From the NCBI GenBank assembly GCA_937864175.1, contig CALMJH010000063.1, forward strand, positions 1 to 64,000: a stretch of 64,000 nt of DNA. Reading direction: 5' to 3'. Below are positions 1 to 64,000 of this stretch, piece after piece. The DNA comes from an uncultured Burkholderiales bacterium (GTDB lineage: Bacteria > Pseudomonadota > Gammaproteobacteria > Burkholderiales > Burkholderiaceae_A). The notes beneath the pieces are model-generated. The model saw nothing but the letters and a program-made list of their open reading frames with translations, made no database searches and was not told the DNA's origin. Position 1 is the first letter of the stretch; each line of letters starts with the position of its first letter. Both the position numbers and the translations under genes were made by a program.

Positions 1-285
1 CACGGCACAGAACTCGCCGTGCATCTCCCACTTCAGCAGTAGTCGAGAGGGGGCCGGATCGAGTTCCAACACCCGCACGCTGAAACCATGCACGGGATGG
101 CCAGGTTGTTGCAGAACGCGAGACAGGGCATCGATCCACTCACGCTGCATGTCCCGTTGGGCGGGGCGAGTGATGAGGAAAGCCTGGTGAATGATCCGCT
201 CCTGGGGCCAGAGGGCGATCGGGGGGCGAGCATGGACCTCCTCGTGAAGGCTCTCTCTTTGTTTGAATTCAACGATGCTTTGCAT
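1..285 (-). CDS. DUF3422 family protein, N-terminal part (cut by window edge)
   Basis: I read 95 codons from an ATG at 285 running leftwards off the window with no stop. The residues fit the start of DUF3422 proteins: an early VHARPP element near residues 17-22, then a segment ending in LLKWEMHGEF (about 83-92), which corresponds to the family's W-E-x-H-x-E-F motif. The family is membrane-anchored and of unknown function; the membrane part would lie outside the window. The gene starts 12 bases beyond the stop of the thioredoxin-like gene, so the two are probably co-transcribed away from the sox genes. Assignment rests on recalled motifs only. Confidence 0.7.
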   Translation of the reverse strand, partial: MQSIVEFKQRESLHEEVHARPPIALWPQERIIHQAFLITRPAQRDMQREWIDALSRVLQQPGHPVHGFSVRVLELDPAPSRLLLKWEMHGEFCAV

Positions 286-296
286 GGCGTGAGGAC

Positions 297-737
297 TTAG
301 ATCTTCCGCCAGTATGCCTGGGCTCGCAGGATTCGGTCCTCCAGGTAGGCCCCATAGAAGTCGCGTGAGGCATAGCCGATGAGAGGCTCCAGGATGGGAT
401 GGCCTAACTGGTCAACAAAGACCACTGTGGGGGCTAGGACATACCGGTGGGCTCTTGCCCAGTCCGCAGGGGAGAGGGGTCGTGTTGACGTCAGCGCTTG
501 GAGGCTTAGCCCCTCGACGGGTCTGGGGTCGCCAAGGTCAAAGTCGAGAACGACGAGGCTGGGCTCCAGGCTACTGGCCATGCGGGGCAGGAGTTGCTCT
601 TTGGTGATGAGTTCGCACCAGGGGCAGTGGGCTGAGCCCACCATCACCGCAGGCACCAGCTTCCCGCGGGCCTCTCGGGCCCGGCGCAAAAGACGACCGA
701 GGTCTTGGGCGGGAAGGAGTCTGGGGCTCTTGGACAT
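297..737 (-). CDS. Thioredoxin-fold protein with CPWC motif beside the sox cluster
   Basis: A 146-residue protein with a CPWC dithiol motif at residues 38-41 following a strand-like VPAVMVGSA, and a later cis-proline-like APTVVFVD around 102-109, both placed as in thioredoxin folds. No signal peptide or membrane segment is visible, which differs from the exported SoxS and SoxW thioredoxins that keep the SoxY cysteine reduced. No clear Shine-Dalgarno precedes the ATG. It is divergent from the regulator gene, and the putative SoxR operator sits about 57 bases upstream of its start, so it may be co-regulated with sulfur oxidation. A SoxW/SoxS-like reductant role is inference; a general cytoplasmic thiol reductase is the alternative. 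Confidence 0.6.
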   Translation of the reverse strand: MSKSPRLLPAQDLGRLLRRAREARGKLVPAVMVGSAHCPWCELITKEQLLPRMASSLEPSLVVLDFDLGDPRPVEGLSLQALTSTRPLSPADWARAHRYVLAPTVVFVDQLGHPILEPLIGYASRDFYGAYLEDRILRAQAYWRKI

Positions 738-787
738 GGGCAGTTTGGCGGCGGTAAAACCCTTGTGCGCCGCGTCACATCTTATGA

Positions 788-816
788 TTGACTATATGCC
801 TATAGAAGAATATTGT
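788..816 (+). promoter_or_regulatory. Putative soxR promoter with operator in the spacer
   Basis: TTGACT (788-793) and TATTGT (811-816) are separated by 17 bases, a good sigma70 arrangement. The spacer and first bases of the -10 box are filled by an imperfect inverted repeat, ATATGC-N8-GAATAT (794-813). The same sequence recurs before soxB. A dimeric ArsR-type repressor bound here would block RNA polymerase, giving autoregulation and possibly control of the divergent thioredoxin-like gene. No experimental support. Confidence 0.55.
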
Positions 817-824
817 CCACGTCC

Positions 825-1205
825 ATGGGTGGAGAAACTACGAAATTATCGCGAAAAGTCCAGTCCTCTGACTGCGTCAAAGGGCAGGGCATCGTCGATG
901 ACCTGACGCAGGATCAAGACGAACTCACGTTCATTTTCGATCGGGCGGCCCAGTACTTCTCTCTGCTCTCAGAGCCAGCCCGTCTGCGCATTATCCAGGC
1001 GGTCTGCACAGACGAGCGCTCCGTCCAAGAAGTCGTTGATCTAACCAGCCTGCCCCAGCCAAATGTCTCTCGCCACCTCAGCATGCTCTACCGAGCCGGG
1101 GTGCTCAGCCGTCGGCGCGAGGGGACCTTTGTTTTTTATAAGATTTCTGACCCCATGATCACAGAGCTCTGCCGGTCAGTCTGCGTTCGGCTGGCAATGA
1201 ATTAA
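825..1205 (+). CDS. soxR: ArsR/SoxR-family transcriptional regulator
   Basis: A 126-residue winged-helix protein of the ArsR family. The typical core is visible: LLSEPARLRIIQAV, then SVQEVVDLTSLPQPNVSRHLSML as the recognition helix region, then RREGTFVFYKISD as the wing. Its place between a thioredoxin-like gene and soxC is that of SoxR, which represses sox operons until reduced sulfur is present. Cysteines lie in the core helix (AVC) and near the C terminus (LCRSVC) and could be sensing thiols, as in the SqrR/BigR relatives, though the first is shifted three residues from their position. The reading frame opens at a TTG at 813, which overlaps the operator; ATG 825 is preferred but lies almost at the predicted transcription start. 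Confidence 0.75.
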   Translation: MGGETTKLSRKVQSSDCVKGQGIVDDLTQDQDELTFIFDRAAQYFSLLSEPARLRIIQAVCTDERSVQEVVDLTSLPQPNVSRHLSMLYRAGVLSRRREGTFVFYKISDPMITELCRSVCVRLAMN

Positions 1206-1282
1206 GTTGTACAAATTGGTTTTGAAGTGTCTGTTATGTCATTGTTTTTTATAAAAATAAACTGTTTAAGGGGGAGTGTCCT
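1206..1282 (+). promoter_or_regulatory. soxC leader region, AT-rich with a 12-base palindrome
   Basis: The 77 bases between the regulator and soxC are much more AT-rich than the surroundings. They hold TTGTACAA (1207-1214) and a perfect 12-base palindrome TTTTTATAAAAA (1246-1257), followed by a strong Shine-Dalgarno AAGGGGGAG (1268-1276) for the GTG at 1283. I could not place a convincing -35/-10 pair, and the 22-base motif found before soxR and soxB is not obvious here. Confidence 0.35.
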
Positions 1283-2626
1283 GTGACCAAACCGCAACAA
1301 CCACTTGGGCGCCTGCTGAAGGCACCCGAGAACTTCTTGGTGAAAGAAGACGCCAAGTCGCCAGAGAACATGCGTCGTAAATTTCTAGCGGCCTCAGCAG
1401 CCTCGGCGGGACTCGGTCTAGCCGCCGCTGCGCAGGCTGCCTCCAATCCTGTGAGTGGCAAGGGAGACCCCAACATCCTGACCCTGCCCGAGCATTCGGT
1501 CGGGCTCGGTGCACCCGTAGCCGCCAACGGCTATGGCCTGCCCTCCAAATACGAAAAAGGCCTCCAGCGCCGTGAATCCCCAGGTCTTACCAGGGTCTCG
1601 GCCGCCTCGGTCGCCTTCACGCCGCTGCAAGGCACCTTCGGCATCATCACGCCCAGTGGCCTGCACTTTGAGCGCCATCACCAGGGCTGGTGGGATATCG
1701 ACCCCTCCAAGCACCGCCTCATGATCAACGGCCTGGTGAAAAACCCCAAGGTCTACACCATGGACGACCTCATGCGTCTGCCATCGGTCTCCCGAATTCA
1801 CTTCATTGAGTGCGGGGCTAACACCGCCATGGAGTGGGGCAACGTGGCCGTTCCCACCGTTCAGTACACCCATGGCATGGTCTCTTGCTCAGAGTTCACG
1901 GGCGTGCCCCTGTCTGTGCTGCTTGAGGACTGTGGCTACGACAAGAAAAACGGCAAATACATACTGGGCGAGGGTGCGGATGGCTCTTCCATGACCCGAA
2001 CCATCCCCATCGATCGGGCGCTAGACGACGTCATCGTCGCCTACGGCATGAACGGTGAGATGCTGCGCCCTGAAAACGGCTATCCCCTGCGGCTGGTCGT
2101 GCCTGGTATCCAGGGTGTGTCCTGGGTGAAATGGCTTCGCCGCATCGAGGTGGGTGACATGAAGTGGGCCACGAAAGACGAGGCCGTTCACTACATCGAC
2201 CTGATGCCCGATGGCTCCCATCGTCAATACACCGGAATCCAAGAGACCAAGTCGGTTATCACCTCGCCCTCCGGTGGACAGACTATGCTGGACAAAGGCT
2301 TTTACAACATCAGCGGTCTTGCCTGGTCTGGCCGCGGCCGGATCAAGCGGGTCGACGTCTCCGTCGACGGCGGTAAAAACTGGCGAACCGCCAGACTCGA
2401 GGGGCCACAGCACTCAAAAGCCTTCTCAAGGTTTAACATTGACTGGGTCTGGAACGGCGCGCCAGCCATTCTGCAGTCGCGGGCCATGGATGAGACGGGC
2501 TACGTCCAGCCCACCATCCACCAGCTTCGCCAAGTGCGGGGCACTCGATCCATCTATCACAACAACATGATTCAGTCCTGGAAAGTGGCTGAGACAGGGG
2601 AGGTCAGCAATGTTCAAGTTAGCTAA
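1283..2626 (+). CDS. soxC: SoxC, sulfane dehydrogenase molybdopterin subunit
   Basis: A 447-residue periplasmic molybdoenzyme of the sulfite oxidase family that, with the cytochrome SoxD, removes six electrons from the sulfane sulfur on SoxY during complete thiosulfate oxidation. A Tat signal begins at RRKFLAAS (about residues 31-38) and ends near AAQA. The Mo-ligand cysteine lies in HFIECGAN (about 173-180), followed by the oxidoreductase domain and a C-terminal Mo-co dimerisation domain with DVSVDGGKNW. GTG 1283 is chosen because AAGGGGGAG precedes it; this puts about 30 residues ahead of the twin arginines. Its 3' end overlaps soxD by 17 bases. It needs molybdenum cofactor, made with mobA and moeA found downstream. 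Confidence 0.95.
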   Translation: MTKPQQPLGRLLKAPENFLVKEDAKSPENMRRKFLAASAASAGLGLAAAAQAASNPVSGKGDPNILTLPEHSVGLGAPVAANGYGLPSKYEKGLQRRESPGLTRVSAASVAFTPLQGTFGIITPSGLHFERHHQGWWDIDPSKHRLMINGLVKNPKVYTMDDLMRLPSVSRIHFIECGANTAMEWGNVAVPTVQYTHGMVSCSEFTGVPLSVLLEDCGYDKKNGKYILGEGADGSSMTRTIPIDRALDDVIVAYGMNGEMLRPENGYPLRLVVPGIQGVSWVKWLRRIEVGDMKWATKDEAVHYIDLMPDGSHRQYTGIQETKSVITSPSGGQTMLDKGFYNISGLAWSGRGRIKRVDVSVDGGKNWRTARLEGPQHSKAFSRFNIDWVWNGAPAILQSRAMDETGYVQPTIHQLRQVRGTRSIYHNNMIQSWKVAETGEVSNVQVS

Positions 2627-3353
2627 GTTTGGTCTGGCAGTCGCCGGTCTCGCGGTCGCAGCGTCGGTTGGCGCAGCCCAGCTCACGGGAATTGGTCGTA
2701 CGGCAACCGCCGACGAGATCAAGGCCTGGGACATCGATGTTCGTCCCGACTTCAAGGGTCTGCCCGCTGGATCGGGGTCGGTCGCCAAGGGGCAGGACGT
2801 CTGGGAAGCCAAATGCGCCAGCTGCCACGGCGTCTTTGGGGAGAGCACCGAGGTCTTTACCCCCATCGCAGGTGGAACCACAGCGGCCGACATCAAGTCT
2901 GGCAAGGTGGCCAACCTGGCCCGGGTTGATTTCCCCCAGCGGACCACACTGATGAAGGTGGCCACGGTCTCGACCCTCTGGGACTACATCAACCGGGCCA
3001 TGCCCTGGACCAACCCCAAGACCCTGACCACCGAGGAGGTCTACTCTGTCGTGGCCTACATTCTGAACCTCGGTGAGATAGTGCCGTCTGACTTCGTCTT
3101 GTCAGACAAAAACATTGCCGAGGTCCAGAAGAAGATGCCCAATCGCAACGGCATGCAGACCAACCACGGCCTCTGGGACCTCAAGGGAAAGCCCGATGTC
3201 AAGAATGTCGCCTGCATGAAGGATTGCAAGAAAGAGGTAACAATTACTTCATTTCTGCCCGGCTCCGCGGTGGACAGCCACGGCAACCTGATTGAGCAGA
3301 ACCGACCCATTGGTCCTGCTCGTGGTCTTGACACGACCACAGTAAAAAAGTAA
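2610..3353 (+). CDS. soxD: SoxD, cytochrome c subunit of sulfane dehydrogenase
   Basis: A 247-residue exported cytochrome c, the electron-accepting partner of SoxC. An N-terminal signal peptide ends near VGAAQ, and one haem site, CASCH, lies at residues 69-73; a plausible methionine ligand is in RAMPW. The Paracoccus SoxD is about 380 residues with two haems, whereas this protein has a single CxxCH; its C-terminal part instead carries two cysteines in the order C-x3-C (CMKDC) that cannot bind haem c by the usual motif. The start lies inside the end of soxC, which implies translational coupling. Confidence 0.9.
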   Translation: MFKLAKFGLAVAGLAVAASVGAAQLTGIGRTATADEIKAWDIDVRPDFKGLPAGSGSVAKGQDVWEAKCASCHGVFGESTEVFTPIAGGTTAADIKSGKVANLARVDFPQRTTLMKVATVSTLWDYINRAMPWTNPKTLTTEEVYSVVAYILNLGEIVPSDFVLSDKNIAEVQKKMPNRNGMQTNHGLWDLKGKPDVKNVACMKDCKKEVTITSFLPGSAVDSHGNLIEQNRPIGPARGLDTTTVKK

Positions 3354-3386
3354 CCCGTCTATTAACGCCTTTTAGAGGAGCAACAC

Positions 3387-3854
3387 ATGAGCATGAATCG
3401 TCGTGAAGTACTGAAAGCTGGTAGCGGCGCCGCCGTCTACACGGCATTGGCCTCCATGGGTTTTTTCGCAGCCAACCCCGCCATGGCCGCCTGGAACAAG
3501 GCCGCCTTTGAGACCAAGTCCATCGCTGACACCCTGAAAGTCTTGGGCGTCTCCAATCCCGCCAACAGCGCAGACGTGGTTATTACCTCGCCTGACATCG
3601 CCGAAAACGGTGCAGTGGTTCCCGTCGGTGTGGCCAGCAAGATCGCCAAGACCGAGATGATCGCCGTGATGGTTGAGAAGAACCCCGCCATGATGGCCGG
3701 CATGTACGAGTTCAGCGCCAACGCCCCTGCAGATGTCTCCATGCGGGTCAAGATGGGCCAGAGCTCTGACGTCTACGCGCTGGTGAAGGCCGACGGCAAG
3801 TTCTACATGACCAAAAAAGAAGTCAAGGTCACCCTGGGCGGTTGCGGCGGCTAA
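3387..3854 (+). CDS. soxY: SoxY, sulfur-carrier subunit
   Basis: SoxY forms a dimer with SoxZ and carries thiosulfate-derived sulfur on a cysteine close to its C terminus while other Sox enzymes act on it. This 155-residue protein ends in GGCGG, the family's carrier arm, with Cys153 as the attachment site. The N terminus is a Tat signal (NRREVLKAG, then a hydrophobic stretch ending near AMA), matching export of SoxYZ as a folded pair. A clear GAGGAG precedes ATG 3387. The soxZ gene follows after 49 bases. Confidence 0.97.
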   Translation: MSMNRREVLKAGSGAAVYTALASMGFFAANPAMAAWNKAAFETKSIADTLKVLGVSNPANSADVVITSPDIAENGAVVPVGVASKIAKTEMIAVMVEKNPAMMAGMYEFSANAPADVSMRVKMGQSSDVYALVKADGKFYMTKKEVKVTLGGCGG

Positions 3855-3903
3855 TCGCCTCCCGCCAAGCGACTTAACTTAACGAATTCAAGGAGATTTA
3901 AAA

Positions 3904-4215
3904 ATGGCAAGTCCAATGCGTATTCGTGCCCGTGCTGAGGGTGATGTAGCAGACGTCCGCGTCCTGATGGCCCATGAAATGGAGACCGGTCAGCGAAAGG
4001 GTAGTGATGGCAACGTTATTCCCGCCTGGTTCATCCAAGAGGTCACCGCCTCCCACAATGGCAAGCAGGTCATGGTCGCCCAGTGGGGTCCTGCGGTCTC
4101 CAAGAACCCCTACCTGCAGTTCAAGGTCAAGGGGGCCAAGGCAGGCGACAAGATCGTCGTGACCTGGAAAGACAACAAGGGCGAGAGCCGTACCGACGAG
4201 GCAGCAGTAGCCTAA
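3904..4215 (+). CDS. soxZ: SoxZ, sulfur-carrier partner subunit
   Basis: A 103-residue immunoglobulin-like protein that pairs with SoxY. Conserved elements include the MRIRA start, VLMAHEMETGQR, VIPAWFI and the DKIVVTW strand near the C terminus. There is no signal peptide, as expected, because SoxZ is carried to the periplasm by SoxY's Tat signal. AAGGAG lies just upstream of ATG 3904. A hairpin terminator follows 11 bases after the stop, so soxCDYZ may form one transcription unit with partial read-through into soxAXB. Confidence 0.96.
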   Translation: MASPMRIRARAEGDVADVRVLMAHEMETGQRKGSDGNVIPAWFIQEVTASHNGKQVMVAQWGPAVSKNPYLQFKVKGAKAGDKIVVTWKDNKGESRTDEAAVA

Positions 4216-4226
4216 GCCGGTGAAAT

Positions 4227-4256
4227 TACGGAGTCCCAGTGGCTCCGTAGTTTTTT
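4227..4256 (+). terminator. Rho-independent terminator after soxZ
   Basis: The seven-base stem TACGGAG/CTCCGTA (4227-4233 and 4243-4249) closes a nine-base loop and is followed by GTTTTTT. It divides soxCDYZ from soxAX. Confidence 0.8.
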
Positions 4257-4308
4257 AGACTAGAGGTTTCATTCGTTCATATTTCTTTGTCATCGAGGAG
4301 ACACAACC

Positions 4309-5109
4309 ATGAGTCTAAAAATAATAGCGACTCTCGCTGTCGCGAGTGGGTTTGTGTTGAGCGCCCCTGCGTTCGCACAGAAGACCGAAACCGAAAAAGG
4401 CATTGATCGCTATCGCGAACTGATTGCCGACGGCAACCCAGCCGAGCTCTTCGAGATGGAAGGCGAGGAGATTTGGAAGAAAAAGGCAGGACCCAAGAAC
4501 GCCTCTCTAGAGAAGTGTGACCTGGGCCTGGGTGCCGGCGTTGTCAAAGGCGCTTACGTTCAGCTTCCTCGCTACTTCTCAGATGCGGGCAAGGTCCAGG
4601 ATCTGGAAATGCGTCTGGCCTATTGCATGCAGACGCTGCAGGGTGTAGAGCCCAAGGTGGCGGACTACAACAAGGACGACCATAAAAAAGTAATTGCCCT
4701 GGTTACCTATGTTGCGGCTCAGTCAAAGGGCATGCCGGTTGCGGTTCCCCAGGGCCACCCCGAAGAGAAGCGCATGTACGAGGTCGGCAAGCGAACATTT
4801 TTCTATCGGGCCGGTCCGTATGACTTCTCCTGTGCAACTTGTCACGCGGCCGATAACACTCGGATTCGTCTGCAGGGTCTGCCGAACCTCACTCAAAACA
4901 AGCCCGCCGGTGAGGCCTTTACCTCTTGGCCTGCTTATCGCGTGAGCAACGGTCAACTCTGGCCCATGCAGCAACGCCTAAATGACTGCTACCGTCAGCA
5001 GCGATTCCCAGACCTTGCCTTCGGTAGTGAGACATCGGTAGCTTTGTCGGTCTATATGGGGGTGCAAGGTCAGGGCGTGAAGTCATTGGCCCCAACCATC
5101 AAGCGCTAA
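4309..5109 (+). CDS. soxA: SoxA, L-cysteine S-thiosulfotransferase haem subunit
   Basis: SoxA with SoxX couples thiosulfate oxidatively to the SoxY cysteine in the periplasm. This 266-residue protein has a Sec signal peptide ending at AFAQ (about residue 24), one haem-binding CATCH at 175-179, and the active-site cysteine in RLNDCYRQQRFP (Cys227), which becomes a persulfide haem ligand in characterised enzymes. The N-terminal domain has two further cysteines (EKC and AYC) but no CxxCH, so this is the single-haem SoxA type. GGAGA precedes ATG 4309; soxX follows after 20 bases. Confidence 0.95.
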   Translation: MSLKIIATLAVASGFVLSAPAFAQKTETEKGIDRYRELIADGNPAELFEMEGEEIWKKKAGPKNASLEKCDLGLGAGVVKGAYVQLPRYFSDAGKVQDLEMRLAYCMQTLQGVEPKVADYNKDDHKKVIALVTYVAAQSKGMPVAVPQGHPEEKRMYEVGKRTFFYRAGPYDFSCATCHAADNTRIRLQGLPNLTQNKPAGEAFTSWPAYRVSNGQLWPMQQRLNDCYRQQRFPDLAFGSETSVALSVYMGVQGQGVKSLAPTIKR

Positions 5110-5129
5110 TCAGGCCAGGAGACTAGAAC

Positions 5130-5759
5130 ATGAAAAAAACAACCATTGCACTCGTTTCTGCATCTATTCTGGCGATTGCCGGATGTGCCCAGACCTACTC
5201 GGCAGCCGACCTCGACAAGATGGCGGAGGATGCGCTCAAGTCCTCGTTCAAGGAAAAGGGCATCGCCAAGACGGACCGCCTCAACCAGGATGCCGTCAAC
5301 AAGGCCTGTTCTGCCGCGGAGATGGCCGGTAAAGACCTGGACCCCGCTGTCCGCAAGTCGATTGAAGAAGCCAACATGAAGACCGTCAAGTTTCCTTCCG
5401 ATGGCAAGTTCTTGGGCGACTGGAAGCAGGGTGAGAAGGAGGCCCAGAGTGGCCGTGGCATGACCTTCACAGACAAAGCAGGAGAGCCGAACGGGGGCAA
5501 CTGCTACAACTGCCACCAGATCAGCAAGCAGGAGATCTCTTACGGTACGCTCGGCCCAAGCCTTTACAACTACGGAGCTCTGCGGGGCTACGGCGATGAC
5601 ATCGTCAAGTACACCTGGGGCAAGATTTATAACGCCAAGGCCTACAACGCCTGCACCAACATGCCACGCTTTGGTCACCAGAACATCCTGACAGAAAAGC
5701 AGATGAAGGACATCATGGCCTTGCTCTTGGATCCCAACTCGCCGGTCAATCAGAAGTAA
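5130..5759 (+). CDS. soxX: SoxX, haem subunit of the SoxAX complex
   Basis: A 209-residue monohaem cytochrome, partner of SoxA. The haem site CYNCH is at residues 125-129 and the likely axial methionine is Met178 in NMPRFG, as in other SoxX proteins. The N terminus ends in a lipobox (AIAGC, Cys19), so the protein is predicted to be an outer- or inner-membrane lipoprotein, which would tether SoxAX. An extra segment of roughly 70 residues between the lipobox and the cytochrome domain makes it longer than short SoxX forms. A terminator follows. Confidence 0.94.
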   Translation: MKKTTIALVSASILAIAGCAQTYSAADLDKMAEDALKSSFKEKGIAKTDRLNQDAVNKACSAAEMAGKDLDPAVRKSIEEANMKTVKFPSDGKFLGDWKQGEKEAQSGRGMTFTDKAGEPNGGNCYNCHQISKQEISYGTLGPSLYNYGALRGYGDDIVKYTWGKIYNAKAYNACTNMPRFGHQNILTEKQMKDIMALLLDPNSPVNQK

Positions 5760-5784
5760 GCTGTTCCACTACATGTGGTTCATC

Positions 5785-5815
5785 AAGGCCCCTTTTTTAC
5801 AGAGGGGCCTTTTTA
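5785..5815 (+). terminator. Rho-independent terminator after soxX
   Basis: Perfect stem AGGCCCC/GGGGCCT (5786-5792 and 5804-5810) with an 11-base loop, followed by TTTTTA. It separates soxAX from soxB, which has its own operator-like sequence. Confidence 0.85.
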
Positions 5816-5824
5816 CGTATAAAA

Positions 5825-5844
5825 ATATTCATCAATAGGCATAT
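5825..5844 (+). promoter_or_regulatory. Putative SoxR operator upstream of soxB
   Basis: Imperfect inverted repeat ATATTC-N8-GCATAT, ending four bases before the soxB ATG. Its reverse complement matches the soxR promoter sequence at 20 of 22 positions. A TATAAA at 5818-5823 could be the -10 element, putting the transcription start inside the operator. The only Shine-Dalgarno candidate, ATAGG, lies within the operator, so soxB has a very short leader. Confidence 0.6.
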
Positions 5845-5848
5845 AAAC

Positions 5849-7570
5849 ATGGAACTGAATCGTCGGGAATTTATGGGTGTCATGGCCGCAGGTGCGGCCG
5901 CTGGCATGTTTGGCAGCTGGGGGGAGGCCGCAGCCGCTGCATCGAAGGCAGGCAAGCTTTACGAACTGCCCAAGTTTGGCAACGTGAGCTTTCTGCACTT
6001 CACAGACTGTCATGCGCAACTCATGCCCGTCTACTTTCGCGAGCCCAACGTCAACCTGGGTGTGGGCAGCATGCAAGGACAGGTGCCCCACCTCGTCGGC
6101 GAGGCGCTTCTAAAAAAATACGGCATCCCCCTGCAGTCGCCGCTGGCCCATGCCTATACCTACCTCGACTTTGAAAAATCAGCCAAGGCCTACGGCAAGG
6201 TGGGTGGCTTTGCGCACCTCGCCACGCTGGTCAAGATGATGCGTGCCAGCCGTCCCCAGGCTTTCTTGGTCGACGGTGGTGACACCTGGCAGGGTTCGGC
6301 CACTGCACTCTGGACCAACGGTCAGGACATGGTCGATGCGACCAAGTTGCTGGGCGTTGACATGATGTGTCCCCACTGGGAATTTACCTACGGCGCTGAC
6401 CGCGTCATGGAGATCGTGAAGAAGGACCTGGCCGGCAAGATTGAATTCTTGGCCCAAAACGTCAAGACCAATGATTTCGGCGACCCCGTCTTCAAGCCCT
6501 ATGTCATCCGTCAGCAGAATGGCATTCCCGTGGCGGTGATTGGCCAGGCCTTCCCTTACACCCCGATTGCAAATCCTCGGCACTTTGTACCCGACTGGAC
6601 CTTCGGAATTCAAGACGACAACATGCAGAAGATGGTCGACGAGTGCCGTGCGAAGGGAGCCAAAGTGGTGGTCGTCATTTCTCACAACGGCATGGACGTC
6701 GACCTGAAGATGGCCTCGCGCGTTCGTGGCATCGACGCTATTTTGGGTGGTCACACCCACGACGGCGTGATCCAGCCGATTAAGGTGAAAAACGCTGGCG
6801 GTGTCACGCTGGTAACCAACGCCGGCTCCAACACCAAGTTTCTGGGCGTGCTGGACTTCGACGTTAAAAACGGCAAGGTCGCCGACTTCCGCTACAAGCT
6901 TCTGCCCGTCTTTGCCGACATGCTGCCCGCTGACAAGGATATGCAGGCCTTTATTGACCGAGTACGCGCGCCATACAAGGCCAAGCTTGAAGAGACGCTG
7001 GCTGTGACCGAGGGCATGCTCTACCGACGCGGCAACTTCAACGGCAGTTTTGACCAACTCATTGTGGATGCACTGATGGAAGTCAAGGGGGCCGACCTGG
7101 CCTTCTCACCTGGTTTCCGCTGGGGGACCTCGCTGCTGCCAGGACAGGCGATTACGCGTGAGCATGTTATGGATCAGACTGCCACTACCTACTCCTATTC
7201 CACCCTGACCGAGATGACGGGCGAGATGATCAAGACGGTTCTCGAGGACGTCTGCGACAACCTCTTCAACCCCGATCCCTACTACCAGCAGGGCGGTGAC
7301 ATGGTCCGTGTGGGGGGTCTACAGTACGCCTGTGCGCCCCTGGAAAAGATGGGCAGCCGTATTCAGGACATGCGTCTTAACGGAAAGCCCATTGAAGCCA
7401 GCAAGAAATACAAGGTGGCCGGCTGGGCGCCCGTGGCCGAAGGAGCAACCGGTGTGCCGGTCTGGGATGTGGTGGAGACCTGGCTGAAGGACAAGAAAAA
7501 GATCTCACCCCGCAAGATCAATACCCCCAAGCTCATCGGCATGAAGGGTAATCCCGGAATTGTCTTGTAA
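5849..7570 (+). CDS. soxB: SoxB, thiosulfohydrolase
   Basis: SoxB is a di-manganese enzyme of the 5'-nucleotidase/calcineurin-phosphoesterase superfamily that hydrolyses the terminal sulfone of SoxY-S-thiosulfonate, releasing sulfate in the periplasm. The 573-residue protein starts with a Tat signal (NRREFMGVMAAG). Metal-binding motifs are present: FTDCHAQLMP (about 51-60), GGDTWQG (about 143-149), SHNGMD (about 279-284) and GGHTHDG (about 304-310). The C-terminal 5'-nucleotidase domain, with a WGTSLLPGQ-type loop, follows. It sits between two terminators and behind its own operator, so it is probably expressed separately from soxAX. Confidence 0.96.
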   Translation: MELNRREFMGVMAAGAAAGMFGSWGEAAAAASKAGKLYELPKFGNVSFLHFTDCHAQLMPVYFREPNVNLGVGSMQGQVPHLVGEALLKKYGIPLQSPLAHAYTYLDFEKSAKAYGKVGGFAHLATLVKMMRASRPQAFLVDGGDTWQGSATALWTNGQDMVDATKLLGVDMMCPHWEFTYGADRVMEIVKKDLAGKIEFLAQNVKTNDFGDPVFKPYVIRQQNGIPVAVIGQAFPYTPIANPRHFVPDWTFGIQDDNMQKMVDECRAKGAKVVVVISHNGMDVDLKMASRVRGIDAILGGHTHDGVIQPIKVKNAGGVTLVTNAGSNTKFLGVLDFDVKNGKVADFRYKLLPVFADMLPADKDMQAFIDRVRAPYKAKLEETLAVTEGMLYRRGNFNGSFDQLIVDALMEVKGADLAFSPGFRWGTSLLPGQAITREHVMDQTATTYSYSTLTEMTGEMIKTVLEDVCDNLFNPDPYYQQGGDMVRVGGLQYACAPLEKMGSRIQDMRLNGKPIEASKKYKVAGWAPVAEGATGVPVWDVVETWLKDKKKISPRKINTPKLIGMKGNPGIVL

Positions 7571-7599
7571 CCCGAGAAATTCTGATTGGCCTTAGAGTG

Positions 7600-7635
7600 A
7601 AAGGGCTGCTGGTGAGAATCAGCGGCCCTTTTTTA
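7600..7635 (+). terminator. Rho-independent terminator after soxB
   Basis: Stem AAAGGGCTGCTG pairing imperfectly (one mismatch) with CAGCGGCCCTTT, eight-base loop, then a T-run at 7629-7634. Some read-through into the next small cytochrome gene is likely, as it starts only 14 bases on and shows no separate promoter. Confidence 0.75.
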
Positions 7636-7648
7636 TGGAGACCTGAAT

Positions 7649-7972
7649 ATGGTGATGCGTCAGTTTTCGTTGGCGGTATCAATCGCCTTGCTCTCGTGGT
7701 CGGCCGCACAAGCCCAGCCCTTTCCCACCGGTGTGGCAGCAAAGGGGCAGGCCCTGCATGCGGCCAAGTGTGTGTCGTGCCACAACTCCATGATGCCCGA
7801 CGGCAAGGGTGAGGAGCTCTATTCGGAGTTTTCTCGCAAGATGACCAATGCCACGCAGCTCAAGGGCATGGTGGAGTTCTGTGCGAACCGCACGAGGTCA
7901 GGCTGGTTTGAGGAGGAGATTGCCCACGTCTCCCGTTATCTCAACGACAGCTTTTACAAGTACACAAAGTAG
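7649..7972 (+). CDS. Small exported monohaem cytochrome c downstream of soxB
   Basis: A 107-residue protein with a Sec signal peptide ending at AQAQ (about residue 23) and one haem site CVSCH at 41-45. Met residues just after it (NSMMP) or in the central region could be the sixth ligand. Near the C terminus FCANRTRSGWFEEEIAHVSRYLN matches a pattern seen in class I cytochromes found beside sulfur-oxidation genes. GGAGA precedes ATG 7649. It may be the electron acceptor for SoxAX or SoxCD, passing electrons to a terminal oxidase; that role is inferred from position only. Confidence 0.75.
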   Translation: MVMRQFSLAVSIALLSWSAAQAQPFPTGVAAKGQALHAAKCVSCHNSMMPDGKGEELYSEFSRKMTNATQLKGMVEFCANRTRSGWFEEEIAHVSRYLNDSFYKYTK

Positions 7973-7974
7973 AC

Positions 7975-8694
7975 TCAGGGGGCTCTTAGCAGAAAGCTGC
8001 CCGTAAACCGACCTGCGAATATGAGGTCGAGGGCAGCCCCTTCTTGGCTGGTCGTGAGCCGGACCCCTTCTCGGGGGCTTGGGTCCACGGAGGCCAGCCT
8101 CAGGAGGTCGGCCGGCCAGTGAACATGCAGCCGTGCCTGCATCGGTAGGTAGCCGTCCAGATAGCGTCGCATGAGCGGACCCGCATGAAGCTGAAAGTTC
8201 TTTCCGGTTCCGTCCAGACGGTCCAGAGCCTGGCTGGTGAGGTTAATGCAGATGTTGGCGCCTTTTTGGACGCCGGTAAGCGTGACATGATGGCCTTCGG
8301 CCTGGACCTGCTCGATGCCGCTGTGAGAGACCACTGACAGGCCAATCAGGCGCTTGGGATTAAAGGCAATGACCACCTTGCGGATGGGATCAAGCTGACG
8401 ATGGCAGGTCGAGACACCAACCCGGCCAGAGGACAGGCTCTCGGCATCGATGTTGACGTGCGACTCATAGGAGTAGGTCTGGGGCTCTGGGTGAACCGCA
8501 AGAAAGCGGAGTTCACCCTCTTTTGCGATGTCATCAAAGTCGAGGGCCATGGCAGACGACCCAATGCAGAGCCCCGCAAGCATGACCAGAGACGCCAAGC
8601 CCATTGGGGTCTTGCGGCAAGCCGGCCCCAGGAGTAGGCGGGTGGCGCTCACGGCCGGCTGGGTGATGGAAGAGACGACTGGATGGAGGGCCAT
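7975..8694 (-). CDS. Secreted protein of unknown function
   Basis: I do not recognise this 239-residue protein. A hydrophobic stretch ([17 protein letters not shown], from about residue 31) ending at AMA looks like a Sec signal; with the longest start it is preceded by 30 residues containing Arg and Lys, while starting at the internal ATG (8604) would leave a signal lacking positive charges. The mature part has two cysteines (STC and NIC) that could form a disulfide, and many beta-strand-like stretches. Its start overlaps the end of tesA by 46 bases, so it is co-transcribed with tesA, and it converges with the sox-linked cytochrome gene two bases away. Confidence 0.65.
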   Translation of the reverse strand: MALHPVVSSITQPAVSATRLLLGPACRKTPMGLASLVMLAGLCIGSSAMALDFDDIAKEGELRFLAVHPEPQTYSYESHVNIDAESLSSGRVGVSTCHRQLDPIRKVVIAFNPKRLIGLSVVSHSGIEQVQAEGHHVTLTGVQKGANICINLTSQALDRLDGTGKNFQLHAGPLMRRYLDGYLPMQARLHVHWPADLLRLASVDPSPREGVRLTTSQEGAALDLIFAGRFTGSFLLRAP

Positions 8695-9296
8695 AGGGTG
8701 TCGAGTATGAGCGGTTGGGCCTTGGCATTTGGATGGATGCGGTCAGCTTGAAAAAAGGATTCGTCCAGGGCGAACCCCTCGAGCATGAAGGGAACGAGTC
8801 TCACGGGATATTGTTTGGACAGGCCTTGGTAGACCGCCTGAAACTGTTGGTCGTAGGTGGGGCCGTAGTTTGGGGGCAGACGGATGCCCACCAGAATGAC
8901 CGAGGACTTCTGCTGAAGACTCTTTTCAATGATAAGGGCCAGGTTCTGCCGGGTCTGTGCCAGAGACAGTCCTCGTAGGGCATCGTTGGCCCCCAGAGCC
9001 AAGACCACCAACGAGGGTCTGACCTGCCGCAGGACACGCTCGAAGCGCTGGCGCCCGCCAAAAGTAGTCTCGCCTGATAGGCTGCGGTTGACCACCTGAT
9101 GGGGGAACCCCTGGGCCCTCAGACGGTCTTGCAAGAGGGTGGGCCATCCTTGATTTCGGGCCAGTCCGTAGGCTGCCGAGAGGCTGTCACCATAAACCAG
9201 TATGCTCGGTTCGGTGCTGGCGCCTGCGGGGGACAGTGGGGCCAGTAGACCAGCAAAAAGTACCGAGAGGAAAACGCGTTTTGTCAGCATATGCAC
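8649..9296 (-). CDS. tesA: TesA, periplasmic multifunctional SGNH esterase/lysophospholipase
   Basis: An SGNH-hydrolase of 215 residues that hydrolyses acyl thioesters, aryl esters and lysophospholipids in the periplasm. A signal peptide ends near AGAS (about residue 27). Block I is YGDSLSAAYG with catalytic Ser38; the block III asparagine is in LALGANDALRG; the catalytic Asp-His pair is in DRIHPNAKAQ near the C terminus. As in E. coli, it is divergent from the ybbA-type ATPase gene, but here the two overlap head-to-head. Confidence 0.92.
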   Translation of the reverse strand: MHMLTKRVFLSVLFAGLLAPLSPAGASTEPSILVYGDSLSAAYGLARNQGWPTLLQDRLRAQGFPHQVVNRSLSGETTFGGRQRFERVLRQVRPSLVVLALGANDALRGLSLAQTRQNLALIIEKSLQQKSSVILVGIRLPPNYGPTYDQQFQAVYQGLSKQYPVRLVPFMLEGFALDESFFQADRIHPNAKAQPLILDTLWPSIQSSLPSPSRP

Positions 9297-9949
9297 TTGA
9301 GGCCGATAGCCTCTCTAAGACGGTCTTTGATGGGGAAGATTCCATCGACATTCTCTCTGAGATTTCTCTGGCCGTGCCTGCGGCGAGTTCTCTGGCACTC
9401 TGCGGTCCTTCGGGCTGCGGGAAGTCCACCCTGTTGGGTCTCTTAGGGGGGCTGGATACGCCCACCGGTGGGACCGTCTGCTGGTTTGGTGAGCCCATTA
9501 GCGGCCTGTCAGAAGAACAACGGGCGGCCCGGCGCAACGGCAGCCTGGGTTTTGTTTTTCAGTCTTTTCAGCTCCTGCCCCAACTCAGTGCCCTTGAGAA
9601 CGTCCTGCTGCCTCTTGCACTGGCCGGCCGGGCCCAAGAGACCCAGCGGGCTGAGGACTTGTTGGAGCGGGTCGGACTTGCCCAGCGCATGCGTCACTTT
9701 CCTGCAACCCTCAGTGGCGGGGAGCAGCAGCGGGTTGCCCTTGCCCGAGCCTTCGCACTCTCGCCACGGTTGCTGTTGGCCGATGAGCCGACCGGCAGTC
9801 TGGATGCGGCCAGCGGAGACCGCGTCATGGCCCTGTTCTTCGAGCTCCAGAGACAGCACCAGACCACGGTCGTGGTGGTGACTCACGACCAGTCTCTGGC
9901 AGCCCGCTGTGACCGGGTGATTCAGATGAAGGCCGGCCGGATCGTATAA
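9236..9949 (+). CDS. ybbA: YbbA-type ABC transporter ATP-binding protein, no adjacent permease
   Basis: An ABC ATPase of the LolD/YbbA subfamily: Walker [11 protein letters not shown]-loop FQSFQLLP, signature [10 protein letters not shown], Walker B LLADEPTG and switch His in THDQS are all intact. In E. coli ybbA is followed by the large permease ybbP; here the next gene is purL and no permease is in the window. The longest frame begins at GTG 9236, inside divergent tesA, with GCGGGGG upstream; TTG 9281 is an alternative that starts just before the conserved [11 protein letters not shown] region. Both starts overlap tesA, so the true start is uncertain. Confidence 0.85.
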
Positions 9950-9958
9950 TTGCGGTCT

Positions 9959-12900
9959 ATGTCCATAGTCCGCTGCCTCCCGGGGGCGCAGGCGCTTTCT
10001 GCCTTCCGTCAGGCCCGGCTTCTTCAGAGTCTTCAGTCCGCCCTGCCAGCCCTTGAGATCCTTGGTGCTCGCTGGGCCTATCTCACCGAATTCTCCCAGC
10101 CTGACGTCCTGGAGTCCTCTGAAAAAGCGCGTCAGTTGCTGACGGATCTGCTTGATCTCGAGGGCTTGGTCTTCGCCCCGCCCAAAAAAGGCCAGCGGAT
10201 TTGGGTCTTCCCGCGTCGCGGTACTCGTTCGCCTTGGTCCTCTAAGGCCTCCGATATTTTGTTGTCCTGCGGCCTGTCAGAGGTCAGTCGCTTAGAGCGT
10301 GGCATCTGCTTCGACCTCCTGCTGCCGGCCAGGGCCTCGGGGCTCACCCCCGCCGTTGCGAACCTTCTGGCCGATCGCATGATTGAGCAACTCTTCGAGG
10401 GAGAGCCGCCCCTCGATTTGTTTGAGGCTCCTGATGCGCAGGGCCTGGGGCTTATTGCCCTGGGAGACCGAGGGCAGGCGGCCCGAACCGCACTCGCGCA
10501 GGCCAACCAATCACTGGGACTGGCCTTGTCGGACGATGAAGTGGACTATCTGGTGGAGGCCTACCAGCGTCTGGGGCGTGATCCCACCGATGTCGAACTC
10601 ATGATGTTTGCCCAGGCCAACTCCGAACACTGCCGACACAAGATCTTCAATGCAGATTTCACCATCGATGGCCAGGCCATGCCCCGGTCACTGTTCGGGA
10701 TGATTCGCCATACGCACCAACAGACGCCCGACCATACCCTGAGTGCCTACGCCGACAATGCGGCCGTCTTGGAGGGCGCCAGGGCGACACGCTGGGCTCC
10801 TCCAGCCGGCCAGCCAGGACCCTACCGGGCCCAGACCGAGGCCCTGCACACCGTTCTGAAGGCCGAGACCCACAACCACCCAACCGCCATCTCACCATTT
10901 CCGGGAGCTGCTACCGGGGCTGGTGGTGAGATTCGAGACGAGGGGGCCACGGGTCGGGGCGCGGAGCCTCGGGCTGGCCTGACGGGCTTTGCAGTCTCTG
11001 GTTTGCACTTTGATGGCCGCTCCCATGCACCCGACCGAATCGCCTCGCCGCTGTCGATCATGACGGAGGGACCGCTGGGGGGTGCCGCCTTTAACAACGA
11101 ATTCGGCCGCCCGAATCTGCTGGGTTATTTCAGAAGTTTTGAGCTCGACCATGCAGGCCAGCGTTGGGGCTATCACAAGCCAATCATGTTGGCCGGGGGT
11201 GTCGGTGTGATCCGAGAGATTCTGGTCGACAAGCACGGCATTGCACCAGGGTCTCTTCTGATTCAGCTGGGTGGCCCGGGTATGCGAATCGGCATGGGAG
11301 GCGGTGCCGCCTCCTCCATGCAGACGGGCACCAATCAGGCCGACCTCGACTTCAATTCCGTCCAGAGGGGCAACCCCGAGATGCAACGTCGTGCGCAGGA
11401 GGTCATTGATGCCTGCGTCGCGTTGGGCCAGGAAAATCCCATCCTTTCGATTCACGATGTCGGCGCGGGCGGTCTGTCCAACGCCTTTCCAGAGTTGGTC
11501 CACGGGGCAGACCGGGGCGGCCGTTTTGAGCTCAGACGAGTCCCGCTCGACGAGAAGGGCCTGTCGCCGGCAGAGATCTGGTGCAATGAGTCGCAGGAGC
11601 GTTATGTTCTGGCCATTGCGCCGGACCAGGAAGATCGATTTGCGCAGATCTGCGCCCGCGAGCGCTGTCCCATGGCGGTGGTGGGCCTTGCCACCGACGC
11701 TCATCACCTTGAACTCGTGGACAGTCAGGCACCGAAGGGGGCCCAGCAGCCAGTGGAGATGCCTCTGCAGGTCCTGCTGGGCAAACCGCCCAAGGTCCAT
11801 CGCAATGTTCGACGAGTCCAGCAGCCCGTCAATGCCCTAGACCTCACCCAGATCGACCTCGGCCAGGCCATTGAGTCGGTCTTGGCCCAGCCCACGGTGG
11901 GTTCCAAACAATTCCTGATTACCATCGGCGATCGCACCGTTGGTGGGCTCACAGCCCGAGATCCCATGGTCGGCCCCTGGCAGACCCCGGTGGCCGACGT
12001 GGCTGCGACTCTCTGGGACTACGAGGGCTTTGGGGGTCAGGCCATTGCCACCGCAGAGCGTCCACCATTGGCAATTCTTAACCCCGCAGCCTCTGCACGC
12101 ATGGCCCTTGGAGAGGTCTTGACCAACCTACTGGCGGCACCTGTCGATGATTTTCGCAAGACCAAGCTCTGTGCCAACTGGATGGCGGCCTGTGGTGAGC
12201 CAGGACAGGATGCTGCGCTCTACGAGGCCGTTGAAGCCCTGGCCATGGAGGCCTGCCCGGCCCTTGGTCTCTCGATACCGGTCGGGAAAGACTCGCTCAG
12301 CATGCGGACACAGTGGAAAGATGACCAGGGCCATCTTCAGTCGGTCATCTCGCCGGTCTCGCTGAACTTAACCGCCGTCTCGCCGATTGAGGATGTCCGT
12401 CAGATCTGGACACCGGTGATGCAGACCGAGAGCGAGAGCGTTTTGATTCTGATCGACTTGGGCCTTGGTCAGGCCAGGCTGGGCGGATCCATTCTCGCCC
12501 AGACGCAGGGAGTCTTCGGAGAGGCTGTGCCCGATCTTGATGACGTCCAGCAGCTTGAGCGTTTGCGCAAAGCCCTCTTGCAGGCCCGCGAGCAGCAGCT
12601 GGTCCTGGCCTACCACGATCGCTCAGATGGAGGCCTGCTGGCCTGTCTGGCCGAGATGGCCTTTGCCACTCGTTGTGGCCTCACCATCAATGTGGACTTG
12701 CTGACCATCGACCCCGTAGCGGCCGACTGGGGCGACTTCAAAATTCGCCCAGACCAGGTAGCAGTGCAGAGGGCCGAGTGGACCCTCAAGGCTCTGTTCA
12801 ATGAAGAATTGGGAGTGGTGATTCAGCTAGCCAAGGCCAACCGGTCGGCCTTCATGGACATTCTGCGGGCCCATGACCTGTCCAAACATGCCTTCGAGGT

Positions 12901-13930
12901 CGCCAGTCCAAATCCTCGAGACAGCATCGAGATTTATCGGGATGCCAAGTGTATTTTTAGTGCCCCCCGAAAAAAGCTTCAGGCGGCCTGGTCGTCTGCC
13001 TCCCGCCAGATCGCAAGTCAGCGGGACAATCCCCAGGCGGTGGCCCAGGACTACGAAGACCAGCTCTCGTCGGCCGATCCCATGCCGGTGGTCCTGCCCA
13101 CAACGCTCATCAGTGCCCTGCAGGCTCCACTGGTAAACCGTGGGGTGCCGCCCAGAGTCGCTGTCTTGCGAGAGCAGGGCGTGAATGGTCAGGTCGAAAT
13201 GGCTGCGGCCTTCCATGCAGCGGGTTTTGAATCCTGGGACGTTCACATGTCGGACCTCGCCGAGGGCCGGGTGGACCTGAAGGACTTCCAGGGTTTTGTG
13301 GCCTGTGGGGGCTTCTCTTTCGGCGACGTGCTGGGGGCTGGTCAGGGATGGTCTCGGTCCATCTTTTACAACCCAGCCCTGCGGGCCTCCTTCGAGGCAT
13401 TTCTGGCCGACGAGAGCCGATTTGCCCTGGGCGTCTGCAATGGCTGTCAGATGTTGAGCAGCCTGGCCTCCATTATTCCCGGGGCAGACCACTGGCCGAG
13501 GTTCCGAAGGAATCTGTCCGAGCAATTCGAGGCCCGACTCTCGTTTGTCGAGGTGGTGGAGTCGCCCTCAGTCTTTTTCAGGGACATGGCCGGAGCCCGT
13601 CTGCCAATTGTGGTCTCTCATGGCGAGGGGCGGGCAGACTGGTCCCATCACTCGGATGCCGCGCGGGCGCAGGCCCAGACACTGGTGGCCATGCGGTACG
13701 TCGATGCGGCCGGTCAGCCCACCGAGCGTTATCCCGCCAATCCCAATGGGTCTGCACTGGGTATTACGGCCGTCACCAGTCGGAGTGGCCATGTGACTGT
13801 CCTGATGCCCCACCCGGAGCGGGTCTTCCGAAATGTGCAGTTCTCTTATCTGCCGCCGGCGCTTCAAGCGTTGGGTGAGGTCTCGCCCTGGCTTCAGATG
13901 TTCCGTAACGCTTACCGTTGGGTCCACTAA
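9959..13930 (+). CDS. purL: PurL, phosphoribosylformylglycinamidine synthase
   Basis: The large single-chain FGAM synthase (1323 residues, the usual Gram-negative length) converts FGAR, glutamine and ATP to FGAM in purine synthesis. The order is N-terminal PurS-like domain, linker, two AIRS-like halves ([29 protein letters not shown] region; later [11 protein letters not shown]) and a C-terminal class I glutamine amidotransferase with the nucleophile in GVCNGCQM and the His-Glu pair in [12 protein letters not shown] in frame directly follows the ybbA stop, but ATG 9959 gives the conserved MSIVR start. ybiT follows two bases after the stop. Confidence 0.97.
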
Positions 13931-13932
13931 CT

Positions 13933-15549
13933 ATGCTGTCCACCGCAAACATCACCATGCAGTTCGGCGCCAAGCCGCTTTTCGAGAATGTCTCAGTCAA
14001 ATTTGGCGGCGGCAATCGATACGGCCTCATCGGCGCCAACGGCTGTGGCAAGTCCACCTTCATGAAGATTCTGGGGGGCGACCTCGAGCCCTCAGGCGGG
14101 GTGGTCATGACAGACCCAGGGGTTCGGCTGGGCAAGCTGCGGCAGGACCAGTTTGCCTATGAGGATGTGCGGGTGCTCGATGTCGTCATGATGGGCCACG
14201 AAGAGATGTGGTCGGCCATGACTGACCGCGATGCCATCTATGCAAACCCTGATGCCACCGAGGAGGACTACATGCGGGCGGCCGATCTAGAGGCCAAGTT
14301 CGCAGAGTACGACGGCTACACCGCAGAGGCCAGGGCAGGCGAGCTGCTCTTGGGCGCGGGCATTGGCACCGAACTCCACAACGGCCCCATGCGAGAGATT
14401 GCCCCCGGCTGGAAGCTCCGAGTCTTGCTGGCCCAGGCGCTTTTTAGCAATCCCGACGTGCTGTTGCTCGATGAGCCCACCAACAACCTGGACATCGACA
14501 CCATTCGCTGGCTTGAGGACCTGCTCAACGACCGCGACAGCACCATGATCATCATCTCGCACGACCGACATTTTTTGAATTCGGTCTGTACCCACATGGC
14601 CGACGTCGACTATGGTGAGATTCGCATCTACCCCGGTAACTACGACGACTACATGCTGGCAGCGACAGAGTCTCGGGCACGTCTCATGGCTGCGAATGCC
14701 AAGAGCAAGGAGCGAGTCTCTGAGTTGCAGGAGTTCGTTCGTCGATTTGCAGCCAACAAGAGTAAGGCAAAGCAGGCCACCTCTCGGCGCAAGCTGATTG
14801 AGAAGATTCAGTCCGATGCGGTCGAGGTGCGTCCGTCCTCCCGTCAGAATCCCTTCATTCGCTTTGAGCAGGCGAAACAACTCTATCGCCAGGCGGTGCA
14901 CCTGCAGAGTCTGCTCAAAGCCTTTGATGGTCAGCCGGTGCTGAACAAGGTCTCACTGATGGTCGAGGCGGGTGAGAAGATTGCAATCGTTGGGCCCAAT
15001 GGTGCGGGCAAGTCCACGCTGATCAAGACCATGATTGGTCAGGCTTTTGGTGGCTACGACCCTGACGACGGCCTGGCCAAGTGGTCCGAGAATGCGCAGA
15101 TTGGCTACATGCCGCAGGATGTCTATCCCGCCTTTGAGGTGGACCTCACTCTCACCACCTGGCTCCAACGCTATGCGCAGGAGGGGGACGACGACCAGGC
15201 CCTGCGGTCTATTCTGGGTCGTCTGCTCTTTTCGGGTGACGATGTCCACAAGCAGGTCAGCGTGCTCTCGGGTGGAGAGAAACACCGCATGAGTTTTGGT
15301 CGACTCATGCTGGAGCGGGCCAACGTGCTGATTCTGGACGAGCCTACCAATCACCTGGATATGGAATCCATCGAGTCGCTCCAGATGGCCCTTGAAAAGT
15401 TTGAAGGCACCCTGTTTGTGGTTTCGCATGACCGCGAGTTTGTCAATGCGGTGGCCACCCGCATCTGGGCCATGCATGCCGATGGCAAGGTGGTGGACTT
15501 CCAGGGTAGCTACGACGAGTTTCTTACCAGCCAGGGCGTGGAGGTCTAG
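13933..15549 (+). CDS. ybiT: YbiT-type ABC-F ATPase
   Basis: A soluble ABC-F protein with two ATPase domains, which act on the ribosome rather than in transport. Both Walker A motifs ([18 protein letters not shown]), both signatures and both DEPTN motifs ([18 protein letters not shown]) are intact. The sequence from the [12 protein letters not shown] start onward follows E. coli YbiT closely, including the [18 protein letters not shown] linker. An upstream in-frame start inside purL is ignored in favour of ATG 13933. It lies in a tight run purL–ybiT–mobA–moeA. Confidence 0.93.
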
Positions 15550-15554
15550 CCAGG

Positions 15555-16160
15555 ATGAGCGACCTCGTCACAGGATTGGTACTGGCTGGCGGACGCGGCA
15601 GTCGTATGGGCGGACTGGACAAGGGGCTTGAGCGGTTTAAGGGTGAGCCGATGGCCTTCCGGGCGGTGCTCAGGCTCATGCCGCAGGTTCGTGAGACCGT
15701 TATCAATGCCAACCGCAATCTTGGGGCCTACGAGAATTTTGGTGTCGAGGTGGTAATGGACACCATTGAGGGCTATCAGGGCCCTCTGGCTGGTTTCTTG
15801 GCGGGTCTTGCGGTGGTCAGCACGCCCTATCTGCAGGCGGTGCCCTGCGACGTGCCAAATTTCCCAGCCGATTTGGTCAGCAGACTGCTTCAGGCGGCCG
15901 AGGCGGCCGATGCGCCCCTCGCCATGCCGGTCACCGTCGAGGCCGATGGTCGCCGCCAGGTACACCCGGTCTTTTTGCTCATGCGTGCAGACGTCCACGA
16001 CAGCCTCATCCACTATGTCACCAAGGGAGGGCGGAAAATTGACGAATGGACCAAGACCCTCAACGCACTAGAGGTGGAATTCCCTGATAGTCAGGCTTTC
16101 TTCAACGTCAATACCATTGAAGAACTAAAAGAGCTTGAGGGACGAGGGTCGGCTGGCTAA
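15555..16160 (+). CDS. mobA: MobA, molybdenum cofactor guanylyltransferase
   Basis: MobA joins GMP to Mo-molybdopterin, giving the bis-MGD cofactor that formate dehydrogenases need. The 201-residue protein has the nucleotidyltransferase signature LAGGRGSRMGGLDKGL at about 10-25, the GPLAGFLAGL segment and the PCDVPNFP motif. It is five bases downstream of ybiT and 38 upstream of moeA. The formate dehydrogenase in this window is an obvious client, whereas SoxC uses the non-guanylated cofactor. Confidence 0.94.
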   Translation: MSDLVTGLVLAGGRGSRMGGLDKGLERFKGEPMAFRAVLRLMPQVRETVINANRNLGAYENFGVEVVMDTIEGYQGPLAGFLAGLAVVSTPYLQAVPCDVPNFPADLVSRLLQAAEAADAPLAMPVTVEADGRRQVHPVFLLMRADVHDSLIHYVTKGGRKIDEWTKTLNALEVEFPDSQAFFNVNTIEELKELEGRGSAG

Positions 16161-16198
16161 TCTGGCCATCAGAGTTCCTGAGCCAGAGAGAATCCCCT

Positions 16199-17512
16199 AT
16201 GTCCGCCCTGACCAACCTCGACCAGATTGTCTCGTGCATCACGGGCTATGACCCGGATGCCCTTCCCGTCGACAAGGCCCTTGAGGTCATCGACGGGCTC
16301 TGTGCGCCGGTCACCCAGACCCTCGCGATCGAGCGGGTCGCTGTTCGGGAGGCCCTGGGCCGGGTCCTTGCCGAAGACCTGATTTCGCCCATCAACGTCC
16401 CTAGTCACGACAACTCGGCCATGGACGGCTATGCCTTTGATGGCAGCCAGTTGCAGGTCAGCGATGCACAGGTTCGACTCTCGGTCGTCGGTGAGGCCTT
16501 TGCTGGGAGAGTCTATTCGGGGGAGTGTCCCGCGGGTGCTTGTATTCGCATCATGACCGGGGCGGTGATGCCCCGGGGCTGCAACACCGTCATTCCACAA
16601 GAGTTCACCGAGCGACAGGGCGAGGAAATTGTTTTTCTGTCGAGGGCGGTGCGGTCGGGAGACAACCGTCGGCTGGCCGGCGAGGACCTAGCAGCCGGCC
16701 ATCCAGCGCTGCAGGCGGGACGCATCATTCGGCCAGCAGACCTCGGCCTGGTGGCCTCGCTCGGCTATGCCGAACTCCCCGTCCGGCGACGTCTGCGGGT
16801 GGCTTTTTTTTCCACTGGGGACGAGTTGAGGTCGGTGGGTGAGCCTCTGGAGGCGGGCTGCGTCTATGACAGCAACCGCTACACCATCTTCGGCATGCTG
16901 CGTCGTCTAGGGGTCGACGTGGTGGACATGGGCGTCATTGCCGACCAGCCCGAGGCCCTGGAGAACGCCTTTCGACGGGCCGCCGAATCTTCCGATGCCA
17001 TCGTGACCTCTGGCGGCGTCTCCGTGGGCGAGGCCGATTTCATCAAGTCCATGATGGCCAAGCTAGGGGATGTGACCTTCTGGCGCATCGCCATGCGGCC
17101 CGGTAGACCCATGGCCTTTGGTCGGCTCTGGTCGGGCGAGGCGGTGGGCGAAGGGCAGTCTGCAGTGCTCTTCGGGTTGCCCGGCAACCCGGTTGCGGTG
17201 ATGGTGACCTTCTACATCTTTGTCCGGCATGGCCTCTTGACTATGCTTGGAGCCCAAGCTGAGCAGGGATTGCCGCTCAATGTTGTGAGCGATGAGCGAA
17301 TTCCCAAAAAGCCCGGACGAACTGAATACCGGCGAGGACAGCTTTTTATCGGTCCAGATGGCCGGGCCAAGGTAAGAACCACTGGCGGCCAGGGCTCCGG
17401 CATCCTGAGGTCCATGAGCGACGCCAACTGCCTGGTGGTCTTGGACCACGAGACTAACCTCATTGAAAAAGGGGAGCCCGTCAAGGTGCTCCCCTTCGAT
17501 GGCCTGGTCTAG
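16199..17512 (+). CDS. moeA: MoeA, molybdopterin molybdenumtransferase
   Basis: MoeA inserts molybdate (or tungstate) into adenylylated molybdopterin. The 437-residue protein shows HDNSAMDGYAFDG (about 62-74), FFSTGDELRS, GGVSVGEADF and the FGLPGNPVAVMV motif, in the usual order, ending in the C-terminal beta-barrel domain. It completes a mobA–moeA pair beside the tungstate uptake operon, with which it converges. The last coding bases contain a hairpin that on the other strand is a terminator for tupA. Confidence 0.95.
   Translation: MSALTNLDQIVSCITGYDPDALPVDKALEVIDGLCAPVTQTLAIERVAVREALGRVLAEDLISPINVPSHDNSAMDGYAFDGSQLQVSDAQVRLSVVGEAFAGRVYSGECPAGACIRIMTGAVMPRGCNTVIPQEFTERQGEEIVFLSRAVRSGDNRRLAGEDLAAGHPALQAGRIIRPADLGLVASLGYAELPVRRRLRVAFFSTGDELRSVGEPLEAGCVYDSNRYTIFGMLRRLGVDVVDMGVIADQPEALENAFRRAAESSDAIVTSGGVSVGEADFIKSMMAKLGDVTFWRIAMRPGRPMAFGRLWSGEAVGEGQSAVLFGLPGNPVAVMVTFYIFVRHGLLTMLGAQAEQGLPLNVVSDERIPKKPGRTEYRRGQLFIGPDGRAKVRTTGGQGSGILRSMSDANCLVVLDHETNLIEKGEPVKVLPFDGLV
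17466..17494 (-). terminator. tup operon terminator embedded in the moeA 3' end
   Basis: Read on the minus strand, the perfect stem GGGGAGC/GCTCCCC with a ten-base loop is followed by TTTTTC, 25 bases beyond the tupA stop. It lies wholly inside the coding sequence of convergent moeA. Confidence 0.75.
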
Positions 17513-17518
17513 AACGGT

Positions 17519-18334
17519 CTACTGGGCGTTGCCAAAGAAGAGCTGCTCACCGCCAATCTTGTAGGCGGCGATCACTGCCTGGCCGCGCTTGGAGACCACC
17601 CAGTCGGCAAACTTCTGGGCATCGTCCTTCTTCACATGGGGGTGCTTTGCCGGGTTCACAACAATCACCCCGTACTGGTTAAAGAGGGCTTTGTCTCCCT
17701 CCACCAAGATAGCCTGCTCGCCGCGATTTTTAAAGTTGGCCCAGGTGGCCCGGTCCGAGAGGACGTAGGCGGATTTGGCAGAAGCCGTGTTGAGTGCGGG
17801 GCCCATTCCGCAGCCGCATTCGGCATAGCCTTTGCCCTTCTCGGTCACACCCGCTGCTTCCCAGTAACGCAGTTCAGCCGCGTGGGTGCCGCTTTTGTCG
17901 CCGCGTGAGATGAAGGCCGCATTGGCCTTGGCCACTGCAGCCAGCCCCTTGTTGATGTTGTCACCCTTGGCCTTGGCGGGATCCGCCTTGGGCCCAATGA
18001 GTACGAAGTCGTTGTACATCACATCGCGCCTGGCCAGACCAAAGCCATCGGCGACAAACTGTTCTTCCGGCTTTTTGTCGTGGACGAAGAGCACGTCCGC
18101 ATCGCCTCGCTTGGCCATGTCAATCGCCTGTCCCGTGCCCACTGCGATGACCTTGACCTGGATGCCTGTGTCCTTCTTGAATTCGGGCAGCATAAAGTCC
18201 AGCAGACCACTGGCCTGGGTAGAGGTGGTGGAGGCCATGGTGATGGTCTGGGCGCCTTGCACTGAGCTGGCCACGGCCAGTCCCATGGCGGCGAGGATCA
18301 GAGAGCGGCGGGCAGTGGAAAGAAGGGGCTTCAT
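17519..18334 (-). CDS. tupA: TupA, tungstate ABC transporter substrate-binding protein
   Basis: A 271-residue periplasmic binding protein. After a signal peptide ending at SVQGA, the sequence ASTTSTQASGLLDFMLPEF, the AVGTGQAIDM loop and RRDVMYNDFVLIGP match TupA proteins, which bind tungstate in strong preference to molybdate. A CGCGMGP element later in the protein fits the same family. ATG 18334 is chosen because AGGAGA precedes it; the frame stays open 165 bases further upstream. It is the last gene of tupB-tupC-tupA. Metal preference is inferred from motifs. Confidence 0.9.
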   Translation of the reverse strand: MKPLLSTARRSLILAAMGLAVASSVQGAQTITMASTTSTQASGLLDFMLPEFKKDTGIQVKVIAVGTGQAIDMAKRGDADVLFVHDKKPEEQFVADGFGLARRDVMYNDFVLIGPKADPAKAKGDNINKGLAAVAKANAAFISRGDKSGTHAAELRYWEAAGVTEKGKGYAECGCGMGPALNTASAKSAYVLSDRATWANFKNRGEQAILVEGDKALFNQYGVIVVNPAKHPHVKKDDAQKFADWVVSKRGQAVIAAYKIGGEQLFFGNAQ

Positions 18335-18419
18335 AGACGGACAGTCTCCTATGGGACAGGGGTTGTAAGTGCCACAGAGGCTAGTGTCGATTGCCCGGTT
18401 TGACGATAGGCACTGAACT

Positions 18420-19154
18420 TCATAGCGGATCGTCGGCGACGATCCTGCCAGCCTCCAAACGCACCACCCGCCTGGCCATTCGCTGAACTTGCCGTTCATC
18501 GTGGCTCGTCAGAATCAGGGTTTTCTCCGGTGAGGGCCGTCCGGCCGTCTTCAAGTCCTCCTGGTCCTGGCCCCCGCTGTAGGCCTGCAGAAGGGCCTCC
18601 ATCTGGGGCGACTGGTCTCGGTCCAGGCTGGCGGTAGGTTCGTCGAGCAGGAGGATCTGGGGGTCGGTCAGAAGGGCCTGGCCAATCGCAAGACGCTGCT
18701 GCTGTCCCCCGGAGAGGGTTGTAGCCCGCTGCCGGCACTCGGCTAACAAACCGACGCGATCGAGCCAGGCCAGGGCTAGGGACGACAGATCTTGTAAGGG
18801 GTGGCCGGCGAGCCAACCGGCGAGCATTAGGTGGTGCTGACAACTCAGCCTGAGAAGGCGAGTCTGCTGAAAGACCATTGCCGTCTGGCGTGGTCTGCGG
18901 CCCAGAATGACCCCTTGTGTCGGCTCCAGAAGGCCGTGCAGAAGCCTCAGCAGGGTGGTCTTTCCCGACCCGTTGACGCCAACCAGGGCGGTAGGCTGGC
19001 CGGGCGCAAGGCTGAGATGGTCGATGTCCAGCAGCAGGCGGCCATCGGGAAGTCGAAGCTGGACATCGCGAAGTTCAATCGCCCTGGCAGGAGGCCTGCT
19101 CGCAAGCACCGGAAGGTCGTGGAGTGCGCCTGGGTGGGGAGTTCGATCCGTCAT
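18420..19154 (-). CDS. tupC: TupC, tungstate ABC transporter ATPase
   Basis: A 244-residue ABC ATPase between the permease and binding-protein genes. It has Walker A GVNGSGKTT, a Q-loop FQQTRLLR, signature LSGGQQQRLAIG, Walker B LLLDEPTA and switch His in TSHDERQV. A run of about 25 polar residues (SGGQDQEDLKTAGRPSPEK) between Walker B and the switch region looks like a surface insertion. The 85-base gap before tupA contains only the tupA ribosome site. Confidence 0.88.
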   Translation of the reverse strand: MTDRTPHPGALHDLPVLASRPPARAIELRDVQLRLPDGRLLLDIDHLSLAPGQPTALVGVNGSGKTTLLRLLHGLLEPTQGVILGRRPRQTAMVFQQTRLLRLSCQHHLMLAGWLAGHPLQDLSSLALAWLDRVGLLAECRQRATTLSGGQQQRLAIGQALLTDPQILLLDEPTASLDRDQSPQMEALLQAYSGGQDQEDLKTAGRPSPEKTLILTSHDERQVQRMARRVVRLEAGRIVADDPL

Positions 19155-19173
19155 GGTGGGGTGGACTCGGCTG

Positions 19174-19884
19174 CTAGAGGGCGGGATGGTCGCGGGGTTG
19201 AAGGGCTCTCAGACCCGCCAAGACCATATTGAGGATCAAGACCACGAGCAGGAGGACGATTCCTAGTCCAATGGCCAGCGGCAGGTCGCCCTTGCTCGTC
19301 TCCAGAGCGATGGTCGTGGTCATGACCCGGGTAAATCCGTCGATGTTTCCTCCGACCATCATCACGGTGCCGACCTCGGAGATGGCTCGACCAAAGCAGG
19401 TGACCAAGACCGTCACCATGGCGTGGCGCTCATTGAAGAGCAGCAGCATCCCCACCAGTCCGCGTCCTGCGCCCAAGGACCGAAGCCGGTCGCCAAGGCT
19501 CTGGTGGGCGTCCTCAATGATCTGGCGCGTGATGGTGGCCGCCAGAGGAATCACCAGAACCGTCTGCGCCAGAATCATCGCCGGCACGGTGAATAACCAG
19601 CCCAGGCTGCCCAGGGGCCCGGATCGAGACAAAAGGATGTAGACCACCAGGCCAACTACCACCGCGGGAATCGCAACATAGGTGTTTAAGACCACCACGG
19701 CGGCTGGCTTGAATCGCGAAGACCAGACCGCAAGCAGCGTGCCCAGGGCCGCACCAATGAAGACCGCGAGCAGGGTGGCCACCAGACTGACAAAGAGGCT
19801 ACGCCCGACAATTTCCAAAAGCCCGGCGTCGAGGTGGAGGATCAGGCCAAAGGCTTGCGCCAGGCTCTCGGTAAGGCTGTTCAT
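19174..19884 (-). CDS. tupB: TupB, tungstate ABC transporter permease
   Basis: A 236-residue inner-membrane permease with about five hydrophobic segments and the EAA loop region (the segment reading SLGDRLRSLGAGRGLVGML) that contacts the ATPase. FGRAISEVGTVMMVGGNIDGFTRVMTT matches TupB/ModB-type permeases. It is the first gene of the operon and is divergent from the regulator gene at 19935 with a 50-base shared promoter region. Confidence 0.9.
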   Translation of the reverse strand: MNSLTESLAQAFGLILHLDAGLLEIVGRSLFVSLVATLLAVFIGAALGTLLAVWSSRFKPAAVVVLNTYVAIPAVVVGLVVYILLSRSGPLGSLGWLFTVPAMILAQTVLVIPLAATITRQIIEDAHQSLGDRLRSLGAGRGLVGMLLLFNERHAMVTVLVTCFGRAISEVGTVMMVGGNIDGFTRVMTTTIALETSKGDLPLAIGLGIVLLLVVLILNMVLAGLRALQPRDHPAL

Positions 19885-19937
19885 GAGTCGGCGTATCCTA
19901 CGGACTGTTCAATCAGATGACCATATGAAAATTCATG
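19885..19937. promoter_or_regulatory. Divergent promoter region between tupB and its putative regulator
   Basis: AT-rich relative to its neighbours and only 50 bases long, so both promoters and any operator must overlap. It contains ATGAA-AA-TTCAT (19925-19936), a small inverted repeat that overlaps the regulator's ATG at 19935. I could not assign -35/-10 boxes with confidence. Confidence 0.35.
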
Positions 19938-21026
19938 CATAAGGGGCATCATCGAGTCGAGTTGGCCTACAGCCTGGTGAAGGCACCGCAGGCCGCGGAT
20001 CTGGTTCTCCATCCACTCTTTCAGATGCTCGATGCTGTTGAGCGTCGAGGATCGATCTCAGCGGCGGCCCGGACGCTTGGCCTGTCCTATCGACATGTCT
20101 GGGGCGAACTCAAGCGCTGGGAGGACGATTTTGAGCGGCTGCTGATTGTCTGGGAGAAGGGTCAGAAGGCACGGCTAACGGAGTTTGGTCAGAAGCTTCT
20201 CTGGGCTGAGCGGCATGCCCAGTCAAGGCTGGCGCCCCAGATCGCTGCCCTTCGGGCGGACCTTGAGCGGGCATTCGGACTGGCCTTTGACGACCAGGCT
20301 CACGTGCTGCCGGTCAGTGCGAGTCACGACGATGCCCTGGCGGTCTTTCGGCAGCGAGTTCAGCCGGCCAGCCTCTACCTGGACCTGCGTTTCTCTGGCA
20401 GCCTGGACGCACTGGCCGCCCTGGAGGATCACCGGGTTCCAGTGGCAGGCTTTCACGTGCCGGTCGAGGGTGATCTGCCGACACCAGTTCGTCAGCGGCT
20501 TGTTGAGCAGATGAGGGCTGCGTTGACGGGCCAGGGTCTGCAGGCGCTTGGATTTGCCCGGCGCCAGCAGGGCCTCATCGTTGAGCCTGGTAACCCATTG
20601 AAGATCCGCAGCCTGGAGGACCTGGCCTCTGAGCGTCTGCGATTTGTGAACCGGCCAAGGGGTGCGGGCACCAGACTGGTGATCGACAGCTGGCTGGCGA
20701 CTCAGGGGCTCTCGGAGGAGGCTATCCAAGGCTACCGCTATGAGGAGCCCTCCCATGCAGCCGTGGCCGAGGCGGTGCGGACCGGACGGGCGGATGTCGG
20801 CCTTGGTCTTGCGAGCGTGGCTGCTGACCGTGGCCTGGGTTTCGTCCCCTTGTTCAAGGAAGACTACTGGCTGGCTGTGCGTCCCGATGGTTTGAATGAG
20901 CCCGGTATTTCGGCGCTGATTGCCCAGTTGGCCTTGGCCGACTGGCGGTCGGCTCTTTCGGAGATGCCGGGCTACGCTCCCGCGAGCCAGAGCGGCCCCA
21001 TTCCGCTAATCCAGGCACTTATGTAG
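19935..21026 (+). CDS. ModE-like HTH regulator fused to a periplasmic-binding-type domain
   Basis: A 363-residue one-component regulator. Residues about 25-90 form a ModE/LysR-like winged helix (LFQMLDAVERRGSISAAARTLGLSYRHVWGELKRWE). The remainder, from about 105, resembles the type 2 periplasmic-binding fold found in bacterial regulators that pair this HTH with a MoeA/ModA-related ligand domain (LRFVNRPRGAGTRLVIDSWL is the clearest stretch). Divergent placement next to tupBCA suggests it senses tungstate or molybdate, or the finished cofactor, and controls uptake. The ligand is unknown. Confidence 0.75.
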   Translation: MHKGHHRVELAYSLVKAPQAADLVLHPLFQMLDAVERRGSISAAARTLGLSYRHVWGELKRWEDDFERLLIVWEKGQKARLTEFGQKLLWAERHAQSRLAPQIAALRADLERAFGLAFDDQAHVLPVSASHDDALAVFRQRVQPASLYLDLRFSGSLDALAALEDHRVPVAGFHVPVEGDLPTPVRQRLVEQMRAALTGQGLQALGFARRQQGLIVEPGNPLKIRSLEDLASERLRFVNRPRGAGTRLVIDSWLATQGLSEEAIQGYRYEEPSHAAVAEAVRTGRADVGLGLASVAADRGLGFVPLFKEDYWLAVRPDGLNEPGISALIAQLALADWRSALSEMPGYAPASQSGPIPLIQALM

Positions 21027-21128
21027 GGTCTTTAGACGGCCGAGCATTCACGCTTTTCCCAAGGGTTATCCGCTTGCCTTTTTGATAAGGTTCAGAGGGT
21101 TTTTTTGCCAAGCCATCAAGGAGTCTGA

Positions 21129-22217
21129 GTGTCTCTGTCCCCCGAAGTTGTGATGTCCGCCTTGCGGTCTCTGACCGTTGAAGAACTCCAGACCGATCTC
21201 GTCTCGGCCGGCCTGGTCAAAAATCTCCAGGTCCAGTCTGGCGATGTCAGCCTCGACATCGTCTTTGGTTTTCCCGCCAAGAGCCAATTCGACACCACCC
21301 GAAAATCCGTGATCGCGGCGATCAAGGCGCTTCCTGGGGTGGGCAATGTCAGCGTCTCGATGAGTCAGAAGATCATCGCCCACGCTGTGCAGCGGGGGGT
21401 CAAGCTGATTCCAAACGTGAAAAACATCTTGGCAGTCGCCTCAGGCAAAGGTGGTGTTGGCAAGTCAACCACCACGGTCAACCTGGCACTGGCCCTTGCG
21501 GCCGAGGGTGCTACCGTGGGCGTTCTGGATGCAGACATCTATGGGCCCAGCATCCCGACCATGCTTGGCATCGTTGGTCGACCGGAGTCAGTGGATGGGC
21601 AGACCATCGAGCCCATGATGGGGCACGGACTGCAGTCCAACTCCATAGGGTTTCTGATTGACAAAGACCAGGCCATGGTCTGGCGGGGCCCCATGGTGAC
21701 TCAGGCCCTTGATCAACTCCTCCGACAGACCACCTGGCGGGACCTCGACTACCTGCTCATCGATATGCCACCCGGCACTGGCGATATTCATTTGACCCTT
21801 GCTCAGAATGTGCCGATTACCGGCGCCATTATCGTCACAACGCCTCAGGAGATCGCACTGATGGATGCCCGTAAGGGCCTCAAGATGTTTGAGAAGGTCT
21901 CGGTGCCGGTCCTTGGAATTGTTGAGAACATGAGCGTCTACGTCTGCCCAGGCTGCGGACAGACCGCCCACATCTTCGGAGAGGGCGGTGGAAACCTGAT
22001 GGCCAGTGATTACGGCGTTCCTCTGCTGGGCCATCTGCCACTCAACCTGTCGATTCGGGAACAGGCCGATGCCGGTCTGCCGACCCTGGTGGCGGACCCT
22101 GACGGAGCTGTGGCCGATCTCTACAAGGCCATTGCCCGAAAGGTGGCGGTCCGTGTCGCGGGGATTGCCAAAGACATGAGCAGCAAGTTTCCCAGCATTG
22201 TGGTCCAAAACACCTAG
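21129..22217 (+). CDS. apbC: ApbC/Mrp, iron-sulfur cluster carrier ATPase
   Basis: A 362-residue Mrp/NBP35 protein that holds a bridging [4Fe-4S] cluster and delivers it to apo-enzymes. It has an N-terminal MIP18-like domain (residues about 1-90), the deviant Walker A GKGGVGKST (about 105-113), DMPPGTGD, and the cluster-binding CPGCG (C-x2-C). GTG 21129 is used, 14 bases after AAGGAG. The 100-base gap upstream is T-rich with no clear promoter. The cluster-rich formate dehydrogenase genes just downstream are plausible clients. Confidence 0.93.
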   Translation: MSLSPEVVMSALRSLTVEELQTDLVSAGLVKNLQVQSGDVSLDIVFGFPAKSQFDTTRKSVIAAIKALPGVGNVSVSMSQKIIAHAVQRGVKLIPNVKNILAVASGKGGVGKSTTTVNLALALAAEGATVGVLDADIYGPSIPTMLGIVGRPESVDGQTIEPMMGHGLQSNSIGFLIDKDQAMVWRGPMVTQALDQLLRQTTWRDLDYLLIDMPPGTGDIHLTLAQNVPITGAIIVTTPQEIALMDARKGLKMFEKVSVPVLGIVENMSVYVCPGCGQTAHIFGEGGGNLMASDYGVPLLGHLPLNLSIREQADAGLPTLVADPDGAVADLYKAIARKVAVRVAGIAKDMSSKFPSIVVQNT

Positions 22218-22232
22218 ACCCAGGCGAGCCCC

Positions 22233-22781
22233 TTGTCCGAGTCCTCCGCCGTCTCCACCACGCCGACGTCTGCCCCGGCTGATCGAACGCCTTCCCGATG
22301 GGTCTGTGTTCGCTTTCGGCAGGCCGCGCAGCAGAGCGTCTGGCAGCCGTTTCGCTGGGAGTTGGCATCGGTAGAGGGCTGTCCAAGTCCAACCGACTCC
22401 TTCGCAGGTCGGACGGCCACGGTTTTCGGTGAGGACTCAGAGGGCTGCTGGGCGGCTGCCATCTGCCAGGTCACGCTCTATCCCGACGAGGCCGAGGGCT
22501 ATGTCCTCAACCTCACAACAGATTCTCCCTCGTGGTTCGTCCATTTCCGTCTGGATGAGGAGGCCGGCCAGGCGGCCCAGCCGAATATCCGACTGGTCAC
22601 CCTGTCCTACAACGAGGCTGGTCGGCTCATGGATGCCAGCGAGCGCGTAGAGGTCTTGCCGATCGATCAGGCCACTGGCCACTGGCTGGCGACCTACGCG
22701 GAGCGGTTTTTTGTGCCGCAGCCCAAGAAGCGGCAGAGACCCGCCTCCTTCAAGCCAACGACTGCTCGGGGCCCAGCATGA
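22233..22781 (+). CDS. DUF3305 protein of formate dehydrogenase cluster
   Basis: A 182-residue cytoplasmic protein of the DUF3305 family. Characteristic elements are SVWQPFRWELASVEG near residues 35-49, LYPDEAEGYVLNLTTDSPSWFVHFRL in the middle and VTLSYNEAGRLMDASERVEVLPI. In Proteobacteria this gene occurs almost only at the head of formate dehydrogenase operons followed by DUF3306, as here, and is assumed to be an assembly factor. Its stop overlaps the next start by four bases. Biochemical function is unknown. Confidence 0.85.
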   Translation: MSESSAVSTTPTSAPADRTPSRWVCVRFRQAAQQSVWQPFRWELASVEGCPSPTDSFAGRTATVFGEDSEGCWAAAICQVTLYPDEAEGYVLNLTTDSPSWFVHFRLDEEAGQAAQPNIRLVTLSYNEAGRLMDASERVEVLPIDQATGHWLATYAERFFVPQPKKRQRPASFKPTTARGPA

Positions 22782-23551
22782 GCACCGGATTTCTTGGCCG
22801 TTGGGCTCGAAAAAAATCCCTCCAAGACGAGATCAACCGCCGCGTCCAGCCCCACCAACAGTCCCCCGAGCCTGCGGCGTCAGACGGGCCCCTCACGCCC
22901 CTCACGCCCCTAGCGCCTGCCTCGTCCTCTGAGTCAACCTCCGCCGAGGCGCCTGCATCTGCTTGTCCGACCGTGCAGCAGTCCTTGTCCGCGTCAGGAG
23001 GCGAGGTTAGTCCACCACCCACCATGGCCGATGTCGAGGCTGTTCCGATTGGGGGGGATGTCTCGCGTTTTATGGGACTGGATGTGCCAGATGACGTGCG
23101 GTCTGCCGCTCTTCAAAGGCTCTTCAGTGCCCCTGAATACAACGTCCGCTCGCAGATGGACGTCTATTGGGAGGATTATTCCAACCTGCCCAAACTCAAT
23201 CAGGAGGAGGTCCGGTCCTTGGTCCAGGCCAAGTCCCTCTTTCTGTTCGAGGATCCGCCCTGGAAAGCAGAATCGAGTGAGACGGAGGCTGCTGCAAGAC
23301 CCGAGACCGTCTCTCGGCAGGATGTTTCGCACGAGACCATTGCCCAAGGGGACTCGGCCCAGTCTCTGCGATCGGATGAGGTCCGGGACTCCAACGCCAA
23401 AGGGCATCAAGCCCGAGAGGACCAAGCCCGTGAAACTCAGGCCGAGATGACTCAGGCCGAGACAACTCAGGCTCAAGAATCGGTATCCCGTCAGGCCCCA
23501 TCCGTCGGTGAGCCTGATCATGACCCCTCGTCGATGAAAGGATCTGCATGA
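22778..23551 (+). CDS. DUF3306 protein of formate dehydrogenase cluster
   Basis: A 257-residue protein with the DUF3306 hallmarks: FLGRWARKK at the N terminus and, around residues 88-145, VSRFMGLDVPDDVRSAALQRLF followed by DVYWEDYSNLP. The intervening 60 residues are proline/serine-rich, with tandem PLTPLTPLAP. The last 70 residues are low-complexity, built from repeated TQAE/QARE units, and probably disordered. Overlaps of four bases on both sides put it in one operon with DUF3305 and the Fe-S protein. No biochemical role is established. Confidence 0.83.
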   Translation: MSTGFLGRWARKKSLQDEINRRVQPHQQSPEPAASDGPLTPLTPLAPASSSESTSAEAPASACPTVQQSLSASGGEVSPPPTMADVEAVPIGGDVSRFMGLDVPDDVRSAALQRLFSAPEYNVRSQMDVYWEDYSNLPKLNQEEVRSLVQAKSLFLFEDPPWKAESSETEAAARPETVSRQDVSHETIAQGDSAQSLRSDEVRDSNAKGHQAREDQARETQAEMTQAETTQAQESVSRQAPSVGEPDHDPSSMKGSA

Positions 23552-25650
23552 CGCAGTGTCTTGTCTGTTCGTGCAACAAAACCATGCCCATCGACGCCCA
23601 AGCCATGGGGCAGCCGGTCGCCCAAGCCCTCTGTCGACACGAGGTGGGCCATTTCCTAAAGGCCCTGGAGACGCCAGACGATCTCGTTGTCGCCTGCACC
23701 CAGGAGCAGGTGCTTTTTTCCGCACTGGCCGAGCAGAAGCCCGACGCAAAGGCGAGCGCCCTTCGGTTCGTCAACATTCGTGAGACAGCAGGCTGGTCCA
23801 ACCAGGCTGGTCAGGCGCTTCCAAAAATCAAGGCGCTTCTGGCCCGGGCCCAGATGCCTTTGGCGGACCCGGTGCCATCTGTGGCCTACCAGTCGAGCGG
23901 ACGCCTGCTGTTGGTGGGTCCGTCCTCCTTGGTGGGTCCCGCGCTTGCGCTGGTGCGAGCTGCCCATGAGGCCCTCGAGCCGACTGGTCTCGTGACGGTC
24001 TTTGACCAGCCGACCGTCATCGACCGCCCGGCCAGTCTGCTCACGGGGCAGCCGGTGTCCCTCACAGGTTTTCTTGGTGCCTTTGAGCTGAGATGGACGG
24101 CAGCCAATCCGATCGATCTCGACCTCTGCACCCGCTGCGGGGCCTGTCAGAGGGTCTGCCCGGAAGGAGCCATTACCGATGACCTTCAGGTGGACCTGAG
24201 TCGGTGCCAGTCGCATCGGGACTGCGTAAAAGCCTGTGATGCCGTGGGCGCTATTCGTTTCGACCGACTCCAGGAGGTCCAGTCCGCCGAGTTCGACGTG
24301 GTGATCGACCTTCGACCCGAGTCCTTTTTCGGCCAAATGGATCCACCAAAGGGCTATCGGCACGTGGCCCGGCCTGACTTAGCGGCTGTCTTTCAGGCCA
24401 TTGCCCAGGCGGCCACCGAGGTAGGGGAGTTTGAAAAGCCCAAATTCTTCGAGTACGAGGTCAACCTCTGTGCCCATGGCCGCAATGGCCAGATCGGCTG
24501 TCAGTCCTGCATTGAGGTCTGCTCGACAAAGGCGCCAAGGTCCGTCTTCGAAAATGGTCGGGGTCGGATTGAGGTCAATCCTCATCTCTGTATGGGCTGC
24601 GGGGCCTGCTCGACGGTCTGTCCTTCTGGCGCCATGCGCTATGCCTACCCCTCTGCTGATCGGATTGCTCAAGAGCTTCGTGTGGTTCTCAAGGCCTACC
24701 GAGAGGCGGGCGGTGAGTGCGGCGAGCGGGCGGCACCCGGTCTGCTCCTCTACGGACAGACCGAGGAGTTGGCGGGTGCTGAGACCCTGCTGAACGAGGT
24801 GGGGCGCCAGGCGAGTCAGGGCAGGGCGGCCGGGTTACCGGCGCACTGGCTGCCCTTTGGGGTTCATCATCCAGCCAGTCTCGGGCTCGAGGCTTGGCTT
24901 GCCGCCCTCTGCTACGGGTTTGGGGAGGTGGTAGTCCTGCTCACTGGAGGAGAGGACGACCGTTACCAGCAGGCCCTCTCTGCTCAGATTCAACAGGCCC
25001 AAGCCATCTTGACCATTCTGGGGCTTCCCAGCCAGGCCATCCGCCTGGTGCAGACAGACCAGGTGGCAACCCTTCTAGGTGCGCTGTCCACTCGACCCAG
25101 ACCAAGCCTTGTTCAGCAGCCCGCCAGTTTTGGCCTGGGACGGGACAAACGGCAGGCCCTGGACATGGCGCTAGAGACCCTCATGGTCCACGGACGGCCC
25201 ACACAGGAACCTCTGGTACTGCCGGCAGCGCTTCCCGCGGGGGCGCCAATCGGCAGCCTGGCTGTGGACAGAGACCGCTGCACCCTCTGCATGGCATGCG
25301 TGGGCGCCTGTCCGTCCTCAGCCCTGAAAGACGGATCCGATCGGCCGCTGCTGGCTTTTGTGGAACGCAATTGTGTGCAATGTGGACTCTGCGTCAAGAC
25401 CTGCCCCGAGTCGGCGTTGTCTCTTGAGCCCCGTCTGGCCTCTCTGGCCCAACGGCGTGAGTCTCGTCAGATTCATGAAAGCGAGCCTTTTTGCTGTATC
25501 CGATGTGGCAAGCCCTTTGCGACCAAGGAGGGGCTGCGAGCCATGCTGCTCAGGGTCGGTCAGCATCCCGCCTTTGCAGGCGAGGCGCTGAAACGGTTGG
25601 AGATGTGTGGTGACTGTCGGGTGGTCGACATGGTGGAGAAAAACGCATGA
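23548..25650 (+). CDS. Multi-cluster 4Fe-4S protein of formate dehydrogenase cluster
   Basis: A 700-residue soluble protein very rich in cysteine. An N-terminal C-x2-C-x-C (residues 4-9) is followed by ferredoxin motifs at about 192-205 (CTRCGACQRVCP), 216-230, 307-325, 348-360 (CMGCGACSTVCP), 577-590 (CTLCMACVGACP) and 608-622 (CVQCGLCVKTCP), and ends with paired CxxC motifs (CIRCG near 649 and CGDC near 690) resembling a zinc or cluster ribbon. A cysteine-poor block of about 200 residues lies between the two ferredoxin groups. It is regularly found between DUF3306 and the TorD-like gene in betaproteobacterial fdh loci; an electron-transfer or Fe-S assembly role is inferred. Confidence 0.82.
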   Translation: MTQCLVCSCNKTMPIDAQAMGQPVAQALCRHEVGHFLKALETPDDLVVACTQEQVLFSALAEQKPDAKASALRFVNIRETAGWSNQAGQALPKIKALLARAQMPLADPVPSVAYQSSGRLLLVGPSSLVGPALALVRAAHEALEPTGLVTVFDQPTVIDRPASLLTGQPVSLTGFLGAFELRWTAANPIDLDLCTRCGACQRVCPEGAITDDLQVDLSRCQSHRDCVKACDAVGAIRFDRLQEVQSAEFDVVIDLRPESFFGQMDPPKGYRHVARPDLAAVFQAIAQAATEVGEFEKPKFFEYEVNLCAHGRNGQIGCQSCIEVCSTKAPRSVFENGRGRIEVNPHLCMGCGACSTVCPSGAMRYAYPSADRIAQELRVVLKAYREAGGECGERAAPGLLLYGQTEELAGAETLLNEVGRQASQGRAAGLPAHWLPFGVHHPASLGLEAWLAALCYGFGEVVVLLTGGEDDRYQQALSAQIQQAQAILTILGLPSQAIRLVQTDQVATLLGALSTRPRPSLVQQPASFGLGRDKRQALDMALETLMVHGRPTQEPLVLPAALPAGAPIGSLAVDRDRCTLCMACVGACPSSALKDGSDRPLLAFVERNCVQCGLCVKTCPESALSLEPRLASLAQRRESRQIHESEPFCCIRCGKPFATKEGLRAMLLRVGQHPAFAGEALKRLEMCGDCRVVDMVEKNA

Positions 25651-26360
25651 GTCAGCACGATGCAGTTGAGCAACCCGGGCCCACTGAGACCGGGGTTCGC
25701 ATCCGTCCCTCGACGGTGGCCCTGGACCATGGTCAGTCCGACGAGGATTTGGCACGCGCCGATCTCTACGGCTTGATGGCCGAGTTGTTCGGGGCCCCGC
25801 CTGCCGATTCTCTTTTCAACCGCATTGCAGCCTCTCCAAAGGCGGGTCCAGAAGACCCCGACACCTCACTGACCCGGGCCTGGCAGGCCTTGGTAGCGGT
25901 GGCCTCGAGTCTCGCGCCCGTGGCCATTCGGTCGGAGTACAGCGGACTCTTCGAGGCTGTGGGCAAGCCCGAGGTGGTTCCCAATGGCTCGTTTTATCAG
26001 GCTGGAGCCCTCAACCAGCGTCCCCTGGTCGAGCTGCGCGAGGCCCTGGCCGAGCTTGGTATTGAGCGCGACCCTGCGGCGACGGAGACCGAAGATCACA
26101 TTGCAGCCGTCTGCGAGGTGATGCGGTTTCTGGTGGCTGGCGAGTTGAGCCATCCAGAGGGGCCCCCCATCGATGTCTTGGCCGCCCAGCGGGCTTTTTT
26201 TCAGAGGCACCTGGCGGGCTGGGTCTTTGATTTTCTGCAGGCCGTTGAGGGTCATCGGCAGGCAGTGTTTTATGCGGCGGTAGCCAGGTTTGCCCGAGCC
26301 TTCTTTGAAGTGGAGCAGCAGGCCTTTGACATCTACTCGGCGGGTCTCGAGGGGGGCTAG
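25647..26360 (+). CDS. TorD/DmsD-family chaperone for the formate dehydrogenase
   Basis: A 237-residue all-helical protein. ADLYGLMAELFGAPP near residue 36, SEYSGLFEAVGKPEVVPNGSFYQ in the middle and the E-D-H segment TETEDHIAAVCEVMRFL followed by FFQRHLAGWVFDF are typical of TorD-family chaperones, which hold a molybdoenzyme and its Tat signal until cofactor loading is complete. The start overlaps the Fe-S protein gene by four bases; fdhA, with a Tat signal, follows. A 142-base gap then separates it from the structural genes. Confidence 0.88.
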   Translation: MSQHDAVEQPGPTETGVRIRPSTVALDHGQSDEDLARADLYGLMAELFGAPPADSLFNRIAASPKAGPEDPDTSLTRAWQALVAVASSLAPVAIRSEYSGLFEAVGKPEVVPNGSFYQAGALNQRPLVELREALAELGIERDPAATETEDHIAAVCEVMRFLVAGELSHPEGPPIDVLAAQRAFFQRHLAGWVFDFLQAVEGHRQAVFYAAVARFARAFFEVEQQAFDIYSAGLEGG

Positions 26361-26502
26361 GGTAGGCCCCAAGGGTGTTACAAGGGTTTTCCCTATAACC
26401 CGATTTGCATAGGACGAGTAACCTCGACTCAAGAAAAAGTTAAGCAGGACTTATGCGTTCAGACGCATATACCAACCCGATCTGTTCAGAGGAGACACCA
26501 GC
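26361..26502 (+). promoter_or_regulatory. Intergenic leader before the formate dehydrogenase structural genes
   Basis: This 142-base gap holds a perfect inverted repeat TATGCGT-TCAG-ACGCATA (26452-26469), 34 bases before the next ATG, and a weaker GGGTT-N8-AACCC repeat near 26383-26400. GAGGAG supplies the ribosome site. I could not place a sigma70 promoter; TTGCAT (26405-26410) is one possible -35. An FNR-type TTGAT-N4-ATCAA site is not present. Confidence 0.45.
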
Positions 26503-26700
26503 ATGGACCAGAGCAAACGCCGTCGTTTTTTTGGGCTGATCGGGGGCGCTACGGCGGCCGCCGCAGCAGTCGCAGTCGTCAAGAGCCCAGTGACCCAGAC
26601 CACTGAAGTGGCCAACACCACGGCCCAGAACGCCGAGCCCAAGTCCGGTTACCAGCTAACCGAGCACGTTCGCCGCTACTACGAAACCACGCTGTCCTAA
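26503..26700 (+). CDS. Small Tat-signal protein of formate dehydrogenase cluster
   Basis: A 65-residue protein consisting of a twin-arginine-like signal (KRRRFFGLIGGATAAAAAV) and a short tail ending in YQLTEHVRRYYETTLS. Such short proteins occur immediately upstream of the catalytic subunit gene in many proteobacterial formate dehydrogenase loci and are annotated as a formate dehydrogenase region Tat target. A GAGGAG ribosome site and a complete frame support it. Its function is not known; it may act as an assembly aid or be a minor subunit. Confidence 0.82.
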   Translation: MDQSKRRRFFGLIGGATAAAAAVAVVKSPVTQTTEVANTTAQNAEPKSGYQLTEHVRRYYETTLS

Positions 26701-26728
26701 GCCAGCCGACTCCGTCAAGGACCCCACC

Positions 26729-29704
26729 ATGACTATCCTACGCAAGAAGTCTTCAGCCCCAGCCTCCCGCGCCAGCGGACTGGTCTCCTCACTCGGACGG
26801 GCCATCGAGTCGCGTCTTCCCACTCTGGATCGGCGTAGCTTCCTGAAGCGCTCCGGCCTCGGTGTCGGTGCGGGTATCGCGGCCGGCCAACTCAGCTTCG
26901 TTCGCAAGGCTCAGGCCAAGCCCGAGGGAGCCGACAAGCTCGATGGCAAAGGCAAGATCGAGGTCAAGCGAACTGTCTGCACGCACTGCTCGGTGGGCTG
27001 TGCCATTGACGCAGTCGTAGAAAACGGCATCTGGACGCGGCACGAGCCTGTCTTCGATTCGCCCATCAACCTCGGTGCCCACTGTGCAAAGGGCGCGGCC
27101 ATTCGTGAGCATGGCCACGGCGATCATCGTCTGCGCTACCCGATGAAGCTCGTCAATGGCACCTACACCCGAATCAGCTGGGACGAGGCCCTCGACGGCA
27201 TCACCAAGAAAATGCGGGCCCTCACCAAGGCCCATGGCCCTGACTCTCTGTTTTTGGTTGGTTCCTCAAAGTGGAACAACGAGCAGGCCTATATGGGCCG
27301 CAAACTCGTGGCTTTCATGGGTACCAACAACTGTGACCACCAGGCCCGTATCTGTCACTCCACCACGGTTGCAGGTGTTGCCAACACCTGGGGCTATGGG
27401 GCCATGACCAACAGCTACAACGACATGCGCAACGCCAAAGCAGCGCTCTACATCGGTTCGAACGCTGCTGAAGCACACCCGGTCTCCATGCTCCACCTCT
27501 TGGCGGCCAAAGAGCAGAACGGCTGTAAGGTAATCGTCGCTGACCCGCGTTTCACCCGCACGGCGGCCAAGAGTGACCAGTACGTCCGCATTCGGTCGGG
27601 CACAGACGTTGCCTTCCTCTTCGGCGTGCTTCATCACATCTTCAAAAACGGCTGGGAAGACAAGCAGTACATCAACGACCGTGTCTTCGGCATGGACGCG
27701 GTTCGCAAAGAGGTCATGGAGCAGTGGACGCCCGCACGAGTGACCGAGGTCACCGGTGTGCCCGAGGCCCAGGTGGCCCAGGTCGCCCGCACCATGGCCA
27801 TGAACCGTCCCAGCACCATCGTCTGGTGTATGGGCCAGACCCAGCACACCATTGGCCACTCCATGGTTCGGGCCTCTTGCATTCTGCAGCTGGCCTTGGG
27901 CAACATCGGCAAGTCTGGTGGTGGCGCAAACATCTTCCGTGGTCACGACAACGTTCAGGGCGCCACCGACGTGGGCCCCAACCCCGACTCTCTGCCTGGC
28001 TACTATGGTCTGGCTGAGGGTTCCTGGAAACACTTCTGCGGCGTCTGGGGTGTTGATTTCGATGCCATGAAAGCCCGCTTTGCGCCCGGCATGATGGAAG
28101 AAAAGGGCACTACCGTCTCTCGTTGGGTGGACGCCGTGTTGGAGTCCAATGACAACGTGAAAGGTGGTAGCGTGAAGGGCCTGTTCATGTGGGGCCACGC
28201 ACCCAACTCGCAGACCCGCGGTACCGACATGCACAAGGCGATGGCGGCCCTTGATCTGCTGGTGGTCGTGGATCCCTATCCGTCTGCCACAGCGGCCATG
28301 GCCAACCATCCCATCGAGGGCGTCAAGAACAACCCCAACCGTGAGGTCTACCTCCTGCCCGCGGCCACCCAGTTTGAGTGCGCGGGTTCCGTGACCGCCT
28401 CCAACCGCTCGATTCAGTGGCGTGAGAAGGTGATTGACCCGCTCTTCGAGTCGCTTCCTGACCACGTCATCATGCAGGCCCTCGCCGACAAACTGGGCTT
28501 CGGCGCTGAGATCTCCAAGAATTACAAGATGCTGAAGACCAAGTTTCATGGTCGCGAGTGGCGCGAACCAGAGGTTGAGTCCATCTTGCGAGAGATCAAC
28601 AAGACGGTCTGGACCATCGGCTACACAGGCCAGTCGCCCGAGCGTCTCAAGGCCCACATGCGCAACATGCACCTCTTCGATGTCAAGACCCTGCGCGCCA
28701 AGGCTGGTAAGGATAAGCAGACAGGCTACGACCTCTCGGGCGATTACTTCGGTCTGCCCTGGCCCTGTTACGGCAACGAGAAGCTCAAGCATCCTGGCTC
28801 ACCAAACCTCTACGACACCAGCCGTCACGTCATGGATGGCGGTGGCAACTTCCGCGCCAACTTTGGCGTTGAGAAAGACGGCGTGAGCCTGCTGGCGGGC
28901 AAGGGTTCCCACTCTAAGGGTGCTGACGTGAAGGAGGGCTACCCCGAGTTCGACCACGCCCTGGTCAAGAAACTCGGCTGGTGGGACGAACTCACGGCGG
29001 AAGAGAAGGCACTGGCCGAGGGCAAGAACTGGAAGACCGATCTGTCCGGGGGCATCATCCGCGTGGTCATGAAGAAGCACGGCTGCCACCCGTTCGGCAA
29101 TGCCAAGGCCCGCGCCGTGGTCTGGAACTTCCCCGACCCAGTGCCCAAGCACCGCGAGCCGCTCTATGGCACCCGGCCCGACCTGGTTGCCAAATACCCG
29201 ACCTACGACGACATGAAGACCCACTGGCGTGTTCCCACCCTCTACAAGTCCATTCAGGACAAGGCGGTGGCAGACAAGGCCTACGAGAAATTCCCGCTCG
29301 TCATGACGTCGGGACGTCTTGTGGAATACGAGGGTGGTGGTGAAGAAACCCGTTCGAACAAGTGGCTGGCTGAGTTGCAGCAAGACAACTTTGTGGAGAT
29401 TAATCCCAAGGCTGCTGCAGCCCGTGGCATCCGAGACGGCGAGTGGGTCTGGGTCAAGTCGCCCACCGGCGCTCAGATCAAGGTCAAGGCCATGGTCACG
29501 GAGCGTGTTGGTGCGGACACCGTCTTCATTCCCTTCCACTTCTCGGGTTGGTGGCAGGGCAAGGACATGCTCAAGTCCTACCCCGACGGCGCAGCGCCGA
29601 TCGTGCGAGGTGAGGCGGTCAACACGGCCACGACCTACGGCTACGACGCTGTAACGATGATGCAGGAGACAAAAACCACCATTTGCCAGGTTGTGAAGGC
29701 CTAA
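26729..29704 (+). CDS. fdhA: Formate dehydrogenase catalytic subunit (Mo/W-bisMGD, Cys type)
   Basis: The 991-residue catalytic subunit of a periplasmic, FDH-N-like enzyme that oxidises formate to CO2. A Tat signal (DRRSFLKRS) sits at about residues 34-42. The N-terminal cluster is CTHCSVGC followed by CAKG, and Cys209 in ARICHS, directly before His, occupies the active-site position taken by selenocysteine in E. coli FdnG; the codon is TGT, so no selenocysteine is needed. The C-terminal molydopterin-binding domain ends in FHFSGWW and TTYGYDAVTMMQETK. Metal could be Mo or W; the neighbouring tungstate importer makes W a fair guess. Confidence 0.95.
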   Translation: MTILRKKSSAPASRASGLVSSLGRAIESRLPTLDRRSFLKRSGLGVGAGIAAGQLSFVRKAQAKPEGADKLDGKGKIEVKRTVCTHCSVGCAIDAVVENGIWTRHEPVFDSPINLGAHCAKGAAIREHGHGDHRLRYPMKLVNGTYTRISWDEALDGITKKMRALTKAHGPDSLFLVGSSKWNNEQAYMGRKLVAFMGTNNCDHQARICHSTTVAGVANTWGYGAMTNSYNDMRNAKAALYIGSNAAEAHPVSMLHLLAAKEQNGCKVIVADPRFTRTAAKSDQYVRIRSGTDVAFLFGVLHHIFKNGWEDKQYINDRVFGMDAVRKEVMEQWTPARVTEVTGVPEAQVAQVARTMAMNRPSTIVWCMGQTQHTIGHSMVRASCILQLALGNIGKSGGGANIFRGHDNVQGATDVGPNPDSLPGYYGLAEGSWKHFCGVWGVDFDAMKARFAPGMMEEKGTTVSRWVDAVLESNDNVKGGSVKGLFMWGHAPNSQTRGTDMHKAMAALDLLVVVDPYPSATAAMANHPIEGVKNNPNREVYLLPAATQFECAGSVTASNRSIQWREKVIDPLFESLPDHVIMQALADKLGFGAEISKNYKMLKTKFHGREWREPEVESILREINKTVWTIGYTGQSPERLKAHMRNMHLFDVKTLRAKAGKDKQTGYDLSGDYFGLPWPCYGNEKLKHPGSPNLYDTSRHVMDGGGNFRANFGVEKDGVSLLAGKGSHSKGADVKEGYPEFDHALVKKLGWWDELTAEEKALAEGKNWKTDLSGGIIRVVMKKHGCHPFGNAKARAVVWNFPDPVPKHREPLYGTRPDLVAKYPTYDDMKTHWRVPTLYKSIQDKAVADKAYEKFPLVMTSGRLVEYEGGGEETRSNKWLAELQQDNFVEINPKAAAARGIRDGEWVWVKSPTGAQIKVKAMVTERVGADTVFIPFHFSGWWQGKDMLKSYPDGAAPIVRGEAVNTATTYGYDAVTMMQETKTTICQVVKA

Positions 29705-29724
29705 GGCAGAAAAGGAAAAACATC

Positions 29725-30357
29725 ATGGCTCAAATGAAATTCATCTGTGACACCGAGCGCTGCATCGAGTGCAATGGCTGTGTGACCGCCTGTAAGGCGG
29801 AGCACGACGTCCCCTGGGGCGTGAACCGCCGTCGAGTGGTCACCATCAACGACGGGATGGCAGGCGCCGAGAAGTCCATCTCTGTGGCCTGTATGCACTG
29901 CTCAGATGCCCCCTGTATGGCGGTCTGTCCGGTTCAGTGCTTCTACAAGACCGACGAGGGTGTTGTCTTGCACGACAAAGACGTCTGCATCGGATGCGGT
30001 TACTGCTCCTATGCCTGTCCATTCGGTGCGCCTCAATTCCCGTCCGGCGCGGCTTTCGGCATGCGCGGCAAGATGGACAAGTGCACCTTCTGTGCGGGTG
30101 GACCAGAGGCCAACGGCTCCAAGGCCGAGAACGACAAGTACGGTCGCAACCGCCTGGCCGAGGGCAAGCTGCCCGCCTGTGCCGAGATGTGCTCCACCAA
30201 GGCCCTGTTGGCTGGCGATGGCGACACCATTGCCGATATCTTCCGCAGCCGTGTGACCGTTCGCCAGACCAATGGCAAGGCTGCCGGCGCAGAACTCTTC
30301 GGCTGGGGAACGGCCTACGGCAAGAAGCCCGCAGCCAACCAAGAGAAGCGGAGCTAA
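29725..30357 (+). CDS. fdhB: Formate dehydrogenase iron-sulfur subunit
   Basis: A 210-residue four-cluster ferredoxin that carries electrons from FdhA to the membrane cytochrome FdhC. Cysteine groups are CxxCxxCxxxC at residues 13-23 (with Cys8 before it), CMHCSDAPCMAVC, CIGCGYCSYACP, and a split last group CTFC...CAEMC. It has no signal peptide, consistent with export alongside the Tat-bearing FdhA. ATG 29725 follows AAAGGAAAAAC and is preferred to the upstream in-frame start inside fdhA. The protein lacks the C-terminal membrane helix of E. coli FdnH. Confidence 0.94.
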   Translation: MAQMKFICDTERCIECNGCVTACKAEHDVPWGVNRRRVVTINDGMAGAEKSISVACMHCSDAPCMAVCPVQCFYKTDEGVVLHDKDVCIGCGYCSYACPFGAPQFPSGAAFGMRGKMDKCTFCAGGPEANGSKAENDKYGRNRLAEGKLPACAEMCSTKALLAGDGDTIADIFRSRVTVRQTNGKAAGAELFGWGTAYGKKPAANQEKRS

Positions 30358-30359
30358 GC

Positions 30360-30599
30360 ATGAATGCCACTCTCCTGCGAATCAGCCTGGCCGTTGGGCT
30401 TGCTGCGGGCCTCACAGCCTGCGGTCAAGAAGCGGCCAAGACCAGTGCTGGCCCCAAGGCAGACCAGAAGGCGGCGACGGCCGCCGACAATGGTTATGTC
30501 GAGAAGACGTTTACCTCGGGTGACCAGGCCAGCTGGAACAAGGCCCTAAAGGACCGGGCAGCGGCTCAAAACGACTACGTACGGGCCAAGCCACTATGA
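30360..30599 (+). CDS. Small lipoprotein encoded between fdhB and fdhC
   Basis: A 79-residue protein with a lipoprotein signal: MNATLLRIS, a hydrophobic core and the lipobox LTAC, lipidated cysteine at about residue 21. The mature 58 residues are Ala/Lys/Asp-rich and end in NDYVRAKPL. It starts two bases after the fdhB stop and its stop overlaps the fdhC ATG (ATGA), so it is translated as part of the enzyme operon. I do not recognise the family. A role in anchoring or assembling the periplasmic complex is inference from position. Confidence 0.7.
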   Translation: MNATLLRISLAVGLAAGLTACGQEAAKTSAGPKADQKAATAADNGYVEKTFTSGDQASWNKALKDRAAAQNDYVRAKPL

Positions 30600-31645
30600 G
30601 GACCCTTCTCCGAAACCTCTCGGTTGTTGCGCTACTGGGGCTGGGCATCGGGGCTAGCGCTCAGGCGCAGGAGTACTCCGCTGGATCTGCCCCGGGGAGC
30701 CTCCCCGGTATTCAGTCTCAGAACGTCCTAGACCTGCCCAAGGCGGCACAGGAGCAGATTTCTCGAGACCAGGCACAGCCGCAGAACAATGCGCCGGTCT
30801 GGCGTGGTGTCAACAGCACCGTTGAGCATTACAGCTCAATCAAGACGCCAGAGGCGGGAGTTCTCATTCAACAAGGCGGGCACCAGTGGCAGCTCTTCCG
30901 CAATGGGGTCGTCACCGTCTTTGGTGGCTGGCTGCTGGCCATCGCCATCTGTGCGGTCGGCGTGGTCTACCTCATCAAGGGCTCTATCAAGCTCCAGGCT
31001 GGTGCCTCTGGTCAGATGATGTTGCGCTTTACCCGGCTAGAGCGTTGGTCCCACTGGGCCATGGCCTATAGCTTCATCATCTTGGCAGTCTCCGGCATTG
31101 TCATCATGTGGGGCCGGTACTTCTTGCTGCCCATCATTGGCGGCAACGCCTATGGTCCCCTGACCCTGATGCTCAAAAACATCCACAACATCGTCGGGCC
31201 GTTCTTCACCGTGAGCGTGGTGGTCTTCTTCCTGCTCTACGTCCGAGACAACATTCCCAGCGCCCGTGATTTCCAGTGGTTTCTGGCGGGCGGCAAGGGC
31301 CCGAGCCACCGGTTTAACGGTGGTGAAAAGCTCTGGTTCTGGTTTGGCGTGACGGTGTTGGGCGTTGTCGTCTCGGCTTCTGGCTGGGTCCTGAACTCTA
31401 TCGTCCCGGGCATTGAGTATTTCACCCGAGAGCAGATGCAGCTGGCCAACGTCGTTCACGGCATCGGCTCCATTCTGTTCATGGCGATGGCAGTGGGACA
31501 CATCTACATTGGCTCCATCGGCATGGAAGGTGCCTACCAGGGCATGAGCACGGGCTACGTGGACGAGACCTGGGGACGCGAGCACCACGACCTCTGGTAC
31601 AGCGATGTCAAGTCCGGTGGGAACCACAGGGGACATCGGGCCTAG
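30596..31645 (+). CDS. fdhC: Formate dehydrogenase cytochrome b subunit
   Basis: The 349-residue membrane subunit that takes electrons from FdhB and reduces quinone. A cleavable signal (to about AQAQ, residue 25) is followed by a periplasmic stretch of about 80 residues, a first hydrophobic segment around 105-128 and then the four-helix cytochrome b core starting at RFTRLERWSHW. Candidate haem-ligand histidines are in WSHW, KNIHNIVG and VVHGIGS. The C-terminal tail is His-rich. A terminator follows, closing the operon. Confidence 0.93.
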   Translation: MRTLLRNLSVVALLGLGIGASAQAQEYSAGSAPGSLPGIQSQNVLDLPKAAQEQISRDQAQPQNNAPVWRGVNSTVEHYSSIKTPEAGVLIQQGGHQWQLFRNGVVTVFGGWLLAIAICAVGVVYLIKGSIKLQAGASGQMMLRFTRLERWSHWAMAYSFIILAVSGIVIMWGRYFLLPIIGGNAYGPLTLMLKNIHNIVGPFFTVSVVVFFLLYVRDNIPSARDFQWFLAGGKGPSHRFNGGEKLWFWFGVTVLGVVVSASGWVLNSIVPGIEYFTREQMQLANVVHGIGSILFMAMAVGHIYIGSIGMEGAYQGMSTGYVDETWGREHHDLWYSDVKSGGNHRGHRA

Positions 31646-31691
31646 GCCCACCGTGTAGGGGTTAGTCCGGACTTTCAGCGCTACTTCCCTC

Positions 31692-31724
31692 GGGGCGGGT
31701 CACTGATCCGCCCCTTGTCTTTTA
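31692..31724 (+). terminator. Terminator after the formate dehydrogenase operon
   Basis: Perfect stem GGGGCGG/CCGCCCC (31692-31698 and 31708-31714), nine-base loop, then TTGTCTTTTAT. It ends fdhC transcription 47 bases after the stop, so fdhD starting at 31735 probably has its own promoter or depends on read-through. Confidence 0.8.
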
Positions 31725-31734
31725 TGATCACACC

Positions 31735-32595
31735 ATGAAGCAACATCCTCCCCCCGGGGTCTATTGGCCGGTGCTCTCCGATGCGGCCGTGCCGCTGGTC
31801 TCTGAGGTCTTGGTCACTGACGAGATGGGCCGCCAGAAGGCCATCCATATCCCGGGCGAGCGGCCGCTGACGGTCTACGTCGACAAGCAGGAGTTGGTGA
31901 CGCTGATGACCCTCGGCGGTGCACCCGAGGCCCTGGTGCTGGGGTACCTGAAGAACCAACGTTTTGTTCATCAACTCGACGAGGTGGTCTCAATCCAGGT
32001 GGATTGGGAGGTTGGGGCTGCATCGGTCAAGACCAGGGATGGCATTGCCAGCCTGAAGGCGCGACAGGAAAAACGCACCGTGACGACCGGCTGTGGCCAG
32101 GGGACGATCTTCGGCGACATACTCTCCGACCTCGATGCCATACGTCTGGATGCTGACGCCCGACTCGACCAGCAGACGCTGGTGGCCATTGTGGAGTCAG
32201 TTCGGCAGCACAAGTCCATCTACAAACAGGCCGGTTCGGTTCACGGCTGTGCAGTGTTTCGTGGCGCTGAGATGCTGATGTTCGTGGAGGACGTGGGTCG
32301 ACACAATGCGGTGGATGCGATTGCTGGCCGAATGTGGCTAGAGGGGCTCTCGGGCGAAGACCTGGTCTTCTATACAACAGGCCGTCTCACCTCCGAGATG
32401 GTGATCAAGGGAGCCCAGATGGGCATTCCTTTTTTGCTGTCGCGGTCTGGCGTGACCCAGATGGGTCTGGAGATGGCGCAGAAGGTAGACCTAACCCTCT
32501 TCGGGCGGTGCTCGGGGGAGCACTTTCTACTCTACAGCGGCGCCCATCGCTTTCTTGCTCGGCATCACATGAATCAGGGTGCAGTCGAGTCCTAA
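31735..32595 (+). CDS. fdhD: FdhD, formate dehydrogenase sulfurtransferase/maturation factor
   Basis: FdhD passes sulfur from a cysteine desulfurase to the bis-MGD cofactor before it enters formate dehydrogenase. The 286-residue protein has the family's KQAGSVHGCAVF, VGRHNAVDAIAG, YTTGRLTSEMV and FGRC motifs. In E. coli a CxxC (Cys121/Cys124) is central to activity; here the aligned stretch reads TTGCGQGT (Cys around 120), keeping only the first cysteine. Its 3' end runs 69 bases into the end of convergent modC. The fdh terminator lies just upstream. Confidence 0.93.
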   Translation: MKQHPPPGVYWPVLSDAAVPLVSEVLVTDEMGRQKAIHIPGERPLTVYVDKQELVTLMTLGGAPEALVLGYLKNQRFVHQLDEVVSIQVDWEVGAASVKTRDGIASLKARQEKRTVTTGCGQGTIFGDILSDLDAIRLDADARLDQQTLVAIVESVRQHKSIYKQAGSVHGCAVFRGAEMLMFVEDVGRHNAVDAIAGRMWLEGLSGEDLVFYTTGRLTSEMVIKGAQMGIPFLLSRSGVTQMGLEMAQKVDLTLFGRCSGEHFLLYSGAHRFLARHHMNQGAVES

Positions 32596-33639
32596 TTCCA
32601 GGGCCTCGCCCAGACCCAGTTGGAGTTTTTGGAGTTCACGCTGCGAGAGGGTCAGCTGCAGACTCTGGGGCTCGGGATAGTCGAGCTGAACCTGGCAGAG
32701 GACGGTCTCCCCCAGTTGTCGAAGTTGGCTAACCCGGCCCTGCAGCGCGCAGCCTCGGGGGTATTCGGTGAGTCGAATGGCCTGAGGGGGAATTATCCAG
32801 TCCACTGCTCGGCCGTCGTCAATTCGACCCTTGTCCGCGATCTGCAAAATGGGGTTGTCCGCACTCAGCCCCCATTGGAGCTCTGCCACGCCGTCTAGGC
32901 TGGTCTTCCGAAAAATACCCTTGTAACGGTTCTGGATGCCCACGATGTCAGCGACCCGGGCATTTCGCGGCTTAAGCAAGACGGTCCTTGGATCGCCTTG
33001 CTGGAGACCCACTCCAGCGTCGATGATCAAGAGCTGGTCGGCCAAGAGCCTCGCCTCTTCGAGATTGTGAGTCACCATCAGCATGGGCACACGCGTGGTC
33101 TCGCGAATTTCTGCGAGTAGGCCATAGAGGGCCGTCCTCGCGCTCTGGTCAACGGCCGAGAAGGGCTCGTCGAGTAGGAGAAGGCTGGGGGATTGGGCCA
33201 GGGCCCGGGCAATGGCCACCCGCTGCTGTTGTCCTCCCGACAGGGTGCTGGCCATCTGCCGAGCTTTGGACTCCAGCCCCACTCGACCCAGCCAGGTCAG
33301 GCCCACAGACTCTGGGCAGCCATGCAGGCAGACATTCTGCAGGGCTGTGAGGTGCGGCATGATGCCGTAGTTCTGAAAGACCACCCCAACGCCCCGCGCC
33401 TGAGGCGACAGGTGAATGCCGCGTTCGTGAGAGAGCCAATCGTGGTCGCCGTGGCGGATGAAGCCGCGATCGGGGCGAAACAGGCCGCACAGCGCTCGGA
33501 GCAGGCTGGTCTTGCCGCTGCCCGATGGCCCCAGGACCACCGTCAGATCTCCAGGGCGAATGGTGAGGCTGAGCTGAAGACGGGTTGGGGCACCCTGGTG
33601 GTCCAGGTCGATGCAAATGGGCTGGGCGGTCTGGATCAT
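32527..33639 (-). CDS. modC: ModC, molybdate ABC transporter ATPase
   Basis: A 370-residue ATPase of the molybdate importer. Walker A GPSGSGKTS, Q-loop FQNYGIMP, signature LSGGQQQRVAIA, Walker B LLLDEPFSAVD and switch His in THNLEE are intact, and the C-terminal third is a Mop/TOBE-type regulatory region. The frame opens further upstream inside modB, but ATG 33639 gives a normal N terminus. It is the last gene of mfd-serB-modABC and its end overlaps fdhD tail to tail. Confidence 0.9.
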   Translation of the reverse strand: MIQTAQPICIDLDHQGAPTRLQLSLTIRPGDLTVVLGPSGSGKTSLLRALCGLFRPDRGFIRHGDHDWLSHERGIHLSPQARGVGVVFQNYGIMPHLTALQNVCLHGCPESVGLTWLGRVGLESKARQMASTLSGGQQQRVAIARALAQSPSLLLLDEPFSAVDQSARTALYGLLAEIRETTRVPMLMVTHNLEEARLLADQLLIIDAGVGLQQGDPRTVLLKPRNARVADIVGIQNRYKGIFRKTSLDGVAELQWGLSADNPILQIADKGRIDDGRAVDWIIPPQAIRLTEYPRGCALQGRVSQLRQLGETVLCQVQLDYPEPQSLQLTLSQRELQKLQLGLGEALELGLDCTLIHVMPSKKAMGAAVE

Positions 33640-33646
33640 GCTTGCC

Positions 33647-34333
33647 TCATGCCTGCCTCTGGCCCAGCCAGTCCTGTTTGCGGGAGAGCACCAGAATGGC
33701 TGCCAAGGTGGCAATCGAGATGCCCAGCAGTACCGCAGCCATCTGGTTGGCCCCCGCCAGATCGAAGGCCTGGACCCGGTCATAGATGGCAATCGACAGG
33801 GTTCTGGTTTCTCCGGGCAGGTTGCCCCCGACCATCAACACCACGCCAAACTCCCCCAGCGTGTGGGCGGCGGTAAGCGCTAGACCCGTAACCACGCCGG
33901 GCCAGGCCAGTGGCAGCTCCACCTTCCAGAGGGTCTGCCACCTGGAGAGTCCACAGGTCCAGGCAGTCTCTCGAAGGCTCTGCGGGATGCTGGCCAGGGA
34001 CCGAACCATGGGCTGAACCATGAAGGGCAGGTTGGCGATCAGGCTGGCCACGACCAAACCCTCGAATCGAAAGGCCAGGCCTTCAAGACCAATGAAGCGC
34101 CACCAGGCGGTCTGTCCGCCCCCGCCCAGCGGCGAGCTAAAGGCCATCAGTAGATACAGGCCCAAGACCGTTGGCGGCAGGATGAGTGGCAGCATGGTCA
34201 GAATCTCGACCGGCTTGCGGGCCCTGGATTCCGAGAAGGCCAGCCAGTAGGCCAGCGCAAAGCCGATGGGCAAGAGCAGCAGGCCGGTGATCGCGGCGAG
34301 CTTCAGGGAGATGGTGATGGCCTGCCAATCCAT
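33647..34333 (-). CDS. modB: ModB, molybdate ABC transporter permease
   Basis: A 228-residue inner-membrane permease with about five hydrophobic segments, the ILPPTVLGLYLL segment typical of ModB, and the EAA loop in the RETAWTCGLSRWQTLWKVELPLAWPG region. GEFGVVLMVGGNLPGETRTLSIAIYD is strongly conserved in molybdate permeases. It lies 11 bases after modA and seven before modC. Confidence 0.93.
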   Translation of the reverse strand: MDWQAITISLKLAAITGLLLLPIGFALAYWLAFSESRARKPVEILTMLPLILPPTVLGLYLLMAFSSPLGGGGQTAWWRFIGLEGLAFRFEGLVVASLIANLPFMVQPMVRSLASIPQSLRETAWTCGLSRWQTLWKVELPLAWPGVVTGLALTAAHTLGEFGVVLMVGGNLPGETRTLSIAIYDRVQAFDLAGANQMAAVLLGISIATLAAILVLSRKQDWLGQRQA

Positions 34334-34344
34334 GCGTGGCTCGA

Positions 34345-35151
34345 TTAAGGCCTCTGGTAGCCGAAGGACTGCAGGATGGGGGTGGCAGCTGGGCTCATCA
34401 GAAAATCAAAGAAGGCGTTGGCAGTGGGGTTGGTAGGTTGAAGCAGGATCATCGCCTGTCGAATGGGATCCAGACCCTCTTTCGGGAGGTGGACGACCAG
34501 GCAGCAGTCTTGGATGGCTGGGTGGCTGGTCAGTGAACGGGCCAACAAGGCGGCCTCGACCGAGCCGGTGAGCAGAAACTGGGCCGCCTGGCCAATGTTC
34601 TCCCCAATCGCCAGCTGCTGCGAGGACAGGTTCAGGCCCGATCGGCTGAGCCACTGCTGGGCAGCCCGACCGTAGGGAGCGGTCTCGGGATTGGCGATGG
34701 CAGTTCGCCGAGAGGCGCGAACGATTTGCTCGGCAGTCGCCTGCGCGGGCAGAGCAAGCCGCTTGACATAGACCAGACTGAGCTGACCCTGGGCATAGGC
34801 GGCGGCCCGGCTGGGTCGTCCTGCCTTTTGCTGAGCCTGACCGATGACGTTGACTGAGTGTTCGTCGGCGGCCACCAGCAGTGCAAACGGTGCACCCTGC
34901 AGAATCTGACGCGTGAAGTTGCCGGTGCTGCCAAAGACAAAGTCGATGCGGGCCGAAGGGTGAAGAGCCTGAAAGGTGGGATAGAGTTGATCGATGGCCA
35001 TGCGCAGGTTGGCGGCGACGGCCACGCGGGTGGTCTCGGTCGATGACTGTGGAGAGGCCTGAACCCAAGACAGTGGAAGACCCAGCAAGAGCAACAGGCT
35101 CCATTGCCAGAGGCTGCTCAGTCTCACGTGTCTGGTCCGCCGGCCCAGCAT
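34345..35151 (-). CDS. modA: ModA, molybdate-binding periplasmic protein
   Basis: A 268-residue binding protein. After a signal peptide ending near VQAS, the oxyanion-binding regions VAVAANLRMAIDQL and DFVFGSTGNFTRQILQGAPFALLVAADE are in the usual places, followed by PETAPYGRAAQQWL. In this family these loops bind molybdate and tungstate through backbone and Ser/Thr contacts. ATG 35151 lies three bases after the serB stop, so molybdate uptake is transcribed with serB and mfd unless an internal promoter exists. Confidence 0.9.
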   Translation of the reverse strand: MLGRRTRHVRLSSLWQWSLLLLLGLPLSWVQASPQSSTETTRVAVAANLRMAIDQLYPTFQALHPSARIDFVFGSTGNFTRQILQGAPFALLVAADEHSVNVIGQAQQKAGRPSRAAAYAQGQLSLVYVKRLALPAQATAEQIVRASRRTAIANPETAPYGRAAQQWLSRSGLNLSSQQLAIGENIGQAAQFLLTGSVEAALLARSLTSHPAIQDCCLVVHLPKEGLDPIRQAMILLQPTNPTANAFFDFLMSPAATPILQSFGYQRP

Positions 35152-35154
35152 CGA

Positions 35155-36039
35155 TTAGGGCCCCCAGCACACCAGGGGAGAATCCAGACGGCCGAATTCG
35201 ATGGCCCGCATGGCCTGGGCGGTGACCGCTGGCTTGGCCCGGTAGGCAATCGAGAGGCCCGCCACCGACATCATGGGCAGGTCATTGGCTCCATCGCCAA
35301 CTGCAATGGCCTTGCTGGGGTCGACCCCCTTCTGGGCGCAGGCCTCCAAGAGCAGCCGCTTTTTGGCCTCGCCGTTGATGATCTCGCCGTTGACCCGACC
35401 GGTGAGGGCCTGGCCATCGATGTCGAGGACGTTGGCATGAAAGGCATCAAAGCCCAGGCGATCGGCGACTGAATGGGCAAAAAAGGTAAATCCACCTGAG
35501 ACCAGCCAGCAGGTTAGGCCAGCCTGCTTGGCCGCACGGACCCACTCCAGGGCCCCGGGGTTCGGCCTAAGCCGTTCATCGAGAACCGCCTGGAGTGCAC
35601 TGGTGGGCAGCCCTTTCAGAATCGCCACTCGGCGCGTGAGGCTCTCGTTGAAGTCTTTGATCTCACCGCGCATGGTGGCCTCGGTGATGGCCGCCACCTC
35701 CGCCCTCTTGCCGCAGTAGTCCGCGATTTCATCGATGCACTCAATGTTGATGACCGTAGAGTCCATGTCCATGACCAGGACCGAGAAGTCCGCCAGAGAC
35801 TGGCCCTTGGGCTGCAGGGCCCAGTCAAAGCGGTGGGTCTTGGCCAACTCCGGCAGGCTGGTCTTGACAGGACCGGCGCAGCAGGGGGAGATCGGCTCAA
35901 AGACCAGACCTCCTGCTCCGGTTCGACGTGACTCCAAGAGGGTGGTGGCCTCTAGCTTCTTTTGGAGGCCCTCTGAAAGGGGGACGAACTGCCCCTGGGA
36001 GTCGACTCCCGGGGTCACCACCAGATTTAGCTTTGCCAT
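35155..36039 (-). CDS. serB: SerB, phosphoserine phosphatase
   Basis: A HAD-superfamily enzyme that makes serine from phosphoserine. The 294-residue protein has an N-terminal ACT-like region and the HAD motif I MDMDSTVIN (nucleophile Asp) near residue 89, motif II SGGFTFFA, and the motif III/IV pair in the KRLLLEAC and AVGDGANDLPM region. The ATG lies inside the end of mfd (13-base overlap). Pairing of mfd with serB is common in Burkholderiales. Confidence 0.95.
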   Translation of the reverse strand: MAKLNLVVTPGVDSQGQFVPLSEGLQKKLEATTLLESRRTGAGGLVFEPISPCCAGPVKTSLPELAKTHRFDWALQPKGQSLADFSVLVMDMDSTVINIECIDEIADYCGKRAEVAAITEATMRGEIKDFNESLTRRVAILKGLPTSALQAVLDERLRPNPGALEWVRAAKQAGLTCWLVSGGFTFFAHSVADRLGFDAFHANVLDIDGQALTGRVNGEIINGEAKKRLLLEACAQKGVDPSKAIAVGDGANDLPMMSVAGLSIAYRAKPAVTAQAMRAIEFGRLDSPLVCWGP

Positions 36040-39000
36040 AGAGATTGGTGTTGGGGGAATAGGTTGACAAGAGCTTCTCGGACCAGGACGAGCCGGGACT
36101 TCAGGTCTAGGCTGGGCTGGCTGATCCGAATGCGCTCAGGCCCCATCAGTTTAAAGCGTTTGTCCTTCTGTATCAGTGCGATCAGGCGTGCGGGATCGAT
36201 GGGGGCCTCCGGCAGCAGGGTGAGGCTCAGGGCCTCTGGCGTCGCATCGAGTTTTTTGATCTGGAGTTGCTGGCTGATGAGTCGCAGGCGGTGGGTCTCG
36301 ATGAGTGTCTTGGCAGGCTCTGGAAGGCTGCCAAAGCGGTCGACCAGCTCCTCATGGACCAGTCGCAGCTCGGCCTGGTCGGTGGCACTGGCCATCCGCT
36401 TGTAGAGGGTTAGGCGCTCGTGGATGTCTGCGCAGTAGTCGGCCGGCAAGAGGGCTGGCTGGTGGAGATTGATCTCGACGCTGGCCTTGAGGGGAGCATC
36501 GAGATCTGGCGTGCGTCCGGACTTGAGCGCTGCAACGGCCTCTTGGAGGTAGTCGTTGTAGAGGGAGAACCCCACCTCGGTCATGTTGCCGGATTGGTCG
36601 TCCCCCAAGACCTCGCCAGCGCCACGAATCTCCAGGTCGTGCATGGCCAGGAAAAAGCCACTGCCCAGCTCCTCCATGGCGGCAATAGCCTCCAGGCGCT
36701 TGTTAGCATCCTTGGTGATGCTAGCCTCGTCTGGGATGAGCAGGTAGGCGTAGGCTTGGTGATGGGACCGGCCAACTCGTCCGCGCAGCTGGTGGAGCTG
36801 GGCCAGGCCAAATTTGTCAGCCCGGTAGATGACGATGGTGTTCGCAGTCGGTACGTCGATACCCGTCTCGATAATGGTGGTACAGAGCAGGACGTTGATG
36901 CGTTGCTGGTGATAGTCGCGCATGACGCGTTCCAGATCGCGTTCGTGCATCTGGCCGTGGGCCACACCAATTCTGGCCTCGGGCACCAGCTCCTGCAGGT
37001 GGGCCAGTCGCTGGTCGATGGTGCTCACCTCGTTGTGCAGTACATAGGCCTGCCCACCGCGTTTGAGTTCTCGCAGCAGGGCCTCGCGCACTGCGTCTTT
37101 GGTCTCGCGTCTGACAAAGGTCTTGATAGCCAGGCGCTTCTGAGGTGCTGTCGCAATCACCGAGAAGTCCCGAATGCCCTCGAGGCTCATGGCCAGGGTG
37201 CGTGGAATTGGCGTGGCCGTTAGGGTCAGGACGTCGATCTCGGCTCGAAGGTTCTTGAGAGCCTCTTTCTGACGGACACCAAATCGGTGTTCCTCGTCGA
37301 TGATGACCAGTCCAAGCCGTCCAAAGATGGCCTTGCTCGACAGCAGCTTGTGGGTCCCGATGACGATGTCGACCTGGCCGTCGGCCATGGCCTGCAGGCT
37401 CTTGTCGATTTCCTTGGCGGTCTTGAAACGTGAAATTTCGGCGACCCGCACAGGCCAGGCCGCAAAACGGTCCTGAAAGGTCTGGAAGTGCTGTTCGGCT
37501 AGCAATGTCGTGGGGCAGAGCACAGCCACCTGTTTGCCATCCATGACGGCCATGAAGGTCGCGCGAAGGGCAACCTCGGTCTTGCCAAAGCCGACATCAC
37601 CACAGACCAGCCGGTCCATGGGCTTGTCGGCGATCATGTCCTGGATAACGGCGTGAATAGCCGCCCGCTGGTCCGGTGTCTCCTCAAACCCAAACCCATC
37701 GGCAAATCGCTCATAGTCATTTGGATGAAAACCAAAGGCATGGCCCTTGCGGGCAGCCCGTCGAGCGTAGAGGTCGAGTAACTCGGCTGCGGTGTCTCTG
37801 GCCTGCTGTGCTGCTTTGCGTCGGGCCTTGTCCCACTGGCCGCTGCCCAGGCTGTGCAAGGGGGCCTGCTCGGGGCTGGTCCCGCTGTAGCGCCCGATGA
37901 GATGCAGGGCAGAGACTGGCACGTACAAGACCGCATCGCCTGCGTAGGCGAGTTTGAGAAACTCGCTGTCACCCTCGCCCATGTCCATGTGCTCCAGGCC
38001 TTGGTAACGCCCGACCCCATGTTCAAGGTGGACGACTGGGTCGCCAACCTTAAGCTCTGAGAGGTCGCGAATCATGGCCTCGACGTTGGACTCCCGATCT
38101 CGCTGGCCATGCCGCAGTCGCCTCTCCATCTCCGCAAAGAGTTCGGACTCCGTGAGGACGACCTGCTGGGCCCAGGGCAGGGCAAAGCCTCGCTGGAGCG
38201 GTGCCACCCAGAGGTCCACCTGGGCGGGGTTGTCAGTCACGGGGGCGGCGGTGGGCTGCCAAGACTTAATGGGCCGACAGGCAATCTGGGCCTCCTCGAG
38301 GTACTGACTGAGGGTCTGACGACGGCCCTCTGACTCGCAGGCCATCGCAAACCTTGGGCCTGTGGTGAGGGCCTGGCGAAGACGGTGCAGCGGATCTTTG
38401 GCGAGTCGGTCGGCCCGAACGTCTGCCGGTGCGAGGCCGAAGACAGACGGCTGTGGGCCCCCAAGACTGACCCGCGCAAAGGCCTTGAGGGCCTGAAAAA
38501 ACTCGTCGGGCTTGAGCCAGAGCGCATCGGGAGGCAGTACCGGCCGCTCGATGTCATGGCTCAGGAAGCCGTGCCGATTCTGAATGTCCAGCCTGGTCTC
38601 CTGGAGCTGTTGGTCCAAGCTCAGGGGCTGCGGTCGGCTGGTCTCGCCACTGAGACCCTCCAGGGTGAGGACCACGGCCTGGGGGTGGAGATAGTGGGTG
38701 ATGTTGGCCAATGGCTGGTCGAACAACAGCGGCAAGTAGAACTCAATGCCAGCCCCAAAGACTGCATTGGCGGCATCACGGTAGAGGCTGCAGCGTGAGG
38801 GATCGCCCTCGAAGGTCTCACGCCACCGACTGCGAAAGGCGGCTGCATTCTCCTCAGACCGAGGGTATTCGCGGCCGGGCAGCAGTCGAATGGACTGGAC
38901 CGGATGAATGCTGCGTTGGCTGTCCGGGTCGAAGACTCTGATGGACTCGATGAGGTCATCCAAGAGCTCAAGTCGGTAGGGCAGTGGGCAGCCGGTAGGG

Positions 39001-39578
39001 AAGAGATCCACCAGCCCCCCCCGCAGGGCATATTCGCCGGGAGAGACGACCTGGTTCACGGCGCTGTAGCCCGCGATCTGCAGCTGCTCGCGCAGCTGCG
39101 TGAGTCGGATGGGCTGCCCCTGGTTGAGAAAGAAGGTCTGGCCAGCCACAAAATCCGTGGGGCTCAGCCTGGCCAAGGCGGTGTTGGCCGCTACAACCAA
39201 CACGTCGAGCTGGCCGGTCAGGGCCTCGTAGAGGGTCTGCAGACGCTCTGAGATGAGGTCTTGGTGGGGTGAAAACGCCTCGTAAGGCAGGATCTCCCAG
39301 TCGGAGAGCTGCCGTACCCGCAGACTGGGGACGAAAGCGACCATCTCCTGGGTGAGCCGGCTTGCGTCCGCAGGGTCTGCGGTCACCAGCAGGGCCGCAG
39401 CACCGGACTTCCGCTGGGACAGCGCCATTCCCTGGTCGGTCTGGCCATCCAGCAGGGACCGAAGCCAGAGGGCCATGAGCAGACCATCAGAGGCCCCGTG
39501 GGGACGAGCGACTTGGATGGCCTGGCCAGGCCGAGGCCAGCGGATTTCTGAGGGGCCGGGGAATTCAGGGGCGTTCAT
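36027..39578 (-). CDS. mfd: Mfd, transcription-repair coupling factor
   Basis: Mfd removes stalled RNA polymerase from damaged template and recruits UvrA. This 1183-residue protein has the UvrB-like N-terminal module ([15 protein letters not shown]), the RNA polymerase-interacting domain ([18 protein letters not shown]), the superfamily 2 translocase with Walker [24 protein letters not shown], and motif [11 protein letters not shown], then the C-terminal TRCF domain. The ATG is 17 bases from the divergent ispDF gene region, so the two promoters overlap. Confidence 0.97.
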
Positions 39579-39601
39579 CTGTTAATTTTAGAGGCATGTT
39601 C

Positions 39602-40954
39602 ATGACCAATCGAAAACCACTGGCGGGACCAGCCCAATGGTCCGCCTGGCTGGCGGACTGCCGAGGCCGGGCAGTCGCGGCTGCGGGCAGGGGTGCTGGT
39701 GGTCGAGCCCTGGCCTGGGTGGTCATTCCAGCAGCCGGGTCTGGCCAGCGTATGGGGGCGGGCCAGCCTAAGCAGTACCTCGACCTGGGCGGGCGTTGCA
39801 TGCTGGCCCGAAGTATCTCTGCCTTCGATGGCCTGGCTGGACACCCAGCGCTGGTCATCGCGGGAGTTCTGGTGGTCCTCGACCCCTTGGACAGCCACTG
39901 GGAGACGCTCAATGTGGCCCAGCAACTTGGGCAGCGGCCCATTCCCTGTCAGGCCTTGTTAGCGGGAGGAGCCTCCCGGCAGGCCTCGGTTCAGGCGGGC
40001 TTGGCCTGTATTCGGGCGGCCTTCGGGGAGAGGTCGAACAATGGCCAGGCGTCTGGCGGCGCCGACCAGGACTGGGTTCTGGTCCATGACGCGGCCCGGC
40101 CAGGCCTTGGCCTGCCGAGCCTGCAGCGGCTGGTGGAGGCCTGTCTGGCGACCCCCAAGAACGATTCCCTGGCAGGTGGCTTGTTGGCCATGCCGGTGGC
40201 CGATACCCTCAAGCGCGCTCAGGCAGAGTCCGAGCCGCCCAAGGCGGTCTCGACCGTCGCCAGGGCTGACCTCTGGGGTGCCCAGACCCCTCAGATGTTT
40301 CGGCTCGGTCCACTGGCCTGCGCCCTTGAGCAGTCCCAGGACGTTACCGATGAGGCCAGTGCCATGGAACAGGTCGGCGCAAAGCCTCTGCTGGTGATGG
40401 GGGATGATCAGAACAAGAAAATCACTTTTTCAGGCGACCTTCATCGCTGGATGAACCGAGAGGACAGACCCATGGGGCAGATTCGTGTTGGACAAGGTTT
40501 CGATGTGCATGCGCTCGGGCCAGACCGACGCCTGATGGTCGGGGGCGTTGAGATTCCCTACCACCTTGGTCTGGTCGGACACTCCGATGCGGATGTGCTC
40601 TTGCATGCCATTAGCGATGCAATTCTGGGGGCCATGGGCCTGGGGGACATCGGCCAGCACTTCCCAGACACCGACGCTGCCTACAGCGGTGCAGACAGCC
40701 GGGTCTTGTTGCGACATGTCGTGGGTCTGGCCAGGGCCGGTGGGTTCGGAATTGACCAGATCGATGCCACCATCGTGGCCCAAGCCCCCAAGATGGCTCC
40801 CCATATTCCCCAGATGGTGAGCAACCTCCAAGCCGACACGCTGGCCCCCTTGGTCAACGTCAAGGCCACCACCACGGAGCGGCTTGGTTTCACCGGCCGG
40901 GGCGAAGGCATCGCCGCCCAGGCTGTGGTGGTCTTGAGTCCCCTGGGCGCGTGA
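39602..40954 (+). CDS. ispDF: IspDF, fused MEP cytidylyltransferase and MECDP synthase
   Basis: One frame encodes two steps of the MEP isoprenoid pathway. Residues about 40-275 are IspD ([32 protein letters not shown]), joining CTP to methylerythritol phosphate. Residues about 290-450 are IspF ([42 protein letters not shown], the metal-binding Asp/His set, and [15 protein letters not shown]). The linker between them is about 15 residues. ATG 39602 has AGAGG at good spacing; an ATG six bases earlier is possible. An N-terminal extension of about 38 residues precedes IspD. In most Betaproteobacteria these are two adjacent genes. Confidence 0.93.
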
Positions 40955-42126
40955 GCCTTCAGCAAAGCCTCAGCCTGGATTCCAGCCAGGACCGCGCGAG
41001 CGCCTGTCTGCGGCTCTCGAATGGCCAGCACCGACACGCGGTCTCCGATGCCTCTCGGCCCCAGGCAGCAGACCTCTTGCAGTTGGGCCAAGGCCTTCTG
41101 GAGGGGGAGGGACTCAGCTGGGGTCAGCTCACTGGGTTTGTCCTCTGCCATGGACCAGGCTCCTTTACGGGGCTGAGAGTCGCGGCTGGACTCGTCCAGG
41201 GGCTGGCTCGGGGGCTAAATCTGCCGGTAGCCTGTGTCTCTGGATTTGAGGTTAGAGCCTATGCGGCCTGGCGGTCTGCTGGTCAGGCCCGTCCTCTGCG
41301 GGCGGTCGTCGACGTAGATGCCAGACTGGGGGAAGCCTATCGGGCCCATGCTCGGGTCAATGCCTCTGGGCAGGTTTGTCTGGTGGGCCATCCCCAGGTG
41401 GTTCCCGCTGTCTTGCCAGCGGACTGGACCCCAGGCAGTTGGGGGCCTGAGCCCGATGGGTCGCAGGCCGCGGACCAGTGGCTGCCGCCTGATTTTTCGC
41501 CAGCCTCTCGCCCTGCCGATGAACAGCCCGATTCGGCGACCATGGCCGCCTGGGTCCTGCAGGCCGCCATGGCCAAGACCGACTTGGTCTGGCAGTCGGC
41601 CGAGAATGTTCAACCCCTCTATGTCAGAGACAAGGTGGCCCAGACCATTGCTGAGCGTCAGGTCTCAAGGGCCACCGATCTGCAGGCCCTGACGGTGGGC
41701 GATCTGGCCTCGGTGCTGGTCATTGAGCAGCAGGCTTATCCTTACCCATGGTCCAGTGGTAATTTCCGCGATGCCATGGCCAGTGGTTATCCTGGCCTCA
41801 AACTGCTGGACCAGGGCGTGATGGTGGGCTACCTGGTCTGGATGAGGGTCTTGAATGAGGCACATCTCTTGAATTTCACGATTGCACCGGCCCGTCAACG
41901 ACGCGGCCTTGGCCAGCATCTCCTCACGCTCTGGGTTGAGCGACTTCGACAGGAGGGACTGGAACAGGTCCTGCTCGAGGTGCGGCCCAGCAACGATCCC
42001 GCTATCCGTCTGTACCAGCGCAATGGTTTCGTCCAGACGGGACGCCGCCGGGACTACTATCCGCAGGGCCCTTCGGGCCGTGAGGATGCCATCTTGATGA
42101 ACAAATCGTTGGTAGTGCGGTCATGA
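40951..42126 (+). CDS. TsaB-RimI fusion: tRNA t6A subunit and ribosomal protein acetyltransferase
   Basis: A 391-residue two-domain protein. Residues 1 to about 240 are TsaB, which pairs with TsaD in tRNA threonylcarbamoyladenosine synthesis; GPGSFTGLR at 68-76 and [13 protein letters not shown] are the marks. Residues about 245-391 are a GNAT acetyltransferase of the RimI type, which acetylates S18; it has [14 protein letters not shown], the acetyl-CoA loop [10 protein letters not shown] and [17 protein letters not shown]. The GTG start overlaps ispDF by four bases, and the end overlaps the next gene by four. Confidence 0.9.
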
Positions 42127-42473
42127 CCCCAGAGGCCTTGGCCCTCTTTGGGCTCCAGACGCAGTGGCGGCTAAGAGGCGGGGAGGCGCGTGTCCAGAGC
42201 CTGACCATCGAACTTCCTTCCAGACAGTCGGGAGTTGCGTCAGGGCCCAATGGGCTTGCTCAGCAGGCTGTGGACTGGCTGCTATCGGTTCAGCCAGCCT
42301 GTCAGGTGAAGGTCCAAGAGTCCTTGGCCGAGCGCCTGGTCATTCGCTCGACGCTTGACCCTGCGCTGGATCTGGAGTGCTCTGCCCAGTCTCTGCAGAG
42401 TGCTGCGGGACGTCGCGACCTCTGCGAAAAACTTCTGCGACTCCGGGCCCTGCTGAGGTCGATCGCCGCTTAG
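42123..42473 (+). CDS. Small protein of unknown function after tsaB-rimI
   Basis: A 116-residue protein I cannot assign. Its N terminus (LFGLQTQWRLR, about residues 8-18) resembles the L-G-I-x-Q-W-x-L-R start of DNA polymerase III psi (HolD), whose gene precedes rimI in E. coli, and also resembles the N-terminal extension of some betaproteobacterial family-4 uracil-DNA glycosylases, whose gene often follows rimI. The rest is helical with no recognisable motif. Four-base overlap with tsaB-rimI supports translation; it converges on lplT with a four-base overlap. Confidence 0.6.
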   Translation: MTPEALALFGLQTQWRLRGGEARVQSLTIELPSRQSGVASGPNGLAQQAVDWLLSVQPACQVKVQESLAERLVIRSTLDPALDLECSAQSLQSAAGRRDLCEKLLRLRALLRSIAA

Positions 42474-43747
42474 TGGTGGGCCTGGCCGGACTTCTCCTGG
42501 CCAATGAGGTCGTCTAGGTTGTAGAGCCTGCGGTTGTGTCGATAACGCACCATGACCAGGGCCATGGTGAGGGCGACAAAGCCACCAAAAAGAACAATGA
42601 CGGCGTTGACGTGCAGGTCGAGGTGAATGAGCAGGGCATAGAGGCCCAACATCACCAAGACATTGAGGTTCTCATTGAAATTCTGGACCGCAATCGAATG
42701 GCCTGCGGACAAAAGCACGTGACCGCGGTGCTGCAGCAGGGCGTTCATGGGGACCACGAAGAAACCGGCCAGGACGCCGACCAAGACCAGCAGCGGGATG
42801 GCCGCATCGAGTTGTGTGACGAGGGTCATGAGAGGCACGGTCAGCCCCATGAGTACGCCGAGCAAGAGCACTCGGCAGGCGCCTTTCAGGTGGATAAAGC
42901 GGGCAGCCGCCACAGCCCCGACGGCGATGCCAACGGCCACAATGCCCTGAAGAATGGCGGCCTTATCAAGAGACATGCCCAGCTGAACCTCCGCCCATTT
43001 CAAAACAATAAACTGCAGCGTGGCCCCTGCACCCCAGAACAAGGTGGTCACGGCCAGGGAGATCTGTCCGAGTTTGTCGGCCCAGAGGGTGCGATTGCAG
43101 TGGAAGAAGGCCTTGATGAGGGCGACGGGATGGATCGACTGTCGGGCATAACGGGCACCAGTGTCGGGAATGCGACTGTTGAAGGCGGCAGCCAACAGGT
43201 AGATGAAGGCGATGACAGCAATAGCGGATTCGGCCGCGGTATCGACGCCGGTCTCAAGGCCCGGCAGATCGAGAAGAAGCAGGTGGCCTGAGATGGTGGG
43301 GGAGATCAGCGCTCCGCCCAGCATCGTGCCCAGAATAATTGAACCCACCGTGGTGCCTTCGATCCAGCCGTTGGCGGCCACCAATTTCTCTGGCGGTAGC
43401 AACTCGGTCAGGATGCCGTATTTGGCGGGGGAGTAGGCGGCCGCCCCAAGCCCTACGACGGCATAGGCCAGCAGTGGATGGACATGGATAAACAGCAGGC
43501 CGCAGCCCACAATCTTGATGGTGTTGGTGATGAGCATGACCTTGCCCTTGGGCATGCTGTCGGCGAAGGCTCCAACAAACGGGGCCAGCACGACGTAGGA
43601 AATGGTGAAGAAGAGCTTAAGCAGGGGCCGCATCCACTCGGGGGCCGCCATGTCAATCAAGAGGGCAATCGCAGCGATGAGAAGCGCATTGTCGGCTAGG
43701 GACGATAAAAACTGCGCCGACATGATGGTGTAGAAACCGCGCTTCAT
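42470..43747 (-). CDS. lplT: LplT-like lysophospholipid transporter (MFS)
   Basis: A 425-residue major facilitator protein with about 12 hydrophobic segments. The start MKRGFYTIMSAQFLSSLADNALLIAAIALL, together with YSPAKYGILTELLP and ANGWIEGTTVGSIILG, is typical of LplT, which flips lysophospholipids into the inner leaflet for re-acylation. ATG 43747 is chosen over an upstream start. The divergent lplT/alr arrangement is common in Burkholderiales. Confidence 0.9.
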   Translation of the reverse strand: MKRGFYTIMSAQFLSSLADNALLIAAIALLIDMAAPEWMRPLLKLFFTISYVVLAPFVGAFADSMPKGKVMLITNTIKIVGCGLLFIHVHPLLAYAVVGLGAAAYSPAKYGILTELLPPEKLVAANGWIEGTTVGSIILGTMLGGALISPTISGHLLLLDLPGLETGVDTAAESAIAVIAFIYLLAAAFNSRIPDTGARYARQSIHPVALIKAFFHCNRTLWADKLGQISLAVTTLFWGAGATLQFIVLKWAEVQLGMSLDKAAILQGIVAVGIAVGAVAAARFIHLKGACRVLLLGVLMGLTVPLMTLVTQLDAAIPLLVLVGVLAGFFVVPMNALLQHRGHVLLSAGHSIAVQNFNENLNVLVMLGLYALLIHLDLHVNAVIVLFGGFVALTMALVMVRYRHNRRLYNLDDLIGQEKSGQAHH

Positions 43748-43805
43748 TCCAAGCCTTTGTCTCGAGTCTGCTGGATTAGACCACGAACCGCCTACAATCT
43801 GCCTC

Positions 43806-44945
43806 ATGCCACGTCCCGCTCTGCTCACGGTTCACGAACCTGCTCTGGCCCACAACCTGGCCCAGGTCCGGCGTCTGGTCGGCTCCGCTCGCATCTGGGC
43901 TGTTGCCAAGGCCCGCGGGTATGGGGTGGGATTGGCCTCCTGTCTGAGGGGTTTTGAGCAGGCCGACGGCCTGGCGGTCCTGGAGTTGGTCGAGGCCCAG
44001 ACCCTCAGGGATTCGGGCTGGACCAGGCCTATTTTGTTGTTGGAAGGGGCCTTCTCGGCGGCCGATGTCCGCCAGGCCCTGGAGGCGGAGCTCGACCTGG
44101 TGGTCCACCAGCCCGACCAACTGGGATGGTTGTTGGCCCAGCGGCAGGCCTTGGCCCGGTCTTCCTGCAGGGTCTGGATCAAACTCAACACCGGCATGCA
44201 CCGCCTGGGATTTCCGGTGGTTTCAGGAGGTCTGGACGAGAGTCTGCAGCAGGGTCTGGCCCCACTGCGTGCTGTGCTGCCAGCTAGTCGTCTGGGCTTT
44301 ATGACCCACTTTGCCTGTGCAGACGACCCCACGGGGGTCGATGGTCAACTGGCCGTCTGGCGGTCGGTGCAGCCCGCCCTGGGCCTGCGGGCGGGAGAAT
44401 CCCTCAGCCTGGCCAACTCCGCCGCAGTTGTCCGTCATCCGTCCACCCACGCCGACTGGGTCAGGCCGGGCATCATGCTCTACGGTGGCGATCCGCTTGC
44501 GGGCCAACCTCCGGAGTCGCGCCAGACGCAACCCGCCATTGGCCTGCAGCCGGCGGCAACGCTCTCCAGCCAGCTGATTGCAGTTCAGAGGGTGGCTGCG
44601 GGCGGTGCGGTTGGGTACGGCGCCCGTTACCGAGCCCCTTCGGACATGCGCATCGGGGTGGTGGCCATGGGGTATGCCGATGGATACCTTCGGTGTGCGC
44701 CCGATGGCACCCCGGTCTTGGTCGATGGGGTCCGCTGCCGGCTGGTGGGCCAGGTCTCGATGGACATGATCACCGTCGACCTCGGCCCCGTGCCGGCGGC
44801 AAGGGTGGGCTCCTCGGTGACCCTCTGGGGCCAGGGCCTGTCGATCGATGAGGTGGCAGCCTGCTGCTCCTCCAATGCTTACGAGCTTCTCACGGGTGTC
44901 ACCTGTCGGGTGACCCGCCGGGTCGAGCCTCTGCTGCCCGCCTAG
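43806..44945 (+). CDS. alr: Alr, alanine racemase
   Basis: A PLP enzyme making D-alanine for peptidoglycan. In this 379-residue protein the PLP lysine is in WAVAKARGYGVG (about 33-44), the other catalytic residue is the tyrosine in AVGYGARYRAP (about 271-281), and the C-terminal domain ends with GVTCRVTRRVEPLLP. Other marks are LNTGMHRLGF and RPGIMLYGG. Intergenic distance to divergent lplT is 58 bases. radA follows two bases after the stop. Confidence 0.95.
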   Translation: MPRPALLTVHEPALAHNLAQVRRLVGSARIWAVAKARGYGVGLASCLRGFEQADGLAVLELVEAQTLRDSGWTRPILLLEGAFSAADVRQALEAELDLVVHQPDQLGWLLAQRQALARSSCRVWIKLNTGMHRLGFPVVSGGLDESLQQGLAPLRAVLPASRLGFMTHFACADDPTGVDGQLAVWRSVQPALGLRAGESLSLANSAAVVRHPSTHADWVRPGIMLYGGDPLAGQPPESRQTQPAIGLQPAATLSSQLIAVQRVAAGGAVGYGARYRAPSDMRIGVVAMGYADGYLRCAPDGTPVLVDGVRCRLVGQVSMDMITVDLGPVPAARVGSSVTLWGQGLSIDEVAACCSSNAYELLTGVTCRVTRRVEPLLPA

Positions 44946-44947
44946 AC

Positions 44948-46348
44948 GTGGCCAAAGAGAAGACCGTCTTCGTCTGCTCCGACTGCGGGCAGGCCCACGC
45001 CAAGTGGCAGGGCCAGTGCGATGGCTGTGGCAGTTGGAATACCCTGTCCCTGGGCAAGGCTCTTGCCGTCTCGACCGGCCGAAAGTCTTCGGGGGGCTAT
45101 GCGGGCCAGTCGGCTGCGGTTCAGAGTCTGTCGAGTGTCTCGGTTGAAAATCGGCCTCGCTGGTCGATGGGCCTGGAGGAATTTGACCGTGTGCTGGGCG
45201 GTGGCCTGGTGCCCGGTGGAGTGGTGCTGCTGGGTGGCGACCCGGGCATTGGAAAGTCGACGCTGCTCCTGCAGGCACTGGCTGAGCAAATCAGACTCGC
45301 GCCGCAGGCCAGTGTGCTCTATGTCACGGGTGAAGAGTCGGTTGGTCAGGTAGCCCTTCGGGCCCAGCGTCTTGGTCTTGACCAGGCGGCCCTTGGGCAG
45401 ATTCAGATTCTTGCGGAGACGCAGCTCGAGACCATTCTGGCAACCCTTGCAGTGGCGCGGCCCAGGATGGTGGTCATCGATTCGATTCAGACCTTGTTCT
45501 CAGAGGAGATTGGCAGCGCACCAGGATCTGTGAGCCAGGTTCGGGAGACCGCAGCAGCCCTGACCCGCTGGGCCAAGTCTCAGGAGGCGGGCCTTTTCCT
45601 CGTCGGTCACGTGACCAAGGAGGGTGCCCTTGCTGGGCCTCGAGTGCTGGAGCATATGGTGGACGCCGTGCTCTACTTCGAAGGAGATCCCCAGGCCAGT
45701 TATCGGGTGGTGAGGGCCATCAAGAACCGATTCGGCACGGTCAACGAGCTTGGCGTCTTCGGCATGACTGATCGGGGGCTGAGGGCCGTGAGCAACCCCT
45801 CGGCCTTGTTCCTCTCTGCGCGCTACCAGGGCAGTGACGACCAGTCTGGTCCGGTGCCGGGCTCCTGCGTCCTGGCGACGCAGGAGGGCTCTCGCCCCCT
45901 GTTGGTCGAAGTCCAGGCACTGGTGGATACAGCACGGGTGCCCAACCCTCGGCGCCTCTGTGTCGGACTCGATCCCCAGCGGCTGGCCATGCTCTTGGCC
46001 GTTCTCCATCGTCATGCCGGGCTGGCCTGTTTTGACCAGGACGTCTACCTCAATGCGGTCGGAGGGGTACGCATTACCGAGACGGCCTCTGATTTGGCCC
46101 TCTTGGCTGCCGTGGTCTCGTCTCTGAAGAACAAGCCTCTGCCCGTGGGGCTGGTGGTCTTTGGTGAGTTGGGACTGGCCGGTGAGGTGCGGCCCTCTGT
46201 GAGGGGCCAGGAGCGTCTGCGCGAGGCGGCCCGCCTGGGATTCTCGCGTGCCCTTGTCCCCGCCGCCAATGCCCCCAAGAAACCCATCGAGGGATTAGAC
46301 GTCGTGGCCGTCAAGAACCTCGCTCAGGCCCTGGACCATCTCTTCTAA
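44948..46348 (+). CDS. radA: RadA, DNA repair ATPase
   Basis: RadA promotes branch migration in recombinational repair. The 466-residue protein starts with a C4 zinc finger (CSDCGQAHAKWQGQCDGCGSW), then a RecA-like ATPase with Walker A GDPGIGKST (about 98-106), the RadA-specific KNRFG motif, and a C-terminal Lon-like domain (GLAGEVRPS). GTG 44948 is the start nearest the alr stop. Its last 38 bases overlap the end of convergent hpnE. Confidence 0.95.
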   Translation: MAKEKTVFVCSDCGQAHAKWQGQCDGCGSWNTLSLGKALAVSTGRKSSGGYAGQSAAVQSLSSVSVENRPRWSMGLEEFDRVLGGGLVPGGVVLLGGDPGIGKSTLLLQALAEQIRLAPQASVLYVTGEESVGQVALRAQRLGLDQAALGQIQILAETQLETILATLAVARPRMVVIDSIQTLFSEEIGSAPGSVSQVRETAAALTRWAKSQEAGLFLVGHVTKEGALAGPRVLEHMVDAVLYFEGDPQASYRVVRAIKNRFGTVNELGVFGMTDRGLRAVSNPSALFLSARYQGSDDQSGPVPGSCVLATQEGSRPLLVEVQALVDTARVPNPRRLCVGLDPQRLAMLLAVLHRHAGLACFDQDVYLNAVGGVRITETASDLALLAAVVSSLKNKPLPVGLVVFGELGLAGEVRPSVRGQERLREAARLGFSRALVPAANAPKKPIEGLDVVAVKNLAQALDHLF

Positions 46349-47825
46349 GCCAGTCGACCATCTGATCGGCAGCCTGCTGGCCGCTGCAGACGGCTGACTC
46401 GATGGTGGCCGGCAGACCCGGCACCTGAGCATCACTGGCCAAGAAGAGCCCGGGCCTCAACGCCTGCGGTTGGGGGCTAGTCCGCGCCAAGGCAAGTCTC
46501 GAGACGGTCTGGGCATCACAGGACCAGGTCGCCTGCTTCTCGATCATCAGCCTTCGCCGCCCTGCTTTTGCAGCGGGTCCGAGCCAGTCCTCAAAGAGGC
46601 GCTGTGCCAAGGCTTCGAGTGCGGGACGGTCGGGGTCTTGAAGCGCGCTAAAGCTCAGGCTTGCCACCTGTCCCCAGTCTCCGGGCGGACGCAGCAGGCC
46701 AATGGCCTGAACGCGTTCGGACTGGGCTGGCCGGCTGTCGTTGGCGCCAGACGAGAGGGCGTCCGAGAGCGGCACCAAGGCCATGGGATGTCGACGCTGC
46801 GCTTGCAGCCAGGGGGAGAGGGCTGCCGGATCGAGCCAGAGCCAGGCCGTTGCGATGGCCAGTGTTGGCATCCGCAGACTCGCCTGAACCAGGGGGTCTT
46901 GCACAAGGTCTGCCGCATGCCAAGGCGCACAGCAGACGACGAGCCCGTCAAAGACCTGGCTGGTGGTCGATGATGTGGAGGCGGCCGGACGGAGGCTCAA
47001 CTGCCAGCCCTGAGCACCCTGAGCAGCCGGCAGTAGCGCGTCGACCGAGTGCCGCAGGTGCAGATGAACTCCTTGGGCAGTAAGGCTTCGGACCCAGGGG
47101 TCCAGGGCATCGAGGGTGAGGTTGTGTGCGGGATGCCAGCAGAGACTGGCCCCTGGCGCACCCTGAAGGACCTCTCGAAGGGTCTTGAGAAACACACTGG
47201 CGTCGGCCTCACCGAATGGGGTGTTGAGCATGGCCTCCACCAGCGGGATCAGCAGTCGGTTGAGAAAGGCCTGCGACCAGCCTTGCTGGCGAGCCAGTTC
47301 GCTGGTGGTCAGGCCATCGACTGCCTGAGGACCCGACCCAGTGCTCTGGGAGAGCAGGCGCGACAGGCGCCAGAGGTCTTGTGGCCAGGCCAGCCCGAGT
47401 CGTCCGGGGTTGTGGCGGCCTTGAACGGTCGCCAGGAGGGCTGCCAGGGGCTGTCTCCAGCCTGTCTGGCCATTGAGCCAGAGCTGCCGGCCAGCCTGAT
47501 GGTCTTGCCAGGCCAGGGGGCTCGAATGCCACTGGCCTTTGAGCAGGCCCAGCGATTTCAGTCGCAGAAGGGTCTGTTGGTGGGCGCCCAGGACAAGGTG
47601 TTGTCCATTGTCGATCGGAGCCGGGCAGAGGCGTTGCTGAGGGTCCTCCCAGAGCAGGCCGCGGGCCCGTCCACCGACTTGGGGTGCCGCCTCAAAGAGG
47701 TGAATCTCAGGCGTCTGACCTGGGCCCCGGGTCTCCAACAGACGACTGGCGGCTGAGAGCCCCGTCCAGCCCGCTCCAATAATGGCCAGGCGCGGAGCCC
47801 GGCCAGCCGCTAGCGGGGTTGCCAT
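46311..47825 (-). CDS. hpnE: HpnE, hydroxysqualene dehydroxylase
   Basis: An FAD-dependent amine-oxidase-type enzyme that converts hydroxysqualene to squalene, last step of the HpnCDE route. The 504-residue protein has the dinucleotide-binding IIGAGWTGLSAASRLLE near its start, VGGRARGL, DNGQHLVLGAH and a C-terminal FAD motif (LFLASDAQVPGLPATIESAVCSGQQAA). The frame is open about 300 bases further upstream inside hpnD, but ATG 47825 begins directly before the FAD fold. It overlaps hpnD by 16 bases. Confidence 0.9.
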   Translation of the reverse strand: MATPLAAGRAPRLAIIGAGWTGLSAASRLLETRGPGQTPEIHLFEAAPQVGGRARGLLWEDPQQRLCPAPIDNGQHLVLGAHQQTLLRLKSLGLLKGQWHSSPLAWQDHQAGRQLWLNGQTGWRQPLAALLATVQGRHNPGRLGLAWPQDLWRLSRLLSQSTGSGPQAVDGLTTSELARQQGWSQAFLNRLLIPLVEAMLNTPFGEADASVFLKTLREVLQGAPGASLCWHPAHNLTLDALDPWVRSLTAQGVHLHLRHSVDALLPAAQGAQGWQLSLRPAASTSSTTSQVFDGLVVCCAPWHAADLVQDPLVQASLRMPTLAIATAWLWLDPAALSPWLQAQRRHPMALVPLSDALSSGANDSRPAQSERVQAIGLLRPPGDWGQVASLSFSALQDPDRPALEALAQRLFEDWLGPAAKAGRRRLMIEKQATWSCDAQTVSRLALARTSPQPQALRPGLFLASDAQVPGLPATIESAVCSGQQAADQMVDWLRRDGPGPERGS

Positions 47826-48700
47826 CCTGCCGCAGCCCGAAGGCCTACCCAGAGTTTGCGGCCTGGGCTCAGGGCGACACGCTGGTGAAGCACGTCGTAG
47901 TCCAACTCCTGGATGGCCCGCAGCAAGTCTCGGTAGATGGCGGCCATGACCAGACCTGGTCGCTGCGCCTGGCGTTCTGATGTGGGCAGATCGTTTAGGC
48001 GATCCAGGGCTTGGTCGTAGAGGCGATGGGCCCGGACTGCGAGGTCCGCCAACGCAGCCCTCAGGCGCGGACTGTCCTGCAGGCCAAGAACCTCGGCACG
48101 GTCTAGTTGATGAGCCTGAAGACAACAACTGGGCAGGTAGACCCTTCCACGGCGGGCATCCTCGCCGATGTCACGCAGGATGTTGGTGTACTGAAGGGCA
48201 AGGCCTAGGTCGGTTGCGTAGTCGAGCGTTGCCTGCTGACAGGGTCCGAAGACTCGGGCGGAGCAGCGGCCGACCGCCCCAGCCACCTGGTCGCAGTAGT
48301 GGTCCAACTCAGTCCAGTCTGAGAAGGTCAGCGGATAGAGGTCCCGCTCGACTCCATCGAGGATGAGTAGGAGGTCTGATTCCTCCATCTGGTATCGCGC
48401 CATGGCTGGAGCCAGGGCAAGGATGACCGGATGCCTGGGGGGCTCCTGGGCAGATGATCCGGCTGCGCGTCCAGTCTGGTCCACCAGTTTCCAACGATGG
48501 AGTTGGTCACGCCACCAGTGCAGTGTCTGTTGTGCCACCACCTGGTCTGAGCAGTCATCGGCGACATCGTCGACTTCTCGGCAAAAGGCGTAGAGGGCTT
48601 CCATGGCGCGTCGCCTGGGCGGGTCCAGGAGTCGAAAGGCCGCGGTAAAGCTCGAAGAGGCGCGCGCAGCCTTGTCGGCGCAGTATTGCTCGGGAGTCAT
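47810..48700 (-). CDS. hpnD: HpnD, presqualene diphosphate synthase
   Basis: A 296-residue trans-isoprenyl synthase that joins two farnesyl diphosphates to presqualene diphosphate. Two aspartate motifs are visible: FCREVDDVADD (about 39-49) and YTNILRDIGEDARRGRVYLP (about 171-190). It is translationally coupled to hpnC (ATGA overlap) and hpnE. FPP would come from the MEP pathway to which ispDF contributes. Confidence 0.93.
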   Translation of the reverse strand: MTPEQYCADKAARASSSFTAAFRLLDPPRRRAMEALYAFCREVDDVADDCSDQVVAQQTLHWWRDQLHRWKLVDQTGRAAGSSAQEPPRHPVILALAPAMARYQMEESDLLLILDGVERDLYPLTFSDWTELDHYCDQVAGAVGRCSARVFGPCQQATLDYATDLGLALQYTNILRDIGEDARRGRVYLPSCCLQAHQLDRAEVLGLQDSPRLRAALADLAVRAHRLYDQALDRLNDLPTSERQAQRPGLVMAAIYRDLLRAIQELDYDVLHQRVALSPGRKLWVGLRAAAGWQPR

Positions 48701-49596
48701 GTCGCCCGACTGTACCGCAAGAGTGCAAGGCCAATGAGTCGGACAAAGTCCTTCAGCCTAAGGCGTGGCCCGCTCTCCCAGCAGTCCAGAGGCCGGTTAC
48801 GCACAAGACGGGCCATGGCCAGACCGCCCAGCCGTGTGGTCTCGAGTTCGAGGCCCATCCGAAATCGGAGTCCTGGGGCGAGCCGAGCCTTGACCAGAGA
48901 CAGCAGCGGCTCACCCTGGACCAGGCAGCGCTCCCCACGCTCGACGAGTCGCATGACCAGCTCAGCCCGCTGGGCAGGTGCAAGGCGTCGCCACTGGTCT
49001 GGCTCATCAGTTGGCCAGTCACAACGGGGCAGGGTGGGTCGCCCACGGGCCAGGTCTTGACCAAAATCCTGGGCGAAGTTCACCAGCTGAAGCCCCGTGC
49101 AGACGGCGTCCGCGCTGGCCAGCAGCAGTCGTTCGTCGGGATCAATGGCCTGCTGGTCCTCGTGGGTTAGCCCTAAGAAACCCAGCATCATTCGGCCTAC
49201 CGGATTGGCCGAGCACTGGCAGTAGGCGTAGACGGCTGACCAGTCCTCGAAAGGGCGGTGCTGAGCATCGTAGTCAAATGCACTGAGCAGCCTGAGCATC
49301 CAGTCAGGACTGACCCCATGACGCGCCAGGGCTTTGAGCAGGTCCTGGCAGGCCTGGTCCGTGCTGGCCGACCCGCTGGTCTCCCCGGTGGTCAGCCGCC
49401 TGCGGATGGCCGCAAGGCCAGCCTGCCTCTGTGTGCTATTCAAGGTTCCCTCATCGGCCAAGTCGTCGCTGAGTCGGGCCAGTCGGTAGAGGGCAAGGAC
49501 ATCGGGTCGAATGGTCTTTGGGACGAGCCAAGAGGCGACCGGAAAATTCTCGTAGTGGTTTGCACCATGCAGGCTTTCGCTGACCATGGGCGCCAT
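48697..49596 (-). CDS. hpnC: HpnC, hydroxysqualene synthase
   Basis: A 299-residue paralogue of HpnD that hydrolyses presqualene diphosphate to hydroxysqualene. HGANHYENFPVASWLVP at the N terminus is characteristic, and the aspartate-rich regions ARLSDDLADEG and NFAQDFGQDLARGRPTLP are present. The start could be ATG 49596 or ATG 49587; neither has a good ribosome site. It is the first gene of hpnCDE and is divergent from tRNA-Leu. No squalene-hopene cyclase is in the window. Confidence 0.91.
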   Translation of the reverse strand: MAPMVSESLHGANHYENFPVASWLVPKTIRPDVLALYRLARLSDDLADEGTLNSTQRQAGLAAIRRRLTTGETSGSASTDQACQDLLKALARHGVSPDWMLRLLSAFDYDAQHRPFEDWSAVYAYCQCSANPVGRMMLGFLGLTHEDQQAIDPDERLLLASADAVCTGLQLVNFAQDFGQDLARGRPTLPRCDWPTDEPDQWRRLAPAQRAELVMRLVERGERCLVQGEPLLSLVKARLAPGLRFRMGLELETTRLGGLAMARLVRNRPLDCWESGPRLRLKDFVRLIGLALLRYSRAT

Positions 49597-49633
49597 TCTA
49601 TGTTGTGGCTTTCGATACAATGGGCGTTCGCCT

Positions 49634-49721
<88 letters not shown>

Positions 49722-49746
49722 CTTTTCTTTTGAATGAGTTTTAACG

Positions 49747-51078
49747 ATGACTGCTGATAGCACCCAAACCCTAGCTTCGAGCCTGGAGCGCAAACTCACC
49801 CTGACCGTGCCCATGGCCGACGTCGAGGCCCTCGCCCTGAAAAAGCTCAACCAGATGGGGAAAAAGATGAAGATGCCGGGCTTCCGTCCTGGCAAAGTCC
49901 CCATGAAGGTGGTGCAGCAGACCTATGGGCCTCAGGCGCAGTCAGAGGCGATTGGCGATGTGGTGAGCCGGGTCTACAGCGAGACCGTCATGGCCCAGAA
50001 CCTGCGGCCCGCCGGCCCCCCCGACATCAAGCCCGCAGAGGGTTCCCGTCTGACCGAGGCCTCTGAGCAGACCACCATGGTCTTCGAGGCCACCATCGAG
50101 GTCTACCCCGAGATTTCTATTCCCGACCGCGCAGGCCTGGCCCTTGAGGCCACCGACTGCCCTGTGACCGCCGCTGACGTCGACAAGACCCTCGAGACGC
50201 TGCGCAAGCAGAAGGTGAACTACCAGACGGTGGACCGGGCCGCTCAAGACGAAGACCAGGCTCGGGTGGACTTCAAAGGCACCCTCGATGGCGTGGCCTT
50301 TGAGGGCGGCAGTGCGAAAGACTTCCGCTTTGTGGTGGGTGCGGGCCAGATGCTGCCGGAATTTGATCGGGCCGTTGTGGGCATGAAGGCGGGCGAAGAA
50401 AAGACTTTCCCCCTGTCCTTTCCTGCCGACTATCGGGCCGAGAAACTCGCCGGTAGGACCGGCGAGTTCACAGTCACGCTGCACGAAGTCTTGGCACCAG
50501 AGCTGCCAGCCCTGGACGACGAACTGGCCAAGGCGTTCGGCATCGAGCAGGGCGGTCTGACCAAGCTGCGAGAGGATGTCGAGAAGAACCTGCGGCGGGA
50601 GGTCTCCGGCCGCTGCAAGGCCAAGACCAAGCAGGCGGCGATGGATGCCTTGTTGGCGAGCAGCGCCTTTGACGTGCCCAAGGCCCTGGTCCAGTCCGAG
50701 GCCCAGCGCATGGCCGATGGCATGCGCCAAGACATGTCCTCGCGTGGTATGAACGTCAAAGATGCCCCCATTCCCGCCGAGCTCTTCACCGAGCAGGCCA
50801 CCAAGCGTGTTCGCCTGGGCCTCTTGGTTGGCGCCATTGTTCGTGCGGAGAACCTGCAGGCCACCGAAGCGCAGGTAAGAGCCATGCTCGCCGAGATGGC
50901 TGAGAGCTACGAAAAGCCCGAGGAATTCATTCGCTGGACCCTCTCAAATCCCGAGCGGCGGGCTGAGGCAGAGGCCGTGGTCGTCGAGGACAACGTTGTA
51001 GCTTGGGTCCAGGCGGGCGCGAAGGTCAGCACCAAGACGCTCACCGTTGACGAACTGATGAAAGAAGGCAATGCCTAA
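49747..51078 (+). CDS. tig: Tig, trigger factor
   Basis: The ribosome-bound chaperone that meets nascent chains. The 443-residue protein has the ribosome-binding motif [12 protein letters not shown] (about 46-57), a central FKBP-type peptidyl-prolyl isomerase domain (about 165-250, with [19 protein letters not shown]) and a long helical C-terminal chaperone domain. It opens tig-clpP-clpX-lon. The leader from the tRNA is only 25 bases without a strong Shine-Dalgarno, so it may be processed from a tRNA-containing transcript. Confidence 0.95.
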
Positions 51079-51694
51079 GATGCAGACCACATCCGAAGAG
51101 ATTCGCGGCCTGGGCCTCGTGCCCATGGTCATTGAGCAGTCGGGCCGCGGCGAGCGGGCCTATGACATCTACTCGCGGCTTCTAAAGGAGCGGGTGGTCT
51201 TTCTGGTCGGTCCTGTCAATGACCAGTCGGCTAACCTCGTGATCGCCCAGTTGCTGTTTCTAGAGTCAGAGAATCCCGACAAGGACATCTCGCTCTACAT
51301 CAATTCTCCCGGCGGCTCGGTCTCTGCCGGACTGGCCATTTTCGACACCATGCAATTTGTGAAACCCGCTGTGAGTACGCTCTGTATGGGCATGGCGGCG
51401 AGCATGGGCGCATTTCTGCTGGCTGCCGGCGAGAAAGGCAAGCGCTTTGCCCTGCCCAACAGCCGCGTCATGATTCACCAGCCGCTTGGCGGGGTGCAGG
51501 GTCAGGCCTCGGACATCGAGATCCATGCCCGCGAGATTTTGTCGCTGCGCGACAAGCTCAACAGCATCCTGGCCGAGAGAACCGGCCAGTCGCTAGAGAC
51601 CATCGCCAGAGACACTGACCGCGACAACTTCATGTCTTCCGATGATGCGTTAAAGTATGGACTCATCGATCGTGTTCTGGTGAATCGAGATTGA
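51071..51694 (+). CDS. clpP: ClpP, ATP-dependent protease proteolytic subunit
   Basis: A serine protease that forms the tetradecamer used by ClpX. The 207-residue protein has the catalytic serine in [11 protein letters not shown], the histidine in MIHQPLGG and the aspartate in [13 protein letters not shown] 51071 overlaps the end of tig by eight bases; ATG 51080, three codons later and just past the tig stop, is an equally possible start. Confidence 0.96.
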
Positions 51695-51696
51695 GT

Positions 51697-51718
51697 GCCC
51701 GCCGTATGACCAGCGGGC
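51697..51718 (+). other. Hairpin between clpP and clpX
   Basis: A perfect six-base GC stem (GCCCGC/GCGGGC) with a ten-base loop starts three bases after the clpP stop. It has no T-run after it, so it is more likely an mRNA stability or weak attenuation element than a full terminator. Confidence 0.45.
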
Positions 51719-51735
51719 CTTGCATGGAGGCATAG

Positions 51736-53013
51736 ATGGCCGAAAAGAAATCCTCAGGCGAAAAACTCCTCTACTGCTCTTTTTGTGGCAAGAGCCAGCA
51801 CGAGGTCAAAAAGCTCATCGCCGGCCCGTCGGTCTTTATCTGTGACGAGTGCATCGACCTCTGCAACGACATCATTCGAGACGAGCAGGGGACTTCGCCC
51901 AGCGGGCAGTCTGGCGACGAGACGTCCCTGCCAACACCCCAAGAGATCGCGTCCATCCTCGACCAGTACGTCGTTGGCCAAGACCGCGCCAAGCGCGGTC
52001 TGGCTGTTGCGGTCTACAACCACTACAAACGGCTTCGCCAGAAGAAGGCGGCCACCAGTGAGGTCGAACTGGCCAAGAGCAACATTCTGCTCATCGGCCC
52101 CACCGGTTCTGGCAAGACACTCTTGGCCCAGACCCTGGCCAGGCTTCTAAATGTCCCCTTTGTTATTGCCGACGCGACCACGCTCACCGAGGCCGGCTAT
52201 GTCGGAGAGGATGTCGAAAACATCATTCAGAAGCTCCTGCAGAACTGCAACTACGAGGTCGAGCGGGCCCAGCATGGCATCGTCTACATCGATGAGATCG
52301 ACAAGATTTCCCGTAAATCGGACAACCCGTCGATTACGCGGGATGTCTCCGGCGAGGGCGTGCAGCAGGCCCTGCTCAAACTCATCGAGGGCACGGTTGC
52401 CTCGGTACCTCCCCAGGGTGGCCGCAAGCATCCAAACCAGGATTTCGTCCAGATTGACACGACCAACATTCTCTTTGTCTGCGGCGGGGCCTTCGATGGC
52501 CTTGAGAAGGTCATTCGCGACCGTACCGAGAAGACCTCGATTGGCTTTGGAGCCCAGGTCAAGTCGGCAAAAGAGCGCAAACTCAGTGAACTCTTCAAAG
52601 AGGTCGAGCCAGAGGACCTCATCAAGTTTGGCCTAATTCCAGAGTTGGTGGGCCGTCTGCCGGTGGTCACCACCCTCGACGAGCTTGATGAACCTGCCCT
52701 CATCGAGATCCTTACCGGTCCCAAGAACGCGCTGGTCAAGCAGTATCAGTCGCTCTTCCAGATGGAGGGGGTAGACCTTGAGGTTCGACCCGCTGCTCTG
52801 CGGGCAATTGCTCAGAAGGCGATTGCGCGCAAGACAGGCGCTCGGGGGCTGCGGTCCATTCTTGAGCAGGTGTTGCTTGACACCATGTACGACCTTCCCA
52901 GCCAGAAAAACGTCAACAAGGTGGTCGTTGACGAGAGCACGGTGGTCGGCGATGGTGTGCCGCTTCTGATTTACGGCGAAAACCCCAAGGTCTCAGGCAG
53001 TAAGCACGCCTAG
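51736..53013 (+). CDS. clpX: ClpX, AAA+ unfoldase of ClpXP
   Basis: A 425-residue unfoldase. The N-terminal zinc-binding domain has CSFCGKSQ and CDECIDLC; the AAA+ module has Walker A GPTGSGKT (about 118-125), Walker [10 protein letters not shown], the pore loop (GYVG), the ClpP-contact IGF loop (SIGFGAQV), and the sensor 2 GARGLRS. GGAGG precedes the ATG at good spacing. Confidence 0.97.
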
Positions 53014-53069
53014 GCCTTGAAATGTCGCTGGGCCGGACCCAGCTAGTGGGAAGAACAAAGGAAACTGAA

Positions 53070-55511
53070 ATGTCCAAGACCGATCTGCTTCCCCCTGACA
53101 ACACCGTACTGCCCATGCTGCCCCTGCGCGATGTGGTGGTCTTTCCCCACATGGTCATTCCGCTGTTTGTTGGTCGACCAAAGTCCATCAAGGCCATGGA
53201 GCGGGCGATGGAATCGGGCAGTCACATTCTGCTGGCCGCCCAGAAGTCGCCTACGCAGGATGATCCAAGCCTGGATGACATCTACAAGATTGGCTGCCTG
53301 GCCACCATTCTGCAGATGCTCAAACTCCCCGATGGCACCGTGAAGGTACTTGTCGAGGGCAGTCAGCGGGCCACTCTGGTGGACATGCAGGACAACGGTG
53401 AACACCTGGTGGCGGAATGCCGACCGATTGTTTTGGACGAGAAAGACAATCCAGAGACGGAGGCGCTTCGGCGCACGTTGTTGGCTCAGTTTGACCAGTT
53501 CGTCAAACTCAACAAGAAAATTCCTGCCGAGATTCTCAATAGCCTGGTTAGCATCGAGGAGCCTGGCCGTCTTGCCGACACCATTGCGGCCCATCTGCCC
53601 ATGAAGCTTGAGCAGAAGCAGGAGATTCTCGAGGTGCTACCAGTCCCTGATCGTCTGGAAAAACTCCTGGCCCAGATTGAGACGGAACTCGACATCCTGC
53701 AGGTGGAAAAGCGCATCCGTGGTCGTGTCAAACGACAGATGGAAAAGAGCCAGCGCGAGTACTACCTCAATGAGCAGGTCAAGGCCATTCAGAAGGAGTT
53801 GGGCGAGGGCGAGGACAATGAACTCGACGAACTCGACAAGAAGATTAAGGCGGCCCGCATGCCCAAAGAGGCAAGGGACAAGGCCCAGGCCGAGCTTAAG
53901 AAGCTTCGCATGATGTCGCCCATGTCGGCGGAGGCCACCGTAGTCCGCAACTACATCGATGCCCTGGTGGGGCTGCCCTGGAAGAAAAAGAGCAAGGTCA
54001 ACGTCGACCTGGTGCATGCCGAGGAGGTCCTCGAGAAGGAGCACTTCGGGCTTGAGAAGGTGAAAGAGCGCATCTTAGAGGCCCTGGCCGTTCAGCGGCG
54101 CGTCGACAAAGTCAAGGCACCTATCCTCTGTCTCGTGGGTCCCCCGGGAGTCGGCAAGACGTCGCTGGGCCAGTCCATCGCCCGGGCGACCAATCGCAAA
54201 TTTGTTCGAATGGCCCTTGGGGGTGTGCGAGACGAGTCGGAGATTCGTGGCCACCGGCGGACCTATATCGGGTCTATGCCCGGCAAGATTCTGAGCAGTC
54301 TCTCCAAGGTTGGTGTGCGCAACCCACTTTTCCTGCTCGACGAGGTGGACAAGATGGGCATGGACTTTCGGGGTGACCCTGCCAGTGCCCTGCTAGAGGT
54401 CCTGGACCCTGAGCAGAACCACTCCTTTACCGACCACTACGTTGAGGTGGAGTACGACCTCTCCGATGTCATGTTCGTGGCCACGGCCAACTCCCTCAAT
54501 ATTCCTCCAGCCTTGCTCGACCGAATGGAAGTCATTCGGCTGTCTGGCTACACAGAGGACGAGAAGGTCAACATCGCCCAGCGTTATCTACTGCCCAAGC
54601 AGATCAAGCTGACGGGACTGAAGCCCGAGGAGATCTCGGTCGCTGAGGATGCGGTTCGCGAGATCATTCGGTCGTATACCCGTGAGGCTGGAGTTCGAAG
54701 CCTGGAGCGCGAGATCTCGAAGATCTGCCGCAAGGTAGTTCGCATGATTCTCACCGGCAAGGCCCAGGGAGCCGTGCAGGTTAGCGCAGAGAACATCGAA
54801 GAATTCCTGGCCGTCAAGAAATTTACGTTTGGCGTCGCCGAGAAAGAGGATCAGGTGGGCGAAGTCACTGGTCTCGCCTGGACTGAGGTGGGAGGCGAGT
54901 TGCTGATGATCGAGGCCGCTGTCATGCCCGGTAAAGGGGCTATTACCCGAACGGGCTCGCTGGGCGATGTCATGAAGGAGTCTGTAGAGGCTGCCCGTTC
55001 CGTCGTCCGGGCCCGCGCCCGTCGTCTAGGTATTGCCGATGATGTCTTCGAGAAAAAGGACCTCCACATCCATGCCCCCGAGGGGGCGACACCGAAGGAT
55101 GGACCGAGTGCGGGGATTGCGATGACCACCGCCATGGTCTCGGCGCTGACCAACATTGCCGTTCGTGCGGATGTTGCAATGACCGGAGAGATCACCCTTC
55201 GGGGAGAGGTCCTTCAGATTGGTGGTCTCAAGGAGAAGCTCCTGGCGGCCCACCGTGGCGGCATTAAGAAGGTCCTCATTCCGGAGCAAAACGTTCGTGA
55301 CTTGGCGGATATTCCTGCCAACGTCAAAAACGCTCTGGAGATTGTTCCGGTGAAATGGATCGATCAGGTTCTGGAGCAGGCTCTGGCGACCTCTCCAACG
55401 CCCTTGCCAGAGACGGGAGCCGAGGCTGCACCATCTGTGAGCACCTCCTCATCCACTGCTGCAGCGCCCGAGGTTCAGGCACCTGTTTCAACGGAAACCC
55501 TAAAACATTGA
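53070..55511 (+). CDS. lon: Lon, ATP-dependent protease
   Basis: An 813-residue Lon protease degrading misfolded and regulatory proteins. It has the N-terminal substrate domain (LPMLPLRDVVVFPHM), coiled linker, AAA+ module with GPPGVGKTS, and the C-terminal protease domain with the Ser-Lys dyad in PKDGPSAGIAM and the GGLKEKLLAAHRGG stretch. The frame extends upstream to 53022, but ATG 53070, after AAAGGAAAC, yields the conserved N terminus. The last 35 residues are Ala/Ser/Thr/Pro-rich and probably disordered. Confidence 0.97.
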   Translation: MSKTDLLPPDNTVLPMLPLRDVVVFPHMVIPLFVGRPKSIKAMERAMESGSHILLAAQKSPTQDDPSLDDIYKIGCLATILQMLKLPDGTVKVLVEGSQRATLVDMQDNGEHLVAECRPIVLDEKDNPETEALRRTLLAQFDQFVKLNKKIPAEILNSLVSIEEPGRLADTIAAHLPMKLEQKQEILEVLPVPDRLEKLLAQIETELDILQVEKRIRGRVKRQMEKSQREYYLNEQVKAIQKELGEGEDNELDELDKKIKAARMPKEARDKAQAELKKLRMMSPMSAEATVVRNYIDALVGLPWKKKSKVNVDLVHAEEVLEKEHFGLEKVKERILEALAVQRRVDKVKAPILCLVGPPGVGKTSLGQSIARATNRKFVRMALGGVRDESEIRGHRRTYIGSMPGKILSSLSKVGVRNPLFLLDEVDKMGMDFRGDPASALLEVLDPEQNHSFTDHYVEVEYDLSDVMFVATANSLNIPPALLDRMEVIRLSGYTEDEKVNIAQRYLLPKQIKLTGLKPEEISVAEDAVREIIRSYTREAGVRSLEREISKICRKVVRMILTGKAQGAVQVSAENIEEFLAVKKFTFGVAEKEDQVGEVTGLAWTEVGGELLMIEAAVMPGKGAITRTGSLGDVMKESVEAARSVVRARARRLGIADDVFEKKDLHIHAPEGATPKDGPSAGIAMTTAMVSALTNIAVRADVAMTGEITLRGEVLQIGGLKEKLLAAHRGGIKKVLIPEQNVRDLADIPANVKNALEIVPVKWIDQVLEQALATSPTPLPETGAEAAPSVSTSSSTAAAPEVQAPVSTETLKH

Positions 55512-55517
55512 TTTGTC

Positions 55518-55558
55518 GTGAAAGGGCTGCCTGCAAGGCTTTGCGGGCAGTCTTTCAC
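55518..55558 (+). terminator. Strong hairpin after lon, probable terminator without a clear T-run
   Basis: GTGAAAG pairs with CTTTCAC, CTGCC with GGCAG, and GCAA with TTGC around a GGCT loop, with only minor interruptions. It starts six bases after the lon stop and ends one base before the hupB -35 box. No U-tract follows, so termination may be partial or Rho-assisted. Confidence 0.5.
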
Positions 55559-55587
55559 TTGACCTTGAAAGCGTCCAGCGGTTAAAG
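55559..55587 (+). promoter_or_regulatory. Putative hupB promoter
   Basis: TTGACC (55559-55564), 17 bases, then TTAAAG (55582-55587). The implied leader of about 130 bases includes an A/C-rich tract (55638-55664) made of repeated AACCAAA-like units. The -10 is a weak match. Confidence 0.45.
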
Positions 55588-55726
55588 TCATTGCCACGTT
55601 CAGCATTTTCGTCAGACCTCTACCGAACTTACTCGCTAACCAAAACCAAACCAAAACGCAACCAAGACTCAGGCAAGACGACTCCCGTTGCTACACCTGC
55701 GTCACTCTAAGTTACAGGGACCCCAC

Positions 55727-55999
55727 ATGAACAAAACCGACCTTATCGAACACATCGCCAAACAGGCCGATATCTCCAAAGCTGCAGCAGGCCGTGCGCT
55801 TGAAGCCGTTTTAGGTGGCGTTAGAACCACGCTCAAAAGGGGCGGCTCTGTGACGCTGGTCGGCTTTGGAACTTTTGCGGTGACCAAGCGCGCCGCCCGC
55901 GCTGGCCGCAATCCCCGCACCGGTGAGACCATCAAGATCAAGGCCTCCAAGCTGCCCAAGTTTCGTCCCGGCAAGGCCCTGAAAGACGCACTCAACTAG
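55727..55999 (+). CDS. hupB: HupB, DNA-binding protein HU
   Basis: A 90-residue HU nucleoid protein: [29 protein letters not shown] forms the helical body, [23 protein letters not shown] the DNA-binding arm with the conserved RNP, and [14 protein letters not shown] the C terminus. ATG 55727 is used because it gives the standard HU start; an in-frame upstream start would add 13 residues. A terminator and two tRNAs follow. Confidence 0.96.
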
Positions 56000-56044
56000 T
56001 GATCGACCTGGTCGACGAAGCGCTTCTTCGGGAGCACTTCCAAG

Positions 56045-56076
56045 AAGGCGCGTTTGATCCACGCGCCTTTTTTTAT
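56045..56076 (+). terminator. Rho-independent terminator after hupB
   Basis: Perfect eight-base stem AAGGCGCG/CGCGCCTT (56045-56052 and 56062-56069), nine-base loop, then a run of T. Confidence 0.85.
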
Positions 56077-56103
56077 TACACTTTGCGGTCTTTGCGTTGT
56101 GCC

Positions 56104-56179
56104 GGGTGCTTAGCTCAGTTGGTAGAGCGGCGCCCTTACAAGGCGTAGGTCGGGAGTTCGAGCCTCTCAGCACCCACCA
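56104..56179 (+). tRNA. tRNA-Val (UAC anticodon)
   Basis: Acceptor stem GGGTGCT/AGCACCC, anticodon loop CTTACAA with anticodon UAC, T-arm GGGAGTTCGAGCCTCTC, CCA encoded. The hupB–tRNA-Val–tRNA-Asp–ppiD order is common in Burkholderiales. Confidence 0.96.
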
Positions 56180-56233
56180 GGACAGCGCAGTGAAGGTAGT
56201 CGCTTGTTGTAGAATGATTCTTTTTCACAGCGC

Positions 56234-56310
56234 GGAGCGGTAGTTCAGTCGGTTAGAATACCGGCCTGTCACGCCGGGGGTCGCGGGTTCGAGTCCCGTC
56301 CGCTCCGCCA
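56234..56310 (+). tRNA. tRNA-Asp (GUC anticodon)
   Basis: Acceptor stem GGAGCGG/CCGCTCC, anticodon loop CTGTCAC with anticodon GUC, discriminator G, CCA encoded. It ends nine bases before the ppiD-like start. Confidence 0.96.
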
Positions 56311-56319
56311 ATTTTTCTC

Positions 56320-57873
56320 ATGCTCGAGTTCATCCGCGGTCATCGCCGCATTCTTCAGTTTGTCCTGCTGCTGTTCATCGTCCCCTCATTTGTGGTGGTG
56401 GGCGCCTGGGACATGATTTCTCCTGGTGCCGGTCAGTCGACTCTGGCTACGGTCGACGGTAGGGCCATCGACCGTGTCGAATGGGATCGGGCCCACCGAA
56501 ATACGCTTGATAACCTCGCAGCCCAGCTTGGTGGTCGGGTCTCGATCAGCGGACTCGACACCCCAGCGGCTCGAATTGCCAGCCTCGACCGACTGATTCA
56601 AGACCGCATGCTGGCCGTTGCAGCGGCCCAGTCAGGTCTCTCGCCCAGCGATGAGTCCATCAAGCAGCTGGTCTCCCAGATTCCAGAGTTTCAGAAGGCA
56701 GGACAGTTCGATCTGGCTACTGCCAAGGCTTTTCTGGCCCAGCGGGGCCTGACTACCGACCAGTTTGAAGTCAACCTGCGAAGAGACCTTGCCTCCGAGA
56801 TGCTGCCCAGGGCCCTGGCCGACTCGGCGATTGCCTCGCGCATGCTGGCACGTCGCCTGGCCCTGCTCGATACCGAGACACGTCTGGTGCGACTCCAACG
56901 GTTTTCTAATGCGGACTTCCAGAAGGGCCTCAGCCCGGCGACGGGAGACCTTGAGCGCTTTTACCAAGAGCAGCAGTCTCGCTATCAGACCCCCGAGCGG
57001 ATGGACCTTGAACTCGTGGTCCTGGCCAGCCCAGATTCAGCTGAGAAGGTGGAGCGTTTTACCAATCTGGTCTACGAGCAGAGCGAGACCTATGAATCGG
57101 TAGGCCGTGACCTCAAGCTGCCCATCTACCAGATCAAGGACCTGGGTCGCGATGGCCAACTCACCCAGTCTGGTCTTCCGCCGGCTGTTTTAGCAGTCCT
57201 TCGGGACCCAAAATTTCTCTCGTCCATCTTTGTTCCGCAGGTCATCGCAGACCGCCGCAACACCGAGGCCATTGAGCTGCAGGGCCGGCGCTGGGTGAGC
57301 GGTCGGGTCGTTGCCCATCGGCCAGCACAGACCCTTCCCATGGCGAGTGTCAGCAGTCAACTGCAGGCGGACTGGCTTCGGGCCGAGGCCTCCAAGCGCG
57401 CGATAGCCGCTGCCCAGGCCTGGACCACGGCCCAGATGTCCAACAGTCAGTCGGGCCAGTCTGCCAAGGGCCAGCCTGCGAAGGCGTCTGCTGCACCAGG
57501 ATCATCAGGATCACCCGAGGGAAGACTGGTGACGCTGGCTCGCTCCAACCTCTCTCAGGCCGGCGCTGCCTTGGGTCTACAGCAGCCCGCCGATATCAGT
57601 GCTGTTGCGCAGAAGATCTTCGATCCAAAATTGGCGCCTGGTTTCGGGGAGGTCGTGAGTCTTCGGTCTGAGCCCGCAGTGGTGGCCTTTGTCTTGGTTG
57701 AACAGCGGCTTGAGGGCCCCTCTGCTCCATCGGTTCAGCAGAGGCTCGGACCGGCCTTTGAATTTGTCCAAGGCTACGAGCGCGACCAGGCGATTGCCCG
57801 CTGGCTTCGAGACCTTGAGCCTCGGCTGAAGGTGAAGCGTTACGCCGACAAGCTGGCTGCTGCCGCTTCGTAA
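56320..57873 (+). CDS. ppiD: PpiD-like membrane-anchored periplasmic chaperone lacking a parvulin domain
   Basis: A 517-residue SurA-N/PpiD-family protein. A short cytoplasmic segment (MLEFIRGHRRILQ) is followed by one membrane helix (about 12-33), then the SurA-like helical chaperone domain with ATVDGRAIDRVEWDRAHR and LIQDRMLAVAAAQSGLSPSDESI. In typical PpiD a parvulin isomerase domain of about 100 residues follows the LERFYQEQQSRYQTPERMDLELVVL region; here the sequence passes directly to the distal part (FTNLVYEQSETYESVGRDL, NTEAIELQGRRWVSGRV). Family length is 600-650 residues. Its end overlaps mnmH by 34 bases. Confidence 0.85.
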   Translation: MLEFIRGHRRILQFVLLLFIVPSFVVVGAWDMISPGAGQSTLATVDGRAIDRVEWDRAHRNTLDNLAAQLGGRVSISGLDTPAARIASLDRLIQDRMLAVAAAQSGLSPSDESIKQLVSQIPEFQKAGQFDLATAKAFLAQRGLTTDQFEVNLRRDLASEMLPRALADSAIASRMLARRLALLDTETRLVRLQRFSNADFQKGLSPATGDLERFYQEQQSRYQTPERMDLELVVLASPDSAEKVERFTNLVYEQSETYESVGRDLKLPIYQIKDLGRDGQLTQSGLPPAVLAVLRDPKFLSSIFVPQVIADRRNTEAIELQGRRWVSGRVVAHRPAQTLPMASVSSQLQADWLRAEASKRAIAAAQAWTTAQMSNSQSGQSAKGQPAKASAAPGSSGSPEGRLVTLARSNLSQAGAALGLQQPADISAVAQKIFDPKLAPGFGEVVSLRSEPAVVAFVLVEQRLEGPSAPSVQQRLGPAFEFVQGYERDQAIARWLRDLEPRLKVKRYADKLAAAAS

Positions 57874-58907
57874 TCCGACCGCTGGGCTGTGGCAATGGTC
57901 ACGGTAGTGGCCTGCGCGATCTTCAAGAAATTCCGTTGGATGGATCGGTGGTAGCTGGGGTCGTAATGAACGGCCAGCAGGGCCCCGACCAGACCAGGCC
58001 AGTCGCGGGCCGTCACCTGCGCTAGCCAGCCCTCAACAGTGCCATGCCCTACCAGTGGGGCCATTTTCTGGAGTTGCTGGATCAGCGGTCCGGGGTTGTC
58101 GAGAAAGTGCTGGTACTCCTCGCAGAGCAGGCAGACACGGGCTGTGGTGGGCATTTCAATTCGGATACAGTCGCTGGCCCGCATCTGGGTCATTAGGGCG
58201 TCCGGCAGGTGAAGGTTTCCAATCTTCTTGCTCTCCGACTCCACGTAGACGGGTCGGTCTGGGGTCAGGGTGCGCAGCCGATCAAAGAGCAGTGACTCGA
58301 AGGCCTTCTGGCTGGGCTGAGGACTGCTGGGTTCAGCCCCAAGCAATGAGCCGCGATGACAGGCCAGGGCCTCGAGGTCAAGGACTTGCTGGCCTTGTTC
58401 GGCAAGACAACCCAGCAGCCGGGTCTTGCCGGATCCGGTCGGGCCGCAGACCACCCGAAAGGCTAGCCGGCTCACCAGACCCGGCAGGCTTGCCATGAGA
58501 TGGGTTCGGTAGGCCTTGTAGCCCCCCTCTAGCAGACTCACCCGCCAGCCAATCTTGGCCAGCACTGTAGCCATCCCGCCGCTGCGGTTGCCGCCCCGCC
58601 AGCAATAGACCAGTGGAGACCAGTCCTTGGGCCGGTTCAGGAGATGCTGCTCCAGGTGGTGGGCGATGTTTCTGGACATGAGAGCAGCACCGATTTTTTT
58701 AGCGGTGAAAGGATCGCCCTTGTAACCGGTGCCCACCAGGATGCGTTGATCGTTGTCCAGGACCGGAAGGTTGATGGCCCCGGGGAGATGGTCCTCCTCG
58801 AACTCCGCTGGGGTCCGCACGTCGATGATGGTGTCGTAGGCCTGGAATTGGTCGAGGACCTGCTGGACGTTTACAATCGCGGGATTGGAGGGTGGCGTTC
58901 TCATCAT
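57840..58907 (-). CDS. mnmH: MnmH (SelU), tRNA 2-selenouridine synthase
   Basis: MnmH converts 2-thiouridine at the tRNA wobble base to 2-selenouridine via geranylated thiouridine, using selenophosphate. The 355-residue protein has an N-terminal rhodanese domain with DVRTPAEFEEDHLPGAINLPV and the catalytic cysteine in VYCWRGGNRSGGM, and a P-loop domain [11 protein letters not shown] codons at 58907 and 58904 are both possible; the first overlaps the start codon of the divergent DUF1178 gene. The organism presumably has selD elsewhere, as formate dehydrogenase here does not need selenium. Confidence 0.94.
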   Translation of the reverse strand: MMRTPPSNPAIVNVQQVLDQFQAYDTIIDVRTPAEFEEDHLPGAINLPVLDNDQRILVGTGYKGDPFTAKKIGAALMSRNIAHHLEQHLLNRPKDWSPLVYCWRGGNRSGGMATVLAKIGWRVSLLEGGYKAYRTHLMASLPGLVSRLAFRVVCGPTGSGKTRLLGCLAEQGQQVLDLEALACHRGSLLGAEPSSPQPSQKAFESLLFDRLRTLTPDRPVYVESESKKIGNLHLPDALMTQMRASDCIRIEMPTTARVCLLCEEYQHFLDNPGPLIQQLQKMAPLVGHGTVEGWLAQVTARDWPGLVGALLAVHYDPSYHRSIQRNFLKIAQATTVTIATAQRSDYEAAAASLSA

Positions 58908-59349
58908 GAAAGTCTTCAATTTACAGTGTTCTGCGGGCCATCGTTTTGAGGGATGGTTTCAGTCGTCGGAGTCCTGCGAAGAGCAGAGGGCCCGTCGACT
59001 CTTGTCGTGCCCGGTCTGCGACAGTGTGGAGATTGAGCGCAGGCCTTCGGCGCCCCATGTTCAGGCTTCGGGCCTCACGCAGGCAAAGCCCGCTAGCCTC
59101 ACCGACTTCCAGGCTCGACGTCAGATGGTGCAGGAGCGTCTGCTTGAATTGGCGCAGGCGCTGGTGCAGAGTGCCGACGATGTAGGCCGAGACTTTCCGG
59201 AGGAGGCGCGTCGCATTCACTACCAAGAGGCGCCCGAGCGGATGATCGTCGGTCAGGCAACAGCCCAAGAGACCCAGGCCCTTCAGGACGAGGGCATCGA
59301 CGTGCTGGCCCTGCCAATCCCCGTGAGCAAGCCAGGGATCCTCCAGTAA
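58906..59349 (+). CDS. DUF1178 family protein
   Basis: A 147-residue protein of the DUF1178 family, usually annotated as a small zinc-ribbon-like protein. It begins MKVFNLQCSAGHRFEGWFQS, has a second cysteine pair in LSCPVCDSVEIERRPSAPHV, and ends with DEGIDVLALPIPVS; the two pairs could bind zinc. Function is unknown. It is divergent from mnmH with overlapping start codons and converges on the GST gene six bases away. Confidence 0.85.
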   Translation: MKVFNLQCSAGHRFEGWFQSSESCEEQRARRLLSCPVCDSVEIERRPSAPHVQASGLTQAKPASLTDFQARRQMVQERLLELAQALVQSADDVGRDFPEEARRIHYQEAPERMIVGQATAQETQALQDEGIDVLALPIPVSKPGILQ

Positions 59350-59355
59350 AGAGCC

Positions 59356-60042
59356 CTAGGACTTCGCCGTCTGGCCAAAGAGCAGGGCCCGGGCCTTGTC
59401 GTCGGTGAGCGGTTTGCGCAGGTCTGCGAAGACGGCAATGCCTTTCTGAACCGCGGGCCGCTCTGCGATCCGGTTGTACCAGTCGAGCACATTCGGAAAC
59501 TGTTGGAGATCAACCCCTTGGTTCTTGTGGGAGGCCGTCCAAGGCCAGCAGGCAATGTCTGCAATGGTGTAGGCCCCGGCTGCCAGAAATCCCGTCTTCG
59601 CAAGGGCCTTGTCCAGAACCCCATAGAGCCGATGGGCCTCCTTGGTGTAGCGGTCTACCGCATAGGCAATCTGTTCTGGGGCATAGAGCCTGAAGTGGTG
59701 GGCTTGTCCGAGCATCGGCCCCAGGCCACCCATCTGGAACATGAGCCACTGTAGTACTTCATAGCGTTGGCGGTCTGTCTTGCCCATGAACTGGCCAGTC
59801 TTGCCCGCCAAGTAAACGAGTATGGCGCCGGACTCGAAGACTGAGATGGGCTTGCCATCGGGTCCCTCGCTGTCCACTAGGGCCGGGATCTTGTTGTTTG
59901 GGCTGATCCTCAGGAAGTCGGGCTCAAACTGCTCGCCCTTTCCGATGTCGACGGCCACGGCCCTGTAGGGCAGGCCAAGTTCTTCGAGCAGGATGGAGAC
60001 TTTTTTTCCGTTTGGGGTAGCCCAGGTGTAAAGGGTGATCAC
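59356..60042 (-). CDS. Glutathione S-transferase, YfcG/Nu-like
   Basis: A 228-residue GST with the thioredoxin-fold N-terminal domain (LYTWATPNGKKVSILLEELGLPY, NKIPALVD, and the glutathione-binding VFESGAILVYLA) and a helical C-terminal domain (AYTIADIACWPW). TPNGKKV resembles the disulfide-bond reductase members YfcG/YghU. GTG 60042 follows GGAG and overlaps the prmB stop (GTGA), so prmB and the GST are coupled. Substrate is unknown. Confidence 0.88.
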   Translation of the reverse strand: MITLYTWATPNGKKVSILLEELGLPYRAVAVDIGKGEQFEPDFLRISPNNKIPALVDSEGPDGKPISVFESGAILVYLAGKTGQFMGKTDRQRYEVLQWLMFQMGGLGPMLGQAHHFRLYAPEQIAYAVDRYTKEAHRLYGVLDKALAKTGFLAAGAYTIADIACWPWTASHKNQGVDLQQFPNVLDWYNRIAERPAVQKGIAVFADLRKPLTDDKARALLFGQTAKS

Positions 60043-60962
60043 AGGTTTTCTCCAAGTGCAAAGACATGTTGGGACCCCGTAGCAGTCTGAAGCCACAGGG
60101 GATGCTGATGCGGAAATTCTCGCTCAAAAAGTGCTTCACAGGCATGGGCCTCAAAACCAATCTCAACGACCAGCAGGCCGCCGGGCGAGAGGTGGGTGGG
60201 CGCCTCTTGAACAATCTCGCGGACCAGGTCCATGCCGTCAGGCCCTCCCTCAAAGGCAGCACGTGGCTCTGCCTTGAACTCTGGTGGCAAGGCATCGGTC
60301 TTTCGGGTTGGCACGTACGGCGGATTGGCAAGAATCAGGTCAAACCGTGCAGTCTGAGGCGCAAGGGCATGGTAGAGGTTGCCCTGAAGAAGTTGGACTC
60401 GGTCAGCGAGCCCATGTCGGCGGATATTCTGTTGGGCCAGGTCAAGGGCCGCGGGGTCCAAGTCGGTGGCGACCACCTCTGCGTCAGGCCAGGCCTTGGC
60501 TGCCAGAATCGCCAGGCTGCCTCCGCCGGTGCAGAGTTCGAGGATGCGGGCGGGTTCCCTCACCAAGCCTGGCAGCCGGGGTGGCCGTAGAAATTCAGCG
60601 ATAAAGGAGCGAGGAATAATGGCCCGTTCATCTGCATCAAAAGCCTCGCCCATGAGCCAGGCTTCGTTGAGCAGATAGGCGGTCGGACGATGGCTGACGA
60701 GGCGCTCCGTGAGTAGGGCCTTGAGGTGGGTCTGCTCATCGTCACTGAGTGGTCGTTGCAGCTGGGACCTTGTCGCGTCGAATGGAAGACCCAGGCCACG
60801 CAGGACTAGCCAGTTGGCCTCATCGGCCGGCTGCAGCGTACCCTGACCGAGCACACAACCATGTTGGACCAGGGCCTTGGTCAGCCAGGCACGCCAGTGG
60901 TGGGCCGTCTGTGGCTCAGGCTGGGGGAAGTTCAACGAGGAGCCTGGTGATGGCCCGCTCAT
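60039..60962 (-). CDS. prmB: PrmB, ribosomal protein uL3 glutamine methyltransferase
   Basis: A 307-residue SAM methyltransferase that modifies a glutamine of ribosomal protein L3. It has the SAM motif [16 protein letters not shown] (CTGGG distinguishes PrmB), [13 protein letters not shown] and the catalytic LANPPYV, with a helical N-terminal domain containing [22 protein letters not shown] 60962 is chosen; the frame remains open 190 bases upstream within dapE, which it overlaps by 47 bases. Confidence 0.93.
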
Positions 60963-62064
60963 AGATCTGGCTGAGGGGCTCAAGGTCCGCGACCGAGATC
61001 CGTTCATTGACTTGGTGAATGGTGGCATTGGGGGGGCCAAATTCGATGACTTCACGACAATGCTTGGCGATGAATCGGCCGTCGGAAGTCCCGCCGGTGG
61101 TGGAGAGGGTGGGGCGGACCCCACAGACCTGCTCGATCGACTGGGACATGGCATCGCAGAGGGTGCCAGCCGGCGTCAGGTAGGGGTCTCCTCCGAGGTT
61201 CCAGTCGATGGTGTAGCGAAGGCCGTGTTCTTGTAAGACCGCCTCGAGCCGGTCTTTCAGGCTCTGGGGACTGCTGACCGTAGCAAACCGAAAATTGAAG
61301 GCTGCTGTCAGTGCACCCGGAATGACGTTGGTTGCTCCGGTGCCCGCATGGAGGTTAGAAACCTGCCAGGTGGTGGGTGGAAAATATTGGTTGCCGTCAT
61401 CCCAGACGATGGCAGCGAGGTCTGCCAGGGCGGGGGCAAACCGATGGATTGGATTCTCGGCCAGGTGTGGATAGGCGACGTGGCCCTGTTGGCCAAAGAT
61501 GGTGAGGGTGCCTGAGAGCGAGCCCCGGCGGCCATTTTTAATCATGTCGCCAAGCCGTTGGGTCGAGGTAGGCTCCCCAACGATGCAGTAGTTAAGCTGC
61601 TCGCCGCGATGGGCCAGTTCGCGCAGGACCTGGACGGTGCCATCAATGGCGGGCCCTTCTTCGTCTGAGGTGATGAGGTAGGCGAGTCGTCCGGCAAAAC
61701 TTGGGTGTTGTTGAATGAAGCGTTCGGTGGCGGTGATAAAGGCAGCCACACTAGACTTCATGTCGGCGGCGCCTCGTCCCACGAGTTCGTGGTCGTGAAT
61801 GGTGGGGGTGAAGGGGTCTGACCGCCAGGCCTCAAGAGGGCCCGGTGGAACCACGTCAACATGGCCGGCCAGCACCAGCGTCGGCCCAGGCCGTCCACCC
61901 TCTCGGACAGCCCAGAGGTTGGTGACATCGCCAAACGGCATGATTTCGGCCTTGAACCCAAGGGGCTCCAGTCGTTGTGCCACCAGGGCACAGCAGCCGG
62001 CATCGGCCGGGGTCACGGAGGGCCGTGAAATGAGTTGCTGGGCAAGGTCGAGGGTCGGGCTCAA
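60916..62064 (-). CDS. dapE: DapE, succinyl-diaminopimelate desuccinylase
   Basis: A di-zinc M20 hydrolase in lysine/diaminopimelate synthesis. The 382-residue protein has [11 protein letters not shown] (zinc His and catalytic Asp), [25 protein letters not shown] with the catalytic glutamate, and the C-terminal [15 protein letters not shown]. The best start is the TTG at 62064, which overlaps the stop of the upstream gene (TTGA) and gives the usual DapE length; an upstream ATG (62121) would add 19 residues with little similarity. Confidence 0.93.
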
Positions 62065-62444
62065 GAGAAGAATCCTTCGTAGAGGGTGTCCGAGAAGCCG
62101 ACAGCCAGTTGGGACTGCCACTCGAGGACGGGTCGCTTGATCAGAGTCGGATGAGCTAGGAGGAGTTCCACGGCAGAGGCCTGGTCCACCATGGCCTTGC
62201 GACTCGCCTCGTCTAGCTTGCGCCAGGTGGTGCCCCTTGTGTTGACCAGGCTGTCATAGGGAAGGTGTTTGAGCCAACGAAGCAGAAGCTCGCGGTCGGG
62301 AGGCTGTTTTTTGAAATCGACAAAGGTAATGCTGACCTGATGGTCCACCAGCCAGCGCCGCGCCTTGCGGACGGTGTCGCAGTTGGTCAGGCCATAGAGG
62401 GTGACAGCGAGGTCGGGCAACTCAGTCGCCTCGCAGCAGATCAT
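62061..62444 (-). CDS. Spx/ArsC-family reductase (YffB-like)
   Basis: A 127-residue ArsC-fold protein: [16 protein letters not shown] near the N terminus, [17 protein letters not shown] in the middle and LIKRPVL toward the end, all close to E. coli YffB. Only the first cysteine of a CxxC is present (Cys-Asp-Thr-Val), as in several members. YffB is often beside dapE in proteobacteria; its substrate is unknown and arsenate is unlikely. TTG 62420, just past the dapD stop, is an alternative start to ATG 62444. Confidence 0.88.
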
Positions 62445-63258
62445 TGATGCTGGTTTTGGCGCGAGTCTGGGCGTCGACCCGTTTGACGATGACCGCGCAG
62501 CTCAGCGCGTATTTGCCGTCGGACGAGGGCAGGCTGCCGGGCACGACCACGCTCCCCGAGGGCACTCGTCCAAAATGAATCTCACCAGTGGTGCGATCGT
62601 AGATGCGGGTGGACTGGCTGATAAAGACGCCCATGGAGAGCACGCAGTTCTCTTCGACAATCACGCCCTCGACGACCTCTGAACGGGCGCCAATAAAGCA
62701 GTTGTCTTCGATGATGGTGGGGTTGGCCTGAAGGGGCTCGAGAACCCCGCCAATGCCGACGCCGCCCGAGAGGTGAACATTCTTGCCGATCTGGGCGCAG
62801 GAGCCCACAGTGGCCCAGGTATCGACCATGGTCCCCTCATCGACATAGGCACCGATGTTTACATAGGAGGGCATGAGCACGACGTTCTTGGCCAGGTACG
62901 ACCCACGGCGGGCAACCGCAGGAGGGACGACGCGAATGCCCATGGACCGCAGGGTCTCGGGCGAGAGGCCCTCGAGTTTGGTGGGCACCTTGTCGAAGAA
63001 CTGGAGCTGACCGCCAGAGACTGGCGTGTTGTCGGCGAGTCGGAAAGAGAGCAGGACTGCTTTTTTAATCCACTGATGGACGACCCACTGTCCGACCTGT
63101 CCCTCGGTCTTCTGGGCCACTCGGAGCTGACCGCTGTCGAGCGCGTCGATCACCTGGGCGACGGCCTCGCGGAGGTCGGCGGGGGCTTGGCTGGGGCTAA
63201 TTCTGGTGCGGTCCTCCCAGGCGACATTGATCAGGGACTCGAGTTGGGCGGTGTTCAT
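62422..63258 (-). CDS. dapD: DapD, tetrahydrodipicolinate N-succinyltransferase
   Basis: A left-handed beta-helix acyltransferase in diaminopimelate synthesis. The 278-residue protein has an N-terminal helical domain ([11 protein letters not shown]) and hexapeptide-repeat coils such as [23 protein letters not shown] and [38 protein letters not shown]. With dapE and the ArsC-like gene it forms a compact minus-strand unit. Confidence 0.95.
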
Positions 63259-63296
63259 GGAGGCTCCGGGTTTTGTTCTGAGTGGGCAGTAGGGGT

Positions 63297-63731
63297 TTAG
63301 GCGAGGGGGGCCGGGTCTCGGACCGAAGGCTGTGCAGGGAAGTCGGCTAGGCTCACCACCGGGCTGGGCTGCCAGCCTTGTTTTCTGTGGTCGCAGACCA
63401 CGGTGGTAAAGAGGCCCCCACGGACATACCAGCGGGCCGTCAGTCGCATATAGCGGGGCTGGGCAGCGGCTACCAGGTCGTCCAGGATGCGGTTGGTGAC
63501 GGCCTCATGAAAGGCACCCTCGTTTCGATAGGACCACATGTAGAGCTTGAGGGCCTTGAGTTCGACATTCCGTTGGTCGGGGATGTAGTCGATGGTGAGG
63601 TGGGCGAAGTCGGGCTGGCCAGTAAGCGGACAGAGGCAGGTAAATTCGGGTACCTCGATGTGAATCTGGTAGTCGCGGCCAGGCTGGGGGTTGTCAAAGG
63701 TCTGGATGTTTTTTGACGGTTGGGTTGACAT
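63297..63731 (-). CDS. queF: QueF, NADPH-dependent preQ0 reductase
   Basis: QueF reduces 7-cyano-7-deazaguanine to preQ1 on the way to queuosine in tRNA. The 144-residue short-type protein has the catalytic cysteine in [18 protein letters not shown] (about 32-49) and the family motif [15 protein letters not shown] (about 57-71). No preQ1 riboswitch consensus is visible in the leader; an inverted repeat lies between it and smc. Confidence 0.95.
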
Positions 63732-63874
63732 TTAAATCCTTGAGGATGCAAGCGGATCAGAGCATCAAAAACGAAATTACCGTTATTTAGCGTAATTTAG
63801 AGGTTATTTGGGCGATAAAAACGGCCAATTGCCCGGTGTTATTATAGCGCAGCAACACTTTGGAGCCCATTGCC
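63732..63874. promoter_or_regulatory. Divergent region between queF and smc with an inverted repeat
   Basis: This 143-base AT-rich gap holds AAATTAC-N11-GTAATTT (63774-63798), and repeated GTTATTTAG-like words around it. TATTAT (63840-63845) is a possible -10 for smc, without a good -35. GGAG (63862-63865) is the smc ribosome site. No RNA gene is seen. Confidence 0.4.
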
Positions 63875-64000
63875 GTGCGCCTCACCCAGCTTCGTCTTTC
63901 TGGTTTTAAGTCTTTCGTCGATCCCACTACCTTGCAGGTTTCACGCCAATTGGTGGGCATCGTGGGGCCCAACGGCTGCGGCAAGTCCAACGTGATCGAT
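63875..64000 (+). CDS. smc: Smc, chromosome segregation protein, N-terminal 42 codons (cut by window edge)
   Basis: The GTG at 63875 opens a frame that runs to the window end. It reads [18 protein letters not shown] at residues 3-20 and the Walker A motif GPNGCGKSN at 31-39, the standard SMC N terminus. GGAG lies nine bases upstream. SMC forms a ring with ScpAB that condenses and separates chromosomes. Confidence 0.9.

Follow-up and report, generated by a model that had tools for sequence, protein, structure and literature searches.

The closest described systems are built around ArsR-type regulators of the SqrR/BigR group. SoxR of Hyphomicrobium denitrificans is ArsR-type and sox-linked like the regulator presented here; according to PMC10451225 it represses until two of its cysteines become joined by a sulfur bridge. 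In the same paper it is 53% identical to SqrR and has Cys50 and Cys116 in the SqrR/BigR pattern, whereas the cysteines of our regulator are found elsewhere. H. denitrificans SoxR and sHdrR, both with experiments, are of the SqrR/BigR type (for SoxR see PMC10451225). SqrR from Rhodobacter capsulatus and BigR from Xylella fastidiosa share with our regulator the ArsR fold and an N8-spaced site, but they match it with only 31-35 bits while a paralogue reaches 73.7 and 83.5, and their half-site is (AT)ATTC instead of ATATGC. YgaV from Escherichia coli resembles the locus in that it binds its own promoter close to the start site and affects formate dehydrogenase and other respiratory genes; it differs in belonging to the SqrR/BigR group, in not being sox-linked and in a recognition that was compared with ATTC-N8-GAAT (PMC9774250). 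The candidate SoxR of Paracoccus pantotrophus (L216:4365-4661, minus strand), which lies in an unannotated record and was named from its place near soxY, Z, A, B, C and D, is also ArsR-type, yet it is 34% identical to our regulator and 41% to an SqrR-like paralogue (from G012), with which it groups. Literature searches listed no title or abstract opening on our regulator group, which may nevertheless already be known under the name soxR because the survey profile in PMC10451225 may have counted its members.

Here, we analysed a window of 64,000 nucleotides, the whole stretch of DNA under study, from an uncultured Burkholderiales bacterium (Table 1). Its sox-linked regulator matches the ArsR/SmtB profiles PF01022 (44.4 bits, cut-off 22) and NF033788 (77.2 bits, cut-off 55), and its AlphaFold model (mean pLDDT 76.8) retrieves SqrR, SmtB, BigR and CzrA in Foldseek, i.e. 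the ArsR-type winged helix, with SqrR 6o8k as closest solved fold (E 5.7e-6). On the BigR equivalog model four sox-linked proteins reach 40.5-45.2 bits (window protein 43) and SqrR-like paralogues 89-101 bits, all under the cut-off of 155. In the phylogenetic tree a 100/99 branch separates sox-linked regulators from SqrR-like paralogues. C61, C116 and C120 are invariant (24/24), and the positions of the SqrR pair C41/C107 are occupied by Q58 and A124 in a hand alignment that went through a paralogue for which alignments to SqrR and BigR were available. Of the “ArsR/SoxR regulator” in the original prediction the ArsR type was thus retained; filing the protein with SqrR, BigR or alphaproteobacterial SoxR was rejected on BigR score, cysteine positions and tree split, and the cysteine pair of that group is missing. 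The gene lies directly beside the sox cluster in all 15 family genomes that have it. In the out-of-family loci (the best-scoring 20 of 56 genomes with a match) soxC adjoins it in 19 and soxYZA in the remaining one. Plasmid searches returned only ArsR proteins below 60% identity and, among the 21 matches listed, no betaproteobacterial sox cluster; in a Bradyrhizobium plasmid region soxB was present and a sox regulator was not seen.

Table 1. Features of the window with coordinates, strand and supporting details.
Feature	Position	Strand	Details
Divergent thioredoxin-like protein, CPWC, 146 aa	297..737	-	possible co-target of operator 1
Sigma-70-like promoter of regulator gene, TTGACT-N17-TATTGT	788..816	+	9/12 matches; operator 1 fills spacer
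Candidate promoter of divergent thioredoxin-like gene, TGGACA-N17-TATAGT	791..819	-	10/12 matches; operator 1 in spacer
Operator 1 (predicted), TATATGCCTATAGAAGAATATT	793..814	+	in regulator promoter; matrix 30.9 (30.2 without own genome in matrix)
Sox-linked ArsR/SmtB-type regulator, 126 aa	825..1205	+	start ATG 825
soxC, soxD, soxY, soxZ, soxA, soxX	1283..5759	+	
Terminator-like hairpin 3' of soxZ	4222..4254	+	-18.3 kcal/mol, z -4.1
Terminator-like hairpin between soxX and soxB	5785..5811	+	-18.1 kcal/mol, z -5.4
Operator 2 (predicted)	5824..5845	-	3 nt 5' of soxB start; matrix 23.4
soxB	5849..7570	+	TIGR04486, 881.8 bits
Operator 3 (predicted), CTTATGCGTTCAGACGCATATA	26450..26471	+	5' of formate-dehydrogenase-type operon; score 21.0
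65-aa protein, twin-arginine-like start	26503..26700	+	N-terminal RRR by eye; first gene after operator 3; no Pfam match
Molybdopterin oxidoreductase, formate dehydrogenase alpha subunit type	26729..29704	+	Pfam molybdopterin domains

Two 22-mers had been claimed at 793-814 (plus) and 5824-5845 (minus), and both coordinates and their identity at 20/22 positions proved correct; neither has a mismatch to the pattern given, for which 0 matches were expected from 100 shuffles. The six-base arms around an eight-base spacer were likewise found, in the form ATATGC-N8-GAATAT with symmetry at 5/6 positions. The gap to soxB is three bases instead of four (the copy ends at 5845, the ATG begins at 5849). 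By itself the likeness of the copies proves little because the window contains six non-overlapping 22-mer pairs alike at 20 or more positions (three direct, three inverted). In five relatives with both sites the copies match at only 12-17 of 22 positions (inverted reading), and the high identity is a peculiarity of the present genome. It is position and conservation, not mutual likeness, that carry the case for these 22-mers, and taken together with the fold class they make it very probable, on sequence grounds, that the 22-mers are operators of the adjacent ArsR/SmtB-type protein, acting as described below.

Conservation is strongest before the regulator gene. All 15 family genomes that have the sox-linked ArsR gene carry a more or less exact ATATGC-N8-GCATAT in its promoter, with leave-one-out matrix scores of 16.3-32.0. 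With the family-trained matrix 12 of the 20 out-of-family loci score 16.2-29.3 and the other eight below 12. The exact palindrome precedes the gene in Pandoraea terrae, Cupriavidus respiraculi and one Polynucleobacter MAG; five Rhodocyclales loci show the left part only, and in three Polynucleobacter-type loci the arms are 16 nt apart. Compared with ATTC-N8-GAAT the N8 is common, the right arm in the window contains GAAT and the left arm ATGC; the relatives' consensus (G011, identical to G002, left out) has GCATAT on both sides. Symmetric co-change of the arms is weak, since the covariation score was equalled by 20 of 500 shuffles and the count of pairs changed on both sides by 482 of 500.

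At the regulator promoter the site fills the 17-nt spacer between -35 and -10, as had been proposed, overlapping TTGACT (788-793) by one base and TATTGT (811-816) by four. The promoter scan gave 4 promoter-like matches versus 1.6 in shuffles. TTGACT lies directly 5' of the palindrome in 14/15 family genomes; in 12/15 it is followed, at a distance of 35-39 nt, by an ATG. The start codon TTG 813 was not borne out; ATG 825 is preferred because TTG 813 falls within the -10 box, and the transcript from this promoter is apparently leaderless. A homologue of the divergent thioredoxin-like protein adjoins the regulator in 13/15 family loci. For the protein itself no Pfam or NCBIfam match was obtained, and its identity with SoxS was rejected, its similarity to the candidate SoxS from Paracoccus being insignificant (E 0.11).

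The expectation that both sites would be conserved in relatives was confirmed for the regulator gene. The soxB copy occurs at the same place in 6/15 genomes and is missing in 9. A hairpin is present in 12/15 soxX-soxB gaps and none was detected in the 15 regulator-soxC gaps, both by a simpler scan that missed the hairpin 3' of soxZ. That soxC has no copy in front of it is what one would expect if it is co-transcribed with the regulator, a putative arrangement, and before soxA no strong site was seen in the matrix scan, in line with the original prediction. Cupriavidus metallidurans CH34 is said to be without soxCD. The promoter scan found none 5' of soxB. By eye TTTACA (5796-5801) and TATAAA (5819-5824) can be seen there with 17 nt between them; they are not kept in relatives.

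With up to three mismatches allowed, the 22-mer has no further copy in the window or anywhere else in the assembly (1.63 Mb, 93.6% complete). The palindrome with up to one mismatch occurs at three places only in the genome versus 0 for a reversed control. Besides the regulator and soxB sites there is a third strong site (operator 3) that had been overlooked; the next best place in the window scores 4.8. Reading the gene downstream as a formate dehydrogenase is our own interpretation of its molybdopterin domains. Operator 3 is kept in G002 (20.1) and absent in G005, G007 and G008 (2/5 in total). Weaker sites, kept in part of the relatives, lie before ccoN (clear in 6/9; in G007 the ccoN locus begins at a contig end), a cytochrome c (9/16) and fccAB (only 3/24 genomes); upstream windows, also in the leave-one-out scoring, are approximate where the match began inside the gene. 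Outside these ccoN and cytochrome c counts are G010 (cytochrome c 19.3) and G015 (ccoN -11.7, cytochrome c -7.7). Scores of 14-16 were obtained also before a phasin gene, an Lrp-like gene and a gene without sulfur link. Up to two mismatches are found at 20 genome places, of which 18 were inspected (3 in the window, 12, and 3 more, two of these last scoring below 4), the other two being located on contig C85. Judged from these sites, the targets probably extend beyond soxR and soxB, and the sites before genes of formate, sulfide and oxygen respiration hint at a wider electron-transport programme under the regulator.

It is conceivable, though we consider it unlikely, that only the regulator's own operator is functional and that the sites before soxB, the formate-dehydrogenase-type operon, ccoN, the cytochrome c gene and fccAB resemble it by chance or through promoter-like sequence. 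The patchy retention of the soxB copy, operator 3 and the fccAB site would fit, as would the resemblance of the AT-rich arms to -10 boxes and the matrix matches above 8 that sox loci contain at places other than soxR and soxB (three in G002, single ones in G006, G009, G012 and G013). Against it speak the identical distance of the soxB copies in two genera, the comparison of operator 3 between G000 and G002, where both arms are kept while the spacer has changed, and the frequencies of the ccoN and cytochrome c sites. Still less probable is that the palindrome is bound by another respiratory regulator, e.g. an SqrR/BigR-like paralogue, with the sox-linked ArsR gene as a mere target. Sites before ccoN, cytochrome c and the formate-dehydrogenase-type operon, and not sox alone, agree with it, as does the deduced SqrR site ATTC-N8-GAAT with the same spacing (PMC9774250). 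However, the starts of 14 such paralogues show no strong site of this palindrome (best 8.7) and, by eye, other AT-rich repeats; the paralogue is present in 14/25 relatives, and all that the present genome yielded is an ArsR fragment where a contig ends. Moreover, no site scores better or is more widely conserved than the one in the promoter of the sox-linked regulator itself, and in five f20 loci, whose regulators are without the third cysteine, the site is altered at the same place to ATATAA-N8-TTATAC (by eye). A mobile repeat or a conserved peptide (both copies can be translated as YMPI(E/D)EY, in shadow ORFs at 379-906 plus and 5813-6091 minus) deserves practically no credence, being contradicted by the lack of further copies and by relatives that keep the palindrome with its fixed N8 and not the peptide.

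For the preferred reading, operators of the sox-linked ArsR protein, we infer the following course. A homodimer of the regulator would bind ATATGC-N8-GCATAT. At its own promoter, where the operator occupies the spacer and reaches into the -10 box, the bound protein would keep RNA polymerase off. This would silence the regulator gene and, through co-transcription, the genes from soxC on; the divergent thioredoxin-like gene may be shut off as well. In the case of soxB the operator, behind the terminator-like hairpin, would cover the stretch just 5' of the ATG. Sulfane sulfur or a related signal would modify the conserved C61 and C116 (with C120 in most), the modified regulator would leave the DNA and the sox genes would be expressed. 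In this genome the same regulator probably acts before the formate-dehydrogenase-type operon too; that it does so before fccAB, ccoN and the cytochrome c gene is less certain.

More tentatively, it is quite possible that a betaproteobacterial ArsR lineage apart from SqrR/BigR/SoxR acts as master switch of lithotrophic electron flow. It would sense sulfur via C61 and C116 (usually also C120), read ATATGC-N8-GCATAT and control the donors (sox for thiosulfate, fccAB for sulfide, the dehydrogenase for formate) together with the receiving chain of cytochrome c and cbb3 oxidase, the latter in addition to FNR-like boxes. The operator would predict which respiratory genes in small-genome aquatic Burkholderiales respond to reduced sulfur. 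As the candidate operator of a second, betaproteobacterial lineage with other cysteine positions, it would make multiple origins of ArsR-type sulfur sensing testable.

The original prediction had placed a 22-base operator-like sequence in the promoter of the sox-linked regulator gene and a second, inverted copy before soxB, and the coordinates of both were borne out on re-check. In the assembly of the organism (1.63 Mb, 93.6% complete) only these two places match the 22-mer with at most three mismatches. Likeness at 20 of 22 positions is by itself not rare in 64 kb, since an all-against-all comparison of the window yields six non-overlapping 22-mer pairs with at least 20 identical positions (three direct and three inverted). 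This pair is distinguished by its position, both copies standing directly before sox genes, and the comparison with relatives is decisive.

Positions of the regulator gene, its putative operators and two further candidate sites
Feature	Position	Strand	Length	Matrix score
Operator 1, regulator promoter	793-814	+	22 nt	30.9
Regulator gene	825-1205	+	126 aa	
Operator 2, before soxB	5824-5845	-	22 nt	23.4
Operator 3, before a 65-aa protein gene	26450-26471	+	22 nt	21.0
fccAB site, own genome (L235)	G000:C41:213612-213631			
Site before FNR-type regulator-like gene (L155)	G017:C1:1269334			17.7

A close orthologue of the regulator is present in 15 of 26 family genomes (own included), followed in all 15 by soxCDYZAX and in 14 of these loci by soxB, including a copy cut at the contig end in G016; in G009 the contig stops before soxB. 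Upstream of the regulator gene all 15 carry a symmetric palindrome with the consensus ATATGC-N8-GCATAT, with deviations, which lies over the promoter. The sequence TTGACT precedes it in 14 genomes (exception G008; in G012 and G016 with one additional base). The distance from TTGACT to the ATG is 37 nt in nine and 35-39 nt in 12 genomes; in G008, G012 and G016 it is 79-86 nt. In the nine loci with 37 nt the -10 position lies 23-28 nt beyond the beginning of TTGACT and stops 8 nt short of the ATG, so the transcript would start at or adjoining this codon and, judged from this spacing, the regulator mRNA is probably leaderless. The same spacing led us to replace TTG 813, the start in a mechanical ORF listing, by ATG 825.

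From the 15 regulator-promoter sites a symmetrised matrix was built, which scores 16.3-32.0 when each genome is omitted in turn. Of 399 genomes searched at order level (E <= 1e-25), 66 gave a match to the regulator; 56 of the 66 lie outside the family, and the 20 best-scoring of the 56 served as test loci unseen by the matrix. Twelve of the 20 score 16.2-29.3 upstream of the regulator, namely all loci of four other families of the order (f31 4/4, f10 4/4, f46 3/3, f19 1/1). The three loci of f38 reach 1.6, 8.9 and 11.7 and the five of f20 4.9-8.6. In these f20 loci (L284, L287, L289, L290, L291) a palindrome ATATAA-N8-TTATAC can be read by eye at the equivalent position and in all five regulators serine replaces the third cysteine; operator and regulator thus seem to have changed together. 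The complete cysteine triad is found in the remaining 15 of the 20 loci. Exact ATATGC-N8-GCATAT occurs in Pandoraea terrae, Cupriavidus respiraculi and one Polynucleobacter MAG. In L076, L077 and L078 (Polynucleobacter/Burkholderiaceae) the two arms are separated by 16 instead of 8 nt, and in five loci from Rhodocyclales (four of Thauera and one of a Rhodocyclaceae MAG) the left part of the palindrome alone is kept.

The expectation that both sites are conserved in related sox loci holds for the regulator gene (15/15) but only partly for soxB. A soxB site starting 25 nt upstream of the ATG is found by matrix scan in six of 15 family genomes; besides operator 2 the scores are 20.7 (G002), 15.0 (G003), 13.3 (G005), 12.8 (G001) and 9.8 (G017). 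None of the remaining nine genomes exceeds 8 at the equivalent position. For a whole sox locus the expected number of matches above 8 is 0.03-0.57. Further matches above 8 elsewhere in the sox loci number three in G002 and one each in G006, G009, G012 and G013; an extra one in G008 overlaps the regulator's own site. Five of the six soxB copies have AGG (GGG in G005) at a possible Shine-Dalgarno position, which may in part explain their asymmetric identity. A hairpin occurs in the soxX-soxB gap of 12 of 15 loci. In the own genome operator 2 lies downstream of this terminator-like hairpin, so soxB would have its own start or depend on read-through; a search for a consensus promoter before it gave nothing there.

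By profile matches and predicted structure the regulator has the ArsR/SmtB domain and fold. Its earlier description as an ArsR/SoxR regulator stands for the ArsR type, but the protein is not of the SqrR/BigR type: it gives 43 bits on the BigR model and 31-35 bits against BigR and SqrR chains. A second ArsR protein of SqrR/BigR type exists in 14 of 25 relatives (L018-L029, L031, L032), its gene preceded by AT-rich repeats of another kind; in the own genome a second ArsR is seen only as a fragment at a contig end. Of these paralogues, three were scored with the BigR model and reach 89-101 bits, short of its cut-off of 155; one was compared with the chains and gives 83.5 bits to BigR and 73.7 to SqrR. 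In a tree of 46 proteins a 100/99 branch separates all 26 sox-linked and five other ArsR proteins from the 14 paralogues together with the candidate SoxR of Paracoccus. Only 32% of the bootstrap trees unite the sox-linked proteins in one clade, and the tree should be read cautiously in view of several long branches. All 24 of the proteins aligned have C61, C116 and C120, and the SqrR cysteine positions correspond by hand alignment to Q58 and A124. In the predicted structure helix 51-60 is followed by C61, and helix 110-125 contains C116 and C120.

The window contains exactly three strong matrix sites, the next scoring 4.8. Operator 3 stands ahead of an operon of formate-dehydrogenase type, in which the small gene is followed by a large molybdopterin oxidoreductase that we read as a putative formate dehydrogenase. 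This site is kept in G002 (20.1, both arms intact, spacer different) and was not found in G005, G007 and G008, being present in two of five genomes, own included. In the own genome the palindrome occurs with at most one mismatch at three places (reversed control 0) and with at most two at 20 (control 2), six of which precede sulfur or respiratory genes: regulator, soxB, formate dehydrogenase, fccAB (flavocytochrome c sulfide dehydrogenase), ccoN (cbb3 oxidase) and a 100-aa cytochrome c. Of nine relatives tested for the ccoN site, six have it clearly (P <= 0.002) and G009 weakly (P 0.046), and those of G014 (2.0) and G013 do not convince. The cytochrome c site (loci include L184) is found in nine of 16 genomes, eight with P < 0.005 and G001 with 0.013, and also in G010 (19.3); these ten account for all but one of the 11 genomes in the window's genus, and the tested genomes of the other genus gave none. 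The ccoN and cytochrome c sites of the own genome are weak (13.0 and 9.2). Among the 24 genomes examined, own included, the weaker fccAB site just upstream of fccA-fccB has equivalents in G001 and G002 alone. The weaker sites should not be over-read, since scores of 14-16 are also reached upstream of a phasin gene (14.9), close to an Lrp-like gene (16.4) and at a position with no link to sulfur (14.7).

In G000 TTGACCAAGATCAA and TTGACTTGCATCAA, which resemble FNR boxes, precede the ccoN and fccA sites, respectively. FNR-like boxes stand upstream of ccoN sites in much of the window's genus (ccoN loci include L156, L157, L158 and L162), and the L155 site lies close upstream of a gene reading like an FNR-type regulator. 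In genus g2 (L047-L052) the soxD-soxY gap measures 349-421 nt and holds, in the six loci with a match, a relative of the 100-aa cytochrome c. The sox locus of L058, from a record titled Bordetella parapertussis MAG, is that of the window's genus; the label looks wrong.

A regulator dimer would bind the palindrome and exclude RNA polymerase, and a sulfur signal would act via the cysteines to release it from DNA, by analogy with Hyphomicrobium denitrificans SoxR (PMC10451225) and YgaV (PMC9774250). Genes from soxC onward would be co-transcribed with the regulator; no terminator was found in the regulator-soxC gap (15/15) by a scan that overlooked the soxZ hairpin seen with another method. Control would be shared by the divergent thioredoxin-like gene, which has operator 1 within its candidate promoter TGGACA-N17-TATAGT. 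Compared with the deduced SqrR site ATTC-N8-GAAT, as given in PMC9774250, the palindrome has equal spacing and departs from it at roughly one base in each half-site. No description of this operator and regulator variant was found in the literature searched, mostly without subscription papers and without the original Pseudaminobacter SoxR work. In kind the feature appears to be an ordinary ArsR autoregulatory operator in a variant form. A wide respiratory regulon would have a precedent, in a different subgroup, since according to PMC9774250 YgaV acts on genes of respiration, among them formate dehydrogenase.
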